The notes under the pieces are model-generated. The model was not told the DNA's origin, made no database searches, and worked only from the letters and a program-made list of their open reading frames with translations. Below are positions 1 through 64,000 of a stretch of DNA of 64,000 nt, piece after piece. Origin of the DNA: Candidatus Absconditabacteria bacterium (GTDB lineage Bacteria > Patescibacteriota > Gracilibacteria > Absconditabacterales > Absconditicoccaceae). The position numbers and the translations under genes were made by a program. Every line of letters begins with the position of its first letter. Positions within the stretch are counted from its first letter, which is position 1. Location of the stretch: positions 83,252 to 147,251 of the forward strand of contig JAQUVI010000003.1 in NCBI GenBank assembly GCA_028693445.1, given 5' to 3'.

Positions 1-126
1 TTCTGGCTGTGTTGGTTCTTCTTCTGGCTGTGTTGGTTCTTCTTCTGGCTGTGTTGGTTCTTCTTCTGGCTGTGTTGGTTCTTCTTCTGGCTGTGTTGGT
101 TCTTCTTCTGGCTGTGTTGGTTCTTC
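1..126 (-). repeat. Six tandem copies of a 21-nt coding repeat
   Basis: The 21-bp unit (ttctggctgtgttggttctt plus c) repeats without a mismatch about six times and continues past the window edge. On the minus strand it encodes EEPTQPE. The perfect nucleotide identity implies recent expansion or gene conversion and predicts copy-number variation between strains. Confidence 0.95.
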
Positions 127-324
127 TATAATTTCTTGTGCATAACTAGAATTAGGAGTCCCTGTATATAAAATATAACTTGCTCAAAAAAGCATAATTA
201 TTTTAGTAACGAGAAATATTCAACCCAAAAGTCATCATAAAAATATATATTTATGTTGATGTTTTTTTACATGCGCAACTACCTTTTTTGCATGATGAAC
301 AACATGATGATTAACCTTTAACAT
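1..324 (-). CDS. Exported/membrane surface protein with EEPTQPE repeats (partial)
   Basis: Reading leftwards from the ATG at 324, the protein starts with a His/Lys-rich stretch (MLKVNHHVVHHAKKVVAHVK), followed by a hydrophobic segment at about residues 26-50 containing four in-frame TGA codons, then a short GTPNSSYAQE linker. After that comes a perfect tandem array of the heptapeptide EEPTQPE that runs off the left edge of the window. The layout is a cytoplasmic basic tail, one membrane anchor or uncleaved signal, and an extracellular Pro/Glu/Thr spacer; what lies beyond the spacer cannot be seen. Such spacers commonly lift a domain away from the cell surface. It is followed upstream by a bidirectional hairpin shared with the next gene. 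No family is recognisable. Confidence 0.8.
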
Positions 325-342
325 AATTTAAATATAATAAAT

Positions 343-379
343 AAAAATTCTGACTACAACAATTATAATCAGAATTTTT
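343..379. terminator. Bidirectional hairpin terminator-like element
   Basis: An 11-bp perfect stem (aaaaattctga / tcagaattttt) around a 15-nt loop. It lies between the start of the repeat protein and the end of the SLH gene, both on the minus strand, with A/T runs on both sides. It most likely ends transcription from the SLH gene. Confidence 0.7.
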
Positions 380-406
380 ATTTTGTCAAAAAAACGAAAA
401 GATTTT

Positions 407-1222
407 TTATTGAGTATTTACAAATGAAAACAAGGTTTTAAACTGACTAATAAATTGTTTATTATCTTTGGTTTCTATATTTTGAGTATTATTTTGTAAA
501 GGTGTTGTTACATCTTGTTTAAATCCACGAAACAAAACAGCAGCAAATTCTCATCTATTAATAATATCAGTAGTACAAAATGTATGTGTTTGATCTAAAT
601 TCAATAAATTACAAATTTCTTCTTTTGTAAGAAATTTATTTGGAAAAAACATTTTCTTCCCCTCTTTCTCCTCAATCATTTGATCAATCCATCATTGTTG
701 TTCTGCATATGCAACATAAGAAGCATATGAAGTATTTTGGGCTACATCGAAAAACCAACCACGCAAAGGAAAAACAATTGGAGATAATTGAGCTTTTGAT
801 TTTGCAAGACGATATTTTACCATCATAATAACAAATTCATACCTACGAAGATAATTGTCTGGATAAAATTTTTCACGATTAACATCAATAACTCCCAAAT
901 CTGCCAATGCCAAAATTTCATTAACATAAGGATTTTCTTGTATATCAATCAACAATAGTGGATCATCTACCTGTAATCCGGCTGTTCATTCGAAGAAATT
1001 TTGATCTGATGACAAAGAAATGATTTCTTTGAAAACCCCCTGTAATCTCTCTGATAATCTAGTCACAAAAATTGAAATATCTTTCTTTTCTGTATCAATT
1101 GGTTGAGAAAAATCATCTCAAGCAGCAAAGACACTTGAACCCAGAAAGAAAATTCATAAAAAGGTTACCATGCTAAAAAATGTTTTTTGCATAAACCTTT
1201 TTTTAAAAAATAATTTTTTCAT
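407..1222 (-). CDS. Secreted protein with S-layer homology (SLH) domains
   Basis: A 271-residue protein beginning MKKLFFKKRFMQKTFFSM, a typical signal peptide with the hydrophobic core at about residues 17-33 and a FAAGDD cleavage region. The middle and C-terminal part contains SLH-type repeats: a segment with VNEILALADLGVIDVN followed by FYPDNYLRRYEFVIMMVKY, and a weaker copy near TKEEICNLLNL and GEFAAVLFRGF. SLH domains bind secondary cell-wall polymers and hold proteins at the surface. No enzymatic domain is visible, so it is probably a structural or anchoring surface protein. The ATG at 1222 gives a complete signal peptide; the internal ATG at 1192 is an alternative. The end is TAA at 407-409. 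Confidence 0.82.
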
Positions 1223-1322
1223 ACAATAGCTTGTGGGATAAAAACCTTGTGTAGTAATATTTGCCCATAAAAGCGTGTGTATTATAACCCGTTTTTTTAA
1301 TTTGTCAAGTCAATTTACAAAA

Positions 1323-2546
1323 ATGAATTATTCAATCAAAAAAATTCAAGGTATAGACTGTATTTTTGCACCTATGCAAGATAGTAATTCTATCACAATT
1401 GAGATTATGTGCAAGGCTGGTAACCAATATGAAACAAAAACGACAAATGGAATAAGTCACTTTTTGGAACATCTTTTTTTTAAATGAGGAAAAAAATACC
1501 CGACACCAAAATCTGTAGCAGAAGCCGTAGATAAATTTTGATGAGAATTTAATGCATATACTGGTGATGAATATGCTGGATATTATGTAAAATGTGCTCC
1601 TGATTTTGTAAACAAAGCAATCGATGTTTTATGAGATATGATGATAAATGCACAATTTCCAAAAGATGAACTAGAAAGAGAAAAATGAGTAGTCATACAA
1701 GAACTAAAAATGTACGAAGATAATCCCATGGCTCTAGTAACACAAAAACGACAACAACGATACTTTGGAGACAACAATTACGGACGACCAACAATCTGAA
1801 CTATAGAAAATATTCTGTCTTTCAATCAAGACATGCTTTTCCAACACAAAGAACAACTATATACCAAGGACAATCTCATAATTATAATTACCGGTAAAAT
1901 CAAAAATCAATCTGAAATAGAAGAACAACTAGCTCCAATATTTCAAAATTTACCAGACAAAAAAACTTACGAAAAAACCCCTTTTCCAAATTATAAACCA
2001 TCAGAAAAATCAAGTTTTTTTGACAAAAAAACCGAGCAAAACCATCTTGTTATATCAGCTGATTGATTTAAATGAAATGATAAAACAAGATATGCTGCAA
2101 GCGTATTAACAACTATCTTAGGGGGAAATATGTCTTCTAGATTTTTTCAAAATATCAGAGAAAAAGAAGGACTTTGTTATTATATCAGTGCTTCACATCT
2201 CAGTTGACAAGATGACGGAACATTTATGATGAGAGCAGGAATTGACAAAGAAAGATTTGATTTTGGTATAAAAAGAATTTACGAAGAAATCGAGATAATC
2301 GCAGGAGGAGATATTTCGCAAGAAGAATTCGACAACACTATCGGATTCAATATTGGTCAACTCCAAATGGGTATAGAATCCTCAGATCAAATGGCAAGTT
2401 TCCTCGGTGCTCAATATCTCCTCTACGGCAAAATTGAGACTCTCGATCAAATCGTCCAAACCTATAAAAACCTCAAAATTGAAGATATAAAAGCAATAGC
2501 AAACAAATTAAATAAGGAAAATCTGTATTTGTATTATATTAAGTAA
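1323..2546 (+). CDS. M16-family zinc metallopeptidase
   Basis: A 407-residue protein with the inverted zinc motif HFLEH at residues 46-50 in the usual N-terminal position, followed by the third-ligand region near [11 protein letters not shown]. The C-terminal half carries the second M16 domain with the characteristic [20 protein letters not shown] segment. This matches the length of single-chain processing-peptidase/PqqL-like M16 proteins (about 400-430 aa). These clamshell peptidases degrade small peptides or process presequences, usually as dimers. There is no signal peptide, so it is likely cytoplasmic. The ATG at 1323 is chosen because the earlier in-frame start adds a non-homologous extension. 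Several conserved glycines are TGA. Confidence 0.93.
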
Positions 2547-2557
2547 ATTTTTTGAAA

Positions 2558-2851
2558 TTAGATAACTCACTCTTTTTCTTTTTTTAAAAGTTCTTTTTTT
2601 TCTTCAATATCTAAATTTAAAATACCAATAAGTTCATCGACTGTCGTTTCCTTAAAAGTTTTCCCTTCATTTTTTGCATAATAGTTTGATATAGCTTCTG
2701 ATAAATCTGACGTCAAAGAAATTGAAATTCATTGACCATAAATTTTGGTTTTTCAATTAATTTTTTCCTTAGATTTAAGTTCTTCTAATTCATAAATAAC
2801 ACTATTTATATGATCAATTTTTTGTTGAAGCATAATTAATTCAAAATACAT
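2558..2851 (-). CDS. Small coiled-coil protein of unknown function
   Basis: A 97-residue protein starting MYFELIMLQQKIDHINSVIY with a helical, Lys/Glu-rich N-terminus and C-terminus and three in-frame TGA. The central TKIYGQGISISLTSDLSEAI stretch looks like a short globular element. No family is recognised. It is convergent with the M16 peptidase, with 11 nt between stops. The start could also be the second Met at 2833. Confidence 0.6.
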
Positions 2852-2954
2852 AAAACGACACCAATTATACAAAAACAGATCTTATTTTCAATAAGATATT
2901 GACTTTACAAAAAATAAAAATATAAAACAAACATAAACTAAAATTTCAAATAAT

Positions 2955-3806
2955 ATGAAACAAAAATTGATTCATCCAGATTTTAGAAAAACAGCTAAAA
3001 TCAACCCGTTTGATACAGAATATCAGAAACTACTCAAAAAGATTCTGACAAAAGGTGTGCAAAAAACCGACAGAACAGGCACAGGAACAATCAGTATCTT
3101 TGCTCATCAAATGAGATTTGATCTAGCAAAAGGATTTCCTTTGCTTACGACAAAAAAGCTCCATATGAGATCAATCACTTATGAACTTTTATGGTTTCTA
3201 AGAGGAGATACCAATATCAAATATCTCAACGACAACAAAGTTACTATTTGGGACGAATGGGCTGATAAAAATGGTGAACTTGGACCAATTTATGGACATC
3301 AGTGGAGATGTTGGCCAACTATTGATAGGAAACATATTGATCAAATAACCCAGCTGATCAACGATCTCAAAAAAAATCCCGATGGTAGACGTCACATTGT
3401 ATCAGCATGGAATGTTGGAGAAATACCAAAAATGGCTTTACCACCTTGTCATGTATTATTCCAATTTTACGTAGCAGACGGAAAACTATCATGCCACCTT
3501 TATCAAAGGTCATGTGATACATTTATTGGTGTACCATTCAATATTGCATCATATGCTTTATTGACAATGATGGTTGCGCAAGTAGTTGGTTTGGAATTGG
3601 GAGAATTTATTTGGACAGGTGGTGATACCCATCTCTATCTCAACCATCTAAAACAAGCTGAAGAACAACTAACTAGAGAGCCTAAAAAACCTCCAGTTAT
3701 GAAAATCAATCCCGATGTAAAAAACATCTTCGATTTCAAATTCGAAGATTTCACATTGGAAAATTACGATCCGCATCCGCACATAAAAGCGAATATTTCT
3801 GTTTAA
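2955..3806 (+). CDS. thyA: Thymidylate synthase
   Basis: Converts dUMP to dTMP with methylene-tetrahydrofolate. The 283-residue protein has all ThyA landmarks in order: DRTGTGT near residue 39, the WFLRGDTN segment, GPIYGHQWR, catalytic Cys165 in [24 protein letters not shown] and the C-terminal DPHPHI region. Its length is normal for the family. It contains no TGA codon, although it has many glycines, all GGN, unlike most neighbours. This is compatible with transfer from a standard-code donor or with chance. Coupled to salvage through the cytidine deaminase at 48 kb, it suggests limited pyrimidine metabolism is kept. It is followed by a clear terminator. Confidence 0.98.
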
Positions 3807-3820
3807 AAAAACTATTACAA

Positions 3821-3851
3821 AAAAAACCAGCATTTTTATGTCTGGTTTTTT
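3821..3851. terminator. Rho-independent terminator between thyA and xth
   Basis: The stem aaaaaaccag / ctggtttttt with a T-run on either strand lies between the convergent thyA and exonuclease genes and probably serves both. Confidence 0.85.
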
Positions 3852-3863
3852 TATCACTAATTC

Positions 3864-4652
3864 TTAGAAATCCCCTTCCATCACAATCGGGCAATGATCA
3901 CTTCCCATCACATCATCCTGATGAGCAACACGACTAACCAAAGGCACAACATCCTCAGATACCCAGAAATAATCTAATCTCCGCCCCACATTTCTTGGTC
4001 TAGCCCCTGCTCTATAACTCCGCCACGTATATTTATCTTTGAGTTCTGGATTGAAACGACGAAAGAGATCCACATAGCCATGAGCCACCATTTTGTCCAT
4101 TTCAGCTCTTTCTATCGGCAAAAATCAGATTGAATTTTCATTTTCTTTGGGTCTAGCAATATCAATTTCACGATGACATATATTGAAATCTCACGTAGTG
4201 ATGATTTTTTTACCTTTGGCGCGTAAATCATCAATATATTTCAAAAACCTCTCGTAAAATCATAATTTGTACGATAGCATCTCAGTTCCATCAGCTCTTT
4301 CTCATCAATTAGGAAAATATATATTCAACAAAACAAAATCTGAAAATTGGATTTCTACTACTCTTCCATCTTCATGGAAATGCTCCACTTCAGCGAAGGT
4401 TGATTTAATCTCATGCACATCCAAACTTTTTTTCCAAAATGTAGCAACACCAGCATATCCCGGTCTTTGCCCAGCATGCCAGATATACAGATAATCCTGC
4501 AAAAAAAACCTAAGCTCGACAGGAATCTGGGTTTCAAATGCCTTTACCTCCTGTAAACACAAAATATCAGGTTTCTCCTTTGAAACCCAGTCCAAAAAAC
4601 CTTTTTGCAAAACAGCACGAATCCCATTAACATTCCAAGAACAAATTTTCAT
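3864..4652 (-). CDS. xth: Exodeoxyribonuclease III / AP endonuclease
   Basis: A 262-residue endonuclease/exonuclease/phosphatase-fold enzyme that cleaves DNA at abasic sites in base-excision repair. The N-terminus MKICSWNVNGIRAV, the metal-binding Glu in ILCLQEVKAFE, NIYFPNG, ITTGDFNICHREID, RRLDYFWVS and the catalytic GSDHCPIVMEG motif near the C-terminus are all present. Length and motif order are as in E. coli Xth. The junction between NIYFPN and ERADG is a TGA read as the conserved glycine. A terminator-like hairpin follows the stop. Confidence 0.97.
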
Positions 4653-4664
4653 ATTTCCAATAAT

Positions 4665-7058
4665 TTAAAAATCATAAATTATTCTAATTGAATTGTTTGC
4701 GTTATGTAACATACGATATCTATCAATAATTCAAGTTTCATAAGTACGTTGCAACATAAGCATTACCCAACCCCTAATTTCAGGCATTTCAGGATATTCT
4801 ATCATTTTCATAATTCAATTTTCATTTAATGCTTGTAAATGTTTTGTATAATACAGATCACTGTTATTTCAAGAAACATTGTAAGTATCGCCAAAAATCA
4901 ATCTAGATAAAATAGTTCCAAATTGAGCTCTAGTTACAATATCATTTGGACGAAAAGATTTTTGAGGAATAATTCAATCAGATTCCAATCACATCAATCA
5001 AAGCTGACAAATTATTTTACTATAAAACTTCATTTCAGAAGATTGATCTTCCATATCATTATATTGATCACATCATTCTTTTGTAATATCTGAATATAAT
5101 CATACAATAGTAACAGCATATTCAGTTATCATTTTTGCAAGATGTTTTCTCAAAAGATTTCATCTAATATCAGCATTTTCTATAGGGCACATAGTTGTTA
5201 TTCAAAATCCATATGCAAACTGGAAAGCATCTATAAGTTCTTGTGGATAATCATCGTTTTCTACAGGGCAAGAATTTGCCGAACCATGAAAATCTCAATC
5301 ACAAATACCATCATAATAACTATAAGAATTATCTCCATCAGGACAGTTATCTTTCTCAAAACGAATTCACCCTCACCAACCTCATCAATCCAAAGATCAA
5401 TAATCAAATATTTTTTGTAAAACCAAAGTGGATCAAGAAAGAATCGCTTTTACATTATTTCCCATAATACGAAGATTTGAAAGATCAAGAAAATCAACCA
5501 ATTGAGAAGATCCAGATTCTGATTCAGTCCCTTTATAAATAGACATTCCCTGATTAATTAAACCACAATCAATATATCAGGTACCATCAGATCACAAATA
5601 AAAAACAGGATCCAAACCACCTTCAACAATAACAGTATTTCTTGCAAACAATGAAGAAATATTTTTATATCGGATATATTTATCATCACAACATCCAAGC
5701 TGAGAACAACTTTGTCTAGTTACAAAACTATAGTCTGAAATAATTCATTGATTGCCTACCATATCACGAACATTTACACTCACACGAATAGTTCACGATG
5801 CAGGAAAATCTACATGATTATATACTTCGACCATCCAGTTGGGCTGTAACGCATTACTACTAAGTCCTGAAAGATTCAACATATTTCCGCTAAAAACATA
5901 TGGCCCATAACTTGTTCCGTTGATTCCACTAAGCGTTACCACAATACTCCCCGAATTTACCCCAGCCCAATCATCTTCCACTCCAAATCTAATCAGCGTA
6001 TCATAGTTTACGAAAGAATCATTAACCACTGGAAACCTAGTCCCCGCAATCAACGTCGGACCTTGAGGATTATTAAAATTATAACTTATATTTCTTTGTA
6101 ATCACTTACGATCTCTAACTTGTACAGACAAATCAATTCTTTTTTCTATACCATAATCAAACAAAACTCCTGATGGAATTGAGACATTGTAATTTTTATC
6201 CAAAAATTGCCAAGTTTTGGCACTTGGAGTAGCGTAAGTTCATGAAGTGAATATACGAGTTTGTCCATTACCAGACAAAGTTATTTGCAATGTAGAAATA
6301 TTTATTCCGTATTGCGTATCTATTCACCAAATATTTCCTGTCCAAACATTTCCACCTGTCCAAACATAAGGAACACTAGAACTTGATCAACCAACATCTG
6401 TCAATGAAAGAGAAATTCATGAAAGATAAGTTTGTTTGATTGCTCAATTAATTGGAGTTGTTAAATAAATATTTGGAATCTGAGTATCATCTATACAAGG
6501 TTGTTGAAGAATATTATAAGATCAAGTTAAACGCGGATTTTGAAAAACTGGATTTATTTTATTAACTCATCATACACTCAAGCTTGTTTTAATAGTACTA
6601 CCATCATAAATAATAGCAAAAATTCATGTATAAAAATTCTGATTATAATTGGGAATAAATTTAATAGTTCAATATAATCATCAACTACCATCATATCAAA
6701 CTGTTCAATTATTACGATCAAGTTGAAGAATAGTTTTATCTTCATCAACCCAAGAAGGGCTTTGAGTTGGACTAGTCCAATTAGAAAATGTTTCAGTAGA
6801 AGCAACAAATAAATCACTTTGAAGCTCAGAAGCTAAATTAGAGTTAGAATAAAAAATATTTATTGGATCAAAAAGCAAACGAAGTAATCATGCAGTAGGT
6901 TTTTCTAACTGTGTATTTATTTTAACCTGCAAATTTTCAACACATCACTGTTGATAAGGAAAAGTAGGTGTCTCAGAATCAAAATAATAATATTGAGCAC
7001 CTACAGAAAAAATTATTCAAAATATAATATAAGCAACTAGGAAACCAATTTTTCTCAT
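4665..7058 (-). CDS. Large surface protein: cohesin-like + Ig-like domains + SLH anchor
   Basis: A 797-residue exported protein. The signal peptide is MRKIGFLVAYIIFGIIFSVG. The next 150 residues (QGCVENLQVKINTQLEKPTA to GTIKFIPNYN) have the beta-rich pattern of cohesin-like domains. Several Ig/bacterial adhesin-like modules follow, recognisable by the repeated connector FNNPQGPTLI and the DDWAGVNSGSIVVTLSGING segment, which recurs in the protein at 9538. The C-terminal part ends in SLH repeats (FRPNDIVTRAQFGTILSRLI; NENGIMKMIEYP). Cohesin-like plus SLH is the layout of an anchoring scaffoldin. The start overlaps the end of the upstream gene by 22 nt, implying translational coupling. Very rich in TGA glycine codons. 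The cohesin assignment is by pattern only. Confidence 0.75.
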
Positions 7059-7777
7059 ACAGTACGTTTATTTAATACCAATAAAATCTTTTTACGATAT
7101 ATGATAGCCAATACAAAAATCAAAAGCAATACCAATATAAGAATTCCATAAGACCAAATAAATGTCAGAATTTTAGATTGTTTATAATCTTCATTTATTT
7201 TATTAATTGTAGCGCTTAAACCATCTTCATAAGAAGTTCCTGCAAATCATCAAGAAATAACAGCAGCAGCATGTATACAAGCCTCCTGATCTATAACAAA
7301 ATTAGCTTGTCATACTTTTTGTAACTGATCAACTCCACCATAACTCAGGTTACTATCAGTAGTAATTCAATCACCCAAAAAATAAATTTTTATAGATGCA
7401 TCCATATCAGTAGGATTTGCTTCAAAATATAGTGTTCAGATAGATCATGATCAAGTTATAACTTGTTCTGGAAACACAGAGAAACCAACTATATGAACCA
7501 ATCAATTTGTTCTAACTACAGGAGGAAAAAAATAAGGGAAAAGAGATGTGTTTGGAATAAAATCCAAATATTTCATAGAACTTTCCAAAATAACATCAGT
7601 AGTAGAAACATTTTTACCCATAGCATCTACAAATACATCAACAACAACAGGACATCATGGACCAAAATTTTGTCAACTAATATATGAAAATCATATTTCT
7701 TGAGCATTAGACTGACTAACAAAAATAGACAAACCCCAAACAACAATACCAAATAAAATCAGATTTTTGTTTTTCAT
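7037..7777 (-). CDS. Exported cohesin-like protein with C-terminal membrane anchor
   Basis: A 246-residue protein with a signal peptide (MKNKNLILFGIVVWGLSIFV) and one beta-sandwich domain of about 130 residues: CPVVVDVFVDAMGKNVSTTD, a YLDFIPN loop and a GTLYFEAN strand, resembling cohesins (VxVxVDAxGxxVxxxD, then a late G-x-hydrophobic-x-F strand). It ends in a transmembrane helix (SYGILILVLLLIFVLAIIY) followed by a basic tail. It would display one cohesin-like domain on the membrane. Because TGA is sense, the frame passes through the ATGA junction and stops at TAG 22 nt inside the downstream gene. It is the second-to-last gene of the 4665-12867 run. Confidence 0.72.
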
Positions 7778-7802
7778 TTAAAATACATTTAAAAAGTAAA
7801 TA

Positions 7803-9503
7803 TTATTGAACCACGATTACACCATCTACAATAGTAAAATTTAATCCTGTAATATACAATGCATTACCAGAATAAACAGATCCATTAATTATATTATCAC
7901 TTGAATCATATATTTGTACATTACCTGTCAAAATAGCTCATGTCCATTCATATCAGCAAACCAAAATATCGTTACTTATACCTGTAAGATATGGATATGG
8001 AGAGCTAGTATTTGTACCAGTAACTATCAATGTAGTTCACGTAAATACAAAATTACCAAGATTAATTCATTCCAATATGTTTATATTCAATATTTCACTA
8101 CATCCAAAATAAGTACAATCTGGTCTAGTAGTAAATGTAGTAACCCTAGATCAAGTACTTCAAGCCAAATCATCAACAAAAGTATTTATAGTAACCAAAG
8201 TATTAGCAGGGAAATCCCAATTAGGTAAAAATTCCACTACATAGCTACCAGAATTACCAATACCTTCTGCTCAACCAGAAAGAGTTATTGTCAAATCACT
8301 TCATGAATAAATATAACCTGTAAGTAATTGAGTAGCTCAAGAAAGGATTGTAGGTATATCAATCTTTATACTTCCAGTATCAATACCAGCCCAAGTATCT
8401 GAAAATTTAAATTTAATAGGCAAACTTTTTGATGGACTAACAAAAGTTGATCAGTTAATATGAGATATTTCAGTAATTGTTGGTTTAACTGGATTATTGA
8501 AATAATAAGTCGCACTAGTTCATGTATTTACATTTCAACTTTCATTTGGATTATCTGTAGAATTCAAAACAACACTAACCCTTTTTTCTATTTCATATGG
8601 AGCTGGTGGATCAAAAGATACATTATATCATCTACGATTATTATTCCAGGTCAATTGATTACGAGATCAATCTCAGTTCCAATCAGTAATATTTAAACTA
8701 CTACCAGACAAAACATAAGACCAAGATGTAGAACATGTAGGACAAGATACCGTTGCTTTTATTGTCCCACTATTTACTCATCATTGATTATCTACAGTCG
8801 TTGGTGCCAAAACATAGTTTGATAAAAGCATTTCTTGTCAACTATACCAATAATGATTTGTTCATCCAACCCAATCATAAGTCAAAAAAGATATAGTCTG
8901 ATCTAAAGGAATATTAGAATTAGCTGAAGGATTTAAACTAGTAAAATTTGGTGCATTTGTATCAATTGTACAAGGCCAAGTAACAAAATTATATGTAGCA
9001 TCAACAACAGAAGCCAATATATCACCATTTGCATCTACACCGATAATAAATTGACCATCATCAGTTCATCCTAATCAATATGATATAGGCCCTCAATCAA
9101 TATTTACAAATTCCAAAGTTGTTGATAGAATATTTGAAATAGTTTTAAACCCAAAAGTAGCTGCTGAAATATCTCAAGTTCATGATTGTCATACAGCAAA
9201 ATTACCTCACATCCTATAACGATTTCATCACTCTATTTGAGAAACTTGATAATCTGTAAAAGGCGCATTAACTGATCAAGTAATAATCTGAGAATCAGAT
9301 GTATTAAATTTCAATGTACTTTGAAAAGCATTGTATCTTTGTCATGAAGAATTCAATCTCAAATTGATATCATAAGTACAATGTAATTTTAATTGCTGTC
9401 CAGATCATGGATCTAAAGAAAAACTAGGATCCTGCGCAAAAGAAAAACCAATAAATCCAAACAAAAACAACGTGTATAGAAAGTAATGTAAATAACGAGT
9501 CAT
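7803..9503 (-). CDS. Secreted cohesin-like/Ig-like repeat protein
   Basis: A 566-residue secreted protein. After the signal peptide (MTRYLHYFLYTLFLFGFIGF) comes a domain of about 140 residues with cohesin features (LKLHCTYDINLRLNSSG, YNAFQSTLKFNTSDSQIITG, ISAATFGFKT). Ig-like modules follow, with the same connector signatures as the flanking proteins (YYFNNPVKPTITEI, DTWAGIDTGSIKIDIP, VTTFTTRPDC). No membrane anchor, SLH or dockerin-like motif is visible at its C-terminus, which ends NFTIVDGVIVVQ. It could be held at the surface by interaction with its neighbours. The domain naming is an inference from pattern; the paralogy with the proteins at 4665 and 9538 is clear. Confidence 0.72.
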
Positions 9504-9537
9504 GATAATTTTACAATAAAAAAATAAAGAAAATATA

Positions 9538-11787
9538 TTACCAAATAAACAAGGAATCAAGAGAATCAACAAATTGATCTTTAAGTTGAAAATTTATACC
9601 AACTACTGCAATATCTGCTCCATTAATAGATCAATCACCATTAATATTTTTTGGATCCAAAACAGATATTCATCATTCTACAAATCCTGATCAAAAAACT
9701 ATTACTGATATATCATTTCAATTGATAACAAAATCATATTCTCAGTTTGTATTCTTTAAATCTCCAGCTATTTGATATCTATATCAATCATCTACCAAAT
9801 TACTTTTTTGTTGTGTATCATACAAATTAGATCAAGTAGTAAAATCAAATTCCATAACTTCTCATTGAGTAATTACTACCCCACTCAAATACGATGCAAG
9901 ATGTGATTGTCACTTATATACAATATAATAAGTTCAAGAAGGAACATTGTCCAACCATTCAGACGATCCTGTAGAAGAAGATTCTATAGATCAACTAATA
10001 ATAAAATTTTTATCTATATCATACAATCTAAGTTCTCCTATATTAGCAAGATTTCATCATGGACGACTTCCCGGAAATACTTTTATCACAAAATTACCAA
10101 ATCTAACCAAAAGTATTGTATCTCCATTTTCTCAAGTCAAATAAGCAACTATATTATTACCAGAAAAGACTAAATCAGATATATCTGTAAATTGCAAATA
10201 ACTTGCATCTCCAGAGAAATTTCAATGACCAGAATAAATTAATAATCCTTCATTTTCCGTACCACAATACAAATATCAAGTTTGTGTCAAATCTTCTCAA
10301 GTCAAATATGCATTTATACCTCCAGATACATATAAATTTGATAATACATAAGGAGTTATAATTCACTTAACATCTATATCTATTGGATTACAACATTGAA
10401 ATTCACTACAATCAGGTCTTGTAAAAAAATTATAATCTGAAATTGTATCTACATTGCCTTCCATATCTTCTGCATATACACTTACACGAATAGTTCATGA
10501 TGTTGAAAAATCGACATGATTATTAATGTCAATATACCAATCTGGCTGATTTGCTATACCAACAATACCAGAAAGATTTAAATCAGATCAACTAAATTGG
10601 TATGGTCCATAGTTAGTTCAATTTATTCAACTCAAAGTAACAACAATACTTCCAGAATTAACTCCTGCCCAATCATCTTGTATGCCAAGTCTTACAGGAG
10701 TACTCAAATTAACATAAACAGCTGATGCTGATGGACTTCTAGAATCAGAAATTAATGTAGGTCAAACCGGATTATTAAATGTAAATGATAATACAGAAGA
10801 TTGATTGTTATTACGATCTTTTACACTACCTGTTATAACAATTGTTTTTTCAATACCAAAATCAAAAAGATCTTCTGGATTAATATTAACCATATAATTT
10901 GATATGTTGTCTTGCCAAGTTTTTTGAACTCCAGTAATCAAAATACCATCAGAATTAGTATAAATCTTACCAGTTCAATTACCATTAATATACAATACAA
11001 ACGTTTCTGGATCTATACCATATTGATTAGATATCAATCATCATGCATTTCATGTCCATACTCCACCACTCCATACATAAGGAACATTTCAAATTCAAGA
11101 AACTCACGAAGCATCATTAAGATTCAAAATAACTCAATTTGTATAAGAAACCTTAGTATTTATAGATGGAGTATTAAGTGTCATAATAGGATTATTTGTA
11201 TCAGCAACACAAGGTTCTTGTAAAAAAGAATATGTTCATGTTAATTGAGAATTCTGAGAACTAGAATTTATCTTATTTACTCATCATACACTCAATGTAG
11301 TCATTGTTGTATCTCAAAACGCATATACTATAGATACAACACCTGTTGAAATATTATACAATGGCGTAAATTTTAAAAGTCAATAAAGACCATTTGAAGA
11401 AAAACTTGGAGTTGCTCAATTGTTACGATCCATTTGAATACGAGTATAATTACTACCAACAACCCAAGATGGTGTTTGATCAGGAGACGTCCAAACACTA
11501 AATACCTCTGTTGATCATAAAAACAAATTTGTTTGAAGAACAGTAGAAATATCAGAAGTATTATAAAAATAAGCCAATGGATCCAATTGCAGTTGCAAAA
11601 GACCAGCAATTATTCCTGTTCATTCTGTATTAACTCTAACTGCTAATGTTTCCGAGCATCATTGTTGATATGGATAAGTAGAAGTCTGTGGTGATGTATT
11701 AGTATCAAAATAATAATACTGACCATCAACAAACATTCATACTACCAATAAACAAATAGAAGCAAATAAAATCAGATTTTTTTTCAT
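9538..11787 (-). CDS. Scaffoldin-like protein: cohesin-like N-terminus, Ig-like domains, dockerin-like C-terminus
   Basis: A 749-residue secreted protein closely paralogous to the one at 4665: the same YYYFDT N-terminus after the signal peptide, the same cohesin-like first domain and the same DDWAGVNSGSIVVTLSGING module. Instead of SLH repeats it ends with an EF-hand-like loop, NINGDGSINGADIAVVG, matching the dockerin type I calcium loop (N-x-N-x-D-G-x-I-N-x-x-D). Only one such loop is present, whereas classical dockerins have two. A module with FPGSRPG and LYDIDKNF precedes it and is shared with the 11812 gene. A protein with both a cohesin-like and a dockerin-like end fits a linker scaffoldin. 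Confidence 0.73.
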
Positions 11788-11811
11788 AAAAATATTTAAA
11801 AAAATAAATAA

Positions 11812-12867
11812 TTACCAAACAAACAATGTTTCTCCTCATTCAATAAACGAATCTTGTAATTGAAAATTAATTCCAATTATAGCTATGTCTGCTCAATTTA
11901 TAGCGCTGTCTCAATTAAGATTTTTTGGATTCAAAACAGATATTCATCATTCTACAAATCCCGATCAAAAAACTATTACTGATATATCGTTTCAATTTAC
12001 CAAAAAATCGTATTTTCACTCAGTATTTCTTAAATCTCAAGCTATTTGATATTTATATCAATCATCTACCAAATTACTTTTATTTTGAGTATTATACAAA
12101 TTTACACCAGTCGTAAAATCCAATACAAATTCTTCTCACTGGATAATTTCCACACCATTCAAATATGAAGCAAGATGTGATTGTCCTTTATATATTATAT
12201 AATATGTATTAGATGGTATCAAATCTGATAAAATTCAAACACCCAATTCATCGGTTTCCAAAATTCATGAATAAACCAAATCTTTTGAATTATCATAAAA
12301 TCTAATTTCCCCATAATTTGCAAAATTAGATCATGGACGACTTCCCGGAAAAATCTTTACACTAAATGGAGTACAATTCAAACCAGGACTTACATACAAA
12401 GTAAAAAAGTTTGCTTTACCTTCAACAACATCAAAACTTCATATATTAGTTTCTGTTGGAGCTAATTGTAATGCACAAGCATCAAAAGTTCAACTCGTAC
12501 AAACCGGAAAATTAAAATCCACACTTCTACGTTCAGTTGATAATGGATCTACAGAGAAATTTCACATATTCCAAATCAGATTTTCTCAAAATTCTTTGCC
12601 AGATATCATATCACATGAAGTTCTACCATCAGCTGTTTGCATTTGAGAAACAAAATCTAGTTTCAATGATTGTGATTCTGTTGTCGGATTATTAATATCT
12701 AGCCAAAAACCAGTTTGTCATTCATCAACAGTTATATTCATTTCCAACGTTTTTCCTGTTGTTGTTCAATCAAAAAAAGAAAGATTAGTATATCAAAACC
12801 ATGAAGCAAAAACACTTCATCAAAAAATAATAATTCCAAAAGCTAATAAAAAAATATTTTTAGACAT
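11812..12867 (-). CDS. Secreted protein with dockerin-like C-terminus
   Basis: A 351-residue exported protein with signal peptide MSKNIFLLAFGIIIFGGSVF. The N-terminal 150 residues form a unique beta-rich domain with conserved Cys (TSCDMISGKEF; VCTSGTFDACALQLAP). The C-terminal 200 residues are homologous to the end of the 9538 protein: FPGSRPG, YYIIYKGQSHLASYLNG, then the calcium-loop-like NLNGDSAINGADIAIIG and a terminal LFVW. It is probably a passenger that docks on the cohesin-like domains encoded downstream. It is the first gene of the minus-strand run, with 24 nt to the next start. Confidence 0.75.
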
Positions 12868-13201
12868 TCAACAAAGAAAACTATAAACATATAAAAGAGT
12901 AGTTGTTAGGACAAGCTTTTCAACAAAATATCCACAAAACAAATAAAAAAAGCAAAGACAAACATAGACAAAAAACAAAGAAATATAAGATAAGACCATA
13001 CAAACCTTACAAAACAGGTTAACTGATATTTTTTGGTTATCAAATAGTATTTAAATAAGACAGTTTACGACAAAAATTCAACATTAACAAAAAAAACAAA
13101 ATGACAAAAAACAAAAAAAATATATAATAATAGTAATAAATTTGCAAAAAAAGCTTTTGTCGCTATACTAATAACAATATTTTAATCAAAAAGCTATCTT
13201 C
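12868..13201. other. Divergent intergenic region with promoters
   Basis: About 330 bp between two divergently transcribed surface genes; extremely A-rich, no open frame. On the plus strand ttgcaa (13142-13147), a 16-nt spacer and tatact (13164-13169) form a good promoter 33 nt before the ATG at 13202. On the minus strand a weaker ttgtcc / tatgtt pair is placed suitably for the 12867 gene. Confidence 0.5.
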
Positions 13202-13765
13202 ATGGACAAAAAGAATTATCGATTATTATCAATTATTTTATTTTCATTGAGTTTTTTTTGATTTACTACAAATGCTCAAAATACTCAAGGGCAAATTGCT
13301 TTAGAAATCAAAGCAGGATTTTTAACAATAGCATGAAGTTGAACTTTAAATATATGATCTGTTTTATCAAATCCAGAAGCCGAAGAACGCATCGTCCCTA
13401 TAGAGAATATTTTACAAATCAAAGATATTTCATGACTTTGTGGTGAGTATTATACAACAATGCAAATATCAAATTTATCAAACTGATCTTCAGAAATTAC
13501 AAAAGAAAATATAAGCGTAAATTTACAACCAATTATTACATTACTTGGAAAAGAAAATCCAAGCTTATCTCTTGGGCCAACTATCAATAATCAACGATGA
13601 TCTATTGAAAATCCAACTACATATATCCACAGATCAATAGGAACAAATTGTTGAACTATAGGACAATATTGAAGTACATGAGACATAAAAATAAATATTC
13701 CTGCAAATCAACCAGCAGGAACATATAGAGGCAAAATATATTTTCTTTTGATAGATAATAACTAG
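13202..13765 (+). CDS. Secreted WxL-like surface protein
   Basis: A 187-residue protein with a signal peptide (MDKKNYRLLSIILFSLSFFG) ending near TNAQN. The rest is predicted beta-sandwich, ending in IPANQPAGTYRGKIYFLLID, which matches the C-terminal strand pair of WxL-type domains (PAGTxxGTYxATLTWTL). The protein at 17201 has the same layout and closing motif, so the two are paralogues flanking three membrane-anchored partners. WxL proteins of Firmicutes bind peptidoglycan noncovalently; the true Trp-x-Leu pair is not conserved here, so this is a distant relation at best. TGA codons are frequent. The stop is TAG. Confidence 0.62.
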
Positions 13766-13801
13766 AATTTAGGGTTTAGAACATAGAGCTTAGAACAACG
13801 A

Positions 13802-13920
13802 AACAAATATATAATAAGTGAGCGCTTATATTTTTAGGCATAAAAAACACAGAGCTAAGAATTTGTTTGTGTTTTTTGCCGTTAAGAAAATGTAACAGCG
13901 AACGATTATATATTGTTTTG
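13802..13920. ncRNA. Structured intergenic element, copy B
   Basis: A 119-nt element between convergent genes. The outer stem is aacaaatatataat / attatatattgtt, followed inwards by tgagcg facing cagcga, a second stem (ttatatttt / aaaatgtaa), and a third stem ggcataaaaaacac / gtgttttttgcc. The same order of stems with compensating changes occurs at 25563-25704 (copy A). It may be an RNA or a large bidirectional terminator. Confidence 0.55.
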
Positions 13921-14023
13921 TTGAATATAATTTAGTTCTTAGCTTTTCAATTAAAAATATTTAAGTTTAACAATAAAAAGAACAAATAAAAAGAGAAAAT
14001 CATCATAATCAACATAAAACAAA

Positions 14024-14977
14024 TTATCTCCTCAAAACAATTTTCAAAAGCCATCTCAGCACAAACAAAGCAACAAAAAATCACAGTACTCAGAAAATCA
14101 ACACCCATGGAACAAGGATAATATTTTTATCATAAGAAAAATCTATTTTTTGCTTATACTTCTCTGGCACATAAGACAAATCCAATCTTGTATCTAATAC
14201 AGAACTTCCTTGAAAAAAGAGGTTATAAACTCACTTATAAAAGGGAATATCAGCAAAACGAAATTCAATCAAAGAAGATGTTCAATACTCTATTATTTTT
14301 GATGAAGTAACAAATCTTTCATATCCCAATATATTGGACAATCTTCAAGTATATTGCAAAAATTCCGGCAAAACTCATGAATTATCAAAAGGAAGCAAAA
14401 CAACCAAAGCATCATCTTTCTTATCTATATAATGACTAACCAAAGATTTATCAAATTCAATATTTCTTTTAAATTCCCCAACAACATATCCATCCATAAA
14501 ATTCGCTTTACGAACAATAACATCAAAAGAAGATCAATCTTGTTGAATCATTTTTTTTTGATCCAAAATATTATAAACTAAGCATCAATTTACTTGTCCA
14601 GAATATCCCAAAGGAAAAGAAAGTGTTCAGGTTTTTTGAACAACAGATCAAGAAGAAAGCAACATAGTTTTTTCCAAAAAATCAACATAAGGACCAAATA
14701 AACTTCATTGATGCGAACATGCTTTATTACCAATTTCATCATTTGTTATTTCTCCATCTACAAATCATAAAGAAAGAGAAACTTTTTCTTTACTAGTATT
14801 TGCAATCTCCAAACAAAATTCATAAGGGACACCGGCTTTAGCTACAAAATTCATATACTTACCATCTGCTCATGTTGTATTATTACAAAAAGATACAGAA
14901 ACATCTCAAATAGACTCTGCAAAAACCGAAAATCATAAAAACAAAAACAAAAAAATCAGAACTACTATTTTTTTCAT
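14024..14977 (-). CDS. Membrane-anchored exported beta-sandwich protein 1
   Basis: A 317-residue protein: signal peptide (MKKIVVLIFLFLFLGFSVFA), two beta-rich domains, and a C-terminal transmembrane helix (IILVPWVLIFGVLGFFVALF) followed by a short basic tail. The first domain begins ISVSFCNNT after cleavage (VSVSFCNNTTG), a start shared with the 15962 protein (VSLNFCNDGTG), so the two are homologous. The arrangement (signal, two beta-sandwiches, TM, Lys/Arg tail) resembles DUF916/DUF3324-type partners of WxL proteins, and the adjacency to WxL-like genes supports that reading, but sequence evidence is only pattern-level. It is the last of three paralogous genes in a minus-strand operon. Confidence 0.65.
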
Positions 14978-14996
14978 CTTTATCACAACGATAAAA

Positions 14997-15749
14997 TTAT
15001 TTTTTATGAGTTGTCTTTTTTGTTATCACTTTATTCTTCCCACGAAACATAGGTATCAAAACAGAAAGCAACAATAACCCACATGCAACCAATCCTATTA
15101 TTGATATAATACGAGTATTTTTCTCTATAAAAAACAAAATATCATTAAACCATTGAAAACGATATAGACCTCATTCTACAGAAATTTTTATATTTCCTGC
15201 TTTACGAATAACCAAATTAAATGGCGAATTCGCAGAAAGCTTTTCTGTGGTAGTTAAATTAATAGCAAAACATGCATTATATTTACCAGAAGCTATTTCA
15301 TTTGCTGACAATACAAAATAATCTATACGTTGTTCTTGTGGTCACAAAACAACCGGCTCAGAAAAAGCAGCAAAATTCGACACAAAAACATCTCAAATTA
15401 ATTCACCAGCATTTGAACAAACCATATTACCATTGGCATTTATAGAACCAGGAACAACACTTCATACAATTTCCAATGTATCATTAGATTGATTAACTAT
15501 AGCCACACATACTTCTTTTTTTTGATTTGGCCTCATTGTCAGATCAATAGTAGAAGTCAATTGATTAGCTCAAAGTCATTCATTACAAAATTTCAAAACT
15601 ATTTTATTAATCTGATTATTGTGGACAAGTCACATATCCAACTGATCAGTCAATTCTTTAGTCTCTGTAGTAACATTGTTTTTTACTTCATTTTGTGCAA
15701 AAACGAACGAACTCAATATCACAGAAACAATAATCAAAAAATATTTCAT
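14997..15749 (-). CDS. Membrane-anchored exported beta-sandwich protein 2
   Basis: A 250-residue protein with a signal peptide (MKYFLIIVSVILSSFVFAQN), a beta-rich external region with three Cys, and a C-terminal transmembrane helix (ISIIGLVACGLLLLSVLIP) followed by a basic RGKNKVITKKTTHKK tail. It contains a PFNLVIRKAGNIKISVEGG segment whose ...VIRKA/VVRKT motif recurs in the flanking paralogues. It lies 19 nt upstream of the 14024 gene, in the same operon. Its role is unknown; the context suggests a surface complex with the WxL-like proteins. Confidence 0.65.
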
Positions 15750-15961
15750 AATTTATATAATATATATAAAAACAAATCAATCATTGAAAACCTGGGTGCA
15801 ATAGAATGGTAATTCAATCTATCATTCATTGCGAACGTAGCTTAGCAATCCAGTTTAACATTCTACTCAACCTTATCAGTTGTGCAATATGTCATTCCCG
15901 CCTGCCTACCGGACAGGCAGGCTTTGCCAGTTGGAGCGAATCTAACTATATAATCATATAT
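15750..15961. repeat. Intergenic palindromic repeats (TCATTGCGA type and CATTCCCGCC type)
   Basis: Two short palindrome-type repeats. tcattgcgaacgtagcttag followed by caatcc (about 15827-15852) belongs to the dispersed TCATTGCGA...GCAATCC family seen elsewhere in this window. It is followed by gtcattcccgcctgcc with a strong inverted repeat cctgcctaccggacaggcagg at 15900-15922. Both are more GC-rich than their surroundings. No gene is visible. Confidence 0.7.
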
Positions 15962-16936
15962 CTACTCAGACTTTTTCTTTTTTGGAACAATAATTTTTAC
16001 AATCAAACCAAGAATAATCAACGCAAGAATTACATATACCCAAGAAAAAACAAATAAGGAAGCTGTTTCTTTTATAAGAATAGCTTGTTTATATTTTTCA
16101 TTTATACTCGATACATCAAACTCAAAAAATGGTTCTCCAACAACAGAAACTCTAGTCGAAAACAATCATTTATAAAAAGGCACAATACCCAAATTTACAG
16201 ACACTTCATAAACATCTCCTGGTAATAATTTTTTTGGAGTCACATCAAATGGTCTTTCAAAACCAAGAGGATTGTATAGTTTTCCCGACAAAGACACATT
16301 TTGAGTCAGGTTTCCATTGTTTTTCACTGTAAAATTCAACATCAAATCTCAGTCTTCATTTATATTTGCTCAGATATTTTTATTTGATGAATATATTGAT
16401 CAAGTAACAGGAATAAGCTGGATAGTGTTGGATATAGAATCTTCTGATCAAACAAAAAGATTTAAAAATGATGTTTTACGTACTACTAAATTAAAAACAC
16501 CACCCATATTTTCCACTTCCGGCTTTCCCAATTGATAAGCCAAACATCCATAATACATTCCTATCATACCAACAGGAGCAATGACTGTTTCTTTTAAAAC
16601 AACAGATTGATTTCATGAAATAATAACAGATCTATTAGGATTATCAATTAAGAATTTTGCAAAATCATTGGATGTATCACAAATTTGATTTCATCATTTA
16701 CTAAATGATGCTTTTGGAAAAGAATATTTCATCACAACATCATCACTAGATTTATTTTCTACATAAATACAAATTTCTTGTTGTTGTCATGGTTCTATCA
16801 TAATAGTATATTTATTGGTCAAATTACCAGTACCATCATTACAAAAATTCAAAGAAACGTCTTTTATTCCTTCTTGCGCAAAAGAAAAAGAAAATAACAT
16901 AAAAATACCTATCAACAAAAGAAAATACTTTTTCAT
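15962..16936 (-). CDS. Membrane-anchored exported beta-sandwich protein 3
   Basis: A 324-residue protein: signal peptide MKKYFLLLIGIFMLFSFSFA, first beta domain with Cys residues (VSLNFCNDGTG, EICIYVENKSSDDV), second domain containing the FTVKNNGNLTQNVSLSGKLY strand pattern typical of NEW3/CARDB-like Ig folds, then an IVPFYKG segment, a transmembrane helix (FVFSWVYVILALIILGLIV) and a KKKKSE tail. Its organisation matches DUF3324-like proteins that accompany WxL proteins. It heads the three-gene operon (25962-type spacing is not applicable; the next start is about 210 nt away across repeats). The first gene product of the set to be made; function unknown. Confidence 0.66.
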
Positions 16937-17106
16937 ATAATATACAATAAAAAATTAAAACAATACTTACTTGTAATATTCATATACAAAATTGCAATCC
17001 CAGCATCTATTTTTCTCCTGGTTTCTATCCAAAACACTAGAAAAAACAATTGACAAAAGCCAAATTTCTTGTTTTGCAAAATTATTATAAAAAAGTATTC
17101 AAAAAT

Positions 17107-17135
17107 TTGACAAAAAAACAATTTTCCAATATAAT
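17107..17135 (+). promoter_or_regulatory. Consensus sigma-70-type promoter
   Basis: ttgaca, a 17-nt spacer and tataat, a perfect match to the bacterial consensus, 66 nt before the ATG at 17201. This suggests strong constitutive expression of the WxL-like protein. Confidence 0.8.
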
Positions 17136-17200
17136 TAGATGTACAATAAAGAAACCAATCTTTATACAACAGTACATTTTACTTATTTATTCTTACAAAA

Positions 17201-17746
17201 ATGAACAAAAATTTATTAAAAATTGGAGCCTTGGCTCTAGGAATGTTCGCATTTGGATTAATGCTTAATGCAAACGCTGAAGAATTAGGTGAAGTATCTT
17301 TGACTATTAATTCTGGAGAATCTGTATGTATTTACGGAACTTCTTTGGATTTAGGAGCTCAAAATGTACAGTTTGACACTGCATACGAATTTAGTGGTAA
17401 TTTTGGTACATGGTCTTGTACAGATTACATTGGAGTTACAGAAGGATGGGTTTTAGATATCGCATCTTCTGATCTAACAAATGGTCTTGGAAATACAATT
17501 TCAGGAGCAAATGTTCAAATCATGCATGAGACACCAATCGCAAGTTGAGATGTGAATTGTACAGGTGGTGACTCTACAACATGGACAACTATAGGAACAA
17601 CTAATGTTGTAATAGAAAGAAGTCCAGGAACAGATGGTGTTTGTTCAGTATCTGTTGGTGCTCTAGATTTAAAAGTTGATGTACCTGCTAACCAAGCACC
17701 TGGTGCTTATACAGGAACACTTACATTAACAGTACCTAGCTTCTAA
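17201..17746 (+). CDS. Abundant secreted WxL-like surface protein
   Basis: A 181-residue protein with a signal peptide (MNKNLLKIGALALGMFAFGL, cleavage after NANA). The mature part is a single beta-sandwich with Cys residues and a GTWSC / GWVLDI pair, and it ends VDVPANQAPGAYTGTLTLTV, the same closing motif as WxL domains (PAGTKAGTYTATLTWTL). Only one in-frame TGA occurs (within ASGDVN); the other glycines are GGN, and the codon choice (GGA, GGT) is that of a highly expressed gene. A perfect consensus promoter and a good terminator flank it, so it may be a major surface protein. The relationship to WxL is distant. Confidence 0.7.
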
Positions 17747-17784
17747 TTAAATTTTAAAAAACCTTAGTACTGTTGTAAAATATC

Positions 17785-17817
17785 AAAAAGCGTCGAGGCA
17801 TGTCCCCGGCGTTTTTC
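17785..17817 (+). terminator. Terminator after the WxL-like gene
   Basis: aaaaagcg-tcg / cc-ggcgttttt stem with a GC-rich core and T-run. The remaining ~200 bp before the dnaA stop contain no gene that I can see. Confidence 0.75.
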
Positions 17818-18026
17818 TGTTATTATCTCTCAGTTATTATAAAGTGGCGATAAATAAATCGAGCAATTAAAAAAACAAATAAAAGAAGGAAATCATCACT
17901 AAATCAACTTTATCTGTAGCCAAAAAGCAGCGATATAATTATAACTAGACTATAATACCAAACATGATACTGCCTTGATGATAGATGAATTTTATTTGTT
18001 TTTTATTGCGAAATAAAAACTTAAAA

Positions 18027-19496
18027 TTATCCACCCAACCATTCCATAAACACCTTATAATCATGCTGTATATCTTCATCATGTTTCAACTTTTTTTCGA
18101 TATTATCTACTGCGTAAATTACTGAAGCATGGTTTTTACCACCAAAATAATCTCCTATTTTTTCAAAGGTCCAATGAAAATGTTTTTTTGCTAAATGCAT
18201 CAATAATTGTCTTGGTACCGTCACTTCTTTGGTTCTTGTTTCTGATTTAAGATCTGCTACAGAAATAGAATAATAAGACGCAACCATATCAACAAGCTGT
18301 CCAAAATTTTGAGATCATCTTATATTTACTACTTGTTCTTGTTGGCGAGTGGAATCTGGGGTATATCAAAGTGTCTTTAGACACTCTACAACATCTTGTT
18401 CGCCAAGTTCTATATTGAGAATCTTTTTTCTAGTAAGCAAAATATTCAGTGCTCATTCGAGCTCTCTCACATTATCTTTGATATATTTTGCAACCATATT
18501 AAGTAATTCAAAATCCATAGACTCACCTTTTGCTGCAAGCTTTGTTTGCAAAATAGCTATTCTTGTCTCGATATCTGGAGATTTAATATCTGCAACCAAT
18601 CCCAGTGCAAAACGACTTTTAAGTCTTGGCTCTATATGTAAAAGCTCTTTTGGCGGACGATCAGAAGAAAGAATAACTTGTTTCTTTTGCGACTGAAAAT
18701 CATTGAAAATCGTATGAAAAATTTCTTGAGTTTTTTCTTTATCTGCCAAAAATTGGATATCATCTATCATCAAAACATCTACTCCTTCAAATTTTTTGTA
18801 AAGATTGGGTAATTTATTTGTTCTAGTTGCAGATATTATCTCATCAATCAGCTTAGTTGCTGGAAAATAAACAACAACTTTATCTGGATACATTTCCATA
18901 ATTTCATTTCATATTGCTTGCATCAAATGAGTTTTTCCAAGCCCTACATTTCCATAAAGAAATAGTGGATTATATGCAGTTCCAGGTTGCTCAGCAACGG
19001 CTTTCGCCGCAGAAAAGGCAATTGTAGTTGCAGAACCTACTACAAATGTATCAAATCTAAATATCGGTTCAAATAATATTCCAAAATGCTCAGTAAGTTC
19101 ATGTTTAACATCTTTTTTGGACAACAAAGAAGTCTGGTTTTTATCATCAGTTACTTTGAGTATTTTTTTGAGATTCAATAAAAGATCGTTTCAATTAAGA
19201 AATGGCGGATATACAATAATTTTAATACCAAACTGTGGATTATAAAGAGATTCTATTGCTTCCTTGATAGACTTTTGAAAAAACTTTTTTACTTGAGTAA
19301 ACACAAATTCATTGGAAACACCTATATAAACCATTTTTTCTTTTTCATCAATATCTACAATTCCCACTTTATTGAGAAACGAGAAGATTTTTTTGGGATC
19401 ATTAGAAGATGCCAACTGCAAAATCACCTTCTCCCATAAACTACGAAGATAAGTTATTTTTTGAGGATCATATTGTTGAGCCAAATCTATCAACAT
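18027..19496 (-). CDS. dnaA: Chromosomal replication initiator DnaA
   Basis: An AAA+ ATPase that binds and melts oriC. The ~489-residue protein has domain I ([12 protein letters not shown]...), a short linker, the AAA+ core with Walker [10 protein letters not shown] near residue 185, Walker B MIDDIQF, sensor segments ([19 protein letters not shown]), and the C-terminal DNA-binding domain IV with [20 protein letters not shown] and the signature [11 protein letters not shown]. Length is normal. The ATG at 19496 is preferred; TTG at 19505 is possible. Directly upstream lies an array of 7-nt repeats (19519-19660), where an origin could be sought, although I see no cluster of canonical DnaA boxes. 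Confidence 0.97.
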
Positions 19497-19518
19497 ATCA
19501 AACAAAGAATTAATATAA

Positions 19519-19660
19519 AATTAGAATTTAGATTTTAGAGCTTAGAGCTTAGAACTTAGAATTTAGAGCTTAGGACTTAGATTTTTCTACCTACTACCAA
19601 CTAAGTTCTACCAACTACCAACTAAGTTCTACCAACTACCAACTAAGTTCTACCAACTAC
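19519..19660. repeat. Heptamer array plus CTACCAACT array upstream of dnaA
   Basis: Tandem TTAGAAC/TTAGAGC-type heptamers (about 19519-19581) followed by ttttt and then repeats of ctaccaactaagtt (19586-19660). The same composite element, in opposite orientation, lies at 35117-35226, and the heptamer part alone at 48773-48897. The second array runs into the last codons of the Nudix gene. Confidence 0.85.
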
Positions 19661-20080
19661 CAACTTGATAGCTTCATAAGATTTTTTCAAAATATTTTTA
19701 TCAGAATCAAAAGTCAACAATTTCATAGCATCTTGAAAGTTCTTCCAACAATAATTTTTGAGTTCTGCCTTTTGCAATACAATAGAGTCATCATATACTT
19801 CTCCCACAAAAAAGCCAACCCTTTTATTTATCAAGCCACCCTGCCTATCAGAAAAAGAATAATAATGATCAAAATAAAGATTTGGAATAACATCTATATC
19901 AGACAATCATGTTTCTTCAAAAACCTCTCTTTTTGCTGTTTGCAAAGGCGTTTCTCAAGATTCTATTTGCCCTTTGGGGAAAGATCGATGTCATCAAAGA
20001 TGCTGAACCAACAAAAACATATATCATTTTCCATCCTTAAAAAAAGGAATTATACCGTACGAATATTGCAAACCATCCAA
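19643..20080 (-). CDS. Nudix hydrolase
   Basis: A 145-residue Nudix enzyme of the Ap4A-pyrophosphohydrolase type. The Nudix box is complete near residues 34-56: KGQIESGETPLQTAKREVFE followed by ETG, with its last glycine encoded by TGA. It would cleave nucleoside diphosphates linked to another group, a house-cleaning role. No ATG lies between the upstream in-frame TAA and the conserved core, so the start is probably the TTG at 20080 (LDGLQYSYG). The C-terminal residues VVGRT are encoded within the CTACCAACT repeat array, indicating that the array has replaced or extended the original end. Confidence 0.85.
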
Positions 20081-20095
20081 TTAAAATATAAAATA

Positions 20096-20494
20096 TTACA
20101 AATAAAAAATCTGACTTTTTATTTCACTCAAAATTGAATCAAATCACGGAATAGATTTTTCTATATATATTTGATCTTTTTTATCCAAAATAATATAAGA
20201 ATTTTGATAATTCTGAGGCTCATTTTTTAATCAATAAACCAAAGCTTTTTTGGCAAAAACAGTATTAGTTTGATAATCATAAAGTTTTCCAAAACTATCT
20301 CCAACCGATACAAAATCCTCCTGAGAAATCTTTCAAAGTAATAATTCTTGGAACATAATAAAAACAAACCCCTTTTCAAAAAAAGAAATCAATTTAACAT
20401 TTGGCTTTTCAACCAATTTTTCTGCCAAACTTATATAGCTACTATTAAACGGAATTTGAAGCAAATCCAAAACCAAAGTAAATATTTTTATCAT
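20096..20494 (-). CDS. Hypothetical protein (132 aa)
   Basis: A 132-residue soluble protein starting MIKIFTLVLDLLQIPFNSSY with three in-frame TGA. A helical N-terminal half (AEKLVEKPNVKLISFFEKG) is followed by a beta-rich half with YIILDKKDQIYIEKS. It lies between the SufD-like gene (8 nt upstream) and the Nudix gene (15 nt downstream) and is probably co-transcribed. No family recognised. Confidence 0.6.
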
Positions 20495-20502
20495 ATTGCT
20501 TT

Positions 20503-21153
20503 TTAAAAGTTAAAAATAGAAACAATAATCTGATCAAAAATTTTTTGTTTTTCTTCACTATCAACATCAGAAATAGTATCAAATATAGATTGCAATCCTC
20601 ATCTAATTACAATTCACTGTGATTCTTGGATAGAAAGTCATTTCGCCATCATATAAAAAAGTTTATTCTCATCCAAAGTATGAATTTTGGCTCCATGAGA
20701 AGCTTTGACACGATGCGAATGCACATCCAAAACAGGACGGACAAAAAGTTTTTTTGGTATTCACAAAAGGAATTGTTCCTCTGCCAGATGTCCTTCTACA
20801 TCTTCCACATCTTTACCCACAACAATATTTCCATCCAAAGAGATATCAGAACCATCTTTTACCACACAAAAAAGACGTACATTCGCAAAACTTTTATTGG
20901 CCAATAACGAAGTTACTACTTGGGATTTTACATCACCCACAAAAATCCCAAAAACCTCCAGACGCGAACCACTTCATTTTATATTAAATTTTATATCTAC
21001 ATCAGAATTATCGACTACAAAAACATATTTCACATCAGCATCAGAATCCAAATCTACGATTTTTTTACCAGAAGTACTAGAAAAAACATCAAGCACCTGA
21101 TGCTGACCGCCTTCTCAAAAATTTATCGGAAAAAAAGCATTATTTAATAGCAT
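20503..21153 (-). CDS. SufD/SufB-like Fe-S assembly domain protein
   Basis: A 216-residue protein with the C-terminal beta-helix core of SufB/SufD: HLAEEQFLLGIP, RPVLDVHSHRVKASHGAKIH followed by TLDENKLFYMMAKGLSIQES. The ASHGAxxxxLDxxxLFYxxxRG motif is the family signature. SufBCD is the scaffold for [Fe-S] cluster assembly, but this protein is roughly half the usual SufD length (about 430 aa) and no sufB, sufC or sufS lies nearby. It may be a reduced SufD or a repurposed single-subunit member. It heads an operon-like run with the 20096 and Nudix genes. Confidence 0.82.
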
Positions 21154-21156
21154 AAA

Positions 21157-21567
21157 TTATTCTTCACGTGATTTAATTAAATTAACAAGATCTTCTTTGG
21201 ATACTGATGGAGCGACTGATTCCTCTCAAATTTCATTTTCTTGATTATCCAAAGATCCAGAAAAGCCAAAAGAAGTGTCATCGCTTTCTTCCAAAGGACT
21301 TGCTTCTGGTAAAAAATAATCATCTTCCAATAACCCAGACAATTCTTCTTCCAAAATATCTTTTTCCAAAGTTTCTTCTTGTATTTCTCAAGTTTGAGAC
21401 TCATTATCCAAATGTATAATTTCCTCGACTCAAATACTATTTAAATACTGTATATATTCCACAAAATTTCATTTAAATCTAATCAAACCAAACAAAAATG
21501 CACCCAATAATGAAAAAAGCAATATCCAAAGCAAATACTTGATAAATTTACCCAAAAAGCTTGTCAT
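21157..21567 (-). CDS. Single-pass membrane protein with acidic tail
   Basis: A 136-residue protein with one N-terminal transmembrane helix (IKYLLWILLFSLLGAFLFGL) and a strongly acidic, low-complexity remainder rich in Glu, Asp and Ser, ending LVNLIKSREE. Its stop is 3 nt before the start of the SufD-like gene, so the two are probably coupled. Function unknown. Confidence 0.65.
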
Positions 21568-21656
21568 TACTATTTCAAAAAAATATAAAAAACAATTTCA
21601 GATTTTCTTATAAACTTTTTACAAAAAAAAACAAACACAAAGCAAATACAAATGGC

Positions 21657-21684
21657 TTGACAAAAACCAGTAAATAATTAAAAT
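21657..21684 (+). promoter_or_regulatory. Promoter of the Asp-rich repeat gene
   Basis: ttgaca, 16-nt spacer and taaaat, placed about 30 nt before the ATG at 21715. Confidence 0.6.
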
Positions 21685-21714
21685 AATAAAACATTTATAC
21701 AATAACAAACACAC

Positions 21715-23559
21715 ATGAAAAAATTCTGATTTTGATTATTTCTTTTGGGTTTACTTTCTTTGGCAGGTACTACAACTCACGCAAATGATTGCAAACAAGT
21801 AGAATTTCCAAATTGATGAAGAGTTTGTGTAAATATCGAAAAAGAAAGTTCAGATACTTTCCAATTAGAAACTGATATCGAAAGAGGTAATGGAACACTA
21901 CGATGCTGAATTCTTCTTGAAACAGAAAACAAACGAAAAGAAATCGCTTGATGCAATAACGAATTTGAAGTATACAACCCTAAAGAACAAAATTTTGTAT
22001 TGTATATCAGATTATGATCAGAATTTCCAAGTGACCGAGAAGGTAAGCCAAACAACAAACCAGAATGGCTATCTCCGCAATGGATGTATGATTTTGACGA
22101 ATGAGAACGATCATATTGATCTTCTTATGATGATGATGACGATGACGACGACGATGATTATGATGATGTCGATAATTTCTATGTTACTACTGATGATTAT
22201 TCTCCTGATACGTATCAACGAGTTGATCTTAGAATAAAAGCTCGTGACGATGACAACAATACTGTTGAAGACTATACCAATAATGTTGAATTTGTTGTTT
22301 ATTATAGAACTTCTTCATCTTCTTCTTGGATAGAAACTTCTTCTTCTACGTATTTCGAATTTGATGATGATTATGAAGATGGTTATGATTTCTCTTCTTC
22401 TGATAATGGTGATGTAACATTATCTGATGCTATCAGATTCAAAAGAGATTATGAATACAAAGTTGAAGTTATTGATGAAGACGATGATGATATCTCTTGA
22501 TATAAAGTCTTTTATGTTGGAGATGATGACGATGACGACGACGATGATTATGATGATGTCGATAATTTCTATGTTACTACTGATGATTCTTCTCCTGATA
22601 CTTATCAACGAGTTGATCTTAGAATAAAAGCTCGTGACAATGACAACAATACATTAACAAATTATCGTGGTACTATAAAATTTGAAGTATATTATAGAAC
22701 TTCTTCATCTTCTTCTTGGAGAGAAACTACCTCTTCTACATATTTCGAACTTAAATCTTCTTATGACAATACGTATACGTTCAGATCTTCTGATAATGGA
22801 TATGCAACACTTTATGACGCTATCAGATTCAAAAGAGATTATGAATACAAAGTTGAAGTTATTGATGAAGACGATGATGATATTTCTTGATATAAAGTCT
22901 TTTATGTTGGGGATGATGACGATGATGATAACGATGATTATGATAATTTCTATATTACTACTGACGATTCTTCTCCTGATACTTATCAACGAGTTGATAT
23001 TGGAATAAAAGCTCGTGATGACAACAATTATACATTAACAAATTATCGTGGTACTATAAAATTTGAAGTATATTATAGAACTTCTTCATCTTCTTCTTGG
23101 AGAGAAACTTCTTCTTCTACGTATTTCGAATTAGATAATCAATATGAAGATGATTATACATTTAGTTATTCTGATTATGGATATGCAACTTTATACAATG
23201 CTATCAGATTCAAAAAAGATTATGAATATAAAGTAAAAATCATAGATGACGACAACGAAGATATGTACGGAGAAAAAATATTTTATGTAGGAAATGGTTC
23301 TTCTTGAATAGATTGATTTACTTCTACAGAAATAGAAAATATTCAGAAAGTTTACAATATACGAAATGAATTAATCAATAGTTTAAAAAGATCTTCTAGT
23401 AGTTTAAGATACAATCAAACACGAATTAATTTAAGTAATGATCTCAAAAAAGAAATGGGAAAAATCTTGGATGATGATGACGATAAAGAATATGATGATT
23501 ATGAAGAATTTTGAGCAGCTTTCAATTATCGATATTCATACACACTCAGGAACAAATAA
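21715..23559 (+). CDS. Secreted Asp-rich repeat surface protein
   Basis: A 614-residue protein with a signal peptide (MKKFGFGLFLLGLLSLAGTT, cleavage near THAND) and a unique N-terminal domain of about 110 residues. Three repeats of about 131 residues follow; each opens with a run of seven to ten Asp, continues DNFYVTTDD-SPDTYQRVD, RIKARD, VEVIDEDDDDISGYKVFYVG and contains YYRTSSSSSW. The repeats look like Ig-type beta domains separated by Asp-rich linkers likely to bind calcium. The C-terminal 90 residues are helical (IENIQKVYNIRNELINSLKR). The nucleotide identity between repeats is high, indicating recent duplication. No anchor is visible. Role presumably in adhesion. Confidence 0.8.
22122..23290 (+). 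repeat. Three ~393-nt coding repeats with (GAY)n tracts
   Basis: Direct repeats beginning at Asp-codon tracts near 22122, 22518 and 22912. They share long identical blocks such as cttatcaacgagttgat and agattatgaatacaaagttg. Expect unequal crossing-over and length variation. Confidence 0.9.
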
Positions 23560-23596
23560 AAAAAAGATTGCAAGCAAATATAAAATCATTAAATAT

Positions 23597-23628
23597 AAGC
23601 TATGAATATTTAGTTCATAGCTTTTTTT
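23597..23628 (+). terminator. Terminator directly abutting the next start codon
   Basis: aagctatgaa / ttcatagctt stem of 10 bp followed by a T-run that ends 1 nt before the ATG at 23630. It ends the Asp-rich repeat gene and leaves no room for a leader unless transcription reads through. Confidence 0.8.
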
Positions 23629-23629
23629 G

Positions 23630-24376
23630 ATGAAAAAAAAGACAAAAACAAACACTAAAAAAACCACAAATCGTGGAAGACCTCCCAAAAAATTTGTCTC
23701 CAAAAAACCTCAAATCAAAAGAGATAAACCAGGGAGACCAAAAAAACACGAAAAAATAATACTACCACAAATCCCAGAAAACAAAGAAAATAAAATAAAA
23801 GATATTATAATATGGATTTTATTTATTATATCTTTTTTGGTTTTTGGATTTTCTGTATATATAAGCCAAAAAGAAAAAATAAACTTGTTTTTTAACAACA
23901 AAAACTCTGAAACAAAAACGCAAGAAATTATTGTCGAAGAACAACCTATTGTTGAAAAAAATATAGTTGCAGAAGAACTAGTAGAACCAACTCCAATTAT
24001 CCAAGATCAAAGATATTCTATTTTACAACAAATATATTGAGCTTTTCAATCATCAAATTTTGATGAATTATATAATTATACAGACAACTCTCTCAAACAA
24101 AGTTCTGTATTCAAAACATATTTCTCTAGAAATCGACTCCAAAGATTTATCGACAATATAGATAATCAAAGTATAAACATCGAACTAATTGGAATCGACG
24201 AAGAACAATCCAAAATTTCATACAAACTAACATACTCTATAAAAAATGAACTGTTTATAGAAGAACGAGAAACTACTTTTGTAATCAGAAATAACGAACA
24301 AAAAATAGTAAAAATAATGTGTATCACAAAAGGTTGCTCCACAATGCCATTTTTCAACCCAGGGAAATATTTTTAA
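23630..24376 (+). CDS. Membrane protein with two AT-hook-like motifs
   Basis: A 248-residue protein. The first 50 residues are extremely basic and contain two AT-hook-like cores, NRGRPPKKF and KPGRPKKHEK. A transmembrane helix follows (IIIWILFIISFLVFGFSVYI, about residues 62-82), then an acidic linker and an extracellular domain of about 120 residues (SSNFDELYNYTDNSLKQSSV to ITKGCSTMPF) with an NTF2-like look. The positive-inside rule places the AT-hook tail in the cytoplasm, where it could grip AT-rich chromosomal DNA. This would make it a possible nucleoid-to-envelope tether. The start ATG is separated from a terminator by 1 nt; no later Met fits well. Confidence 0.68.
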
Positions 24377-24467
24377 TTTGAATTTATAAATTTAAAAAAT
24401 CAAGAAAAATAAACAATCTTTTCAAATTAATTACAGCTGGAATGATTACGTTGACTAAGCAAGCCAC

Positions 24468-24542
24468 GGCCAAACAAAAATGGCGGACTTGTTTGGCCTA
24501 GACCTTTTTGGCTACTTTTTGCGGCAATGGTAAAAAGTAGCC
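24468..24542. repeat. Tandem GC-rich hairpins upstream of miaA
   Basis: Two perfect stems: ggccaaacaa / ttgtttggcc (24468-24498) and ggctacttttt / aaaaagtagcc (24510-24542), then caagcggagcgttaaat. Much more GC-rich than the flanks and close to the 5' side of miaA. Could be a mobile palindromic repeat or a leader structure. Confidence 0.65.
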
Positions 24543-24580
24543 CAAGCGGAGCGTTAAATATTTATATATAAAGTATATAT

Positions 24581-25537
24581 ATGGCAGAGATAGAAGATAA
24601 ATATACAGATATATTACAGGATGTTTCAGCTTTTTGGAATAAGAATCCAAACGGAATTCTCGTAATTCGAGGTGCTACCGCCACAGGCAAAAGTAAACTT
24701 TCTATCCTTTTGGCAAAAGATATTCCAAGCGAAATTATTTCTGCAGACAGCAGGCAAATTTTTAGACATATGAATATTTGAACAGACAAAGTCCCATTAG
24801 AAATCAGAAATCAAATACCTCATTATCAAATAGATATTGTCGATCCTAACCAAACATATACAGCAGGACAACGAAAACAAGACACACAAAAATATATAAA
24901 TCAGATTTTAAATAATAATAAACTTCCTATTATTGTATGATGAACTGGATTATATATAGATACTATTTACAAAAATTTTTCACTTCCAGAATCTTCTCCA
25001 AATCGAGAACTTAGAAAAGAACTAGAAGAAAAAGAGAAACAAGATCCTTGATATCTTTACAAAGAACTCAGTAAAATTGATCCAGAAGAAGCACAAAAAA
25101 TGCATCCAAACTCAATAAGATACTTGATAAGGGCTTTGGAAATCTTTTATACAACATGAAAAACAAAAACTGAAGGATTCTTCCAACAACCAGTAGAACA
25201 ACCCTTATTTTTACTTTGATTACGAAGAGAAAAAGAAGAAACCAACAAAAAAATCAATGCCAGAATCAAACAAATGTTTCAAGAATGATTAATTGAAGAA
25301 GTTGATTGATTACTCAAACAATGATACCAACCAGATTTACAATCTATGCAAGGTATTGGATACAAAGAAATTGTTGGCTATCTTCAGTGAGAATACAACA
25401 AAGAAAAAGCTCAAGAACTCCTCAAGAGAAACACACACCACTTGGCGAAAAAGCAACGTACCCGATTTAGAAGATACATCGCCGAAGGCAAAGCTTCGCC
25501 AAAACCAAACGTAACTTACAAAACTTATTATCTATAA
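24581..25537 (+). CDS. miaA: tRNA dimethylallyltransferase
   Basis: Adds the dimethylallyl group to A37 of tRNAs reading UNN codons. The 318-residue enzyme has the P-loop GATATGKS at residues 31-38, SADSRQIF (substrate-binding Asp), [21 protein letters not shown] (both first glycines encoded by TGA) and the C-terminal [15 protein letters not shown] and [17 protein letters not shown] motifs. Length is normal. A prenylated A37 is relevant to decoding fidelity of UNN codons, including the reassigned UGA, although that link is inference. It is convergent with the gene at 25720, separated by a structured element. Confidence 0.97.
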
Positions 25538-25562
25538 ATCAGAAGAACACCAAACAAAAAAA

Positions 25563-25704
25563 CATTATTTTTTAAATGAGCGTTTTAAATTTTAGGTAAA
25601 AAATACGGCCGTAGGCAAAAGATACATGAAGCCGGTTTGCTTTGTAGATTTTAGCATTTTTTGCCGTAAAGAAATTTAACAGCGAATAAAAAATAATGTT
25701 TTTT
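25563..25704. ncRNA. Structured intergenic element, copy A
   Basis: Outer stem cattatttttta / taaaaaataatg (12 bp) closed by a T-run, then tgagcg facing cagcga, a second stem ttaaattt / aaatttaa, a third stem ggtaaaaaat / attttttgcc and a variable GC-rich apical region with a ccgtaggc and gccggtttgc. The layout equals copy B at 13802-13920 although the stem sequences differ. It lies between convergent genes in both cases. Confidence 0.58.
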
Positions 25705-25719
25705 GAGAAAAGTGTTCTC

Positions 25720-27192
25720 TTAATTAAGAGTCACTTGAATATTATTTGCAAAATCATGCCAAGCTGGATCTATTACAGAAACTACAAAAGTTCTACCATC
25801 TGAAACAGGTTTTGCATAATATTCATAAGGTAAATCTACATTTTCTTTGATTTTACATTCATATACAATAACTGAAGGTTCTGAGTCTATCAAGTCTTTT
25901 TTTGCATATTCAATAACCTTTGTTGCAACATAACAATTAATTCCAGCTGTATCCAAATTTTCGGAAACAGAATCAGATTTATATGATATTTTCGGAGATG
26001 GAAACGATATACTATGTCCTCTGCTTGATGTAAAAACAAGAGGTTTTTCTAAATTCAAAGAAAACTGATCAATATTTGTATCTACCAAACTAGGTTTATC
26101 TATTATTGGAGTTTCTACAATTTCATCTTGATCATCTCAAGTCAAAGTATTTTCTTGATATACAAAAGATTTAACAGTTCAAAATGATGGTAAAGAAAGA
26201 TCCAATAATATTGTACAATCAGCTGTTCATTTTTCCCAAATTCAAGCAAAAGTTACAGCAATTTTACCTTGGTCCATAAACATTGTTGTTTTTTTTACTT
26301 CATTCATAACAATATTTCATTCTTTACAAATACTAGATATATTTGGTTCAATGACGTTTTTTATATATTCATTTGTAGGAACCACAAGATACTGATATAA
26401 TTTTACTATTTCTTGTTCATCAACATCATTTATAAAATAACCAAATAATTCTTGATTAGCAAAAAACCAAGATTGGATTTCAGATAATTTATAAAAAACT
26501 GTTCAATATTTAGTGGTAAAAATCTTTTCACTTGAGTTTTTAAATGTTGTTGAAAGTTGTTTACAATCAGTATTATTATTTCATTTTTTACAAGAGAAAT
26601 AGTCTATTGTTATATCTTGGTTATTAGTTAATGATTTTATTTTTAGATTATCTTTGCCAGTAGCCGTTATACTATATTCTTCAAAGAAACTAGGTGGTAA
26701 ATAAAGTCACATTTCTGGTAAATATTGACCTGAAGGCAACATATCTCATGTTTCTATGCTATCATCAATAAGGTTTTCATCAATTTGATCAATAATCTGA
26801 GTCACATCTATAATAAACAACCCTTGATGTTCTGTATCAACAAAACCATCTACAAGAATAGTACCAGAATATTGATTTAAATTAATTGTTTTACTTTTTA
26901 ACCCAAAAACACCACTAGATAAGGTAGAAAGTTTGTGAGTATGCGTTACAAAATCTCAATCTTGAGTAATAATTCATTCTACAGAAATTTCTTCACCCAA
27001 AATAAAATCAGTAGTGTGCTCTGTTTTTTCTAGAGAAAGACCAAAAAACTCCTCTATTTTATCCCATTTACTAAAAACCAAAAACAAAAAGAACACAACA
27101 GATATCAATATAATCCAAAATGTATTAGGCGAACCGTGTTTGTGTGCAAAATTAGTAGGTAAATCTTTTGACGTAAAATGTTTTTTTTCCAT
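25720..27192 (-). CDS. Membrane-anchored exported protein of unknown function
   Basis: A 490-residue protein with an N-terminal cytoplasmic stretch (MEKKHFTSKDLPTNFAHKHG), one transmembrane helix (FWIILISVVFFLFLVF) and a long extracytoplasmic region predicted mostly beta with helical insertions. Visible features include IDYFSCKKGNNNTDCKQLST (Cys pair) and a C-terminal domain from DQFSLNLEKPLVFTSSRGHS with further Cys (GINCYVAT, IVYECKIKEN). No family recognised. It is divergent from the MscS pair. The stop is TAA at 25720. Confidence 0.7.
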
Positions 27193-27385
27193 TATAAGAA
27201 AGAAATAATAAAACGTAAGTCAGACAAGTTTAAAAAAAGAAAACACATTTTCAATACAAGAATCATATCTATATAACATTTTATCATTTATGGCTATAAA
27301 TTATCATCAAAAACAACTATTTTCTTTACATAAAGCGGTTTTGAGCGTATAATTAGATGATTTATTTATTATATTTATCAAAACA

Positions 27386-28291
27386 ATGAACGAATGAGTT
27401 ATAGGACAACAAGCAGAAGTTGATGTCTCTGCAATAGATATGCTAATGGATAATGTTGTAGTAACATATATTATCAAGATATTTTGAGCTATCTTGGTTA
27501 TAATTTTTTTGTTAATGATATCAAAAATCGTTGCCAATATCGTAAGTAAAAGAATCGTACAAAGCAGTACAGAATGAAATAAACACATAGATAAAATCTG
27601 AAAATTAATTCATGATATTGTATTCTATATTTTGGTAATTTTTTCTTTTTTTATTGGATTTGAAATTGTTTGATTTAATGTTGGTCTTATTATAGGTTGA
27701 ATTTCTTTTTGAGTATGATTGGCCTTCAAAGAAATATTAGGAAATATGATTGCAGGAATGATGATGCTTTACACAAAAGAGTTTAAGTTGGGAGATATAG
27801 TAGAAGTATATGCAGACCAAACATATTTTGGTAGAATAGAAGAAATAACTATAAGATATACAATTATAAGAACTTTGGATCTCAGACAAGTTGTTTTACC
27901 AAACATGACGTTAATTACTGTTCCAATCAAAACATTTAGTTCTGAAGATCTAATAAAACTAAAAACAACATTTAAAGTACATTTCAACACAGACATACCA
28001 AAAGCTATTGAAATAATTTTGGAAACAATAAATAGCTTTTCTTTTGTAAAAGAGAAAGAAAATTCAAAAGTTTTCTTCTCACAATTTTTAGAAAGCAATA
28101 TAGAGATCAAAGCTTTTTTCTATTTCGACCCTAAATGTGGAATAATACCAGATATTGCCATATGAGAAATCAATTGAAAAGTAAATGAAGCATTCAAACA
28201 AAACAATATAGATATATCTTACGATATGGTTACTTTAACTTTTGAAGAACAAAAAGCAAAAACAGATATAATCCAAAATTTACAACAATAA
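27386..28291 (+). CDS. Small-conductance mechanosensitive channel (MscS family)
   Basis: A 301-residue channel that releases solutes on membrane tension. Transmembrane segments lie at about residues 29-52 and 76-98; the pore-lining helix carries the glycine-rich GLIIGGISFGVGLAFKEILG motif, half of whose glycines are TGA. The beta domain follows with FKLGDIVEV, GRIEEITIRYTIIRTLD and VVLPNMTLITVPIKTF, then the alpha-beta C-terminal domain. Motif order is typical of MscS. It is followed at 16 nt by a second MscS homologue, probably in one transcript. Confidence 0.95.
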
Positions 28292-28306
28292 TTTGTAAAA
28301 TAAACC

Positions 28307-29143
28307 ATGAAAGAAAACATTATTTCAATTAGTTTAAATTATATACAACTACACTGACTAGAAATAGCAGGTAGATTGTTTTCTTGAATTGGTGTTTTTA
28401 TATTGATCTACATAATAATTAAATACATAATAAACAAAGTAAAGAACAAAATAGAATGAGAATCCCTAATTTCTGATGATTATTCCAAAAAAAATTCTAA
28501 ACTAGTTGGTTCAATACTGTTTATATTGTTGATGATTTTCAATATTTTAGCAACATTTGAAATAATCTGATTCAACACCGCAATAATTATGTGATGAATA
28601 TCATTGAGTATATGATTCGCTATGGAAACTACTATTTGAAATCTAGTTTCTTGAGTTTTTATTTTAACCAACAAAAAAGTAAAATTAGGTGATTTTGTGG
28701 AGTTTTTATGAAAATTAAAAATTAGATGAACCATCGAAGAAATAAACATAAGATACACAGTTATAAGAAGTTTTGATAAAAGAAGAATAATCATACCAAA
28801 TAGTGTAATAGCAAAAACACCTATCAAAACGCTTAAATCAGAGCCCTTACTCAAATGAGAAATAGAATTCAAAGTGTCTCGCAAAACCTCTTTCGATGAT
28901 ATAAAACAAACATTTAAACAAATCATATCTCAAAATACAAATCTAGTATACCCCGAATATAGTTCAATAATAATAGAGTCTTTTTGAAGTAAATGATTAC
29001 ATTTAAAGTGATACTTTTTCTGCAGCCCAGCGAAGAAAATGCCTCTAGCTATCGCCAGAGAAATAAGAAGTGAATTTGTAAAACAACTGAAAACAAAAGG
29101 AATAGAAATTCCCTACAAACATATGACAGTTTCAACAGAATAA
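28307..29143 (+). CDS. MscS-family channel, divergent second copy
   Basis: A 278-residue MscS homologue: three hydrophobic segments, a pore-helix equivalent IIMGGISLSIGFAMETTIGN, then the beta domain VKLGDFVEFLGKLKIRGTIE, INIRYTVIRSFDKRRIIIPN. Compared with its neighbour the pore helix lacks the usual Ala/Gly pairing and the C-terminal domain is shorter, so gating tension probably differs. It has very dense TGA use. A strong terminator follows the stop. Tandem MscS paralogues suggest graded osmotic protection in this host-attached lifestyle (inference). Confidence 0.9.
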
Positions 29144-29171
29144 AAAAGACTCCCAATTGGGAGTCTTTTTT
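29142..29171 (+). terminator. Rho-independent terminator after the MscS pair
   Basis: gactccc-aatt-gggagtc followed by tttttt; also preceded by an A-run, so it may serve the convergent sigma-like gene. Confidence 0.9.
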
Positions 29172-29180
29172 AATTCTTAT

Positions 29181-30272
29181 TTATCTTTTAATGAGTTCAT
29201 ATACTCATTTTTCCACTCTTTGGAAAAGATTTTTATATTTTTGAAGATTCAACATCACTGTATTTGGACTAACCATCTTTTCTTTCAACATTTCTTTACA
29301 TAATTCTTTAACGTTCATAGGTCTATCATTTTTTTCAAAGATTCTCACAAGAATTTCTACAACTTGACCACCTTGATATCCCCATTCTCTAAGTCCATAA
29401 ATTCCAAGACCAAGATTTACAAACATATCATTATTTTTTACAAGTTCATTGTGAACAGTATTTACTTTAACATTTTTTGCAGGGAACCATTCCATAATTT
29501 TTGATGGAAGTTCTTGAAAGTGAATAGGTTTATTCAATCTTCTCATTGTATATAATATTTTCAATTTAATTGTTTTTGGGTTTACATCAGCAAATTCAGG
29601 TAAACCAACTTTTCAATCAAACACATTTATTTCTCTAATAGATTCAAAGAAATTTACATAAAACAAATCATTTTTAAGATAGTGAACATCTTTATAATCT
29701 TTTGCAAAACTATCTTTTACATATCAAATAAATTCGTATAAATCCTGACTTTTTGCTCTCTTTTTGAAATAAGCATCTATTTCCAAAACCATTTTTGTAA
29801 GAAGATCTTCATACAAAGGCTCCAAATAGAATGCTTTATTAAGATATTTATTTCTTTTTAGATAGGTAACATCAAAATCTGATACTAAAATAAGCTTAAG
29901 TTCTTGTTTAGAAAACTTAAAAATATTTTTATTTACCATCTTGGAAATCAAAGTATCTTCAAGAAGGAAACCTCAATGAACATCAAGAATTTTTTTTGCT
30001 TCATTCAAAACTTCCATGTATATATCATTTCATACAATCAATCTTCTAAATCTCATCAATGCTTGAGTTTCTATTTGTCTAATTCTTTCACGAGTCAAAC
30101 TATATTCCTTTCAAATTCTTTGCAAAGGAGTTTCTCTATTTCCATCTAAACCAAATTTTTTCATAAGGACAAGTCTTTCTTTTGGTTTACAATAAATTAG
30201 GACATCTTTCAGATTAGTTCCTTCAATATCAACTTTAATCCTTTTGTCATCCATTTTTACATTAAAATTCAT
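29181..30272 (-). CDS. Sigma-70 region 4 / HARE-HTH transcription factor
   Basis: A 363-residue protein. Near residues 36-95 is a sigma region-4 helix-turn-helix with RETPLQRIGKEYSLTRERIR followed by QIETQALMRFRR, the -35-binding signature. The middle is a helical domain, and from about residue 237 a HARE-HTH (RpoE/ASXL-type winged helix) follows, with NKPIHFQELPSKI, VKVNTVHNELVKN, and a second copy (RPMNVKELCKEML, SPNTVMLNLQKY). There is no sigma region 2, so it cannot act as a full sigma factor. Similar region-4/HARE proteins are known from CPR genomes; it probably modulates RNA polymerase at promoters. Confidence 0.85.
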
Positions 30273-30588
30273 TCCAAATATATAAGAATGTAAAAATTTA
30301 TATTTTTCAGTACCATATTAACGATTCATAGGCTAATGTCAAGCGTATTTTCGAAAATTTGAAAATCCAAGTGATAACTATTGTATTGCAAGATTTGTGA
30401 TTTTTTCAATATTTAAACACACTTCGCTTTAGATAGACTAGACATTATTGGGTTTGTTTTTTGTCTCTCTGAGCTTTTTAAACTTTGTCTCTCTGAGCCT
30501 TTAGAGCTTTGTCTCTCTGAGTGAAACGAAGAGAATAAACTCTCTTATGTTCTTCATTACATTCAGAGCGACAAAGAGAATATCTAAT
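30273..30588. other. Intergenic region with TTTGTCTCTCTGAG repeats
   Basis: 316 bp without a gene. Three direct copies of ttgtctctctgag lie near 30461, 30485 and 30509; the last is followed by tgaaacgaagaga and, further on, by an inverted cagagcgacaaagag (30563-30577), forming palindromes. The stretch next to the sigma-like gene should contain its promoter, but no convincing match stands out. Confidence 0.6.
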
Positions 30589-31695
30589 CTACACATTAAA
30601 CTTAAATATCATCACATCACCATCTTGGACAACATATTCTTTACCTTCTAATCTTACCAATCATTTTTCTTTTGCTTTTGTCCAGCTTCCATACTCCAAT
30701 AAATCATTATATTTTACTACTTCTGCCTTTATAAAACCTCTCTCAAAATCAGTATGAATTGCTCCAGCTGCCTGAGGTGCTGTTGATCAAATTGGTATAG
30801 CCCAAGCTCTTGATTCCTTTTCTCCCGTAGTAAAATAATACATCAGTCAAACTTTATGATAAGCTAAATTAATCAAATCATCCAAAGTAGGTATATGACC
30901 AATATTATCAATTTCCAAAAGTTCCTTGATAAATTCTTGTTTTTCTTCTCATTCAAATTCCATCATTTCTGATTCTAATTTTGCACAAACAATAGAAACA
31001 GGGCTTTTTAATTTTTCTTCAAACTCTTTTTGGATATCAGACGAAGATCAAATATCATCTTGTGAAATATTTATTGCATAAACAAACGGTTTCATAGTCA
31101 AAAAATTATATGGTTTAATTAGTTTCCATTCTTCTGCAGATAAATCATTTCTAAGAACATGAGCAATTTTACCTTCTTGTAAAACTTTTTGAATACGAGC
31201 AAGCGCATCAGCCAATTTCACATCTTCTTTGTTTGTTGCTATTCTAGATCTCTTTTGAATATTCGGTAATGTTCTTTCTATTTGTTCCAAATCTGCCAAA
31301 ATAAGTTCGGTATTAATAATTTCTACATCTCTCATCGGATCAACACCTCATTCCACATGTACCACATCAGTATCATTGAAATGCCTCAATACTTGTACAA
31401 TAGCATCTACTTCTCTAATATGCGACAAAAATTTATTTCCAAGTCATTCTCATGCACTGGCACCTTTCACAAGTCCAGCAATATCTACAAATTCTATGGC
31501 TGCATACACAGTTTTTTGAGAATTAGACATTTTCGATAATCGTTCCAATCTCTGATCTTTTACATTTACAATTCCCACATTTGGCTCTATCGTACAAAAC
31601 GGAAAATTCTCTGCTGGCGCAGAATAAGACTTCGTCAATGCATTAAACAACGTCGATTTTCCAACATTCGGCAATCCAACAATCCCTACTTTCAT
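30589..31695 (-). CDS. ychF: Redox-regulated ribosome-binding ATPase YchF (OBG family)
   Basis: A 368-residue P-loop NTPase that binds ribosomes and hydrolyses ATP. It starts [20 protein letters not shown] (G1 at residues 7-14), followed by the switch [27 protein letters not shown] with GLGNKF, the NxxE nucleotide-specificity region (VYAINIS) and the C-terminal TGS domain with [20 protein letters not shown] and [14 protein letters not shown], ending in IFKFNV. Length is normal. Both glycines of GEG in the conserved G3 region are TGA codons, one of the clearest proofs of recoding in the window. Confidence 0.97.
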
Positions 31696-31811
31696 AATTA
31701 TTATAACAAAATTTAAAATTCTGAATTTTTATATTATTAAATTATATTAAAATCAAATAAACACACAATTCAACGTTTGATCTTATAACAATCTTATTAT
31801 AAAAAACAATC

Positions 31812-31841
31812 AAAAAAAGTGCCCCAATAAAATTGGGACAC
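31812..31841 (-). terminator. Terminator of the VirD4-like gene
   Basis: gtgtcccaat / attggggcac stem on the minus strand followed by ttttttt. Placed about 115 nt after the TAA at 31957. Confidence 0.85.
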
Positions 31842-31956
31842 AGAAGCAAAACAAATTTATGATTTTTAATTCCAATGAAAAAATTAATTCAAAATTTTCA
31901 TTAAAACTTACAACATGCTTATATATAATATATTATATTAAAATCAATAGATTTTT

Positions 31957-34900
31957 TTAAACAGAAACAGGATTTGGAATTTGAGGAACCTCAGCAGGTA
32001 CTTGTGCTTCCTCAGCAGGAACTTGTGATTCCTCAGAAACTCCTAGCCTTGCAGCCATCTCAGCATCTACAAATTCTCTTTTTCTACCATACTTTTTGGC
32101 TGAATACTCTTTGAGAATCGGAACTATTTTTGGATTTTGATAATCTTTGGTATAAATCGCATTCATACTAAACACACGAGTTGTCGAATTATCAATATTC
32201 AATTTTATATACGCTTTATAGTTTGCAATTCCTACAATATCTTGTTGTGACAATACTGGCTGATATTCTTTTTCCAAAAATTCAGCATCAGGCGCACCGA
32301 CTTTAAATGATTGCATTGTTCCAACGTTACCAAAAACCGCTGCTTTCACATCTCATTTTCCTCATTGATCACCACCAAGTCATTTTGCTGGTTCAAGCTG
32401 AGCAATATATTGATGAGCCATAATCAAACAAAGCCTATACTTTCTAGCTTCAGATAAAATATCCGCAAAAGTTCCTGACACAAAGTTTTGGAATTCATCG
32501 ACATAAAGATAAAAATCTTTTCTTTCCGATTCTGGAATTTTTGCTCTCGCCATAGCTGAGGTATAAATCTTGGAAACAATAATCATACCCAAAAGTTGAG
32601 CATTCAATTCTCAAATTTTACCTTTACTCAAATTAATAATCAGAATTTTTTGATTGTTCATAATATCCTCAAACGTAAACGCTGATTTTGTTTGTCCAAT
32701 AATATTTCTAATCAATCTATTTGTATTAAACGACACAAATTTAGCAGAGAAATATGGAATAATTTCAGCTTTTTCTCTATCTCCCATAGAGTTAAACGTC
32801 TTTTCCCATCGATTTCTTACTGTAGGATTGGTTACTTTTTTACATTTATATTCTCTATAACTTTCATCTGTAAATAATCTTACTACATCAAGAAGTGTTG
32901 GTCTATCATCAAAATCTTCAAGCAAGGTCAAAGATCCATATTTAAAATATTCCTGGATTCTTGGACCAAATATTTCTGGACCAAACATTTTCAAAAATAT
33001 TTCTGTAGCATCATTTACTACTCTATCTGCATCATCAAGACTTTGTATCTCATAAAGATTTAATCACATTGGTCTGTCTTCATTTCCCGCATCAAAATAC
33101 ACGACATCTTTTGCTCTTTCTTTTGGAATATAAGCCAAAACATCTTCTGCTAAATCTCCATGTGGATCTACAAGACAAATACCGTCACCGTTCCAAATAT
33201 CTTGTCTAGCTATTGTTTGTAAGAAGACTGATTTACCGGTACCTGATTTTCCTATACAATAATGATGCCTTGTTCTATCATTTCTTTTCATATATACAGG
33301 AGAATAGTTGTTTCTATATATATTTAAACCAAGCAATACTCAATCTCTAAAAATTTTGTATCAATTAACTTTTTTATCTACAATCTCTTTTACAAATTTG
33401 TGTCAATCTTTTTCTATAATTTCTTTTCATTGTAGTTTTTCTGGTTTATATTCTGTTACTGGAATTATTTTTTCTTCTTTTTCTATTTTTGTTCAAACAG
33501 CTCGATGTTTTGGATATTCTTCCAAAACAGCACTCAGATTACCTCATTTATAATTTTCAGCCAATTTTCCAGACATCACATAACCGCCAAAATCATTTAA
33601 AACTGGTAAATTATCTGGAGCTGGTAATACTTTATATTGCATCCAAGAAACAATAGGCGAACGATTGTAAGCATTATCTGGAAAATGAAATAACGAAGCC
33701 AATTCATTTACTCCAAAATAATGTTTTTTAAAGAAAAAACTAGTAAGTCCAAACAAAGCTGCAAATTTCCATAAAGAAAGGAAAAAGAAACCAAACACAT
33801 CATGTTTTTCATTTTGATCTTTAAATTCGTTACCATATTCATCACCATATACATTATACGAACTCAACAACATATCCAAATTCATTTCTAATTTACTTTT
33901 ATCATCAGAAGTTGTGATTAGCATAAGTCATCATTCATAATACGGCAAAGACGCTTCTTCACCCATACTATTAAGATAATCTTCTTTTGCCTTTACCATA
34001 CGCACAAAATCTTTTCCTCAAACTTCATTTCATTGCTGTTCTTGAGGATTTTTATCTTTCGGTCCATGAATCAACAATCACAAAAGCTTAAAAGGATTTA
34101 AATAACTAAAAAAACTTTTAATTTTATAATGAGGATCTGTGTATTTTTTATCGTTTCTATACAAACCATTTGATCGTTTTTGAGCTTTTTTATTCATCCA
34201 TTCACCAACTGGTTTGATAGGGATTACTACACTTACCGTATCATATCTAGAAACTTTAGCCATTGCATCTATCAAATTATTTATTGGATCATCAGACATT
34301 TGTTTATAAAGTCTTATATTATATACCGATTTTTTTTTTGGCACCAATGGCATAATATCAGAATGTTTTTTCTTAAATAATTTTGGTTGTTTTACAACTT
34401 CTATCGAACAATCAGAATATTGAGCAGAAATTGCTCCTTCTACAACTTTTTGATATTCTGGATATGTTCCTACTATAAAAGACAACAATCAATCTTCATA
34501 ATGATAAATTAGATTTACTTTTGGTTTATAAAATAACCAATGAAGAAATGAATCTTCAAAACTTAATTCTCATAATTTATGTAGATTATGAAAAACCTGA
34601 GACATACGTCCAATTTTCTCTTTCATATCTTTTGCTATTTCTTTTTGTTGTTCACGATCTCATTTTCCATCATTTCTAGGAAGCATAACTTTTAAATAAA
34701 CCATCCTATGTGCATTCAAGACATCATAAAGAAAATGAAGAAGTTTTCTAACAAACTTAAACAAAATCAAACCCAAAATCAATATAGCAATACTCCACAA
34801 AATATAATTTCCCCAAGACAAAAATTGTCAGATTCCAATATCATCCCAAAAAGTTGATTGAACTTGAGTAGCAGTTTGTATAGGTGCTGCAGAATGAGTT

Positions 34901-35103
34901 TGTTTAGTCGCTTCTTTTGGCGCTACATAAGAAGATTTCTGAAAAATAAAAGTTTTCACATTAGTAACTCATCACATAAGATTCAAACATTCCGATTTAT
35001 CTTCTCACCAAGCAAGACTTGTAATTTGAGAAATATTTTCCCCCAAAATAGGATTTTTTTCATAAACTGCTTGGAGATTCTGTTCACACTGAGTCAAATT
35101 CAT
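31957..35103 (-). CDS. VirD4/TraG-like DNA-translocating ATPase
   Basis: A 1048-residue membrane ATPase. A short N-terminal domain precedes a transmembrane helix (about residues 117-137), a large alpha-beta region and the motor: Walker A GKSGTGKS near residue 618, DIWNGDGICLVDPHGDLAED just after, LYVDEFQNF (Walker B) near 861, and MAHQYIAQL. This family (type IV secretion coupling-like, with an N-terminal DUF seen widely in CPR bacteria) is thought to move DNA or protein across the envelope, perhaps with type IV pili. The C-terminal tail repeats S/AEEAQVPAE units (residues 1025-1045). No relaxase or other conjugation genes lie nearby. Confidence 0.9.
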
Positions 35104-35116
35104 ATTATTTTATAAA

Positions 35117-35226
35117 GTTATAAAGTTGGTAGTAAGTAGAACGTAGTTGGTAGAACGTAGTTGGTAGAAAAATCTAAGTTCTAAGTTCTAAGCTCTAAGT
35201 TCTAAGCTCTAATCTCTAAGTTCTAA
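35117..35226. repeat. CTACCAACT-type array plus heptamer array upstream of the VirD4-like gene
   Basis: gttggtagaacgta repeats (35117-35168), then aaaaatctaag and TTCTAAG/CTCTAAG heptamers (35172-35226). It is the inverted counterpart of the element upstream of dnaA. Together with 220 bp of A-rich sequence to 35448 it makes a 345-bp gap without a gene. Confidence 0.85.
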
Positions 35227-35381
35227 TCTAAGTATACCCAAAAAGCTCAAAAAAGCCCAAAAAAACACACAAAACACAAGCAAAAAGACTTGCGTTTTTG
35301 TAAAAACAGGATGAAATATAAAACATTATTAAAAACTCAACAAACAAAACAGATTCTATTATTAAACAGATTCACCAAAAT

Positions 35382-35409
35382 TTGACAGATTTATTTTTTC
35401 GATTACAAT
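35382..35409 (+). promoter_or_regulatory. Promoter of the first SiaB-like gene
   Basis: ttgaca, 16-nt spacer, tacaat, 40 nt before the ATG. The -35 context aaaatttgacaga is the same as at the 36905 gene. Confidence 0.7.
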
Positions 35410-35448
35410 TAAAATAAATTTAAATTTTTTACATCAAAATTTTAAAAA

Positions 35449-36177
35449 ATGATTATAAAAGAAAAAACAAAAGCCACAGAAAAAGATCTAAAAAATCAAA
35501 CAACAAAAGACATGATATACATCAAATGACAAGAAGAATGAAGAAAAGCAATAATTTCTATTTTTGGCGATATAAATTCTATAGAAAACCAAAACAATAA
35601 ATTAATCTATCACAAAAAAAACATAAATAACAAAAATATAAACAATATTTGAGAAATTATACAAACAACAAACGATTATTTAAAATCAATCTGATTAACA
35701 AATTATAAAAAAGATATTGAATCAGTAATTATAACTATATATAAAAATACAATCAGACACTCAATAAAAGAATTACAATCAAATATTAGCATCTATGAAA
35801 AAAAAGAGGAAAATCAAAACTTTATTTGCGTAGAAACTATAAATTATATAAAAAAAGAAGAACAAAAAAATTACCTAGAAAAATTATTAAATGATATAAA
35901 CCAGAAAGAAAAAGAAGAGATTCACGATGCCTTTATTAAACAAATAACAGATAGAGAACTTTGAGATCCAACAAAATGAGTCTGACTTTTAAAAATAGGG
36001 AAAAAAATAAAAAATGAAAACAATCCAAAACCTTTCAAATTTCAATTCAAAAAAACTGAAATAAATTGAGAATCAATACGATTGGCAAAAATAACATGTA
36101 AAATAGCTATTTCAAAAACAATAATAGATAACAATCAATCTAAAAAAACAAAAGAAATTTTATCAGAAAACAACTAG
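35449..36177 (+). CDS. Divergent SiaB-like (GHKL-fold) regulator
   Basis: A 242-residue protein, the same length as the clearer SiaB-like protein at 36905 and alignable along it: YKKDIESVIITIYKNTIRHS corresponds to the N-box helix, LLNDINQKEKEEIHDAFIKQ to the central helix, and GDPTKGVGLLKIGKKI to the G-box GGAGLGFIDIIRKS. The ATP-lid glycines are partly lost (KGVGLL), so catalytic activity is doubtful. SiaB-type proteins phosphorylate a SiaC-like antagonist in partner-switching signalling. Very Lys/Asn/Ile rich, with eight TGA. A separate promoter precedes it. Confidence 0.55.
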
Positions 36178-36232
36178 ACATTCAATAAAAAATAATTATA
36201 ATCAACAGCAACTTTATTTTTATCAAAAAAAA

Positions 36233-36760
36233 ATGGTTAGCAATCTTTTGGATAAAACTGTTGACAATTTAATTTCAAAAATACAAGGGCTTCCTTTGGA
36301 TGAAAAAGATTATTGATTCTCAAGCAAATGGAAAAAAACAATCTGAGAAACGATTTGAACACTTTTTCAACTTATTGAGACAATATGAACAAACCAAATT
36401 ACAGAAAAAAATATAGAAAAAGTAAAGAATACAACAAACCAACAAATAGATAAAATATTAAACGAAGACGCTCAAAAAGCGCTGCAAGAATTCCGAGAAA
36501 TAAAATTTAAAATAATACAAAATACATTATCAAAAAACATAAGCATACTAGACAGAATAGATGAATTATTTGAAAAAATCAATAAACAAGAAAATGATTT
36601 AGAAGATTTAATTATAAATTTCCGAAATCACAAAACAATCATAGAATCAAATCTAAACCTGTTCTATTGAGAAGAAAAAAAAAGTTTAGTAACAAGACTC
36701 AAATTTTATCAAGACCAAATAAACGAAATATTAAAACAATACAACTCGACTCATAAATAA
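36233..36760 (+). CDS. Coiled-coil protein in the SiaB-like cluster
   Basis: A 175-residue, largely helical protein: MVSNLLDKTVDNLISKIQGL, then long amphipathic helices (DRIDELFEKINKQENDLEDL) ending in IKQYNSTHK-like sequence. No globular family is recognised. It sits between the two SiaB-like genes, 55 nt after the first, and is followed by a terminator. It may be an oligomerising partner of the signalling module (inference from position only). Confidence 0.6.
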
Positions 36761-36791
36761 AAATAATTTATATTAACAAAAATTTAAATTC

Positions 36792-36822
36792 AAACTGAGA
36801 TAAAAAACCTCAGTTTTTTTTC
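36792..36822 (+). terminator. Terminator
   Basis: aaactgag / ctcagttt stem and T-run, ending the 35449-36760 transcript. Confidence 0.85.
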
Positions 36823-36844
36823 TAAATAAAAAGTCAGCCAAAAT

Positions 36845-36873
36845 TTGACAGAAAAGCTTTTTTTATATAAAAT
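36845..36873 (+). promoter_or_regulatory. Promoter of the SiaB-family gene
   Basis: ttgaca, 17-nt spacer, taaaat; 31 nt before the ATG at 36905. Confidence 0.7.
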
Positions 36874-36904
36874 TAGATATAGTTTATTTATTACCCCCTT
36901 TATT

Positions 36905-37633
36905 ATGAACAATATACTAGAAACAAAAACTCCAGATATCAATAAAATTCAAGAGTGAAACATTAGTTTTGACAAAGACACTTATAAACAAATGACTTTG
37001 GATGTTCTTATTGAAGAAAAAGCAAAAGAAACAGAAGAAAGACTGACAAAAGAAAGAGAAACGATCAAATCATGAAATTTCGTGCTTACTAGAAAAAATG
37101 TAGCAAATGGAAACAGTGAAAGAAACGAATTATTGGCTCATATTGATTTTTTAGCATCAGAATCTGAAGACAAAGCAGAAAGGAAATTTTATAAAAAAGT
37201 GTTTAATATATTGGAAGAAATGGCAAAGAATGTACAAAAAGATAAATATTATATGAAAAAATGAGAAAATAAAGAAAACAAAAAATACGAAATTTGAGAA
37301 GTAAGTATAATATCAGATGAAAATTCAATAACAATTACTACATCAAATTATACCAAAGATAATATATCTCGAATACCAGAACGTCTAAATGAACTAAACA
37401 ATATGGATGAATGACAACTCAGAGAAGAATACAAAACAAAAATGAATGAATGAGGTATTTCAGAAAGGTGATGAGCATGATTATGATTTATCGATATAAT
37501 TAGAAAAAGTGGCGGTTGAAAATTAGAATGCACAATAAACGAAACAGATAATCCAGAACTAAAACAAATAAATTTCAGTATTTCCATACCAAAAGAGTCT
37601 TTGGTTACACAAAAAGAAACTGTTGCCGCATAA
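36905..37633 (+). CDS. SiaB-family protein kinase-like (DUF6272)
   Basis: A 242-residue GHKL-type protein. The second half shows the DUF6272/SiaB pattern: KKVFNILEEMAKNVQKDKYY (N-box helix), a beta strand EVSIISDENSITITTSNY, RLNELNNMDEGQLREEYK, and the G-box GGISERGGAGLGFIDIIRKS followed by GGKLECTI. In SiaABCD-type partner switching, SiaB phosphorylates SiaC and thereby controls a downstream enzyme. Here the usual PP2C phosphatase and STAS/SiaC partners are not seen next to it, so the circuit would be incomplete or use the small neighbours. Several G-box glycines are TGA. Confidence 0.8.
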
Positions 37634-37660
37634 AAACAACCAAAAAATAAAAATTATATA

Positions 37661-37710
37661 AAAACAACTGGATTTATTATAGAAAATATATATAAACTAG
37701 TTGTTTTTTT
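37661..37710 (+). terminator. Terminator after the SiaB-family gene
   Basis: aaaacaact / agttgtttt stem with a 29-nt AT-rich loop and T-run, 16 nt before the next ATG. Confidence 0.65.
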
Positions 37711-37725
37711 ATAATAACGATAAAA

Positions 37726-38187
37726 ATGAAGCTATCAAAATGACAAGATAAACTAATTGATAACGATCTTTGACAAGCATGAATCATTGCTGAAAAAGTA
37801 TGAATTTTTCTTGGACAAATAAGATTTCTTAGCAAAGAAACCAATATTAGCAATGAAAGCTTAAAAATATTATTACAAACCAAAGAAGAATTATTATCAG
37901 AAATTCAAAAATCATGATCAAAGAATCTTATATATGCAATCAAAAAACCAGAACAAGAAATAATAAAATTATTAAAAGATATGTTAATTAATCAAGATCA
38001 AAAAAAACGAAGAGAATTAACAAATTTATGTATGAGACGAGATTTTTTTTCCGATGAACAAAAAAAAATAGAACTAGAAAATATCAAAAATATATTGAAT
38101 GACCTAGACCATTTATCAGAACATATAAAAGATGAAAAATTATTAAATAAAATAGAAAGTTTTAAAAAATATTTAAAATCTATGTAA
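37726..38187 (+). CDS. Small helical protein of unknown function
   Basis: A 153-residue all-helical protein: MKLSKGQDKLIDNDLGQAGI, GIFLGQIRFLSKETNISNES, and a C-terminal coiled coil (NDLDHLSEHIKDEKLLNKIE). Six TGA codons lie in the first half. No family recognised. It follows the SiaB-family gene and may belong to the same module. Confidence 0.6.
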
Positions 38188-38199
38188 TATAATTTTTTC

Positions 38200-38227
38200 T
38201 TGCATTTCTTTCTCCAACTTATATACT
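38200..38227 (+). promoter_or_regulatory. valS: Promoter of the valS leader
   Basis: ttgcat, 16-nt spacer, tatact. The expected transcription start (about 38234) falls at the ATG of the leader peptide, implying a nearly leaderless message. Confidence 0.65.
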
Positions 38228-38234
38228 CGACACT

Positions 38235-38267
38235 ATGAAAAACTCTAATATTTCAGTCGTGATCTAA
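38235..38267 (+). CDS. Putative valS attenuation leader peptide (MKNSNISVVI)
   Basis: A 10-codon open frame, ATG to TAA (with a second TAA directly after), encoding MKNSNISVVI. Two adjacent Val codons (GTC GTG) and an Ile stand immediately before the stop. It lies between a promoter and a pair of mutually exclusive hairpins upstream of valyl-tRNA synthetase, which is the classic setting of a charged-tRNA-sensing leader peptide. The peptide itself has no other recognisable property. Its translation is unproven; the argument rests on position and Val content. Confidence 0.6.
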   Translation: MKNSNISVVI

Positions 38268-38270
38268 TAA

Positions 38271-38321
38271 AAGGAGAAAGATACAACTATCTCCTTGATT
38301 TCACCATCAAGGATTTTTTTT
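38271..38321 (+). promoter_or_regulatory. valS: valS attenuator: alternative hairpins with terminator
   Basis: Hairpin 1 pairs aaggaga (38271-38277) with tctcctt (38290-38296). Hairpin 2 pairs tccttgat (38292-38299) with atcaagga (38306-38313) and is followed by eight T, an intrinsic terminator. The two share tcctt and cannot form together. In addition ggagaaaga (38273-38281) is perfectly complementary to tctttctcc at 38207-38215. Confidence 0.7.
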
Positions 38322-38341
38322 AGCTTAAAATTTAGGACAAA

Positions 38342-41305
38342 ATGACCAAAAGAGAATTTCCAGCTAGTTTCGATCATACAACTACCAAACAATTGTATGA
38401 ACAACGAGAAGCCAAAAAATTATTTACACCAAACGATAATCATAGCTATGATGGTAAATTTGTAGTACCTATTCCACCGCCAAATGTGACAGGAATCCTC
38501 CATTTAGGACATGCTATGACAATGGCTCTAGAAGACATTATGATCAGACACGCTCGCATGAACAACAAAGAAGCTCTTTGGGTACCAGGTACTGACCATG
38601 CAGGAATCTCTACCCAAGTAGTAGTAGAAAAAAAAGTTGCCAAAGAAGAGGGTAAATCTAGACATCAATTCGAAAGATCAGAATTCATAAATAAAATCCG
38701 AGACCGAGCAAGTTCTTGTAGATCTACGATTGTAAATCAGACCAAAATGATGTGATCTGCTTGCGATCGATCAAGAGAACAATTTACCCTTTCAGAAAAG
38801 CTTTCTCGTGCAGTTAGAAAATCATTTGTAAATCTAGCAAACGCACAAAAAATATATCAATCAAACTATATTATCAACCGATGTCCGAGATGTCAGACAG
38901 TACTTTCTGACTTAGAGGCTGAACACAAAGATACGGTAGGAAAACTTTATTATATCCAATATTTCAATCCAGAAAAAACAGCTAGTATCACGGTTGCAAC
39001 ATCTCGTCCAGAAACTATGTTTGGAGATGTGGCAATTGCTGTGCATCCAGAAGGGCAACGAAAAGAGCGAATTGGTAAAACTATTTGTATCCCAATTTCC
39101 AACAAAGAGATACCTGTGGTTTCAGAAGATACTGTAGCATTGGATTTTGGTACATGAGCTCTCAAAGTAACTCCAGTACACGATCCTGTCGATTTTGCCC
39201 TTGGACAAAAACATAATCTCCCTCTAGATATTTTTGCATTTGATAAAGCAGGAATCTGGACAGAAGTTGCTGGTGAATTTAGCGGAAAAGATAGCAAAAA
39301 ACATTTCGCAGAATTTATAGAAGTTTTGGAACAAAAAGGACATCTTACAAAAGCTGAAGATTATCCAACCACAGTTCCTCACTGCGAAAGATGTAATACT
39401 AGAGTTGAACCATTAGTTTCCAAACAACGATTTGTAGACGTAAAAGAATACGCAGAACAATCTATCAACGCCGTTAAAACATGAGAAACCACAATTCATC
39501 CTGCAAGATTCAACAAAACATTTTTCGATTGGATGGAAAATATCAGACCACGATGTATTTCTAGACAACTTCGACGATGACATAGAATTCCAGTTCGATA
39601 CTGTGAAAAATGACACGCTCATCCTATGGACGAAGACGCTTTTTTCGAAAATATCGAGCAAACAGACGGATTTGTGTTGGGACATATAGTTTTCAACCTT
39701 GTTGCTGATGATAGATTAGAAAAAACATTCTCTATCGAAAAATTAATAGAACTTCTAAATACAACAAGTCTTACTCCACAAAATGGAACAATCGGAGATA
39801 TTTATCACACAATTTACAGTACAAAATTCAAAGATAATCAAACATTACTCAATCAAGTAGAAACAATCAAAACAGCAATTCACAACAAAGATACAAATCA
39901 GATTATATTATTATTAAAAACATTACCAAATATCGTAAGTACTGACGATGGACAATTTATATTAGAATTTGCATGTAAAACATGTGGAAGCACAGAAATA
40001 GTACAAGATAACGATGTATTGGATACTTGGTTTTCTAGTGCATTACGACCTTTCGCGATTATGGGACGACCAGAAAATACAGAAGATTTAGCTGAATACT
40101 ACCCTAGTGAAGTACTAGAAACTGGATACGACATCCTCTTTTTCCGAGTTGCAAGAATGATGATGATGGGATTTGCCAACACTGGGAAATCACCATTCAA
40201 ACACGTTTATCTCCATGGTCTCGTAAGAGATGGAAAAGGGAAAAAAATGTCCAAATCAGCAGGAAATGGAATCGATCCAATAGAACTTATAAACAGTCAC
40301 GGACCAGATGCTCTCAGACTTAGCCTAATCACAGGTGCAACACCTGGAAACGATCTCAAATATTCGTTGACAAAGGTCGATTACTCGTCCAGATTTTTGC
40401 ACAAACTCCGAAATGCCTGCAAATACGTAGATATGAAGTTTGAAGCAAGCGAACTTTCTCGAGAAGAAGAACGTGATTTCATCAAAGCAAACTTTGCACA
40501 AACAACAGACGCAGACAAGTGGATTCTAAATATTTTTGATAAACATATCGATCAAATCAACCAATATTTCAAAGACTTCATGTATGGTGAAGCTGCAAGT
40601 AGCATTATAGAATTTGTTTGGAACTTCTTTTGTGATTGGTATATCGAGATCACCAAATCATCTCAATCACCTGTTACAGCGCATATTCTTCGTTACAGCA
40701 TAGGAACTATTCTCAAGATATTGCATCCATTCGCACCATTTGTTACAGAAACATTACGAGATTTATTTAGTTTCAAAGGACATTTGATCCAACAATCACG
40801 ACCAACATCATTAAACCAAGAACCAGCTCGTGATACTTTCAACCTCTTCACTCAAGTTATCTGAGCAATTAGAAATCTGAGACAAGATAACGATATCAAA
40901 CCAAACGAAAAGGTTAATATTTTCATCAAAGGCATCGCTGACAAAGACGCTTGGACAGAATATGTTCCACTGATAACTAAGTTAAATATGGCACTTTCTA
41001 TCACGTTTATGGATGATAACCAAAATATGGAAGACAACGTTTATATCCAAGTGGTAGAAACATTGACCGTAGGTGTCCAGACACATCAGGAGATCAATTG
41101 GGCAGAAATTGAAAGCAAATTAACCAAAGAAATCGACCAGTTATCCAAGCATATAGAAAACCAAGATCGCATGCTCAACTCAGGCGACTTCCGCTCCAAA
41201 GCCCCTGCAAATGTTGTAGCTGATAGGGAAAAGAGTTTACAGGAAAATAGAGAGAAATTGGTTAAGATGAATGAGGAGTTGGAGAATGTTAAAAAGAATA
41301 AATAA
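38342..41305 (+). CDS. valS: Valyl-tRNA synthetase
   Basis: Class I synthetase charging tRNA-Val. The 987-residue protein has the HIGH motif as HLGH at residues 54-57 ([18 protein letters not shown]), the editing domain ([30 protein letters not shown]), zinc-like CRNC clusters ([22 protein letters not shown]), WFSSALRPF, the catalytic KMSKS near residue 636 ([13 protein letters not shown]), the anticodon-binding domain and a C-terminal coiled coil. The synthetase-type insertion at [17 protein letters not shown] is larger than usual. Preceded by a leader peptide and attenuator-like hairpins; followed by a terminator. Confidence 0.97.
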
Positions 41306-41308
41306 CGA

Positions 41309-41376
41309 ATCAGTCATTGCGAATAAAAATGAAACAATCCAAAATACAGAGAAACTGCACGGTTGTGCAGTTTTTT
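41309..41376 (+). terminator. TCATTGCGA-type repeat followed by valS terminator
   Basis: cagtcattgcgaataaaa and gaaacaatcc (41312-41341) form a degenerate copy of the dispersed palindromic repeat. aaactgcac-ggtt... / gtgcagttt with T-run (41352-41376) is the terminator. Confidence 0.8.
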
Positions 41377-41480
41377 CTTTTTATAAAATTTAGTAAGACA
41401 TTAACTAAATTTTACCTTTATCAGATTGACTTTTATAATCATTTCTTTATGAAATTCATATTTATTTATTAAAAAGAAGC

Positions 41481-42374
41481 ATGACAGAAGTAAATAAAAG
41501 AATACACTTTTTTCAAGTTTCTATTTCATGAGATAAGTTTGAAAATATTTTGAAAGAAATCTTAAAACTTGATGGAGAAAATATGTATTTTTGATACAAA
41601 AGAACATATTTAGCAGACTTAAATGAAAGACAAGAACGAATCGAGGGAATCTTTAGAGAATTAAGAACCGAAGATATACCTGCTAAATGAAAAATTGGTA
41701 AAAGAGAGGTTCATGAATTATGATTATGAACTAATGAATGATTATCTGAGGCAACACATTTCATTTACTTTAAATCAAGCAAGATATTGGCTATTGAATA
41801 CAATTTTCATTGAACTAAAGCAAATGCATTAGAAGAATATATTAATCAAAAAATAAAACTTTTGCCAACAGTAAAAGATATTATGGTAACAATTAATATA
41901 ATTTTAAGAAAAGATATTTTAGAAATAGTTGCAGATTTATCTCAAATAAAAATGGTAGAATTTGGTATTTCAAAGAACAATATCAATGCTGTAAAAAATT
42001 TAGATGAGAACTTATTTGATGCTTTAAAGAGTGCATCAGAATTTTGAGATACAGAATATATAGAGATTATTTTAAAACCAGCACATAAATCAAGAAATAG
42101 AATAATGGGAACCGACAATACTGCCTGATTCATACAAAAAATAAAAAACTTTTTTAAACACGATCAGTGAAACGATACTAAATTCAAAATCAAATGAGTA
42201 CATAAGAGGTCATATAAAATAGAATATTTTGATTTATTAGAAAGTAAGGTAGAATCAAAAGTTAAAGCGGTCAAAATTTGAAAATCAAAAATGTTAGATT
42301 CACAAAATATGTTTTTACAAATAGTTGAAGCATTCAAAGATCGTAAAAACTATCTTTTAAAAATAATTCAATAA
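41481..42374 (+). CDS. Unknown protein, first gene of a putative defence operon
   Basis: A 297-residue soluble protein beginning MTEVNKRIHFFQVSISGDKF. It has an alpha-beta N-terminal half (YKRTYLADLNERQERIEGIF, ATHFIYFKSSKILAIEYNFH) and a second part with repeated VEFGISKNNINAVKNL and IIEYFDLLESKVESKVKAVK-like helices. The layout (a protein reading FFQV at its start followed by many polar helices) recalls abortive-infection genes such as DUF6731-type proteins, but I cannot assign it firmly. It is followed at 5 nt by a membrane protein and then by a HEPN protein, all in one operon. Confidence 0.6.
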
Positions 42375-42379
42375 TAACC

Positions 42380-42844
42380 ATGACAAACAATTTCTATAAG
42401 CAAAATTTTATAATTATTGAAACAGCAATTTCATTCGTATTGTGATTTATAATATATTTAATAGGAAATTATTTCCTTTCTTTTAATTCAATAAATGAAA
42501 ATTTTGTATTCACACGAATACAGTCATTAATTGGATTATTGTGATTTTTAATAACAACACTATCCATTATTTTTTCTTTGAAAGATTGACCAAAACTTGA
42601 AAAATTACAAAAATCATGACAATATCACAATGTTATTAATATCTACATAAACACAATAAAACGGATATGAATTCGAATTCTAGTACGATTATGAATTAAA
42701 TTTATTAATAGTGATGATGTTAAAATAGTAGATTGACTGGTGTTATCTATCAACGTAACACTTCTTTCAATAAAATTATTCCGCTGTATTTGGATTACCA
42801 ACAAACTATTTACATTAACAATACCATCTAAAGATAGTATTTAA
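42380..42844 (+). CDS. Small polytopic membrane protein, second gene of the operon
   Basis: A 154-residue protein with hydrophobic segments at about residues 11-33 and 55-75 and a more amphipathic pair near 105-145. A basic loop (KDGPKLEKLQKSGQYHNVIN) separates the helices. No family recognised. Its position between an unknown soluble protein and a HEPN protein suggests a membrane effector or sensor of the same system. Confidence 0.6.
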
Positions 42845-42857
42845 TTCTTTAAAAAAA

Positions 42858-43505
42858 ATGGAAAAATTTGAACAAGCAATGAAAATGATAAAAGAGTTAC
42901 AAATAAATTTAAGTACAGCTTATGAACACTTTTTAGTTCGAGATGCACTAAAAAAATCTATTGCACCAAATATAAAAGGAGATGAAGCAGAGAACAATTT
43001 AGACATAATAAATAAATTTATAAGATTTTTCTGAACAACTTTTGAAGCACATAGAAAAACATTTGCGTTAGAACTATCAAAATTTTTTGATAACGATAAA
43101 AATTCTTTGTCTTTATATAAATTAATAAACTTTATTCATTCAAATATAAAACAATTCAATAAAAATAATTTTATTCTCTATAATAAAGATAGAAACATAT
43201 ACGACCTGGCAGATGCATATAAACCAATAACAAACAAAGTATTAAGTAATATAAAAGCCGAAATTGAAGCAGAAGAAAATTTAATAAAAAAACTACGAGA
43301 TTATAGAAGTAAAAATTTAGCTCATAATGATATAAAGACACAAGAGATTAGTTTGTTTATATGAGAAATTGATGAATTATTCAAAAAAACACAAAAACGA
43401 CTAAATACTATATCAAACAGAATAAATCATGAGGAACGGCGATGATTATGAACAGATACAAACACAGAAAACTGTATTTACTCTGTTATTGATAAATTAA
43501 AATAA
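42858..43505 (+). CDS. HEPN/AbiU2-like protein
   Basis: A 215-residue all-helical protein. It starts MEKFEQAMKMIKELQINLST, then AYEHFLVRDALKKSIAP, and in the C-terminal half carries RDYRSKNLAHND, which fits the HEPN ribonuclease motif R-x4-6-H followed by a polar residue. The AYEHFLVR start and the helical repeat of FEAHRKTFALELSKFFD are typical of AbiU2-type HEPN domains. HEPN proteins of this kind act as RNases in abortive infection or toxin systems. It is the last gene of the three-gene operon and has few TGA codons (about four). Confidence 0.72.
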
Positions 43506-43533
43506 ATTATCCTTTACCCCAACCCCTCCCTCA

Positions 43534-43995
43534 ATGCCCTACAAACACACTCAATTTAGCTATCTAATGCTAGTTGTTACCCTAATCGTACTAGCACTTT
43601 TCGCATGGTCGTATATAACAGCTTCTGCTGAGCCTGTTTCATACAACTCTGGTCCAAATTTTGCTATCACTAGCATAATGACGTTGATTGTTTTTCTGCT
43701 TGCCTCCTTCATATCACTCCAAGTACGTATTGATGAAAAATATGTAGCAATCAAATTTGGTTATGGGATTTTTAGGAAAAAGTTTTCGCTCGATGATATC
43801 CTATCCGCCAAAACCGTAAAAAATCATCGATATTATGGATGGGGAATTAGAGTATGGTTCTGGCCCAAGATGTGGATTTTTAATGTTTCTGGTTTTGATG
43901 CAGTTGAAATAAAAATGAAAAATGATAAGATATACAGGATAGGGAGTGACGAACCCAAGAAATTAGAACAAGCAATTCTGAAGGCTATGAGATAA
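43534..43995 (+). CDS. Membrane protein with bacterial PH-like domain
   Basis: A 153-residue protein with two transmembrane helices (YLMLVVTLIVLALFAWSYI; ITSIMTLIVFLLASFISLQV) followed by a domain of about 80 residues with the bPH pattern: VRIDEKYVAIKFGYGIFRKK, LDDILSAKTVKNHRYYGWGI, FDAVEIKMKNDKIYRIGSDE, and a final helix KKLEQAILKAMR. It contains no TGA; all glycines are GGN and the codon mix (GTACTAGC, CCC, AGG) is less AT-biased than its neighbours. This suggests acquisition from a standard-code bacterium. A terminator follows. Confidence 0.85.
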   Translation: MPYKHTQFSYLMLVVTLIVLALFAWSYITASAEPVSYNSGPNFAITSIMTLIVFLLASFISLQVRIDEKYVAIKFGYGIFRKKFSLDDILSAKTVKNHRYYGWGIRVWFWPKMWIFNVSGFDAVEIKMKNDKIYRIGSDEPKKLEQAILKAMR

Positions 43996-44004
43996 ATCCT
44001 TACT

Positions 44005-44029
44005 CCTCACAACACCTGTGAGGTTTTTT
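44005..44029 (+). terminator. Terminator
   Basis: cctcaca-acacc-tgtgagg followed by six T. Confidence 0.9.
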
Positions 44030-44043
44030 ATAAATAATTCATC

Positions 44044-44072
44044 TTGATTTTACTTCAGATTTACGATATAAT
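44044..44072 (+). promoter_or_regulatory. Promoter of the rhuM-like gene
   Basis: ttgatt, 17-nt spacer, tataat; 37 nt before the ATG at 44109. Confidence 0.7.
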
Positions 44073-44108
44073 TCCACAAATAGACAAATTTATCAATATA
44101 CTATACTA

Positions 44109-45137
44109 ATGCCAAAACTTATGATTAGAAATAGCTCAGCAGAATTTCTTATTTTCAGTTCACAAGCTGGAGAAGATGGAATAGAGGTTCGTGTACAAAA
44201 TGAAAATGTCTGGCTTAGTCAAAAACTTATAGCTAAACTTTTTGATGTTGAAGTAAATACAATAAACTACCACCTTAAAGAGATTTTTTCCTCTTGAGAA
44301 TTAGAGGAAAGTTCAGTTATTCGAAAATTTGGAATAACTGCCGAAGATGGCAAAGTTTACCAAACAAATCATTATAGTTTAGAAGCAATTATCGCCGTTG
44401 GTTATCGTGTAAATTCTCAAAAAGCGACTAATTTCAGAAGACGAGCAACACAAGTTCTCAAAGACTTCACCCTTCGCGGATATGTTTTGGATGATGTAAG
44501 ACTCAAAAATGGAGCATATTTAAATAAACAATATTTCAAAGATTTGATTCTGGAAATCCGCGATATCCGTGAAAGCGAAAGAAATTTTTACCAACAAATA
44601 ACTGATATCTATGCAACTGCTTTAGATTATGATTTACACTCTCCCACTACCAAAGATTTTTTTGCTATGGTTCAAAACAAACTTCATTTTGCTATTCATG
44701 GACATACTGCAGCAGAAATAATTGTAGATAGAGCAAATCACAAAAAAGAGCATATGGGACTCAAAACACGAAAAAAATCTCCAATAGGAAAAATACTAAA
44801 ATCTGATGTTATCGTTGCAAAAAACTATCTCAACGAGAAAGAAATCAAAGCATTAAATAGAATTGTAACCATGTATTTGGACTACGCAGAAAACCAAGCA
44901 GAAAAATGAATTCCTATGACAATGAAAGACCGATCAGAAAAACTCAATGCATTTCTCCAATTTAACGAGGCAGACATCCTTGAAAATCTAGGTAAAGTAG
45001 ATGCAGAAATGGCAAAAGCGTTCGCAGAAAGTGAATTTGAACAATATAAACCAATTCAAGATAAACTTTTTGAATCAGATTTTGATCGTTTAGTAAAAGA
45101 AGCTAACAAGAAATTAATTGATAAAGAAAATATATAA
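44109..45137 (+). CDS. RhuM-family protein
   Basis: A 342-residue RhuM (virulence RhuM) family protein. Visible landmarks are VWLSQKLIAKLFDVEVNTIN followed by YHLKEIFSSGEL, EDGKVYQTNHYSLEAIIAVG, YRVNSQKATNFRRRATQVLK, and the C-terminal Fic-like or DUF segment HFAIHGHTAAEIIVDRANHK, MGLKTRKKSPI. The first part is a helix-turn-helix for DNA binding. RhuM genes occur in pathogenicity and defence islands; biochemical function is unsettled. It has only two TGA codons. It lies in the accessory block between a PH-like protein and FemAB. Confidence 0.9.
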
Positions 45138-45346
45138 TACTCAAGGAAAGCCTTGATTGAATAATTTAAAGAGAAAATTTATATTGTCAAAACAGTTAAT
45201 AAAAGCCATAATAGTACTTTTTACCGGCTCCGGTAAATATGAGACGTTTTTTCAACTTCTCTTGTTTTCCAGCCACAAAACACTATCAAGAATTCATATA
45301 ATTATAGATCCAAAATCTAACGTTCTAAATACTAATATCCAAAATT

Positions 45347-46339
45347 ATGTCTCTCTACCAATCCCCAATCCGAAAAACAATCCAAAAAGATATATACAAC
45401 AAACCAACCTTTACCATAAACCTCTTCGGTAAGGACTATTTTTGAACAATCAAAACCAAAAAACTCGGACCTATTACCCTCAAACGATATCAGATTCTAT
45501 GAATTGAATTGCCAAAAGATCACAAAGAAATTAGCAAGGCTATCCAAGAAATAAAATCCAAGTTTTGACATCATTGGACAGATATTTTTTTCCAACGAGG
45601 TATCACATCCACAATCCAAACTTTTAATGTCAAAGACATAAACAATGAATTATCTAACTCACTCAGAGATACTAGACTAAGCCTTCGTTCAAGAATGAGA
45701 GAAGACTACCATCTGATCCATTCATTTAGAGAAAATTTGCCAGAAAGTGGGATTGTTTATGACCTAAGCAAAACTGACGAAGAACTCATCAAAGATATGA
45801 ATAAAGCCTCTAGTTTACGTACCAAAAAAGCCATCAAAAATGATATTGGATTTAGAGCAATCACAGAAGCTGAATACGATAAATTTTATCATAAACGACA
45901 ACAAACTGCTGGTAAAAAATGATTTCATACCATCACCAAACATCAATATCACAAACTCGTTAAACATCTCATAAGTACCCATACAGGAAATGTTTTTATC
46001 ACAGAACATGAATGAGAAATTTTGTCTGGTGCCATCTGTATTTTCGACCAAAAAAATCTAGTTTGTCTCTACAGTTTTGCTGACAGAAACCATAATAATA
46101 TTTGATGACAACAATACCTCAAATTCAAGATATTTACCTGGGGAAGAGCCGAGTGATTTGCTACATGCGACATGATGTGAGGCGCGCCAACCGGCTTCCC
46201 AGAACACGAACTCGCCAGCGTCAGCGCATTCAAAGAATCTATGTGAGGGATCAAAACTGAATATACAGGAAATTTCGATATCGTCCTAAATCCTCGACTC
46301 TATAAAATATTTAAACGAATGTTTACTCTAAGAAAATAA
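45347..46339 (+). CDS. FemAB-family peptidyltransferase
   Basis: A 330-residue protein with the double GNAT fold of FemABX enzymes, which add amino acids from aminoacyl-tRNA to peptidoglycan stem peptides. Visible: RDTRLSLRSRMREDYHLIHS (substrate helix), the GNAT-like SGAICIFDQKNLVCLYSFAD segment, GGQQYLKFKIFTWGRAEGFA, and GAPTGFPEHELASVSAFKES near the C-terminus. The first GNAT domain is shorter than in FemX. In organisms with UGA-Gly tRNAs, a Gly-dependent branch would tie wall chemistry to the recoded tRNA; this is speculation. The start ATG at 45347 begins MSLYQSPIRKTIQKDIYNKP. Confidence 0.85.
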
Positions 46340-46340
46340 A

Positions 46341-46368
46341 TTGACTTTTATAAAAAAATATTTATAAT
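46341..46368 (+). promoter_or_regulatory. Promoter of the 46402 gene
   Basis: ttgact, 16-nt spacer, tataat; starts 2 nt after the FemAB stop codon. Confidence 0.7.
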
Positions 46369-46401
46369 TAAAGAGTATTTATTTCAATAAAAAACAATAC
46401 A

Positions 46402-46923
46402 ATGAGAAACAGTTATTTCAATAGTTTTCAAGAAGAAACATTGGGTAACATATCAGATTTAAAAAATTTTAAAAATATAAGCAACTTTATAGCTCATAAT
46501 TTTCTTAAAAAGACAAAAAAACAAGATATGATAATAAGTAGTAAAGAAACATCAAAAACAAGCAAAATAGAAACAATTAAACAATTAACAACTAAAGCTG
46601 AAAATACCAAAGAAACTCTTGAAAAAACCTATAACATAATAAATAAACATATTTGGAACCTAAAAACTCGACTAGAAACAGAAATAAGTAAATCATGAAA
46701 AGAAATAAAAAATTTAAATAAAAAAATAAAAAAATCTTCTTTGGAAAAACAAGAAATTGGTCAAATGATAGATGAAATAAATATTAATATAGAAATTATT
46801 AAAAACGACGAAAATATAATTAATAATCTTGATGAATTAGAAAGAATGGAAGAAGAACGAGAAAATTTTATAAATATAGCAGAAAGTTATTTACCTTACG
46901 AACGTAAAGGAAATAAAGAATAA
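46402..46923 (+). CDS. Coiled-coil protein of unknown function
   Basis: A 173-residue helical protein rich in Lys, Glu, Asn and Ile. Start MRNSYFNSFQEETLGNISDL; heptad-like stretches at about residues 55-110 and 114-160 (IDEININIEIIKNDENIINN, DELERMEEERENFI). One TGA. No family recognised. It is 19 nt upstream of the flavoprotein, so probably in the same transcript. Confidence 0.6.
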
Positions 46924-46942
46924 TTATTTATAAAAATAAACT

Positions 46943-48049
46943 ATGTACGATATAATTATTATTTGAGGATGAGCTGCTGGGCTTTTTTGTGCAGGACAAC
47001 TACCCAAAGAAAACAAGAAAATCATCTTAGAAAAAACTGATAAACTTTGAACAAAAGTTCTTCTTTCCGGTTGAGGAAGATGTAATTTTTCTAATGCAAA
47101 CATAGATCCAATAAACGATTATTTTGGACAAAACAAAAAAGCACTTCCAAGCCTTTTTCACAAATTTGGATCAGATGACATGAAAAAATTTTTACAAGAA
47201 AATTGAATTGAAATACAAAAAGAAGACAATGGAAGATTAATTCTCAAAAGTGGAAAAGCTGAAGAACTAAATAATCTGCTTATCAAAAAAACAATAGAAA
47301 ACAACACAGAAACGAAACTAAATCAGGAGATTATCAACGTTTCAAAAAAGGAAGATCTATTTATCATAAAAACAAATGAAGATATTTTTGAAACAAAAAA
47401 CCTCATAATTGCAACTTGATGAAAGTCTTTTCCTCAAATCGGAGCTACTGATTTTGCTTTACAAATTGCACAACAATTCTGATTGGAAACAACTAAAACA
47501 CTTCCAGGACTTTGTGGTATAGAAACCAACGAAGATTTTTCAATGCTCACATGAAACAGCATTAAATCAACAATCACACTCAACTATCACAACAAACCTA
47601 TTTTCCAACAAACAGGAGATTTATTATTTACTCATCGATGACTATCTTGACCTGGGATTTTCAATATAACAAATGCATTAGCTGAATTCAAAATACAAAA
47701 AAAAATCTGATTAAATGTCATTGCGAGTGAAATGAAGCAATCCATCTGATTTTCCGATTTCACGATAACAATTGTATTCAACCCAACTACGGCAATCAAA
47801 AAAATCACGAATCATTTTCATGGGGAACAAATAGCCGAATTTACGATAAAATCTCTTAGACCCCGAGAAGAAGCAAAAATAATGGTCGGCGGAGTCCATA
47901 TGAAAGAAATCCTCCCAACTATGGAAAGTAAAAAGACCGCCTGACTCTACTTTATAGGCGAGGCGCTGGATATCACATGAAAGACATGAGGCTACAACCT
48001 CCAACGATGCCGGACCAGCGCCTTCGCCTGCGCCAAATCTATAAAATAA
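46943..48049 (+). CDS. HI0933-type flavoprotein (NAD(P)/FAD-dependent oxidoreductase)
   Basis: A 368-residue flavoprotein. The N-terminus MYDIIIIGGGAAGLFCAGQL is the FAD-binding GxGxxG motif, with two of its glycines encoded by TGA. KTLGTKVLLSGGGRCNFSNA, IATGGKSFPQIGATDFALQI, GDLLFTHRGLSGPGIFNITN and the C-terminal TAGLYFIGEALDITGKTGGY are all HI0933 landmarks. Substrate is unknown for the family. Shorter than usual (about 390-410 aa), mainly in the inserted domain. A dispersed palindromic repeat lies in frame inside the gene (47717-47746), encoding VIASEMKQSI. Confidence 0.92.
47717..47746. repeat. Palindromic TCATTGCGAG repeat inserted in a coding region
   Basis: gtcattgcgagtgaaatgaa followed by gcaatcca; same family as the intergenic copies at 15827, 41312, 53286, 54493, 54521 and 54549. 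Here it is in frame within the flavoprotein. Confidence 0.85.
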
Positions 48050-48082
48050 AAAAGGTGCTACGATTCCACAGCACCTTTTTTC
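48049..48082. terminator. Terminator between flavoprotein and cdd
   Basis: aaaggtgct / agcaccttt stem flanked by A and T runs; serves the convergent genes on both sides. Confidence 0.9.
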
Positions 48083-48093
48083 AAAATAAGAAA

Positions 48094-48561
48094 TTATTTT
48101 CTTTTTACTTTACTATAAGACCTAATTGCTTTTAGATTACTTTGAGTTCTATATCATTCTGGCAATAATTCAGACAAAGTTTTGATTTCATAATCTCAAT
48201 CAGTATTTCAATTTATAAGCCAAACTTCTTGCCCAGAAACTTGTGAAAAAAGCATTATATATTGCAAACAAGCTCCACATGTAGGAGTATGTCCAGAATC
48301 TATCGTACAAACAGCAACAATATCATACATTCAATGAGCAACCATATTGTCTACAGCACAACGTTCAGCACAAGTACCAAGACCACTAATCACACTTTCT
48401 ATATTACATCATCCAAAAATTTCACCATCTACAGTCAAAACACTTGCTCAAATTTTGTGCATAGAACGATGTGAAAAAGCAAATTCACGAGTTTTTTTTG
48501 CAACAGAAATCATTTCTTCTATTTGTTTTTTTGTCAAAGGACATTTAAGTTTTTTTTGCAT
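48094..48561 (-). CDS. cdd: Cytidine deaminase
   Basis: Zn-dependent deaminase converting (deoxy)cytidine to (deoxy)uridine in pyrimidine salvage, feeding the ThyA substrate dUMP. The 155-residue protein has FAFSHRSMHKIGASVLTVDG, CNIESVISGLGTCAERCAVD (catalytic CAE) and HTPTCGACLQ (CxxC zinc ligands). The length is that of tetrameric bacterial CDAs with a short extra C-terminus. Glycine at GGCNIE uses TGA. Start ATG at 48561. Confidence 0.95.
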
Positions 48562-48581
48562 AATAGAGAAAAATATATAAA

Positions 48582-48755
48582 TTAATTATCATTTAGCGCA
48601 TCTTTTATCGCTTCATCAAAAGCTTCCAACAATTCCGGATCGTTTTCTACTCATTCTTCTTTGAGAATATTTTTAATCTGACTTATTTTTTTGTCAGTTT
48701 CACTCCACTCATCAGCACCCATAACACTGAAATCAACTTCTTGTTCTTGTGTCAT
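48582..48755 (-). CDS. Small acidic protein (57 aa)
   Basis: A short frame starting MTQEQEVDFSVMGADEWSET with a helical, acidic C-terminus (DPELLEAFDEAIKDALNDN) and one TGA. It lies 20 nt upstream of cdd and after the heptamer repeats. Codon pattern and one in-frame TGA at a plausible Gly support it as a gene; function unknown. Confidence 0.6.
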
Positions 48756-48772
48756 CTTTATTAATTATAATT

Positions 48773-48891
<119 letters not shown>

Positions 48892-48897
<6 letters not shown>

Positions 48898-49875
48898 AGT
48901 AAATCCAACTTTCTTGTAAACTTCAGCAATTTTTTTGTTTGCCAATTCATTTACATATACAGCATTTTTTTTCATCAAATCAATAATTTCTTGATCACTA
49001 ATCTGTGCATAACGCTCTTGAATAGGTTTCAAAAAAGCCATTATTTTTTCAAAGAGATAATCTTTTGCTTCTTTATAACTAAGTCATCCAGCTTGATATT
49101 TTTTTCTCAAAGACGTATCTTCATCTGATGTTAAAAACAATTTACACAAAGCATATACATTACATTGATCAGGATCTTTGGGTTCTTCAACTGTTTTGGT
49201 ATCAGTTGCTATTTGTTTAACTCTCTTTAGAACTTGTTTTTCATCATCCAAAAGTCAAATATAATTATTGTATGATTTGGACATTTTACGTCAATCTATT
49301 CAAATTATTGTACCAACTTCAGGTTTGATATAAGGCTGAGGCAATTTAAAAGTTTCTCAAAATAAGTTATTAAATCTTTGTGCTATATCTCTGGCATATT
49401 CTACATGTTGTTTTTGGTCTTGACCAACTGGCACCACATCAGCATCATAAAGCAAAATGTCTGCTGCCATCAAAATTGGATAAGTAAAAACTCCTACACT
49501 AATTTCTTTGGCTTTACCTTTATCCAAAGCTTCTTTGTAAGAATGCATACGTTCCATAAATCCCATATGTGTTATACATCCAAGTACCCAATTTAGTTGA
49601 GCATGTGCTGGGACATCAGCTGGATTATAAATCACGAATTTACTTAGATCCACTCCACAAGCCATATATATTTTCAAAACATTTAGGCTATTATCATGTA
49701 TTGCTTTGCCATCATGTAATCAAGTCAATCCATGCATTATCGCCAAAAACAAAAAAAACTCAGCATCAGGAAATTCTTTTGACAAATCTATCATAGGCTT
49801 AACAGCTCCAAAATAGTTTGCTAAATGAATTTGACTATCTGTAGGTTTTATTCAAGTAAGAATTCTTTTTTTCAT
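48892..49875 (-). CDS. trpS: Tryptophanyl-tRNA synthetase
   Basis: Class I synthetase, 327 residues. Start MKKRILTGIKPTDSQIHLAN with HLANYFGA as the HIGH-motif equivalent, then YMACGVDLSKFVIYNPADV, GVFTYPILMAADILLYDADV, VPVGQDQKQHVEYARDIAQR and the GRKMSKSYNN signature near residue 197. In organisms where UGA is glycine, TrpRS must not serve a UGA-reading tRNA-Trp, so its tRNA partner is expected to keep only CCA decoding (inference). The C-terminal residues abut the heptamer array. Confidence 0.97.
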
Positions 49876-49920
49876 AAAAACATATAAACAATAAAACAAA
49901 TATCTTGTATATTTTTCCAA

Positions 49921-49967
49921 AAAAAAAGCAAAGGAAAAAGGAGTTGATAAAAAACCAACCCCCTTTC
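49921..49967 (-). terminator. Terminator of the 49977 gene
   Basis: On the minus strand aaagggggttgg pairs imperfectly with caactccttttt, followed by a T-rich stretch; lies just after the TAA at 49977. Confidence 0.6.
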
Positions 49968-49976
49968 AGTCAGAAA

Positions 49977-50300
49977 TTAATTCTCTGACATTGCAAACTC
50001 TTTGGCAAACTCCTCAGCTTGTTCTGCGGAATACCTGTTCATAAAATGTTGAACCCTTTTTTCTATATCCAATTCGTCAGCAACATAAAGTTGTTGACAC
50101 TCCTCTTCAAATATACAGCCGCAATCAACAACTTTAGAAACAGAGTCATCAATTGTCTCCACAGAAGAAGATAAATCAGAAGGATCCGCATGAGCACAAA
50201 ACATTCCATGTACACTTATTGGATCTTTTTGTAAGGCAATTTGCCTCTGAATGAACGACTTCTTTTCAGAGCATGTCATTCTCTTGTAATGTTTTCCCAT
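49977..50300 (-). CDS. Hypothetical Cys-containing protein, no TGA
   Basis: A 107-residue protein starting MGKHYKRMTCSEKKSFIQRQ. It contains MFCAHADPSD, VDCGCIFEEECQQLYVADEL and a helical end SAEQAEEFAKEFAMSEN; the four to five Cys could bind metal. No TGA, and base composition is more balanced (about 42% GC) than neighbours, so it may be recently acquired. No family recognised. Confidence 0.65.
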   Translation of the reverse strand: MGKHYKRMTCSEKKSFIQRQIALQKDPISVHGMFCAHADPSDLSSSVETIDDSVSKVVDCGCIFEEECQQLYVADELDIEKRVQHFMNRYSAEQAEEFAKEFAMSEN

Positions 50301-50528
50301 AGTTATTAGATTTTTTTAGATTATCAAAATATCATAATCATAGAAAACCCTTTTTCAAGCAAAAACACCATTTTAAAGTAAAACATATATAATAAGCTAT
50401 TCCCAACTAGTCAATTTTTTATTTGACAAAGATATCAAAATCAATACATTCAAAGATGATTACTCTTGAAAACATATATATAAAAACTATTCTAAAAAAT
50501 ATAAATTTTATTCGTTTTTCAAAAACAA

Positions 50529-52322
50529 ATGACAAAAAAATTTCTTTTTACTACTGCAATTGCTCTAGTAACATTGATAATAACATACACTCAGGCAAAT
50601 GCCGAAGCACAAATTATCATAGATCCTGTAACCAAAACAATCACAATTACTGGTATTACACTAAATACAGGAATACAAACAACGGGAACAATTCAAACAT
50701 GAATAACAAACACCGGAGTACAAGCAACAGGAACAAACACAATACAAACCTGACTAAATACCACAGGAACCGAATTTGAACGCGCTCTTTCTTGGATGTA
50801 TGTCAATTGATTAACCAAATATGACAATCAAACAGACTATAGAATGTATGATCCACTTACTAGAGAAGAAGCAGCAAAAATGTTTTCTGAAGCATACAAT
50901 GTTCTTTGATATACAAAAGAAATAAAAAATACTAATTGTAATTTTAATGACAAATGAATATTTAATCCAGAATTAGTTCCTTTTATCCAAAATGTATGCC
51001 AACGAGGAATTATCAAGTGATTCAACAACAATTACATGGCTCAAAAAGAATTAACAAGACCAGAAGCTATGGCAATTTTAATTAGAATGTTCGAAGGAAA
51101 GGTTTCATTTGAAGATCAACATCCACGATGGTCAGATTATTATATAAAATGAAAGGCTCTTTGACTAACAACATTAAGTAATAATAATTTTGAAAAAGAA
51201 ATTTCAAGATATGAAATAGCTCTTTATATCTATAGATTACAAACAATTGCCAACGACTCATCACTCAAATTACAATCGCAACTCACATTACAAAATCTCA
51301 CAGGAATCGCACAGACATGATCAACCACACCTCAAACGGGGACAGAACCATCATCAGAACTTGCTCAAAAATTTTCAGCAATAGCAAATTCTATTAGCGT
51401 AGAAAATGACCCAGAACTTCAAGAAGCAATCAGATGGATGCACGATAACTGACTTACAAGTTTTTCGACAATATGAGAATATAGACCATTCGAGGTTCTT
51501 ACTAGAGAACAATCAGCAAAAATATTTGATGTATTTGCAAATGTATTCAATTTTTCACAAGAAAAATTAATTTGAACATTACCTATAGAATGCCAATTCA
51601 AAGATTTAACAAAAGCCGATCCAACACTGACTACACACATCCAAAATGTATGTAAAATGGAAATCCTCAAATGATGAAATCAATTATTTGATCCCAAAAC
51701 TATATTAACTAAATGACAATTTATTACTGCTCTAATAAGATTGGTAGAAGGTAAAAAACTTGACGAAACAAAAGATCCTCGATGGACAGCATATTATCAA
51801 AAAGCATTGGATATGGGAATAGTATGACCTGCTGATGCGATTACTTTTGATAGTCCAATTACTAGATACGAAGTAGCTTTATTTCTTTATAGATTTAGAG
51901 TGAAATTCCAATTAATCAATAATCTAAACACCAATACATTGGAAAATATGATTTTCAACACCGTTCCATGAACAATTCAAACAACATGATGATTGCTCTC
52001 TTGAGAAATACCAGAAGCTTTTAAATCTGACATTTTCATTGATACCAACCTTCTTCAAAATGCAAACTTTGAATTATGATATATAGAAATTTTCAACACA
52101 AAATACAAAGTTATCAAAAGCTCAACAGAAACATATTTTAGCAAAAATTTTGTACGATATTGAGATGTTTATGATATTAGTACTGATCAAAAAATAGGAA
52201 CAATAAACTTTATTGTAAGCAATAGAATTATTTTGGAATGAACCGCAAGAATAGAAGAAAAAATATATACAATTACACAAGCACCAAATACTACCGCTTA
52301 CTACCAAATCAAAAAGAATTAA
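50529..52322 (+). CDS. SLH-domain surface protein
   Basis: A 597-residue secreted protein: signal peptide MTKKFLFTTAIALVTLIITY, then a Thr/Gly-rich low-complexity segment with TGTNTIQTGLNTTGTEFERA, followed by two blocks of SLH repeats (YRMYDPLTREEAAKMFSEAY, ELTRPEAMAILIRMFEG, and again YRPFEVLTREQSAKIFDVFA, LTKGQFITALIRLVEGK). The C-terminal 150 residues form a beta domain (YIEIFNTKYKVIKSSTETYF). SLH repeats attach it to the cell wall. The two blocks of three probably arose by duplication. Similar in design to the 407 gene product. Confidence 0.88.
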
Positions 52323-52346
52323 TTATTTAATAAGCAAAAACAATCC

Positions 52347-53285
52347 ATGGAGATCAAAAAAATCAACACTGAAAAACTCCTCAACATAAACGGAACACAC
52401 AGGCCGTTATCTTTTGATGAATTTATCTGACAAGAACATATCAAAAACGTACTCAAAACAGCTATAGAAAGTTGAAAAAAGAGAAAATCGCATATTGGTC
52501 ATATTCTTTTTTCTGGACCAAGTGGATTCGGAAAAACAACTATGGCAAATATAATTGCCAAACAATCTGGTGTTGGGATCAAAGCTGTTACAGGTTATGC
52601 AATCACAAAACCATCAGAAATTATCAGTATACTAAATTCATTGGAACAATGAGATATACTTTTTATCGACGAAATCCATAGACTCAAACCAAATATAGAA
52701 GAAGTTTTATATATCGCGATGGAAGATTTTGTGATAGATATGGTTATGCCCGAATGATGAAATGTTAGAATTCCTATCAATCCTTTCACCTTAATTGGGG
52801 CAACAACTAAATCTGAATCACTTTCACAACCGATCAAAAATAGATTTGTGTATAATTTTCATTTTATGGAATACGATTCCAAAGAAAAACAAATAATAAT
52901 AGAAAAATATCTTAGACAATACGCGGTGGATTTCGACCCTTTCATCCTCTCAGCTATCGCTGCCAAAGTTGACGCAGTTCCCCGCGAAATCCACAATCTT
53001 TGTATCAAACTTAGAGATTTTGCTATTACACAAACCAATCATAAAATCATAAATCAAATATGTCTCGATGCATTCTTGCTCCATAGCAAAATCGACGAAT
53101 GAGGTATGACTCCTCTGCATGCAAAATATCTTGAAATCCTTCGTAACGCCGACAGACCACTTGGTATCAAAACCATCTCGGTACAACTAGGTATCAATGA
53201 AAAAGCTGTCGAAGAAGACGTAGAACCACTCCTTCTCAAACTAAATAAAATAGAAAAAACCGCAGCCGGTAGAATTATCATCTAA
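52347..53285 (+). CDS. ruvB: Holliday junction helicase RuvB
   Basis: AAA+ motor of branch migration. The 312-residue protein has the RuvB start [20 protein letters not shown], Walker [10 protein letters not shown] near residues 57-65, [20 protein letters not shown] (Walker B), the [20 protein letters not shown] sensor-1/arginine-finger region, and the winged-helix end [20 protein letters not shown] with [20 protein letters not shown]. Length is slightly below the usual 330-340. ruvA and ruvC are not in the window. Confidence 0.96.
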
Positions 53286-53364
53286 GTCATTGCGAGCGTT
53301 AGCGTGGCAATCCATCTAAATCCCTAATGTCATTCCGACCTAAAGGAATTGGAGTCGGAATCTA
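53286..53364. repeat. Palindromic repeats downstream of ruvB
   Basis: gtcattgcgagcgttagcgt followed by ggcaatcca (53286-53314) and tgtcattccgacc ... ggagtcggaatct (53328-53363), two repeat families seen several times in the window. Confidence 0.85.
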
Positions 53365-53397
53365 ATTTAAAATATCTTTTACCTCTTACTTATTATC

Positions 53398-54486
53398 ATG
53401 AAAAAACTTTTTTCTTTCATTCTTGCACTGGCAATCCTCGCACCACTCAGTAGCTTTGCATTCAAAGCAGATGCTGGAGAAAATCTCAACATTACTACAC
53501 CTATACAAGGCGATTATTACGTTGCATGAGGAAATGTAAATCTCAACACGACAACCAACGGTGATCTAGTTATTGCTGGTGGTAAAATTTTCATCAATTG
53601 AGATATTAATGATGACTTACTAATTGCTTGAGGAGAACTATTTATCAATGGGAATATCTGAGAATCTGCAAGAATAGTTTGATGAGAAATTATAATAGAA
53701 AGTATTATACAAAAAGACTTACTTCTTGCTTGAGGAGAAATCAACATAAAAGAAAGATCAAATATCCAATGAGAAACCAAAATAGTTGGTGGTAAAATAA
53801 ATTTTGCAGGTATTGCAAACAACGTAGAATTTATTGCGGAAGAAATTATTTTACAATGAACAATCAAAGGTGATGCAATACTAAAAGCCGAAAAAATAAA
53901 AATAGAAACCGGAGCAAAAATTATTGGAAACCTTTATTATGAAAATCAAAATAAAAATGATGAGCTAGAACAAATTGTGTCAGGACAAATAACATTTAAA
54001 CAAGAATCTTTCAGTAGCAAAAAAGAAATTTTATGACTATTTAGCAGCTTTGCAGGGGCAAGACTAGCATTTCTAGTGATTTTTGGACTTATTCTTCTTT
54101 TCACTGCTCATCAATACATCAAACCTTCATTAACAACACTCAACAAAGAACCTCGAGAATCATTGGGATTTGGTGTCTTGGTTTATATAGCTCTTCCTAT
54201 AATATCAATACTTTTGGCAATAACAATAATCTGAATTCCATTTTCATTATTGGCTATAATGATTTTTATTACATTGATGATGTTCGCTAAACTTCTCAAC
54301 GTTTATTTCTATACCAATTTCCTTATAGAAAAACGAGGTTGATACAACAAACTAAACAATCGAAAAAAAATCTGAATTCTTTTGGGATGTTCTATCCTAT
54401 CAGCAATTCTAAATGGTATCGACATGATATTCGCATTCTTCGCACTAGGAGCTATTATTAGAACTCATATTATCAAGAAAAAATAA
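53398..54486 (+). CDS. Bactofilin-like beta-helix membrane protein
   Basis: A 362-residue protein with a signal peptide (MKKLFSFILALAILAPLSSF), then about 180 residues of short hydrophobic turns of the type GGKIFINGDINDDLLIAGGE and GEIIIESIIQKDLLLAGGEI, the beta-helix pattern of polymer-forming bactofilin-type proteins. The second half has four transmembrane helices (LAFLVIFGLILLFTAHQY; GVLVYIALPIISILLAITII; IMIFITLMMFAKLLNVYF; IFAFFALGAIIR). The glycine-rich turns use TGA in most repeats. It may form a polymerised periplasmic or outer layer attached to the membrane. Confidence 0.85.
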
Positions 54487-54644
54487 TTCTAAGTCATTGC
54501 AAATTATGTGTGACATCTAAGTCATTGCGAATGAAATGTGACATCTAAGTCATTGCGAGCGAATGCGTGGCAATCCAACTCTCAGTTATTCCCGCTTTGT
54601 CGCGAAGCTGGGGCGGGAATCTAATTTAATTAATAAAAAATTTT
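54487..54644. repeat. Cluster of palindromic repeats
   Basis: Three copies of taagtcattgcgaatga-type repeats in direct order (54491, 54519, 54547) with gtgacatc joints, then ttcccgctttgtcgcgaagc followed by ggggcgggaat (54588-54620). No gene; a promoter for the next gene must lie in or after them. Confidence 0.85.
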
Positions 54645-55247
54645 ATGAAACAAATCATAATTATAGGTTGATGATCGTGTTTCACAACAAAAGAAGCGTT
54701 TTATAATTCTCTCAAAACACGAGAATATAATCCTTTTGAAAAAAGCAAAAATCGAAGATGACGAATTACAGAATAAACAAAAGAAACTCATCAAACAATG
54801 ATTCCAGAAATGCCATGTAAACAAAACGCTAATTATGTAGCATGGAAAATACGGTTTGAAAGACATTTTCTTTTTCTAAACAATGAAGATACTATTCTAA
54901 TAGGACATTCTCAATGAGCCGTTTTTCTTACAAAACGGTTAAGTGAAAACCAATTTCCAAAAAAAGTTAAACAACTTCATCTTGTTTCAAGCGTTTTTGA
55001 CGACAATAATCTTGACGAAGAAACTATTGGAAATTTTGCTTTTGATCCAAAGAATCTAGGAAATATAACAAATCAATGTGAAAAAATAATACTTTATCAT
55101 TCAAAAGATGATGATATTGTCCCTTTTAGACATAGTGAAGAACTAAAAAAACATCTACCAAAAGCAACATTTTTTATTTTTGAAGACAAAGGCCACTTTA
55201 GACAGGAGGAATTTCCAAAATTATTGGAAAATATTAAAAACAAATAG
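54645..55247 (+). pseudogene. RBBP9/YdeN-type alpha/beta hydrolase interrupted by TAA
   Basis: The frame MKQIIIIGGGSCFTTKEAFY is interrupted by a TAA at 54774-54776 (codon 44), after which the same frame continues to TAG at 55245 with clear serine-hydrolase features: IPEMPCKQNANYVAWKIRFE, the nucleophile elbow ILIGHSQGAVFL, YHSKDDDIVPFRHSEEL and the catalytic DKGHFRQEEFP. Without the TAA it would be a normal 200-residue RBBP9-like hydrolase. TAA could come from an ancestral TGA glycine codon by one transition. Either a pseudogene or a sequencing error. Confidence 0.75.
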
Positions 55248-55268
55248 GTTTTATTTAAAATTATTCTT

Positions 55269-55984
55269 ATGGGAAAATTTTTTACTATTAAAACTCCTGA
55301 TAATCACATCATATACTGAACATTAAATTCAAAAATCAAATCTGACAAACTTGTTATTTTTGTCCATGGATTAAGCGGAAATCAATCAATACGTATTATT
55401 TTCAATGGAGCAAAATTTCTCGTAAAAAAGTGATTTGATACTTTTAGACGAAACCTTTATAATTCTTCAATAGAAAAAGCTAGAGAATTAAAAACTGTCT
55501 ATATCACAGACAATGCCTGTGATATAGAAACCCTTGTAAAGCATTTTAAAAAAACATATATAAAAATATTTGTTATTGGTCATAGTTTATGATGATTAGC
55601 TATATTAAAAACAAATCCAAAAAACATAAATAGCGCTATATTGCGAGATGGATCATTAGATCCTTACGATTGAAAAAAAAATACACTTTCAATAAAAAAC
55701 AAAATTGTTACATAGGAAAATGAGGTATCGAAATACTAGTTTCTAAAAAAACAATAAAAGAACGATTAGAGAGCAAAATAAAACTTCTAAAAGATTATAT
55801 ACTACCAACGAAAATAATTTGTGCAGGAACAGGAAGATTAAAAAATCAACGAAAAAAATTAATTCCTTTAATAAAAAATAAATACGAATATATAGAAATA
55901 CCCAAAGCAAGTCATAATTTCTGTGAAGAATGAGTAGAAGAACAATTATTCAAAGAAACATTAAAACGATTAAAAAAATTTTAA
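55269..55984 (+). pseudogene. Alpha/beta hydrolase with a -1 frameshift at A9
   Basis: The frame from ATG 55269 (MGKFFTIKTPDNHIIYGTLN; VIFVHGLSGNQS; VIGHSLGGLAIL nucleophile elbow) ends at TAG near 55711. The continuation, IGKGGIEILVSKKTIKERLE to IPKASHNFCEEGVEEQLFKE with the catalytic His, lies in the -1 frame and ends at TAA 55984. The frames can be joined by a -1 slip within the run of nine A at about 55676-55684. It follows the interrupted RBBP9-like gene by 21 nt. Probably decay or a homopolymer sequencing error; programmed slippage is possible. Confidence 0.7.
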
Positions 55985-55997
55985 CTAACAAAACTTT

Positions 55998-56474
55998 ATG
56001 CTTCGAACACCACCACCCATCATCAAAATATATGAAGCACTTGGTGCAATTGCAGACCAGAGAATTGAGGTGACTCATGGGATTTTCGTCGAAGCAAAAG
56101 TTTATTCTTCGAGTAGAGAAAAATATTATACCGTTACTTACGATCCAGCAAACAATGCTATTATGCTAAATGATAACGGTTCATACTGGAAAGGATACCT
56201 CGGGTATCCTGGGATAGCTATTCTTTTGCTGACAGGGTTTTTACCACTCCAAAAAGAATATTCTGAAATACTCAAAGATATTCCCCGAAAAGAAATAAAC
56301 ACCAAAAATAATAATGATTTTGAAAAAACTCAAAAGCAAATTGACACAATGATCATCGAAAAATGATGAGATATACAAGCGTTCCACAAATATATCCAGA
56401 ATATAATTGATGAAATAACAAAAAAACCATTATCTTATTTGGGAAAGAAAATACTACCACCAAAAGGAAATTAA
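55998..56474 (+). CDS. Hypothetical protein (158 aa)
   Basis: A soluble 158-residue protein starting MLRTPPPIIKIYEALGAIAD; contains YYTVTYDPANNAIMLNDNGS, YLGYPGIAILLLTGFLPLQK and a helical C-terminus ending LSYLGKKILPPKGN. One TGA pair (EKGGDIQAFH). It looks like a small domain of the type found next to antitoxins, but no family can be named. It lies 13 nt after the frameshifted hydrolase. Confidence 0.65.
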
Positions 56475-56582
56475 TTTTATCTATTTTAAAAATCATACAC
56501 TGATGTCCGACCAAGAAATAATCAACAAAACATATAATGCAATTTCTAAATAAATTTCACGCAAAATGGAACAATAAAAAAC

Positions 56583-56612
56583 AAAAAAATCCCGTAAAAC
56601 ACGGGATTTTTA
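56583..56612. terminator. Terminator
   Basis: aaaaaatcccgt-aaaac-acgggattttt, strong on both strands, between the 55998 and 56626 genes. A 16-codon ATG frame at 56503-56553 precedes it and is not called. Confidence 0.9.
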
Positions 56613-56625
56613 TATCAAAACAACT

Positions 56626-57164
56626 TTACCAAGTTAATGTGTAAACAATTCCATTTACTTTCTTTTCCATTCGAACATTTGGTTGTCTAATAACATCAGC
56701 TGGTTTGAATTTCTCAAACAATCCCAGCATAATACCAGCATCGAAATCTTCCGGATACGGAGTGTTAATTTCCATCTTGATCTCTTTTTTTGGGGATCAA
56801 AAGAAAGAAATTTATACTCAACGATAAACCCGCCTTTGTGATTCATCTTATACGCCTTATCAAGCATTTCAAATGCTTCTTTAGTTTCCTTAATCTGAGG
56901 TGGAAACTTAGCATTTTTGGGGATAGCCTTCCCAATAAGCTTCAGAGTTACGATACCAACTTTTTCAGATATCTCCTTAAAAGCATTTAACCAATCCTGT
57001 TGGATATACCATTGGCCTGGCTTAGGATCATTGATACCATGCTTCTTAAGAATATCTCTTCGAGAATCTTCAGAAGCAGGAACTGCTTTTACAAAAGACA
57101 ATATTGTCTCCCCATTGACTTTTATCGAAGCACTAGATGCTTCAAATTTTTTCATCACTGCCAT
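56626..57164 (-). CDS. Unknown protein with possible -1 frameshift at A AAA AAG
   Basis: From ATG 57164 the frame MAVMKKFEASSASIKVNGET runs through GQWYIQQDWLNAFKEISEKV and HKGGFIVEYKFLSFDPQKK. In the zero frame it then turns into an unlikely sequence ending at TAA 56655. In the -1 frame it continues EIKMEINTPYPEDFDAGIML, GLFEKFKPADVIRQPNVRME and ends GIVYTLTW at TAA 56626, which is clearly the proper C-terminus. The switch lies at 56785-56791, where the in-frame heptamer A AAA AAG, a known slippery sequence, occurs. No TGA codons are used. Family not recognised; the final DFDAGIMLGLFEKF is reminiscent of ligand-binding V4R/HNOB-like folds. Confidence 0.65.
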
Positions 57165-57309
57165 AATTTTATTTTTTTATTTGTTAGTAATTATTTTATT
57201 TGCAGAAACAGAGATATACAAAAACAATTATAAATTGCAAACGAAAAATAATATTGACTTATTAATGTTTTTCTATACTATAAATAAGTTTATAAAATAA
57301 TATTAAATT

Positions 57310-58293
57310 ATGATAAATACGATAAATATAAGTGAGAAAGATTGAATAGATAAAAAAATGCGAAGCGAAATAATAGATATTTTAATTAAAAATGCTGATT
57401 TAGATAGAAATTTTCGTTTTAAAAATTTTTCAGAATTAAATAGTAATGAATTAGAATACTTATTTGCTTTTTTTGAAAAACATTACAAAAAAATTAAAAA
57501 TCATTTCAAAAACTGAAATTATTTATTTCCAGACAATTTTAATGAGTTTAAAAAAATACAATTGGGTAATTGTAAAAACACATATTCAGAATACAAAGAC
57601 GTTTTGCTAAAAGAACTATCAAAGAACAAAAAAAAACTCTTTTTTGAAAACATAAGTAAAAATAAAAACATTGACATAAAAAAAATTGGATATTTTTTAA
57701 TAGAAATAGGTAATACTTCTCAAGATTATATATTATGAAGAATAAACAATCAAAAGGAATTTGCAGAAAACATTCAAAAAACAGGAATGTCTGAAATAAA
57801 AAAATTGATATACATAATTAATAACATGAATGACAATAAAAAAGTCATTACATTATTGGAAACCTTGTGAAAAGATTTATGAAAAGTACTAAGCAAATAT
57901 GAAGAAGATGTAATAATATATCTTTGCAAAAAGATGGAAACAAAAGATATTATCAAATTTTTTGATATAAAAACTTTTTGATTTAATCAATTAGAAACTA
58001 CCTTGCATTGTAAATATATAGAAAAAATATTTGAGATAATAGAAAATATATGATCAGAATCTTTTTTATTATCAATTCAAAATGCTAAACCAGAATATTT
58101 AGCAAAATTAATAGATGGAACAACTATAAAATGAGCTTCTGATGTCTTATTAAAGAATGACCGAATAAAAGAAATTGAAAGCAATAAAACAATTGAAGAA
58201 ATTATTTTGGAAACAAACCATAATATTTTCAAAAAAGAAAAAACAAACAACAAAATAAAAACCAACAAAAATAATATGATATGAGAAAAATAA
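57310..58293 (+). CDS. Hypothetical helical repeat protein
   Basis: A 327-residue Lys/Ile/Asn-rich protein starting MINTINISEKDGIDKKMRSE. Helical segments recur every 25-35 residues (FENISKNKNIDIKKIGYFLI; GKDLGKVLSKYEEDVIIYLC; IEKIFEIIENIGSESFLLSI), giving an armadillo/HEAT-like look without a named family. About ten TGA codons. It overlaps the start of the next small gene by 13 nt. Function unknown. Confidence 0.65.
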
Positions 58294-58445
58294 TTCATTC
58301 AACACTAGTTTATTGTCCTATAACAGGAGCAAAACATTTTTCAATAGAAGTTATTTGTTCGGAAAAAATTAATATTCAAGCCGAAAACCTAACCAAAAAA
58401 AATATTGAAAATAAAAAAACAAGAAACCGAACAACAAACAAATAA
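58281..58445 (+). CDS. Small Cys-containing protein overlapping the upstream gene
   Basis: A 54-residue frame starting at the ATG inside the end of the 57310 gene (gatATGAGAAAAATAA), MRKIIHSTLVYCPITGAKHF, with a second Cys (VICSEK) and a basic C-terminus (NKKTRNRTTNK). The overlap of ATG and TAA suggests coupled translation. Followed directly by a terminator. No TGA. Possibly a small regulator or zinc-ribbon-like stub. Confidence 0.5.
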   Translation: MRKIIHSTLVYCPITGAKHFSIEVICSEKINIQAENLTKKNIENKKTRNRTTNK

Positions 58446-58447
58446 AG

Positions 58448-58477
58448 AAAAAGCCGCGTATCGCGGCTTTCTTTTTA
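58448..58477. terminator. Bidirectional terminator overlapping the tex stop
   Basis: aaagccgcg-tat-cgcggcttt with T-run on both strands; its right edge includes the TAA of tex at 58475. Confidence 0.9.
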
Positions 58478-60772
58478 AGAAAAACTAATGTTTCATTTCA
58501 TGGTAGTTTCTGGTATACTATCATCATCTTTTCCACCTCTAGATCATCATATATCATTTTTTCTTTCTTCTGAAATTGCATATTTCACTTTTTGAACACC
58601 CTCATCATTTCCATCTTTCATAGTCAATGACACCTTTTCTCTTTCTTCATCAATTTCCAAAACTTTCACTTTTACTCTTTGACCAACACTTACGACTTCT
58701 ATAGGATTGCTCACATAATGATTTGCCATCTGTGATTTATGAACCAGTCCATCACTATGTAATCCAATATCCACGAAAGCACCAAAATCTGTTACATTTC
58801 TTACAACTCCTTCAAGTTCCATACCAATTTTAAGATCAGTAATTTCCAAAATATCAGATTTAAAACATGGAACTTCCAATTCATCACGAGGATCCAATCC
58901 TGGTCTTTGTAATTCTTTGATAACATCTACCATAGTTTCATATCCAATATCATATTTTTGAGCCCATTCTTTGATTTGATGATCAGCATATTTCTCTACT
59001 GCCATAGGCAAAGTCAATGCTTTTTTTTTGATTCCAAGTTCTGTTTCAAGAAAAGCATATATTTGTTTATGAATTTCTGGATGGATACCTGTTGCATCCA
59101 AAACCTCTTTTCCTCACTTGATTCTCAAAAACCCAATTGCCTGTTCATACGCTTTTGGTCCAAGTCCTTTCACTTTTTTAATTTGCGCCTTCGATTCAAA
59201 AGGACCATTTTCATCTCTATAAGCTACTACATTTTTCGCTACTGCTTCACTAAGTCCCGCAATATATTGCAACAATGTATAACTCGCAGTATTTACATCA
59301 ACTCACACTGCATTTACCACATCTTCTACCTTTTCATCAAGTTTTTCTTTGAGATATTTTTGGTCTACGTCATGTTGATATTGTCATACTCCAATCGCTT
59401 TAGGATCGATTTTTGTAAGTTCTGCCAATGGATCTTGTACTCTATGTGCAATACTAATTGCTCCTCTAATAGTTACATCCAAATCAGGATATTCCTCTTG
59501 AGCAAGCTTAGATGCAGAATATACAGATGCCCCAGATTCAGAAGTTATCATATACTTCACATTCAATTTATATTTTTTGATAAATTCATTTACCACTTTT
59601 TCAGATTCTCTCGAAGCCGTGCCATTTCCGATCACTATTAAATCAATTTTATAATCAGACACTAATTTCAATAAAGTTTGTCGACTTTCTTCAATTTTAT
59701 TTTGTGGTTCTGTTGGATAAATAACGGTTTTTGCGAGGAATTTTCCTGTCTTATCGACAACTGCTAGCTTACATCATGTTCTAAACGCAGGATCAAATCC
59801 GAGCACGGTCATACCTTTGATCGGAGGCGTTAATAAAAGGTTCTTTAGATTTTCTCCAAACACTTTGATCGCAGCTTCGTCAGATCGTCTTTTTTTATCA
59901 GATCTGAGTTCTCTTTCCAATGATGGCAATAACAATCTATCCAATCCATCTCTAATTGCTTCTTCCAAATACGAAACAGAGCTTTTTGCTTGTTTTGGCA
60001 CAAAAAAGCCAACTGCAGATTCCCAAATTCTAGCATCTGACAAAGTCAATTTCAAAGAAAGTTGTTTTTCTGATTCTGCTCTAGTCACTGCAAGATATGC
60101 ATAAGACGGCATTTCTCATAACTTCTTGGAATACGATTTATAGATTTTATATACTCAGTTTTCTTCAAAAGTTTTAGTAGCTTTGGTTCCCAAAAGAGCG
60201 TTAGTGTCTTCCCAAGTTTTGATTTCATCTCTCAAATCCGCATGATCAGATACATCTTCTGCTACAATATCTTTTGCTCCTTGAATAGCTTCTTTGATAT
60301 CTTTCACAGAAGTCTTGGCATCACCAGTATCTTTAATAAATTTCTCCGCTTCCGCTTCGAATTCCTCTTTAGTAAAATCAGCCTTCGCCAAAATCTTCGC
60401 CAACGGCTCAAGTCATTTTGCCTTGGCGAGAGTTGCCTTAGTATTCTTCTTTTCTTTGTATGGACGATAAAGATCCTCAACTCTCGCCAAGGTCTCAGCT
60501 TCCATTATTTGTTTTCTAAGTTCATCAGTCATCAAGCCTTTTTCATCGATCAAACGAATCACATCCGCCTTTCTCGCCTCCAAATTTTTGGTATAGGTAT
60601 AAATATCATTAAAATCTCTAAGCTGCTCGTCAGTCGCTCATTTCGTCATTTCTTTACGATATCTGGCAATAAACGGAACCGTATTTCCTTCATTCAAAAG
60701 TTCTATAATCGTCGTAATTACTCATCTTTCCATTCCCGTTTTGGAAACTATCAACCCGATCAAATCAGCCAT
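58475..60772 (-). CDS. tex: Tex-family RNA-binding transcription accessory protein
   Basis: A 765-residue Tex protein. The N-terminal helical region (NTVPFIARYRKEMTKGATDE), the YqgF/RNase H-like domain (GMTVLGFDPAFRTGCKLAVV, LIVIGNGTASRESEKVVNEF, VKYMITSESGASVYSASKLA), the HhH region (LQYIAGLSEAVAKNVVAYRD) and the C-terminal S1 domain (LKIGMELEGVVRNVTDFGAF, VHKSQMANHYV) follow in the standard order and length. Tex binds structured RNA and affects transcription. The tail after the S1 domain is short and ends KGNISFS. Upstream (60773-61002) lies a palindromic repeat but no gene. Confidence 0.95.
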
Positions 60773-60798
60773 TTATATTTATATATAATATAAAACCA

Positions 60799-60841
60799 CG
60801 ATGTCATTCCGACCTTGTTGCGTAGCTGGAGTCGGAATCTG
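60799..60841. repeat. Palindromic CATTCCGACC repeat upstream of tex
   Basis: gatgtcattccgaccttg and tggagtcggaatctg, an inverted repeat of the same family as 53328-53363. Confidence 0.8.
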
Positions 60842-61002
60842 TTCTAAATTTCAGCAAATCAGACTTTATCAAATCCAGCCTTGATGTCAATTCAAAAATT
60901 TTTGACAAAAAAAACATTCTGTGTATAATTGAAATTGAGATGTTGAGAAAATAGCCTATGATACAATTAAGATATTATTTTAAATTATTATTACAATAAA
61001 AA

Positions 61003-61266
61003 ATGTCAGAATTAGAATTATTAAAACCTATTGAAACAAACAACGAAAATGAAGAAACAAAGATTGAACAAAAAGATTATGAAGAAGAACTATTCGAAAT
61101 GATGAATCAAAATTCAGAATTAGAATGATTAACAGAAGAATATGATGAAGAACAAGTATTTGAGAAATTTACTCAAAGAAAAGAATCTAAAAAAGAAAAA
61201 ACATCTCCTCAAAAAAAGAAACTTAAACAAAATACTCAAAATCATCTCAAAGAAGTTTTACGATAA
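61003..61266 (+). CDS. Small charged protein (87 aa)
   Basis: An 87-residue protein starting MSELELLKPIETNNENEETK with acidic first half and a basic Lys-rich second half (KESKKEKTSPQKKKLKQNTQ). One TGA. It precedes the C39-like gene by 10 nt; the acidic/basic design resembles a leader or substrate for the neighbouring peptidase-like protein, but it has no double-glycine site. Function unknown. Confidence 0.6.
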
Positions 61267-61276
61267 ACAAACAAAA

Positions 61277-61804
61277 ATGAAACTACTTACTTTCCCAGAA
61301 CTTCGCCAGTTTTCAAATTATGATTGTTGACCTTGCTCACTACAAGCAGTTTTGGCATATTACAACATTGATATCAAAGAAGGTGAAATTTGCAAAAGAG
61401 CAAATACAACAGAGGAATGAACAAACATTGAAGACATGGTTCGTATCGCAGAAGAAGAAGGAATAAAATGTGTTTCAAAAAAAATGACTATTCAAGAAAT
61501 TACAAAATATTTAGAAAAAGATATCCCTGTAATTATAGCACTTCAAGCCCGAAATTAAGATAAAAATATAAATCGAAAAGAAACACGAGATGACTGACAT
61601 TACGTTGTAGCAATATGATATGACGAAAATAATATTTACTTCGAAGACCCTTCAAGTTTTAAACGTAGTGTTTTATCTTATCAAGAATTAGAAGATAGAC
61701 GACATGACGTAAGTAAAGAATGAGACATATATGATCATCACGGAATAGTTTTTCTAGGCAAAAACCCAAGTTTTAAACTGGATAATTTCGAGCATATGGA
61801 TTAA
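61277..61804 (+). pseudogene. C39-like cysteine peptidase interrupted by TAA
   Basis: The frame MKLLTFPELRQFSNYDCGPC with SLQAVLAYYNIDI has the catalytic-Cys motif DCGPCSLQAVL of C39/papain-like peptidases. The second part carries DDGHYVVAIGYDENNIYFED (catalytic His/Asp) and HHGIVFLGKNP. Between them, at 61556-61558, the frame has TAA after IIALQARN, where a glycine (NGDKN) would fit. Otherwise it is intact to TAA 61802. It could be a pseudogene by a TGA-to-TAA transition, two half-proteins, or a sequencing error. Its neighbour 61003 is co-directional. Confidence 0.72.
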
Positions 61805-61810
61805 TTTTAA

Positions 61811-61846
61811 AATAAAAAAGACCCCAATGCATAATTGCATTGGGGT
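61811..61846 (-). terminator. Terminator of the structured RNA
   Basis: accccaatgca-att-atgcattggggt; on the minus strand it is followed by cttttttattt, giving directional termination of the RNA; on the plus strand there is no T-run. Confidence 0.85.
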
Positions 61847-62478
61847 ATATATTAAGTAATAATTTTCAGTTTAGAGGAGGCTAAATAAGCCTCCTCAGTT
61901 AAACAATGTTTCAATATGGCCTCCCTTCTGGGAGCGCTTTTTTTTGTCTCCGGTAATGGGCGAGCCCAATGCAAATAAACGGGGCACCCGGTGCGGCGAT
62001 CTTCCATAATTAGAAGTAGAGCAACCGGAGGTTGAAATTTGGATGGCTGGAAGTGGGCAGCCATCCTTTTATATTTACTTCGTATTTCTTCTTACAGCCC
62101 CGGCAAATAGCTCGGGCTTAGCGTCGGATGAAGAAATTCCCATGCGCCCCTATTTGGCGCGATTTACCTCCAATAGCCTGGTTGGTTCCAATTTTTAAAT
62201 TTTTAACGGAACATTTTTAAAATTATTTTTTGTGCGGATGGAGGATTTTACCCCTGATCGGTTGGGGCGATAATCGGCAATATTTTCCCCTTCTGGGGTT
62301 TGGAGCAAGCTTCATCTGAGAAGGGCTCCGGATTTTTTTCGGCATATACGGCTTTTTTATTATTTTTTCTGATTACAAACGGCTATTAAAAGCCCCAGGA
62401 CTGCGACAATGCACAGCCTTAATCAACTGCATAAAAATTTTTCGCATATTTCCAAACCAACACTTTTTTATGTTGGTG
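61811..62478 (-). ncRNA. Candidate large structured RNA (~670 nt), unknown class
   Basis: A GC-rich island in AT-rich surroundings, read on the minus strand from a consensus promoter (62484-62511) to a perfect terminator (61811-61846). It begins with a 5' hairpin ccaacataaaaaagtgttgg, and contains many stable stems: ggatggct / agccatcc, gaggaggct / agcctcctc, gcgcc / ggcgc, cccc-agaa-gggg, ggagcccttct, and a long-range ctccgg / ccggag pair. No RNase P, tmRNA, SRP or 6S signature is found. Four consecutive small frames (62432-62373, 62345-62223, 62143-62075, 62064-61852), each ATG to TAA and TGA-free, run along it; coding cannot be excluded. Confidence 0.6.
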
Positions 62479-62483
62479 AGATC

Positions 62484-62511
62484 AATATAATTATTTACAC
62501 ACAAATGTCAA
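62484..62511 (-). promoter_or_regulatory. Promoter of the structured RNA
   Basis: On the minus strand ttgaca, 16-nt spacer, tatatt. The expected start is near 62477, just before the 5' hairpin. Confidence 0.7.
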
Positions 62512-62570
62512 CACAATTTTGCACTTTTTTTATGTATTACAACAAAACCAATTCCTAACCAGATTTTTAA

Positions 62571-62598
62571 TTGTTTTTCTTTAAATTTTTTTTATAGT
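62571..62598 (+). promoter_or_regulatory. Promoter of the phosphoesterase gene
   Basis: ttgttt, 16-nt spacer, tatagt. Start about 35 nt before the ATT codon at 62640. Confidence 0.55.
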
Positions 62599-62639
62599 AA
62601 ATCTAGAAATCATTAAAAATTCAATATTTAAAATCTAAC

Positions 62640-63374
62640 ATTATCAAAATTCACTACCGCACCATCATTATCTCAGATGTTCACCTAGGTACTCCTGATG
62701 CAAATCACGAGAAACTTTTTGAATTTATCACAAACAACACTTGTGATCACCTAATTCTAAACTGAGATATTATTGATGGCTTATATTTAGGATTTTTTTC
62801 AAAACGACCTCAAAAACACAGACCAATCATAGAATATATTCTCAATCTTTGAGCAGAAAATAAAGTAAAAATAACTTATCTCAAATGAAATCACGAAAGA
62901 TTTTGGAAAAACCTCCTTCCTATAAAAATCAACAACATCATTTTCGCTGATGAAATAATTTATCAATCAAGGAAAAGAAAATATCTCATCTGTCATGGAC
63001 AACAATTTGACAAAGAATATTGTTGCGGAAAAATAATTAATACGATATCTTTTTTATGATGAACATTCCTTTTCTGGCTCAATAGAAAATTCAACAAAAA
63101 CAGAAAAAAAAATTGAAAAAAATATTTTTCTTTAGTTTCAAAAATTAAAAAATTAGCAAAAAACATTGCCCTTTGATGACCAAAAACATTCGAAAAAAAA
63201 GTAATCAAAATCCTTAGCGAGAAAAAATGCGATGGGCTAATATGCGGACATCTCCACAAACCAGAAATCAAACAAATCTGAATATATAATTATATGAATT
63301 CCTGAGATCGAGTAGAATCCTGCACCGCTCTAGTCGAAACTAATAATAATGAACGAAAACTGATAAAAAGTTAA
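62640..63374 (+). CDS. Calcineurin-like metallophosphoesterase (LpxH/UDP-2,3-diacylglucosamine hydrolase type)
   Basis: A 244-residue dinuclear metal phosphoesterase with IIISDVHLGTPDANHEKLF, LILNGDIIDGLYLG, ITYLKGNHERFWK, LICHGQQFDKEYC and the C-terminal DGLICGHLHKPEIKQIGIY. These are the five metal-ligand motifs of the family in order. The frame upstream of ISDVH has no ATG, GTG or TTG; the best available start is ATT at 62640 (or the ATC after it), 35 nt after the predicted transcription start. LpxH-like genes in bacteria lacking lipid A suggest another phosphodiester substrate. Confidence 0.85.
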
Positions 63375-63399
63375 TAATTAACATAAAATCCGAATCAAA

Positions 63400-63422
63400 G
63401 TCGCTAGCACAGCGACATTTTT
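63400..63422 (+). terminator. Terminator after the phosphoesterase
   Basis: gtcgct-agcac-agcgac followed by attttt. Confidence 0.8.
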
Positions 63423-63456
63423 CGAAATATAAGTAAAATGGAAAATTAGGCTGTTA

Positions 63457-63591
63457 GCCAATAGGGACCCTTGGAACTGTTGGTGGGTAATTGGCTTGTT
63501 TTATTGAGCGTAATATGGAAAAACATCTGGCGAGAGCTCTGCTAGCGACAAAAAGGCGTTTTTCCATATTTTGTCGCCCAACAAAATATGG
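63457..63591. other. Alternative hairpin region between convergent genes
   Basis: gccaat / attggc (63457-63495) and two mutually exclusive stems: aatatggaaaaac / gtttttccatatt (63512-63570) and ccatattttgt / acaaaatatgg (63564-63591), which share ccatatt. It lies between two convergent gene ends and may be a regulatory or terminator structure. Confidence 0.6.
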
Positions 63592-63636
63592 TCCCCGCCG
63601 GATAGGCAACAAAAAAACAAAAAAATATTTTTAATT

Positions 63637-63999
63637 CTACCTCTTCACCCTTCCATGCGGCGTCCCTTCCACGAATCCCGCTTGGGTCTGCACACCAATG
63701 ATCGCTTTTTCATGAAACTCAGATAAATTCGCAGCCCCAACATAAGTCATCGCACTACGTAATCCTGCAACAAATTCATCTACAATATCTCCCACACTTG
63801 ATCTTCCTTCTTTGAGATATATTTTTGACGTTGAAATTCATTCACGAAACATTTGTTTTCTAGCCAATTCAAATTTTGACAATCATTTATTTCTAAGCGT
63901 TACAGCTTTTTTGGAAGCCATTCCATAATTTTCTTTGTACATATATCATTGTTCATCATATTTTATATCTCCCACTGCCTCAAAAGTTCATGCAAAAGT
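63637..63999 (-). CDS. IMP dehydrogenase / GMP reductase family protein (C-terminal part)
   Basis: Partial; the N-terminus lies beyond the window. The 120 residues visible read GTFEAVGDIKYDEQGYMYKE, NYGMASKKAVTLRNKG, the EGRSSVGDIVDEFVAGLRSA loop and MTYVGAANLSEFHEKAIIGV followed by QTQAGFVEGTPHGRVKR. This is the C-terminal part of the IMPDH/GMPR barrel (GMGSxxAM, LxxGLRSxMxYxGA, AxFVxxTxAGxxExxPH). The subunit type (IMPDH or GMP reductase) cannot be told from this part. The stop is TAG. Confidence 0.85.
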
Positions 64000-64000
64000 T

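Follow-up and report, generated by a model that had tools for sequence, protein, structure and literature searches.

Based on its predicted transcription signals, its fold and a homologue at the same site in a related genome, we propose with moderate confidence that a GC-rich block of the window constitutes a gene of its own, whose product would be a stable structural RNA, transcribed constitutively and acting in trans, a new orphan known from two genomes. This reading is favoured because the RNA forms its own unit with a retained promoter and terminator, carries a 5′ hairpin, has in both species a GC-rich body that folds, and shows no coding similarity. The window is the whole 64-kb stretch of DNA analysed (G000:C3:83252-147251, where G000 is the analysed genome of 1.17 Mb in 11 contigs). 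Its genes read cleanly when TGA is translated as glycine (code 25), which points to a genome of the SR1/Absconditabacteria type, and among named relatives the closest one, a member of the same genus, is Candidate division SR1 bacterium RAAC1_SR1_1 (CP006913.1; hereafter RAAC1). Two further relatives were compared, one from the same genus (G001) and one from the same family (G004). A first-pass annotation of the window had described an orphan structured RNA of ~670 nt with its own promoter and terminator, a description that is supported here and strengthened by the syntenic RAAC1 homologue. The size agrees with the analysed genome (about 660 nt) and is not a property of the family, since the RAAC1 RNA measures about 390 nt, a 1.7-fold difference.

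Promoter, 5′ hairpin and terminator of the predicted RNA (Table 1) follow each other in order, all on one strand, and with these predicted signals of its own and no coding similarity it would count among stand-alone structured non-coding RNAs. Promoter-like sites scoring at least 9/12 occur equally often in shuffled sequences, and the stronger evidence for the promoter is therefore its conservation in RAAC1, where 36 of 43 bases of the promoter and its surroundings agree (manual count on alignments) and the −10 region is identical. The stable 5′ hairpin begins no more than 1-2 bases from the predicted start; such hairpins are a typical feature of stable RNAs. The terminator is directional because the U-run follows the stem on the minus strand only. 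All three elements had been named in the first-pass annotation, and each is upheld. Since no gene lies in the direction of the RNA before the terminator, a trans-acting RNA is a better fit than a leader.

Table 1 Features of the predicted RNA and the convergent small ORF, in window positions.
Feature	Position	Strand	Remarks
RNA promoter, TTGACA-16-TATATT	62484-62511	−	sequence prediction; 11/12 consensus positions; conserved in RAAC1
Predicted non-coding RNA transcript	61815-62477	−	about 660-665 nt; start ~7 nt past the −10 box, end within the U-run of the terminator
5′-terminal hairpin, ACCAACAU/GUGUUGGU	62456-62477	−	GCCAAUAA/UUAUUGGU in RAAC1; p 0.94 in both
5′ domain, P2 AUAUGCG/CGUAUAU around P3 UUGAUUA/UAAUCAG and two hairpins	62344-62449	−	predicted fold
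P4 hairpin GCUGUG..CGCAGU, then AGUCCnGG motif	62399-62418	−	GCUCCG..CGGAGU in RAAC1
P6 hairpin GGAGC.CUUC..GAAG...GCUCC	62302-62329	−	p 1.0
P7 CCUCCA/UGGAGG enclosing a hairpin	62167-62244	−	order similar in RAAC1 by eye
P8 GCGCC/GGCGC	62144-62160	−	3′ of P7; order similar in RAAC1 by eye
Two extra hairpins (62137-62084 and 62066-62041)	62041-62137	−	apparently without counterpart in the shorter RAAC1 RNA, judged by eye
P10 CUCCGGU/ACCGGAG with P11 GGUGCCC..GGGCUCGCC	61948-62030	−	conserved GGCUCGCCCAU at 61966-61956
Two 3′ hairpins, CUCCC/GGGAG and GAGGAGGCU/AGCCUCCUC	61874-61934	−	predicted fold
Intrinsic terminator stem, then CTTTTTTATT	61821-61846	−	sequence prediction; CCCCAGCG/CGCUGGGG in RAAC1, two double changes
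Small-ORF promoter, TTGACA-16-TATAAT	60902-60929	+	12/12 consensus; conserved in RAAC1
Small charged ORF	61003-61266	+	87 aa under code 25; runs towards the RNA; RAAC1 has an ORF of 88 aa in the same position

The block has a GC content of 42% compared with 30% for the window and contains all of the top 600-nt GC stretches (0.427 at 61851), which confirms the earlier remark that it is the most GC-rich part of the window. GC exceeds 40% in both RNAs, though both genomes are AT-rich. The minimum free energy of the window RNA is −206, against −168 ± 6.5 for dinucleotide shuffles, giving z −5.9 on the minus strand and −3.5 on the plus strand, and its body still reaches z −3.6 against shuffles when the two end hairpins are removed. 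For the RAAC1 RNA on its predicted strand, the corresponding values are −4.0 and, for the body without end hairpins, −2.9. The window RNA is predicted to form at least 10 stems with a pair probability above 0.75, about a dozen being confident, where at least six had been anticipated; internal repeats of note are absent from it.

As DNA queries against 99 relatives, phages and plasmids, the window RNA returned just 20-40-nt chance matches and the RAAC1 RNA likewise only chance matches. The homologue was instead reached via the adjoining metallophosphoesterase gene, and is a GC-rich block on the same strand in the Tex-phosphoesterase interval (L037, about 6575-6963), at 861.5-862.0 kb of CP006913.1. 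Both RNAs contain, in the same order, the 5′ hairpin, a GCUnnG..CnnAGUCCnGG hairpin, a GGYGCCC..GGCUCGCCCAU hairpin and the terminator, so that the promoter, both end structures and several internal motifs are kept while linkers and lengths vary. Their sequence alignment beats 100 of 100 shuffles (z 5.7), and no protein similarity links the two blocks in any frame (code 25).

On a structure-free alignment, 41 of the 50 alignable confident pairs of the window RNA (82%) are still paired in RAAC1, compared with at most 57% in slid registers, for which one pairing partner was moved by 1-6 bases; in the reverse direction, 61 of 87 RAAC1 pairs (70%) are still paired, with slid registers at or below 52%. 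This alignment holds three double changes, two of them in the terminator stem, and G-U pairs kept in stems (GU 35-132, UG 67-76, UG to CG 494-519) fit the minus strand. Because double changes are few, and covariation is thin with two sequences, the structural claim rests on the carry-over of pairs instead of strong covariation. An alignment of P10 by eye with five double changes was dropped, as the structure-free alignment places that strand differently. Equivalents of P2 and P3 in RAAC1 were placed by hand only and are absent from its predicted fold.

Three descriptors (5′ hairpin with promoter, GCUnnG hairpin and GGYGCCC hairpin) match both RNAs; as they were derived from both sequences, this agreement arises by construction and the test is their absence elsewhere. 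None of the three matches in 1.06 Mb of G001, and the GGYGCCC..GGCUCGCCCAU descriptor of the 3′ domain was found only in the analysed genome and RAAC1 among 288 genomes. The genomes searched cover about half of the known species, and whole-genome searches with RNA models have low sensitivity. Covariance model R1, built on the RAAC1 3′ domain, detects RAAC1 alone and does not detect the window RNA, while model R2, built on the P11 hairpin, found the window RNA and missed RAAC1, its own source, so that its negatives carry little weight. Across 1.06 Mb of G001, the greater part of that genome, a scan for another GC-rich structured block gave candidates of which several held tRNAs; five others, read by eye, were unlike the RNA. 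BLASTP searches with the small ORF gave no support for it as a route to further homologues. A pattern scan of viral contigs produced 70 matches, which were taken as chance uninspected. Two weak R1 matches in a further genome, G019, scored 25.8 and 17.9 bits; both coincide with GC-rich palindromic repeats and were set aside as unrelated. The repeat itself, CTCCCCTCCAAGGGGAG...CTCTCCTTGGAGGAGAG (L155 1475-1620 and L156), is probably a mobile palindromic repeat, with the L155 copy apparently inside a gene and the L156 copy seen only in the model alignment.

The RNA is neighboured by a C39 peptidase gene, a metallophosphoesterase gene and two genes whose sequences identify them as Tex and IMP dehydrogenase. 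In G001 and G004, the Tex and phosphoesterase genes are divergent neighbours separated by an empty gap of about 100 bp; since they abut there without the RNA, the unit of RNA and small ORF is probably an accessory insertion. Most simply, the RNA would be an insertion common to the analysed genome and RAAC1, the alternative being loss in the other genomes. Both components evolve much faster than the neighbouring genes: from one genome to the other, Tex keeps 95% identity and the phosphoesterase 69-71%, whereas the small ORFs share 22% identity with a similar charge layout, and we infer from position and promoter that the ORF belongs to the unit. That the unit has diverged strongly beside a 95% identical Tex implies a constraint that is weak or limited to a few elements.

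Several other features were observed at the locus. The peptidase C39 gene (61277-61804, plus strand) is wedged between small ORF and RNA and has an in-frame TAA at 61556-61558; as a related gene in G034 (L300) is open at that codon, this copy is probably either a pseudogene or a sequence variant. It was rejected as a member of the unit, being absent in RAAC1 and sporadic elsewhere, and no GC-rich block was seen beside the G034 gene. The metallophosphoesterase gene (62640-63370, plus strand) has no ATG, GTG or TTG between the upstream stop and its conserved N-terminus and may start at an unusual codon. A short inverted element, GTCATTCCG...CGGAATC, lies between genes at 60790-60850 and recurs several times in the intergenic stretches of G001 that were read (L233, L290, L231).

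The main rival to a trans-acting RNA, which we nonetheless regard as unlikely, is an accessory insertion in decay or neutral drift, in which formerly mobile or regulatory DNA has left a promoter and hairpins and no functional RNA. Presence in only two genomes, an empty site in G001 and G004, fast divergence beside Tex, the nonsense codon in the adjoining C39 gene and a structure-aware alignment of the two RNAs with a z of only 2.5 over shuffles would all fit such drift. Several points also count against the trans-acting reading itself: G001, of the same genus, lives without the RNA at the site, covariation is thin, the structure-aware z is low, the unit has diverged strongly beside Tex, the two RNAs differ in length and R1 fails on the window RNA. 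Drift does not, however, readily account for promoter, 5′ hairpin, terminator and several motifs being kept while linkers and lengths change, for a GC content above 40% in two AT-rich genomes, or for RNA bodies that alone fold better than shuffles in both. More doubtful is a new family of large structured RNAs of SR1/Absconditabacteria that would form an RNA-protein cassette together with the small charged protein inherited alongside it; both partners would then change fast behind promoters that remain constant.

Rather improbable is a role in cis, as an antisense or insulating transcript controlling either the convergent small ORF (and C39 in the analysed genome) or the divergent phosphoesterase. 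In its favour, the RNA is convergent with the small ORF in both genomes and divergent from the phosphoesterase. Against it, the RNA is predicted to end at its terminator ahead of the convergent genes, which leaves no antisense overlap, and insulation needs no structured, GC-rich body.

It is very unlikely that a known RNA, either a large class or a housekeeping RNA such as SRP RNA or 6S RNA, is present in the block in highly divergent form. The Rfam/Infernal search proposed in the first-pass annotation matched no known class, with zero matches in the window at gathering cut-offs (Rfam 15, cmscan). When E was relaxed to 10, every hit in the block stayed under the gathering score of its family, and most hits lay over the terminator region. 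As had been remarked from the sequence, hallmarks of RNase P RNA, tmRNA, SRP RNA and 6S RNA are missing. RNase P RNA and tmRNA, the latter searched with a covariance model and ARAGORN, do not match the block; like the window RNA they are structured and GC-richer than the genome, but their genuine copies are encoded elsewhere (G000:C1:160747-161075, 113 bits, and G000:C11:423198-423565, respectively). A covariance model for 6S RNA gave zero matches to the block even with E values up to 10. For SRP RNA, the small and large bacterial models both fail to match anywhere in the analysed genome, so that one such RNA is missing in principle, and the SRP RNA of the SR1 lineage may be very divergent. 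Nevertheless, the SRP domain IV motif is absent from the block even when 9 mismatches are allowed, and G001, which has no RNA at the site, also lacks the motif; the window RNA therefore does not explain the lack.

The ROOL, GOLLD and OLE families are represented in Rfam, and no covariance model for them matches the block, even at E up to 10, or the RAAC1 homologue (cmscan, E up to 1). A further mark by which these three families are judged is the assembly of RNA-only homo-oligomers. OLE RNA is a large ornate bacterial RNA that is not known to be tied to phages. OLE (PMC12286853) is similar to the window RNA in size and in lacking coding content; it occurs in other bacteria, and its model does not match the block. 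Phages and prophages carry the genes for ROOL and GOLLD, in many cases close to tRNA islands (PMC12286853). Both share with the window RNA a long, non-coding, multi-helix form and a transcription unit of their own. Unlike them, the window RNA has housekeeping neighbours, is lineage-specific as far as searched, and occurs at about 390 and 660 nt. With no family match, no tRNA in the window and nothing similar among phage records, an affiliation with ROOL or GOLLD is unsupported, and only size remains of the likeness that had been suggested. A fair analogue for the narrow, patchy distribution is a 520-nt lncRNA of Lactobacillus salivarius, which is megaplasmid-borne, extremely abundant, present in some genomes and not in others, and without clear function (PMC5643018), whereas the window RNA lies on a chromosomal contig and its expression is a prediction. 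Least credible is a protein-coding or recoded gene, as the 70-codon frame on the minus strand has to be set against the lack of a Pfam match, of any protein common to the homologue in any frame, and of any restriction on indel length.

If the block does encode a trans-acting structural RNA, a strong sigma-70-type promoter would drive its transcription leftward, the 5′-end hairpin would probably stabilise it and the intrinsic terminator would end it; the RNA would most likely act as a stable scaffold, alone or with a protein. In this lineage, RNA and small charged ORF probably arrived together between Tex and the phosphoesterase as an accessory, fast-evolving element. A limited collection of literature contained no publication that deals with structured or non-coding RNAs in SR1/Gracilibacteria. 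The window RNA would extend by one the list of large bacterial orphan RNAs whose function is open, and a long, independently transcribed RNA kept in some small SR1 genomes would show that accessory structural RNAs persist even there.
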